A DNA stretch of 8,826 bases, from contig ONXY01000153.1 of assembly GCA_900321945.1 (NCBI GenBank), forward strand, positions 1 through 8,826. The letters run 5' to 3'. The stretch is from an uncultured Eubacteriales bacterium (GTDB lineage Bacteria; Bacillota_A; Clostridia; Christensenellales; Aristaeellaceae). Numbering within the stretch: the first letter of the stretch is position 1; each line of letters begins with the position of its first letter. Position numbers and translations under genes: made by a program. Below, in pieces: positions 1 to 8,826 of the stretch. Below the pieces are notes generated by a model. The model was not told the DNA's origin, ran no database searches, and saw nothing but the letters and a program-made list of their open reading frames with translations.

Positions 1-7
1 AAAAAAC

Positions 8-1018
8 GTGACAAAAACGGACGTGCTTCGGATTCTGCGGGAGAACCCGGAGCGTCATGTTTCCGGAGAGGAACTGGCGCGGCTTCTGCGCGTCAGCCGC
101 ACCGCCGTCTGGAAAGCGGTGAAGCAGCTGGAAAGGGACGGATATTCGGTAGAGGCCGCTTCCGGAACAGGATACCGCCTGCGGGCGGAAAGCGACGTGC
201 TGTCCGCGGAAGGCGTCCGGCGGCTTCTGCGGCACCGGGAAATCAGACCGTTGGTGTATCCGTCGGTTTCCTCCACGAATACGCTGCTGAAAACGATGGC
301 GGCGGAAAACGCGCCGGAGGGTACCGCTGTCATCGCGGCGGAGCAGACCGGCGGACGAGGAAGACTGGGACGGAGCTTCTTTTCTCCCGGAGGGAGCGGA
401 CTCTATCTGAGCCTGCTTCTGCGCCCGGACTGCGCGGCCGCGGAAGCGACCCGTCTGACCGCCTGCGCGGCGGTGGCGGCGGCCGAGACGGCGGAGGAAA
501 TGTCCGGCCGGCCGGCCGGCATCAAATGGGTAAACGACGTGTTCATCGGGGGGAAAAAAGTCTGCGGAATTCTGACGGAAGCGGGCATGGATCTTGAAAG
601 CGGCAGACTGAGCCACGTCATCGTGGGAATCGGCATCAACCTGCGCGAGCCGGAAGGCGGCTTTCCGGAAGAAATCCGGTCCGTCGCGGGGGCCGTATTC
701 GGAAACGAACCCGTTCCGGATCTTCGGAACCGCATGGCGGCTCAGGTGCTTGACAGACTGAAGGACTACGCGGAAGATCCGGGATCGGACGCTCTTTTCG
801 AGGCATACAGGAAGCGGTCCTTTGTTCCGGGAAAGGAAATTCTGATTCTGTCTCCCGGAAAGGATCCCATCCGGGCAGAAGCGGTGGATCTGAACCGCGA
901 TTTCTCCCTGAATGTGAGACTGGAGGACGGCAGCCTCCGGACGGTCAGTTCCGGGGAGATCAGCGTCCGGCTGGACGGGAGAGGCGGAACGGAACCGGAA
1001 AGCGGGACGGAACGCTGA
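8..1018 (+). CDS. birA: Bifunctional biotin-[acetyl-CoA-carboxylase] ligase / biotin operon repressor BirA
   Basis: This enzyme activates biotin to biotinyl-AMP and attaches it to the biotin carrier lysine of carboxylases. In proteins with an N-terminal DNA-binding domain it also represses biotin uptake or synthesis genes. Residues about 4-58 form the winged HTH (SGEELARLLRVSRTAVWKAV, then GTGYRL). The catalytic domain shows SSTN at 88-91, the biotin/AMP loop GRGRLGR at 116-122, KWVNDVFIGGKK at 173-184 with the lysine that contacts the adenylate, and VGIGINL at 206-212. The small C-terminal SH3-like domain follows. At 336 aa it is slightly longer than usual because of a Gly/Glu-rich tail. The start is GTG at 8; its ribosome site lies at or beyond the window edge, so an earlier start cannot be excluded. 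It is followed by a 124-bp gap and does not look co-translated with the next gene. Confidence 0.95.
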   Translation: MTKTDVLRILRENPERHVSGEELARLLRVSRTAVWKAVKQLERDGYSVEAASGTGYRLRAESDVLSAEGVRRLLRHREIRPLVYPSVSSTNTLLKTMAAENAPEGTAVIAAEQTGGRGRLGRSFFSPGGSGLYLSLLLRPDCAAAEATRLTACAAVAAAETAEEMSGRPAGIKWVNDVFIGGKKVCGILTEAGMDLESGRLSHVIVGIGINLREPEGGFPEEIRSVAGAVFGNEPVPDLRNRMAAQVLDRLKDYAEDPGSDALFEAYRKRSFVPGKEILILSPGKDPIRAEAVDLNRDFSLNVRLEDGSLRTVSSGEISVRLDGRGGTEPESGTER

Positions 1019-1142
1019 CGCGCGGAACGGGACGCAGCGGTTTTCCGGACGTTTCCGGAACCTGGACGTAAAAGAAGGAAAAACGAACGGGACAGTCGAA
1101 AATATTTAAGATAAGGAAAAAACGGGAAGGCGGTGCGGCCCG
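1019..1142 (+). other. Intergenic gap with weak candidate promoter and a small inverted repeat
   Basis: This is the longest non-coding stretch in the window. A 6-bp inverted repeat, TTCCGG at 1043-1048 and CCGGAA at 1055-1060 with a 6-nt loop, lies after birA but has no T-run behind it, so it is not a convincing intrinsic terminator. An AT-rich island at about 1099-1120 stands out against the GC-rich background and holds a -10-like TAAGAT at 1107-1112. The sequence about 17 bp upstream (CGAACG) is a poor -35. A purine-rich GGGAAGG at about 1124-1130 could be the ribosome site for the GTG at 1143. A promoter for the downstream genes here is plausible by position but only weakly supported by motif. 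Confidence 0.3.
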
Positions 1143-1601
1143 GTGGATAAGTGGGACGAGAGATTCATGAAGATGACCTGGACCATCGCGGAATGGTCCA
1201 GCTGCTTCCGGAAGGGGCGCAGCATCGGATGCGTGATCGTAAAGGATAAAAGGATCATGACGACGGGCTACAACGGCGCTCCCGCCGGAATCCGCACCTG
1301 CCGGGAGAAGGGCGTGTGCCTGCGGGACGAGCTGGGCATTCCCAGCGGCACCCGGATGGAAACCTGCTACGCCGTGCACGCGGAGCAGAACGCCATCGTT
1401 CAGGCCGCGAAACTGGGCGTTTCCATCGACGGGGCGACGCTGTACTGCACGCATCAGCCCTGCAGCATGTGCTGCAAAATGATCATCAACAGCGGTATAC
1501 GCCGGGTGGTATATCAGGAAGGATATCCGGATCCTTTTACGCTGGAGCTTTTCGCGGAGGCGGGAGTGCTGCTGGAAAAGTATGAGGGAGGGATCGCGTG
1601 A
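1143..1601 (+). CDS. comEB: Deoxycytidylate (dCMP) deaminase, ComEB family
   Basis: A zinc-dependent deaminase that converts dCMP to dUMP, feeding thymidylate synthesis in the cytoplasm. The active site is clear. HAEQNAI has zinc ligand H79 and proton-shuttling E81, and PCSMC supplies zinc ligands C107 and C110. The upstream substrate region GYNGAPAG (42-49) and the linker with C53/C59 and LGIPSG match Gram-positive dCMP deaminases, and 152 aa is a normal length. The start is GTG at 1143, giving an N-terminus (DKWDERFM) that aligns with the family; the purine-rich stretch about 12 bp upstream is a modest ribosome site. Its TGA overlaps the GTG of the next gene (GTGA, 1598-1601), suggesting translational coupling. 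The comEB name reflects family only. In Bacillus the gene lies in the competence operon, but no comEA or comEC is present here, so a nucleotide-metabolism role is the safer reading. Confidence 0.92.
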   Translation: MDKWDERFMKMTWTIAEWSSCFRKGRSIGCVIVKDKRIMTTGYNGAPAGIRTCREKGVCLRDELGIPSGTRMETCYAVHAEQNAIVQAAKLGVSIDGATLYCTHQPCSMCCKMIINSGIRRVVYQEGYPDPFTLELFAEAGVLLEKYEGGIA

Positions 1602-2371
1602 AATACCACATTGACACCATCCCCATCTGGGACGCGGCAAAAAAGGACGGCGAATGCCTGCTCTGCGCGCTGGAGAGGCGGACGGAGCTGGGAGAGGCGG
1701 ACCGCTATCTGGGAGCTTCCGTGATGGAGCCGGACGTACGCATCCGGGTCAATGAGAGAGGGTTCTGCCGGAAGCATCACGGAATGCTGTTCACCATGAG
1801 CAACCGGCTCGGGCACGCGCTTATGCTGGAAAGCCACATGATCGAAAACCGGGAGAGGCTGGAAAAAAGCTGGAAGGTTCTGGACCGGGCCGCGGATCAG
1901 CTGAGAAACGCCGGACTGGGCGACAGGCTGAACGGCAGAGCGAAAGCCTCAAAGGACGAGGTGGTCCGGGAGGCACGGAAGATTCAACAGATGGCCGGGA
2001 CCTGCGTCATGTGCGACACGATACAGGAAAACATGCTGCGCTACCTTCACACGTTCTTCCATCTGTATAAGAGCGACGGAGAGTTCCGGAAGCGTTTTCT
2101 GGAGGGAAAAGGACTCTGCATCCCGCACACGGGCCAGCTGCTGGAGGTCGCCGCCGAGGAGCTGAACAGCAAGGAACTGGGCGAGTTTGTCAGGGCGCTG
2201 GCGGGCATGGAAAAGGCGAATCTGGACCGGATTCAGGAAGATATCTCATGGTTCATCAAGAAATTTGACTACCGGTTCGAGAAGGAAGACTGGAAGAACA
2301 GCAGGGACGCGGTCGAACGTACCGTCAACAAAACCCGGGGCTGGTGCGTCGGGAAGGAACCGAACGATTAA
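1598..2371 (+). CDS. DUF6062 family protein with two CxxC...CxxH modules
   Basis: A cytoplasmic-looking 257-aa protein with no signal peptide or membrane segment, recognised by pattern as DUF6062, a Clostridia family of unknown function. Two matching metal-site-like modules are visible. Module 1 has C20-x2-C23, then GFCRKH with C57 and H60. Module 2 has C136-x2-C139, then GLCIPH with C174 and H177. The CxxC to CxxH spacing is nearly the same in both (34 and 35 residues), and each module is followed by a helical stretch, which suggests an internal duplication. A charged helix (about 82-130) links the halves, and the C-terminus is rich in Trp, Lys and Arg. The start is GTG at 1598, overlapping the stop of the dCMP deaminase gene by 4 bp. 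Zinc or Fe-S binding is inference; no catalytic motif is evident. Confidence 0.8.
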   Translation: MKYHIDTIPIWDAAKKDGECLLCALERRTELGEADRYLGASVMEPDVRIRVNERGFCRKHHGMLFTMSNRLGHALMLESHMIENRERLEKSWKVLDRAADQLRNAGLGDRLNGRAKASKDEVVREARKIQQMAGTCVMCDTIQENMLRYLHTFFHLYKSDGEFRKRFLEGKGLCIPHTGQLLEVAAEELNSKELGEFVRALAGMEKANLDRIQEDISWFIKKFDYRFEKEDWKNSRDAVERTVNKTRGWCVGKEPND

Positions 2372-2413
2372 GGGACAGCGCGGGATAAACGGAAAGCGAA
2401 GGGGGAACCGGAT

Positions 2414-2782
2414 ATGACCATTGGAGATGTGAAGGAGATTCTGGAGGCGAAGGTTCTGATCGGCGGCGACAGAATGAACGAGCCGGTGGACACCGCCTGC
2501 GGGTCCGATCTGATGAGCGACGTGCTGGCGTTCGTAAAGGAAAAGACCGTGCTGATCACGGGGCTGATCAATCCCCACGTGGTCCGGACCAGCGAGATGC
2601 TGGATATTACCTGCATTGTTTTTTCCAGGGGAAAACAGCCGAACGAGCTGATCCTGGAAGAGGCGGAGGAGTGCGGCATCACTGTGATGAGCACGGAGAT
2701 GACCACCTATACCGCGTGCGGAGAGCTGTATGTACACGGCCTGCCGGGAACCAAAAAAAGGACCGGCGCGGAAGGAGCGTGA
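2414..2782 (+). CDS. DRTGG-domain protein (hydrogenase-module type)
   Basis: A 122-aa single-domain protein resembling the DRTGG domain found beside CBS domains, in phosphotransacetylases, and as stand-alone proteins in clostridial [FeFe]-hydrogenase clusters. The start MTIGDVKEILEAKVL and the segment CGSDLMSDVLAF (29-40) are the most recognisable parts. They are followed by alternating strand/helix segments (TVLITGLINP, ITCIVFSRGK, GITVMSTEMT) typical of the alpha/beta fold. The literal DRTGG motif is absent, as in many stand-alone members, and the ligand is unknown. The start is ATG at 2414 after an AGGGGG-type purine run. The stop lies 3 bp before the next gene, which has its own AAGGAG site, so the two are surely co-transcribed. 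By context it may be a regulatory or small-ligand-binding partner of the sensory hydrogenase; that is inference. Confidence 0.78.
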   Translation: MTIGDVKEILEAKVLIGGDRMNEPVDTACGSDLMSDVLAFVKEKTVLITGLINPHVVRTSEMLDITCIVFSRGKQPNELILEEAEECGITVMSTEMTTYTACGELYVHGLPGTKKRTGAEGA

Positions 2783-2785
2783 CCC

Positions 2786-3211
2786 ATGGCGATCCTGCTG
2801 GAGAAGAACTTCCCCGTGGAGGCGGGAGCCTATGAGACGGCGGGCCAGGCTTCGACCGTGATCAAGAGAACGCTGAAGCAGCTGGGCGTAAGCGCAGAGG
2901 TGCTCCGGCGGGTCAGCGTGGCCTGCTACGAGGTGGAGCTGAACCTGGTGATTCATTCCGACGGCGGAACGCTGACATTGCAGATGGAGCCGGACAGGGT
3001 GACCCTGATCTCGAGGGACGTGGGCCCCGGAATTCCGGACATCGAAAAAGCTATGTCAGAAGGCTTTTCCACGGCCAACGAGGAGGCCAGGACGCTGGGC
3101 TTCGGCGCCGGCATGGGCCTGCCGAACATGAAACGGAACGCGACGGATTTTGATATTCAGAGCGAAATGGGCAAGGGAACCACAATTACCATGAGCTTCG
3201 CGCTGACGTAA
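2786..3211 (+). CDS. RsbW-like GHKL ATP-binding protein / anti-sigma-type serine kinase
   Basis: A compact 141-aa HATPase_c domain of the RsbW/SpoIIAB class, kinases that bind sigma factors or partners and phosphorylate a STAS antagonist. The N-box YEVELNLVIHS has E49 and N53 spaced as the catalytic Glu and Mg-binding Asn in SpoIIAB (E-x3-N). The G1 box DVGPGIPD (78-85) binds adenine, the lid/G2 box is GFGAGMGL (105-112) before PNMKR, and G3 is GKGTT (129-133). There is no sensor, HAMP or dimerisation domain, which fits a free-standing kinase rather than a histidine kinase. The start is ATG at 2786 with AAGGAG (2772-2777) 8 bp upstream. It sits between the DRTGG gene and the hydrogenase gene. 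No sigma factor, STAS protein or PP2C/SpoIIE phosphatase is in the window, so its partners must be encoded elsewhere or it acts differently here. Confidence 0.85.
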   Translation: MAILLEKNFPVEAGAYETAGQASTVIKRTLKQLGVSAEVLRRVSVACYEVELNLVIHSDGGTLTLQMEPDRVTLISRDVGPGIPDIEKAMSEGFSTANEEARTLGFGAGMGLPNMKRNATDFDIQSEMGKGTTITMSFALT

Positions 3212-3256
3212 GCGGCGATTCCGGACGACTGTCCGGCAAGGGAGACGGAAAGAAAA

Positions 3257-4552
3257 ATGGAGAATTCGACGCGTTTTCACTCGGTGCGGCTTGAAAAGGA
3301 GAAATGCCGCGCCTGCACCAACTGCCTGAAACGATGCCCCACGGAGGCGATCCGCGTCCGCGGCGGCAGCGCGCATATCATTGACGAACGCTGCATCGAC
3401 TGCGGAGAGTGCATCCGGGTCTGCAATTACCATGCCAAGGTGGCGGTAACGGATCCACTGAGCATCATCGACGAGTGGAAATACAAGATCGCGCTGCCCG
3501 CCCCAAGCCTGTACGGACAGTTCAAAAACCTGCAGAACATCAGCCAGCTGCTGTCCGCGCTGAAGGAACTGGGTTTCGACGACGTTTTCGAGGTGGCGCG
3601 GGGGGCGGACGTGGTCAGCAGGGCTATCCGGGAAAGGCTGAAGAACCCGGACACGCCGAGACCCATGATTTCCTCCGCCTGCCCCGCGATCGTAAGGCTG
3701 ATTCAGGTCCGGTTCCCGGATCTGATCGACCATATCGTGGACGTCCGGCAGCCCATGGAGGTGGCGGCGATGATCGCACGGCGCGAGTTCGCCAGGAAGC
3801 ATCAGGTGGACGAGCGGGATATCGGATGCTTCTTCCTGACACCGTGCCCGGCGAAGGTAACGGCTATCCGGAGCCCCATCGGACATGAAAAAAGCGCGGT
3901 GAACGGAGCCATCAGCGTCATGGAGATCTACGGGCCGCTCAGCGCAAAGATCCGGAAAGCGCCAACGGACGAGAACCTGAAGACATCCTCCGATTTCGGC
4001 GTCGGCTGGGCCCGGAGCGGTGGGGAAAGCGACGCGGTGTGCCCCATGGAGAGCATGGCCGTGGACGGCATCAACAACTGCATCCGCGTGCTGGAGGAAA
4101 TCGAGGACAACCGGCTCAACGGCCTCGAGTTCTTTGAAGGCGCGGCCTGCACGGGCGGTTGCGTGGGCGGTCCGCTGAACTTTGAAAACACTTATGTGGC
4201 GCGGAACTGGATCCGCCGGCTGGTGGATATCCGGGACGCGGATCTGAACGTGGAAAACGGGATGATGACCAAATACGATCTGTACGACAGCAAACGGATC
4301 ATGCCCAATTCCGCCATGAAGCTGGACGACGATCTGGTTGAGGCGCTGAGGAAGATGGAACGGATCGAGGAGATATTCGCGACGCTGCCGGGGTATGACT
4401 GCGGCAGCTGCGGAAGTCCCACATGCCGGACGTTCGCGGAGGATATCGTACAGGGCAAAGCAAGGGAAATGGACTGCATTCACCGGATGAAGGATCATCT
4501 GAAAGTTATGGCGCAGCAGATGGTCGATCTGGCTGAGACCACACGGGAATAA
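3257..4552 (+). CDS. Putative sensory-type [FeFe]-hydrogenase (group C/D-like) with ferredoxin and C-terminal Fe-S domains
   Basis: Probably a cytoplasmic H2 or redox sensor built on an [FeFe]-hydrogenase. Domains in order: a 2x[4Fe-4S] ferredoxin (C17, C20, C23, C27 and C46, C49, C52, C56); the H-cluster domain (about 75-350); then a [4Fe-4S] domain (C382, C385, C390, C407; YDCGSCGSPTC) and a short helix ending at 431. All four H-cluster ligands are present: C142 (SSACP, L1), C197 (TPCPAK, L2), C298 and C302 (EGAACTGGCVGG, L3). The L1 proton-relay Cys is A141, the L2 Met and Glu are T195 and A203, and the L3 Met is A296; K200 is kept. These changes match sensory rather than fast catalytic enzymes. 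Homologues often carry a C-terminal PAS domain, which is absent here. The start is ATG at 3257 with AAGGGAG upstream. The maturases HydEFG are not in the window. The family is certain; the sensory role is inference. Confidence 0.88.
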   Translation: MENSTRFHSVRLEKEKCRACTNCLKRCPTEAIRVRGGSAHIIDERCIDCGECIRVCNYHAKVAVTDPLSIIDEWKYKIALPAPSLYGQFKNLQNISQLLSALKELGFDDVFEVARGADVVSRAIRERLKNPDTPRPMISSACPAIVRLIQVRFPDLIDHIVDVRQPMEVAAMIARREFARKHQVDERDIGCFFLTPCPAKVTAIRSPIGHEKSAVNGAISVMEIYGPLSAKIRKAPTDENLKTSSDFGVGWARSGGESDAVCPMESMAVDGINNCIRVLEEIEDNRLNGLEFFEGAACTGGCVGGPLNFENTYVARNWIRRLVDIRDADLNVENGMMTKYDLYDSKRIMPNSAMKLDDDLVEALRKMERIEEIFATLPGYDCGSCGSPTCRTFAEDIVQGKAREMDCIHRMKDHLKVMAQQMVDLAETTRE

Positions 4553-4578
4553 ACAGAGAAGACAAGGAGAGACGGAAC

Positions 4579-4932
4579 ATGACGATTCGAGAGCTGATCG
4601 AACTGACGGGAGCCCGGAACATGACGCCGGACGCCGACCGGGAGACGGAGGTTACCTGCGGCTACACCTGCGACCTGCTGAGCTGGGTTATGGCTCACGG
4701 AAAAGCGGGTATGGCCTGGATCACGGTACAGACCCATATGAACGTTATCGCGGTGGCCAGCCTGATGGAAATGGCAGCGGTAATCATTCCGGAGGACATC
4801 GAGATGGAGGAGGCGACGCTGGCCAAGGCGAGAGAGGAAGGTATCTGCGTTCTGCAGAGCGGAAAGACGGCCTTTGACCTCTGCGCGCTGATGGCGCAGG
4901 CCGGGATTCCCGGAACGCCCCGGGAGGGATAA
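4579..4932 (+). CDS. Second, divergent DRTGG-like domain protein
   Basis: A 117-aa protein that reads as a diverged paralogue of the DRTGG gene upstream of the hydrogenase. Both open with MTI..., both have an early Cys-Gly followed by an Asp-Leu helix (CGSDLMSDVLAF there, CGYTCDLLSWVMA at 27-39 here), and both continue with a hydrophobic strand (AWITV), a helix, a VII-type strand and a C-terminal GI.VL strand. An extra Cys at C31 and a HGKAGMAW turn distinguish it. There is no membrane segment or signal peptide. The start is ATG at 4579 with a good AAGGAG (4564-4569) 9 bp upstream. It ends 3 bp before the PHP gene, whose ribosome site GGGAGGG overlaps its last codons. Placing one copy on each side of the hydrogenase suggests a heteromeric or dual-input regulator. 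Ligand and function are unknown. Confidence 0.72.
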   Translation: MTIRELIELTGARNMTPDADRETEVTCGYTCDLLSWVMAHGKAGMAWITVQTHMNVIAVASLMEMAAVIIPEDIEMEEATLAKAREEGICVLQSGKTAFDLCALMAQAGIPGTPREG

Positions 4933-4935
4933 TTC

Positions 4936-5625
4936 ATGTTCGCGGACCTGCACATACACAGCTGCCTGTCTCCCTGCGCTGACGACGACATGACGCCGGC
5001 CAACATCTGCGGGATGGCGCATATCAAGGGACTCGAGGCGATCGCCGTCACGGATCACAACACGGCGCGAAACCTGCCGTATGTGAAGGAGGCCGCTGAT
5101 TATTACGGCCTGATTCTTCTCCCGGGAATGGAGATCACGACAAAAGAAGAGGTGCATCTGCTGGGGTATTTCCGGGATGTGGAGACCGCGGTGAAAGTGG
5201 GCGAAATCTTCAGCAGTCATCTTCCGCCCATGAAAAACAGACCGGATTTCTTCGGAAATCAGCTGGTAATGAACACGGACGACGAAACGGTGGCCGTTGA
5301 GGAAAGGCTGCTGATCGGAGCGACCGATCTGACGCTGCAGGAATGCGCGGGGATCATCCGGGAGCACGGCGGAGCAGCCGTGCCGGCGCATATCAACAGG
5401 GGGCACGGACTGCTTGTAAACCTCGGTCTGTTTCCGGAGGATACTGAGTTTCCGGTGGTGGAGGTGCGGCCGGAGCTTCCGGTAAACGAAAAACTGATCG
5501 CGGGAAAACGCAGGCTCCGCTCGTCGGACGCGCATCGGCTCGGAGACATTCTTGAAGCGGTATTTGATCTGCCGACGGACCGGTTTTCCCCGGGAGGGTT
5601 GTTTGACGCGGTAAGCGGAAAGTGA
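4936..5625 (+). CDS. PHP-domain metal-dependent phosphoesterase
   Basis: A 229-aa PHP domain with the full set of metal ligands seen in this superfamily: DLHIHS (H6, H8), a Cys/Asp-rich turn CLSPCADDDMTP (10-21), VTDHN (D40, H41), GMEITT (E66), EVHLLGYF (H74), VPAHI (H152) and RSSDAH (D198, H200). These predict a di- or trinuclear Mn/Zn/Fe phosphoesterase such as a histidinol-phosphate phosphatase-like, trinucleotide or nucleotide-phosphate hydrolase. The CLSPC...DDDMTP turn is the form I associate with PHP proteins beside clostridial [FeFe]-hydrogenases, so it probably works with the module rather than in histidine synthesis. The start is ATG at 4936, 3 bp after the previous stop. The stop is followed by only 32 bp before yicC. 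The substrate is unknown. Confidence 0.85.
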   Translation: MFADLHIHSCLSPCADDDMTPANICGMAHIKGLEAIAVTDHNTARNLPYVKEAADYYGLILLPGMEITTKEEVHLLGYFRDVETAVKVGEIFSSHLPPMKNRPDFFGNQLVMNTDDETVAVEERLLIGATDLTLQECAGIIREHGGAAVPAHINRGHGLLVNLGLFPEDTEFPVVEVRPELPVNEKLIAGKRRLRSSDAHRLGDILEAVFDLPTDRFSPGGLFDAVSGK

Positions 5626-5640
5626 TACGATACCGCGGGG

Positions 5641-5650
5641 AAAGGAGAGG
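5641..5650 (+). promoter_or_regulatory. Ribosome binding site that fixes the yicC start at a TTG
   Basis: AAAGGAGAGG is the only strong Shine-Dalgarno match in the PHP-yicC gap. From AGGAG (5643-5647) the TTG at 5658 is 10 bp away and in frame, while the ATG at 5651 is out of frame and the in-frame ATG at 5667 is too far. The in-frame GTG at 5622 lies upstream of this site and would translate through it, so it is unlikely. Confidence 0.7.
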
Positions 5651-5657
5651 ATGCTTC

Positions 5658-6530
5658 TTGCAGAGCATGACGGGCGTCGGAACCGGCGGGGCCGCCCGGG
5701 ACGGCTGGGAGGTTACTGCGGAGCTTAAAACAGTGAACCACCGCTTTCTGGACGTGAATCTGCGGCTGCCCAGGAACCTGGCTTTTCTGGAGCCGGTGAC
5801 GCGGGAGAAACTGGCCGCGGCGCTGAAACGGGGACATGTGGAAGTGTTTCTGAACGTCCGGAACACCGAGGGAGGATCCCGGGAAGTTCAGACGGACGTG
5901 AGCCTGGCGAAGGCCTACGCGAAGGCGGCGGCTGAAATCGCGGAGGCCACGGGCATGAAAAGGCATATGACCGTCAGGGAACTGATGGGGCTTGAGGGCG
6001 TCGTAACGCTGGCGGAGCGGGAGATGGACCCCGAACTGGTCCGCGGGCTCTGCGCCGAGGCTCTGGATACAGCCCTTGAACAGCTGAACGCCACGCGCGC
6101 GCGGGAGGGCGTCCATCTCCGGGAGGATCTGAAACTGCACCTGGACGCGGCCGCGCGGCTGAGGGAAGAGATCCTGAAGAGAGCGCCGCAGGTGGTGCAG
6201 GATTACAGAAGCCGCCTGGAGAGCCGGATGGCTCAGCTCGGCGCCTCGGGGGCCGAGCCTCAGCGTCTGGCCCAGGAGGTGGCGCTGATGGCGGACCGTT
6301 GCGCCGTCGACGAGGAGCTTTCCCGTCTGGACAGCCATATCGCACAGATGAACCGCTATCTGAACGCGGAGGAGGAAGTCGGTAAAAAAATGGATTTCCT
6401 GATTCAGGAAATGAACCGGGAAGCGAATACCATCGGGTCCAAGGCCTCGGACGCGGCGATCGCTCAGATGGTCGTGAATCTGAAAAGCGAAATCGAGAAA
6501 ATGAGAGAACAGATCCAGAATGTGGAGTAA
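5658..6530 (+). CDS. yicC: YicC/YloC family endoribonuclease
   Basis: An RNase of the YicC family. E. coli YicC is implicated in small-RNA turnover, and YloC is the Bacillus counterpart. With the TTG start at 5658 the protein is 290 aa, the family's usual length, and begins QSMTGVG, matching the conserved SMTGFG opening. The N-terminal YicC domain continues with ELKTVNHRFLDVNLRLP, a very conserved stretch. The C-terminal DUF1732 part ends with the hallmark GKKMDFLIQEMNREANTIGS and a final EKMREQIQNVE. The in-frame GTG at 5622 would add 12 residues with no family match and overlap the PHP stop, so it was not chosen. It lies 32 bp after the PHP gene and 3 bp before remA, whose ribosome site (GTGGAG) overlaps its last codons. 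The order yicC-remA-gmk-rpoZ-coaBC is the standard Bacillota arrangement. Confidence 0.93.
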   Translation: MQSMTGVGTGGAARDGWEVTAELKTVNHRFLDVNLRLPRNLAFLEPVTREKLAAALKRGHVEVFLNVRNTEGGSREVQTDVSLAKAYAKAAAEIAEATGMKRHMTVRELMGLEGVVTLAEREMDPELVRGLCAEALDTALEQLNATRAREGVHLREDLKLHLDAAARLREEILKRAPQVVQDYRSRLESRMAQLGASGAEPQRLAQEVALMADRCAVDEELSRLDSHIAQMNRYLNAEEEVGKKMDFLIQEMNREANTIGSKASDAAIAQMVVNLKSEIEKMREQIQNVE

Positions 6531-6533
6531 AAA

Positions 6534-6788
6534 ATGCAGCTGGTGAACATCGGATACGGAAACATGGTTGCGGCCGGTCGGGTGGTAGCCGTGGTTTCCC
6601 CGGAAGCCGCGCCGGTACGCCGGATGATTCAGGACGCCAGGGACCGGGGTCATGTCATCGACGCGACCTGCGGCCACAAGACCAAAGCGGTTTTGGTGAT
6701 GGATTCCGAGCATGTGGTTCTGAGCCCTCTGATGCCGGAAACCATCGCGGGAAGAATGAACACCCGAAAGGAGACGGAGCAGGCGTGA
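6534..6788 (+). CDS. remA: RemA-like extracellular matrix regulator (DUF370)
   Basis: A small 84-aa DNA-binding protein. In Bacillus subtilis RemA activates biofilm matrix and osmoprotection genes and forms ring-like oligomers. Hallmarks present: LVNIGYGN (3-10), R16 corresponding to the functionally important R18 of B. subtilis, VVSPEAAPVRRMIQDARDRG (20-39), IDATCG, and VVLSPLMPETIA near the end. Compared with the usual GRRTRA loop this protein has GHKTKA (47-52), so two or three arginines thought to contact DNA are His or Lys. The start is ATG at 6534, 3 bp after yicC. Its TGA overlaps the GTG start of gmk (GTGA, 6785-6788), so the two are translationally coupled. In Clostridia without a Bacillus-type matrix the regulon is unknown. 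Confidence 0.92.
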   Translation: MQLVNIGYGNMVAAGRVVAVVSPEAAPVRRMIQDARDRGHVIDATCGHKTKAVLVMDSEHVVLSPLMPETIAGRMNTRKETEQA

Positions 6789-7387
6789 AGGAAGTCAGAA
6801 AGGGAATGCTTCTGGTTATCTCCGGGCCTTCCGGAACAGGAAAGGGGACGCTGGTGGAGCGCCTGCTGAACAAGGACCCCAGCTTCTGCTTCTCCGTAAG
6901 CGCGACTACCCGGCAGAAAAGAGCGAACGAAATCGAAGACGTTCATTACCACTTTATTTCCGAGGAAGAATATGATAAACTTCTGGAGCAGGACGCCTTT
7001 CTGGAGCACGCCTGCGTTCACGGGCACCGGTACGGGACGCTGAAAAGCGAAGTATACGGCCGGATGGAACGGGGCCAGAACGTGCTGCTGGATATCGATC
7101 CGCAGGGCGCGCGGTCCGTGATGGAAAAGGAACCGGGCGCCGTAAGCGTGTTCATCCTGCCCCCGAGCTACAGCGAACTGAAGGTACGGCTGCACACCAG
7201 GAACACGGAGCAGCCGGAGGAAATCGAACGAAGACTGAACAACGCCCGGGGAGAAATCGCCCAGATGAACCGATACCGCTATCTGATCGTCAACGACGAT
7301 CTTGAGCTGGCATTCGCCCAGCTGCAGGCGGTGGTCCGGGCGGAAAAACAGAATTCCGCGAGATATTTCCCGGAGATCGGGGAATAA
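6785..7387 (+). CDS. gmk: Guanylate kinase
   Basis: Phosphorylates GMP (and dGMP) to GDP with ATP, an essential cytoplasmic step in GTP supply. The P-loop GPSGTGKGT is at 14-22. The GMP-binding part shows S39 and R43/R46 with E49 in SATTRQKRANE, E74 and Y83-G-T, and D105 in LLDIDPQG. The lid and core motifs KVRLHTRN, EEIERRLNNA and YLIVND follow in the usual order. At 200 aa it is of normal length. The segment normally reading TTRxPRxGExxGxxY is unusual here (TTRQKRANEIEDVHY), losing the family Pro and two Gly while keeping the arginines and the Glu. The start is GTG at 6785, overlapping the remA stop, with AAAGGAG (6767-6773) 11 bp upstream. Sits between remA and rpoZ as in most Bacillota. 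Confidence 0.95.
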   Translation: MKEVRKGMLLVISGPSGTGKGTLVERLLNKDPSFCFSVSATTRQKRANEIEDVHYHFISEEEYDKLLEQDAFLEHACVHGHRYGTLKSEVYGRMERGQNVLLDIDPQGARSVMEKEPGAVSVFILPPSYSELKVRLHTRNTEQPEEIERRLNNARGEIAQMNRYRYLIVNDDLELAFAQLQAVVRAEKQNSARYFPEIGE

Positions 7388-7414
7388 CCCGGAAAAAACA
7401 GGAGGGGAAAGACC

Positions 7415-7624
7415 ATGTCCATTGTAGATCCCAGCGTACTTGAACTTCTGAACCATGCCGACAGCCGCTACGCCCTGGTGGTGGAAACAAGCAAGCGGGC
7501 CCGGGAGATCGTCAGCGGCGCGCAGCCCATGATCGCCGCCGAGGGGATGAAGCCCCTGAAAGTCGCGGTGGAAGAAATCAACCGCGGCCTGCTGACCTAT
7601 GAGAAACCCGCTGAAGAGGAGTAA
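7415..7624 (+). CDS. rpoZ: DNA-directed RNA polymerase omega subunit
   Basis: The small subunit that helps RNA polymerase beta-prime fold and assemble; in some bacteria it forms part of the ppGpp site. At 69 aa it is a normal Gram-positive length. Recognisable segments are the opening DPSVLELLNHADSRYALVV, the central SKRAREI helix (26-32) and KVAVEEINRGLLTY near the C-terminus, the conserved KAVxEI-type motif. The start is ATG at 7415 with a strong GGAGGGG (7401-7407) 7 bp upstream, in a 27-bp gap after gmk. Its last codons and stop contain the GAGGAG (7616-7621) that serves coaBC. Placement after gmk confirms the assignment. Confidence 0.92.
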   Translation: MSIVDPSVLELLNHADSRYALVVETSKRAREIVSGAQPMIAAEGMKPLKVAVEEINRGLLTYEKPAEEE

Positions 7625-7628
7625 AAAA

Positions 7629-8826
7629 ATGAACTGGACCGGCAGAGAGATCGTGCTGGGCGTGACGGGAGGCATCGCCGCTTACAAAAGCGCGGAGATC
7701 GTCTCCCGTCTGCGCCGCCTGGGCGCCGGCGTCAGCGTGATCATGACGAAGAACGCGACGGAGTTCATAAGCCCTCTGACGTTCCGGACCCTGAGCGCGA
7801 ACGAGGTGGCGGTGGACACCTTCCGGGCCCCGGAATACTGGAACGTGGAGCATGTCGCTCTCGCGAAGAAGGCGGACGTGTTCGTGATCGCTCCGGCCAC
7901 GGCCAACGTCCTGGCCAAAATGGCGCACGGAATCGCGGACGACATGCTGAGCACCACCGTTCTGGCGACCAAAGCGCCTGTTCTGGCCGCGCCGGCCATG
8001 AACACCGGTATGTGGACAGCGGACGCGACCCGGGAAAACGTACGGATCCTGCGCGAAAGGGGAGTACGGTTTGTCGGCCCGGACAGCGGACGGCTGGCCT
8101 GCGGAGACAGCGGAGCCGGGCGGATGAGCGAGCCGGAAGAAATCGTGGAAGCCATCGGGGAGATCCTGAAGCCGAGGGTCAGCATGGAAGGTCTGAAGGT
8201 GCTGATTACGGCGGGGGCGACCCGGGAAAGGCTGGATCCGGTCCGCTTCCTGACGAACGACAGCAGCGGGAAGATGGGATTCGCTCTCGCGGAGGCCGCG
8301 AGAGACCGGGGAGCGGAGGTGACGGTCGTAAAGGCGTTTACCACCGCAGCGCAGCCCCACGGCGTGAGGACGGTGAACGTTGAATCCACGCAGGATCTGC
8401 TGGAGGCCATGAAGGCGGAGGCGCCGCTGCAGGACGTCATCATTCAGGCTGCCGCGCCGGCGGATTACAGGCCGGTGGACGTGCTGGGAACGAAAATCAA
8501 AAAACAGGAAGGCCAGGAGCTGGTTATCCGGCTGACCGAGACTCCGGACGTGGCCCGGGCAGTCGGCCTGATGAAAAAGGACGGACAGATCCTCGTCGGA
8601 TTCGCGGCGGAAACGGACCATCTGCTGGAGCACGCGAAGGGAAAGCTGAAAAAAAAGAATCTGGATCTGATCGTGGCCAACGATGTGACCCTGCCCGGCG
8701 CCGGTTTCGGGACGGATACGAATATCGCCGCGCTGATTACGGCGGACGGCGTCGAGGAACGCCCGCTCCAGAGCAAAAGGGCGCTGGCGGAGGATATTCT
8801 GGACAGAGTCATGACCCTGAGAAAAT
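7629..8826 (+). CDS. coaBC: Bifunctional phosphopantothenoylcysteine decarboxylase / phosphopantothenate-cysteine ligase CoaBC (3' end beyond window)
   Basis: Catalyses two consecutive CoA steps: CTP-dependent joining of 4'-phosphopantothenate to cysteine (CoaB), then FMN-dependent decarboxylation (CoaC). The reading frame stays open to the window edge with 399 codons visible, so only a few residues and the stop are likely missing. CoaC shows GGIAAYK (14-20), H75, APATAN (88-93), PAMN with N125, and C158 in the flexible lid GRLACGDSGAGRM. These residue numbers coincide with the E. coli Dfp catalytic residues. CoaB starts at about 188 with TAGATRERLDPVRFLTN (N210) and SSGKMG, D279 in PADYRP and K289 in GTKIKK. 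Two segments differ from the common pattern: VKAFTT where VxGPT is usual, and AAPADYR where AAVADYR is usual. The start is ATG at 7629, 4 bp after rpoZ, with its ribosome site inside rpoZ. Confidence 0.94.
   Translation, partial: MNWTGREIVLGVTGGIAAYKSAEIVSRLRRLGAGVSVIMTKNATEFISPLTFRTLSANEVAVDTFRAPEYWNVEHVALAKKADVFVIAPATANVLAKMAHGIADDMLSTTVLATKAPVLAAPAMNTGMWTADATRENVRILRERGVRFVGPDSGRLACGDSGAGRMSEPEEIVEAIGEILKPRVSMEGLKVLITAGATRERLDPVRFLTNDSSGKMGFALAEAARDRGAEVTVVKAFTTAAQPHGVRTVNVESTQDLLEAMKAEAPLQDVIIQAAAPADYRPVDVLGTKIKKQEGQELVIRLTETPDVARAVGLMKKDGQILVGFAAETDHLLEHAKGKLKKKNLDLIVANDVTLPGAGFGTDTNIAALITADGVEERPLQSKRALAEDILDRVMTLRK

What the first reader, a model, noticed from the sequence alone, without database searches (positions are those of the whole stretch)
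2414..5625. Five-gene sensory-hydrogenase module: DRTGG, RsbW-like kinase, [FeFe]-hydrogenase, DRTGG, PHP phosphoesterase
Seen: five same-strand genes with gaps of 3-45 bp that pair a divergent [FeFe]-hydrogenase with a free-standing anti-sigma-type kinase, two DRTGG-like proteins and a metallophosphoesterase. Known: similar gene sets occur in Clostridia, normally near electron-bifurcating hydrogenase genes. Inference: this is a complete H2 or redox signalling system in which the hydrogenase is the sensor, the kinase does partner switching, and the PHP enzyme makes or destroys a phosphorylated signal. To my knowledge neither its signal nor its output has been established.
Basis: partly seen in the sequence, partly recalled or inferred. 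Interest (0 to 1): 0.78.

Follow-up and report, generated by a model that had tools for sequence, protein, structure and literature searches.

The report
Hydrogenase-linked kinase signalling gene cluster
Five neighbouring genes, in a bacterium whose nearest named relatives come from cow and deer stomachs, form a widely conserved sensor-like unit in which an unusual hydrogenase is tied to a small kinase and a small partner protein; its target is unknown, and many relatives that carry it seem to lack the known genes for building the hydrogenase's metal centre.

Summary
The five genes are real and sit where stated. The hydrogenase has every tested sequence mark of a group D ("HydS") putative sensor. 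In the 80 closest loci the kinase gene lies upstream of HydS in 79 of 80, DRTGG1 is present in 76, DRTGG2 in 70, PHP in 69, all five in 68; order is colinear in 80 of 80, while window flanks are kept in 0-17. Natural fusions join kinase to HydS (two protein clusters) and DRTGG to the HydS C-terminus (three). So kinase, HydS and DRTGG1 very likely form one signalling unit. Classical STAS/sigma partner switching is not required: 4 of 50 module genomes, one an isolate, show no STAS domain. AlphaFold pseudo-fusions gave no confident interface. In the window's clade the unit lies beside housekeeping genes, not hydABC. Unexpected: in a 120-genome sample of the nearest family, 91 have no detectable HydE, HydF or HydG, yet 69 of those keep HydS and 85 a catalytic-type [FeFe]-hydrogenase; H-cluster ligands, Lys200, E257 and E294 of HydS are invariant in 32 of 32 HydG-less relatives. 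Whether the sensor carries an H-cluster there is open.

The parts
2414..2782 (+). DRTGG1, 122 aa: small DRTGG-domain protein, candidate direct partner of HydS and kinase; invariant S35 and T59 (77 of 77 sequences)
   Evidence: Pfam PF07085; conservation in 76 homologues plus window; DRTGG1-type domain fused to the HydS C-terminus in P0124, P0126, P0137
2786..3211 (+). RsbW/SpoIIAB-like HATPase, 141 aa: candidate Ser/Thr kinase; ATP-site residues E49, N53, H57, D78, G80, G82 in 80 of 80
   Evidence: Pfam PF02518/PF13581; SpoIIAB structures as nearest PDB match, E=1.2e-6; conservation; fused to HydS in P0123 and P0125
3257..4552 (+). HydS, 431 aa: group D-type [FeFe]-hydrogenase; 8 N-terminal cluster Cys, H-cluster ligands C142, C197, C298, C302, K200, E257 and E294, C-terminal cluster C382-x2-C385-x4-C390-x16-C407; A141 in place of the group A proton-relay Cys
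   Evidence: Pfam, PDB alignment, conservation over 81 sequences
3677..3682 (+). HydS A141-C142: relay cysteine replaced by Ala next to the retained H-cluster ligand
   Evidence: sequence; A in 77 and S in 4 of 81 sequences at 141, C in 81 of 81 at 142
3839..3856 (+). HydS T195-P-C197-P-A-K200: Met353-equivalent is Thr, ligand Cys and conserved Lys retained
   Evidence: T 66, S 14, A 1 of 81 at 195; C197 and K200 81 of 81
4400..4477 (+). HydS C-terminal [4Fe-4S] site Cx2Cx4Cx16C
   Evidence: all four Cys in 81 of 81 sequences
4579..4932 (+). DRTGG2, 117 aa: divergent DRTGG-fold protein with invariant D32-L-L-S35 (71 of 71)
4936..5625 (+). PHP metallophosphoesterase, 229 aa; H6, H8, H41, E66, H74 in 70 of 70, D198 and H200 in 67 of 70 sequences (their role as metal ligands is recalled, not tested)

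Best explanation
A group D sensory [FeFe]-hydrogenase unit. Constant core: HydS plus an RsbW/SpoIIAB-like HATPase kinase, with DRTGG1 as their immediate partner. Shown: gene identities, conserved colinearity, natural fusions of kinase and of DRTGG to HydS, conserved ATP site, H-cluster and Fe-S ligands, conserved PHP motif residues. Inferred: H2 or redox state at the HydS active site changes HydS conformation, which switches the kinase bound to it; the kinase acts on, or is titrated by, DRTGG1 docked at the HydS C-terminal Fe-S end (the position that a PAS domain takes in group C enzymes). The DRTGG2-PHP pair is an add-on that reverses or relays the signal, the PHP enzyme being a metal-dependent phosphatase for a DRTGG phosphosite (S35 as candidate) or for a nucleotide bound by DRTGG. 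Output is most likely control of the bifurcating hydrogenase HydABC or of fermentation genes. Step confidences: one functional unit 0.95; kinase contacts HydS 0.8; DRTGG1 contacts HydS/kinase 0.75; signal is H2 or redox at the H-cluster 0.55; DRTGG is phosphorylated 0.35; PHP acts on that product 0.3.
For: Colinear in 80 of 80 loci; kinase 79 of 80 (the miss, L037, is cut by the contig end), gap to HydS at most 881 bp and 50 bp or less in 52 of 79; DRTGG1 76, DRTGG2 70, PHP 69; median gaps -1, 35, 15.5, 3 bp. Kinase-HydS fusions P0123 and P0125; HydS-DRTGG fusions P0124, P0126, P0137; one DRTGG2-PHP fusion P0153. All tested group D sequence marks as described for TamHydS (PMC8163306, passages read). 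Residues matching TamHydS E252/E289 (PMC10407848, passages read) are kept in 80 and 81 of 81. Where DRTGG1 is missing although the contig reaches, other genes stand there: CheW in L066, an OmpR-type response regulator in L056, ECF-transporter-like genes in L061 (read from the sequence only).
Against: AlphaFold pseudo-fusions with paired read-through alignments gave well-folded domains but no confident relative placement: DRTGG1-kinase-HydS pLDDT 86.2, pTM 0.67, 27 sequences; DRTGG2-PHP pLDDT 89.2, pTM 0.65, 14 sequences. PMC13104023 (passages read) reports that the TamHydS C-terminal cluster is not reduced by H2, so signalling by redox change of that cluster is unlikely. Many carriers have no detectable HydE/F/G, which questions H2 as the signal there. 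The DRTGG-fused HydS are themselves atypical (Arg for Lys200). No kinase activity, phosphosite or output is known.
Confidence: 0.5

Rival explanations
1. H-cluster-free redox or Fe-S sensor: in much of this family HydS carries only its [4Fe-4S] clusters and senses redox or Fe-S status rather than H2.
For: No HydE/F/G found in 91 of 120 family genomes, 69 of which keep HydS; HydS-DRTGG fusions carry Arg at the conserved Lys and Tyr at the relay position, 3 of 3.
Against: The four ligands, Lys200, E257 and E294 are invariant in 32 of 32 HydG-less HydS with mean pairwise identity 0.61, as if the pocket were still needed; HydA of HydG-less genomes keeps the same motifs as HydA of HydG-bearing ones.
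Confidence: 0.22
2. Classical partner switching: the kinase is an anti-sigma factor that binds a sigma factor and is released by a STAS antagonist elsewhere in the genome.
For: Nearest solved relatives are SpoIIAB; STAS proteins are found in 46 of 50 module genomes; in L018 a STAS gene lies about 0.9 kb downstream of HydS.
Against: No STAS match in 4 of 50 module genomes including Coprothermobacter platensis; score 51.2 against a cut-off of 135 for the SpoIIAB model; of 16 recurrent neighbour clusters besides comEB and DUF6062, one member of each of 11 was scanned and none is a sigma or STAS protein; 5 were not scanned.
Confidence: 0.1
3. Metabolic, not signalling: HydS is a slow catalytic or electron-transfer accessory of HydABC and the small proteins are assembly or activity factors for that complex.
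For: HydA lies downstream in 31 of 55 loci with more than 7 kb downstream; TamHydS is catalytically competent though slow (PMC8163306, passages read).
Against: 24 of those 55 loci have no HydA there; relay Cys lost in 81 of 81; the fusions are to kinase and DRTGG, not to electron carriers.
Confidence: 0.13
4. Nucleotide signal: PHP makes or degrades a small nucleotide that the DRTGG domains bind, and the kinase is an ATPase switch rather than a protein kinase.
For: Fold neighbours of PHP include an enzyme solved with AMP bound (2yb1) and RNase AM; DRTGG neighbours 3l31/3l2b are regulatory domains of a pyrophosphatase solved as complexes.
Against: Fold similarity shows no substrate; ligand of these DRTGG proteins untested.
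Confidence: 0.2

Closest known systems
Group D (M2e) [FeFe]-hydrogenase TamHydS of Thermoanaerobacter mathranii (PMC8163306, PMC10407848, PMC13104023; passages read)
   Same: Cluster-binding motifs, relay Cys lost, Ser/Thr at the Met353 position, no PAS domain, flanking HATPase gene; five-gene order and Pfam domains confirmed here in T. wiegelii (L051)
   Different: Window clade lies away from hydABC. The paper names an AraC regulator on one side; in T. wiegelii the gene directly downstream of HydS is a DRTGG protein with no helix-turn-helix family at E<=0.01; T. mathranii itself was not checked
Group C sensory hydrogenases (TmHydS, HfsB, R. albus HydS; HydDB C1-C3: histidine-kinase, chemotaxis, phosphatase linked; PMC5037454 and PMC5707799, passages read)
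   Same: Same core with C-terminal Fe-S domain; regulatory role supported by hfsB deletions raising ethanol yield
   Different: Group C fuses PAS after the Fe-S domain; here the partner is free-standing, and the natural fusions put DRTGG there (the hydrogenase beside HydS in L056 puts an MCP signalling domain there)
SpoIIAB/RsbW anti-sigma kinases
   Same: HATPase family and conserved boxes
   Different: Scores 51.2 bits against an equivalog cut-off of 135; no STAS or sigma partner in the operon; tied to HydS instead
DRTGG regulatory domains of CBS-pyrophosphatase and AF1212 (2ioj, 3l31)
   Same: Fold
   Different: Stand-alone and hydrogenase-linked; the S35 position is Gln in 2ioj in a weak alignment

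Membership tests
Group D [FeFe]-hydrogenase | two N-terminal [4Fe-4S] motifs | tested here: met
   8 Cys in 81 of 81
Group D [FeFe]-hydrogenase | C-terminal Cx2Cx4Cx16C cluster motif | tested here: met
   C382/385/390/407 in 81 of 81
Group D [FeFe]-hydrogenase | no PAS domain | tested here: met
   no PAS in Pfam scan of the window protein
Group D [FeFe]-hydrogenase | relay Cys lost; Met353 replaced by Ser/Thr | tested here: met
   A141 and T195 in window; A/S 81 of 81 and T/S 80 of 81
Group D [FeFe]-hydrogenase | place in the group D clade of a hydrogenase tree | not tested
   no tree was built; T. wiegelii HydS is 53% identical over 422 residues
Group D [FeFe]-hydrogenase | holds an H-cluster and turns over H2 | not testable with these tools
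   ligands present; HydF and HydG not found in the relatives' genomes G001-G003
SpoIIAB/RsbW anti-sigma kinase | HATPase boxes with the conserved Glu and Asn | tested here: met
   80 of 80
SpoIIAB/RsbW anti-sigma kinase | score over SpoIIAB equivalog cut-off | tested here: not met
   51.2 against 135 bits
SpoIIAB/RsbW anti-sigma kinase | STAS partner | tested here: inconclusive
   none in the module and none found in 4 of 50 module genomes, but STAS proteins exist elsewhere in 46 of 50
DRTGG family | PF07085 over cut-off | tested here: met
   DRTGG1 35.6 bits against 25.2; 29.6 in L051, but 18.7 in L055
DRTGG family (DRTGG2) | PF07085 over cut-off | tested here: not met
   15.2 against 25.2 in window; orthologues in L051 and L055 pass; fold agrees
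PHP phosphoesterase | PF02811 and conserved motif residues | tested here: met
   28.9 against 26.4; residues

The most novel reading that the evidence does not exclude
A large family of gut and rumen Clostridia assembles functional [FeFe]-hydrogenases, sensory and bifurcating, without HydE, HydF and HydG, i.e. by an undescribed H-cluster maturation route, and the HydS-kinase-DRTGG unit senses H2 in these cells through that cofactor.
Probability: 0.22. Interest if true: 0.92.

Novelty: new variant of a known kind. Interest (0 to 1): 0.62.

Why it matters
How group D hydrogenases pass on a signal is an open question in the papers of which I read passages (PMC8163306, PMC13104023). The fusions name the partners, kinase at one end and DRTGG at the other, so binding, phosphotransfer and deletion tests become direct. 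The missing maturases in HydS- and HydA-bearing genomes pose a sharp, testable problem: either H-cluster assembly has another route, or hydrogenase-like proteins work without it, or the maturases sit where genome bins do not reach.

Tried and rejected
Tried and led nowhere: alignments A1 and A2 misplaced DRTGG1 and PHP rows and were dropped; replaced by paired read-through alignments A3 and A4. Structure prediction of pseudo-fusions gave no confident interface; the tool reports no contact errors, so this is inconclusive, not negative. The promoter/terminator scan of 2200-5800 is no better than shuffles. No Rfam hit or tRNA in the window. Comparing the HydEFG flank of G004 with a remnant hit in G005 gave no alignable synteny. 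Paper searches: sensory hydrogenase, DRTGG, PHP domain, any two: 0 papers; 'DRTGG domain' with hydrogenase: 1 unrelated paper; six terms on missing HydE/F/G in MAGs: 0; a wider search: 1, listing only; HydEFG with lack and maturation: 26 papers, 20 listed, listing only except papers opened for other reasons; group D neighbourhood: 23, 20 listed. Zheng 2014 is not held; Calusinska 2010 was not looked up and not read.

Considered and rejected: MAG incompleteness as the full explanation of missing maturases (the same genomes yield PF02906 hits in 114 of 120; G067, with a 3.97 Mb contig of a 4.2 Mb genome, shows none of the three); low sensitivity for HydG (a family-specific query finds the same 20 genomes). 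Not excluded: plasmid-borne or very divergent maturases; the HydF search over 120 genomes was capped at E<=1e-60 and scored 14 first-look candidates a genome.
Full report
What is there. The window is a housekeeping stretch, birA, comEB, DUF6062, then the five genes of the finding, then yicC, remA, gmk, rpoZ, coaBC (gmk and coaBC named from sequence, not scanned). No whole genome is held for the window itself, so genome-level statements concern relatives.

The hydrogenase. HydS has two N-terminal [4Fe-4S] motifs, the hydrogenase domain and a C-terminal Cx2Cx4Cx16C site, no PAS domain, Ala in place of the group A proton-relay Cys, and Thr at the Met353 position. These are the marks given for group D (M2e) enzymes with TamHydS as model (PMC8163306, passages read). 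The two glutamates altered in the study of its alternative proton path (PMC10407848, passages read) correspond to E257 and E294 if numbering is shifted by five, and are kept in 80 and 81 of 81 sequences. The four H-cluster ligands, Lys200 and all twelve accessory Cys are invariant in 81 of 81; positions 195 and 296 vary.

Conservation of the module. In these 80 loci the kinase is present in 79 (L037 is cut by the contig end), DRTGG1 in 76 (L056, L061 and L066 lack it, L037 is cut), DRTGG2 in 70, PHP in 69, all five in 68; order is colinear in 80 of 80. Of 71 loci with more than 1.8 kb downstream, 64 have both DRTGG2 and PHP and 7 have neither. Median gaps are -1, 35, 15.5 and 3 bp; the longest kinase-HydS gap is 881 bp. 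The flanks act as a control: birA 0, comEB 13, DUF6062 17, and yicC, remA, gmk, rpoZ and coaBC 2 each, of 80, with some loci cut short. These 80 are the closest relatives of HydS, so conservation further out is not measured.

Neighbourhood. Of 55 loci with more than 7 kb downstream, 31 have a HydA there; the script counted 32, but the extra one, L056, is a hydrogenase-MCP protein. The usual downstream order is a thioredoxin-like [2Fe-2S] protein, a second HATPase, a small protein without Pfam match, HydB (Complex1_51K), HydA. In L002, G146, G068 and G133, as in the window, the module instead lies between comEB-DUF6062 and yicC-remA-gmk-rpoZ-coaBC; L001 agrees but its contig starts within DUF6062. 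G002 carries hydB-hydA on another contig. L005-L008 keep comEB-DUF6062 upstream and hydB-hydA downstream, so the window clade probably split an older arrangement.

Who talks to whom. The read-through of DRTGG1, kinase and HydS was used as a query so that natural fusions would surface (120 of 7,958 hits listed). P0123 and P0125 are kinase-HydS fusions; P0124, P0126 and P0137 are HydS-DRTGG fusions with the DRTGG1-type domain after the C-terminal Fe-S domain, where group C enzymes carry PAS. P0153 is a single DRTGG2-PHP fusion. Linkers of P0125, P0126 and P0153 hold no Met; those of P0123, P0124 and P0137 do, so a lost stop between neighbours is less easily excluded there. Where DRTGG1 is missing other genes stand in its place: CheW in L066; a response regulator in L056, whose downstream neighbour is a hydrogenase-Fe-S-MCP protein; ECF-transporter-like genes in L061 (read from sequence). 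So kinase plus HydS is the constant pair. Paired read-through alignments gave confident domains but low joint placement (pTM 0.67 and 0.65), inconclusive.

Mechanism. The kinase keeps its ATP site (80 of 80) but falls below the SpoIIAB model cut-off (51.2 against 135), and Coprothermobacter platensis (L055, an isolate) has the whole module and no STAS match; 46 of 50 module genomes do have STAS proteins. STAS-based switching is therefore not required, though not excluded in the other 46. I propose that DRTGG takes the partner's place. S35 is invariant in DRTGG1 (77 of 77) and DRTGG2 (71 of 71) and aligns with Gln in 2ioj; it is a candidate phosphosite, nothing more. PHP keeps its motif residues and could be the phosphatase; nucleotide substrates are equally open. 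PMC13104023 (passages read) reports that the TamHydS C-terminal cluster is not reduced by H2, and cites H2-induced secondary-structure change, so a conformational rather than redox relay to the C-terminus fits best.

The missing maturases. In 120 genomes drawn from the family of G004 (completeness of at least 90 was asked, but no values were shown): hydrogenase domain at E<=1e-60 in 114, HydS at E<=1e-130 in 91, HydE over cut-off in 24, HydF at E<=1e-60 in 29, HydG over cut-off in 20; a family-specific HydG query finds the same 20 strongly. None of the three, counting also three HydE-like matches below cut-off as present, in 91; of these 69 keep HydS, 85 the catalytic-type hydrogenase, 65 both. 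Weaker HydE matches (E above 1e-7) in some of the 91 were taken as other radical-SAM proteins. G067, with HydA and HydS on a 3,971,881-base contig, has none. Its HydA is most similar to HydA of the bifurcating complex 7q4v (813 bits), and HydA motifs in HydG-less genomes are those of HydG-bearing ones; both, like 7q4v, read TSCSPGW where CpI has TSCCPGW. In HydS the four ligands, Lys200, E257 and E294 are invariant in 32 of 32 HydG-less (two of these have HydF) and 18 of 18 HydG-bearing relatives. This is either loss from the bins (plasmids), divergent maturases, another assembly route, or H-cluster-free function. Three HydS-DRTGG fusions with Arg for Lys200 and Tyr at the relay position suggest that H-cluster-free descendants may exist.

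Novelty. The hydrogenase class and its neighbourhood with a HATPase are known (PMC8163306; PMC3608648 mentions a histidine kinase and a group D-like hydrogenase upstream of bifurcating genes, passages read). In the searches made (listings, plus passages of the papers named) I found no description of the DRTGG/PHP partners, the fusions or the missing maturases; the library lacks most subscription papers. Verdict: a new variant of a known kind of putative sensor, with partners now named and one sharp paradox.

Noticed in passing
family of G004, 120 genomes: 91 of 120 genomes have no detectable HydE, HydF or HydG; 85 of these carry a catalytic-type [FeFe]-hydrogenase and 69 carry HydS.
   Followed up: partly
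G041, G085, G112; G045, G054; G080, G083, G148, G153: Partial maturase sets: HydF with a HydE-like protein below cut-off, HydF alone, or HydE and HydF without HydG.
   Followed up: no
P0124, P0126, P0137: HydS-DRTGG fusions with Arg at the conserved Lys near the H-cluster site and Tyr at the relay position; P0137 is labelled as from a Pseudomonadota MAG.
   Followed up: partly
L066:9053-9978; L056:8648-13317: CheW gene, or response regulator plus a hydrogenase-MCP protein, next to the kinase-HydS pair, linking it to chemotaxis-type signalling.
   Followed up: partly
L018:12199-13090: STAS gene and a small ORF without a Pfam match (ATPase-like to the eye) downstream of HydS, where DRTGG2-PHP is missing.
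   Followed up: no
L051:11312-11644: Gene directly downstream of HydS in T. wiegelii is a DRTGG protein with no helix-turn-helix family found; the TamHydS paper names an AraC regulator as a flanking gene in T. mathranii.
   Followed up: partly
window 5622-5625: The yicC ORF as listed (GTG start) overlaps the PHP end by 4 bases, though an ATG at 5667 is also possible; the module may be cotranscribed with the housekeeping genes downstream.
   Followed up: no
window, minus strand (for example 3056-4498, 5259-6713): Long antisense ORFs of 480-484 codons, probably a by-product of base composition.
   Followed up: no
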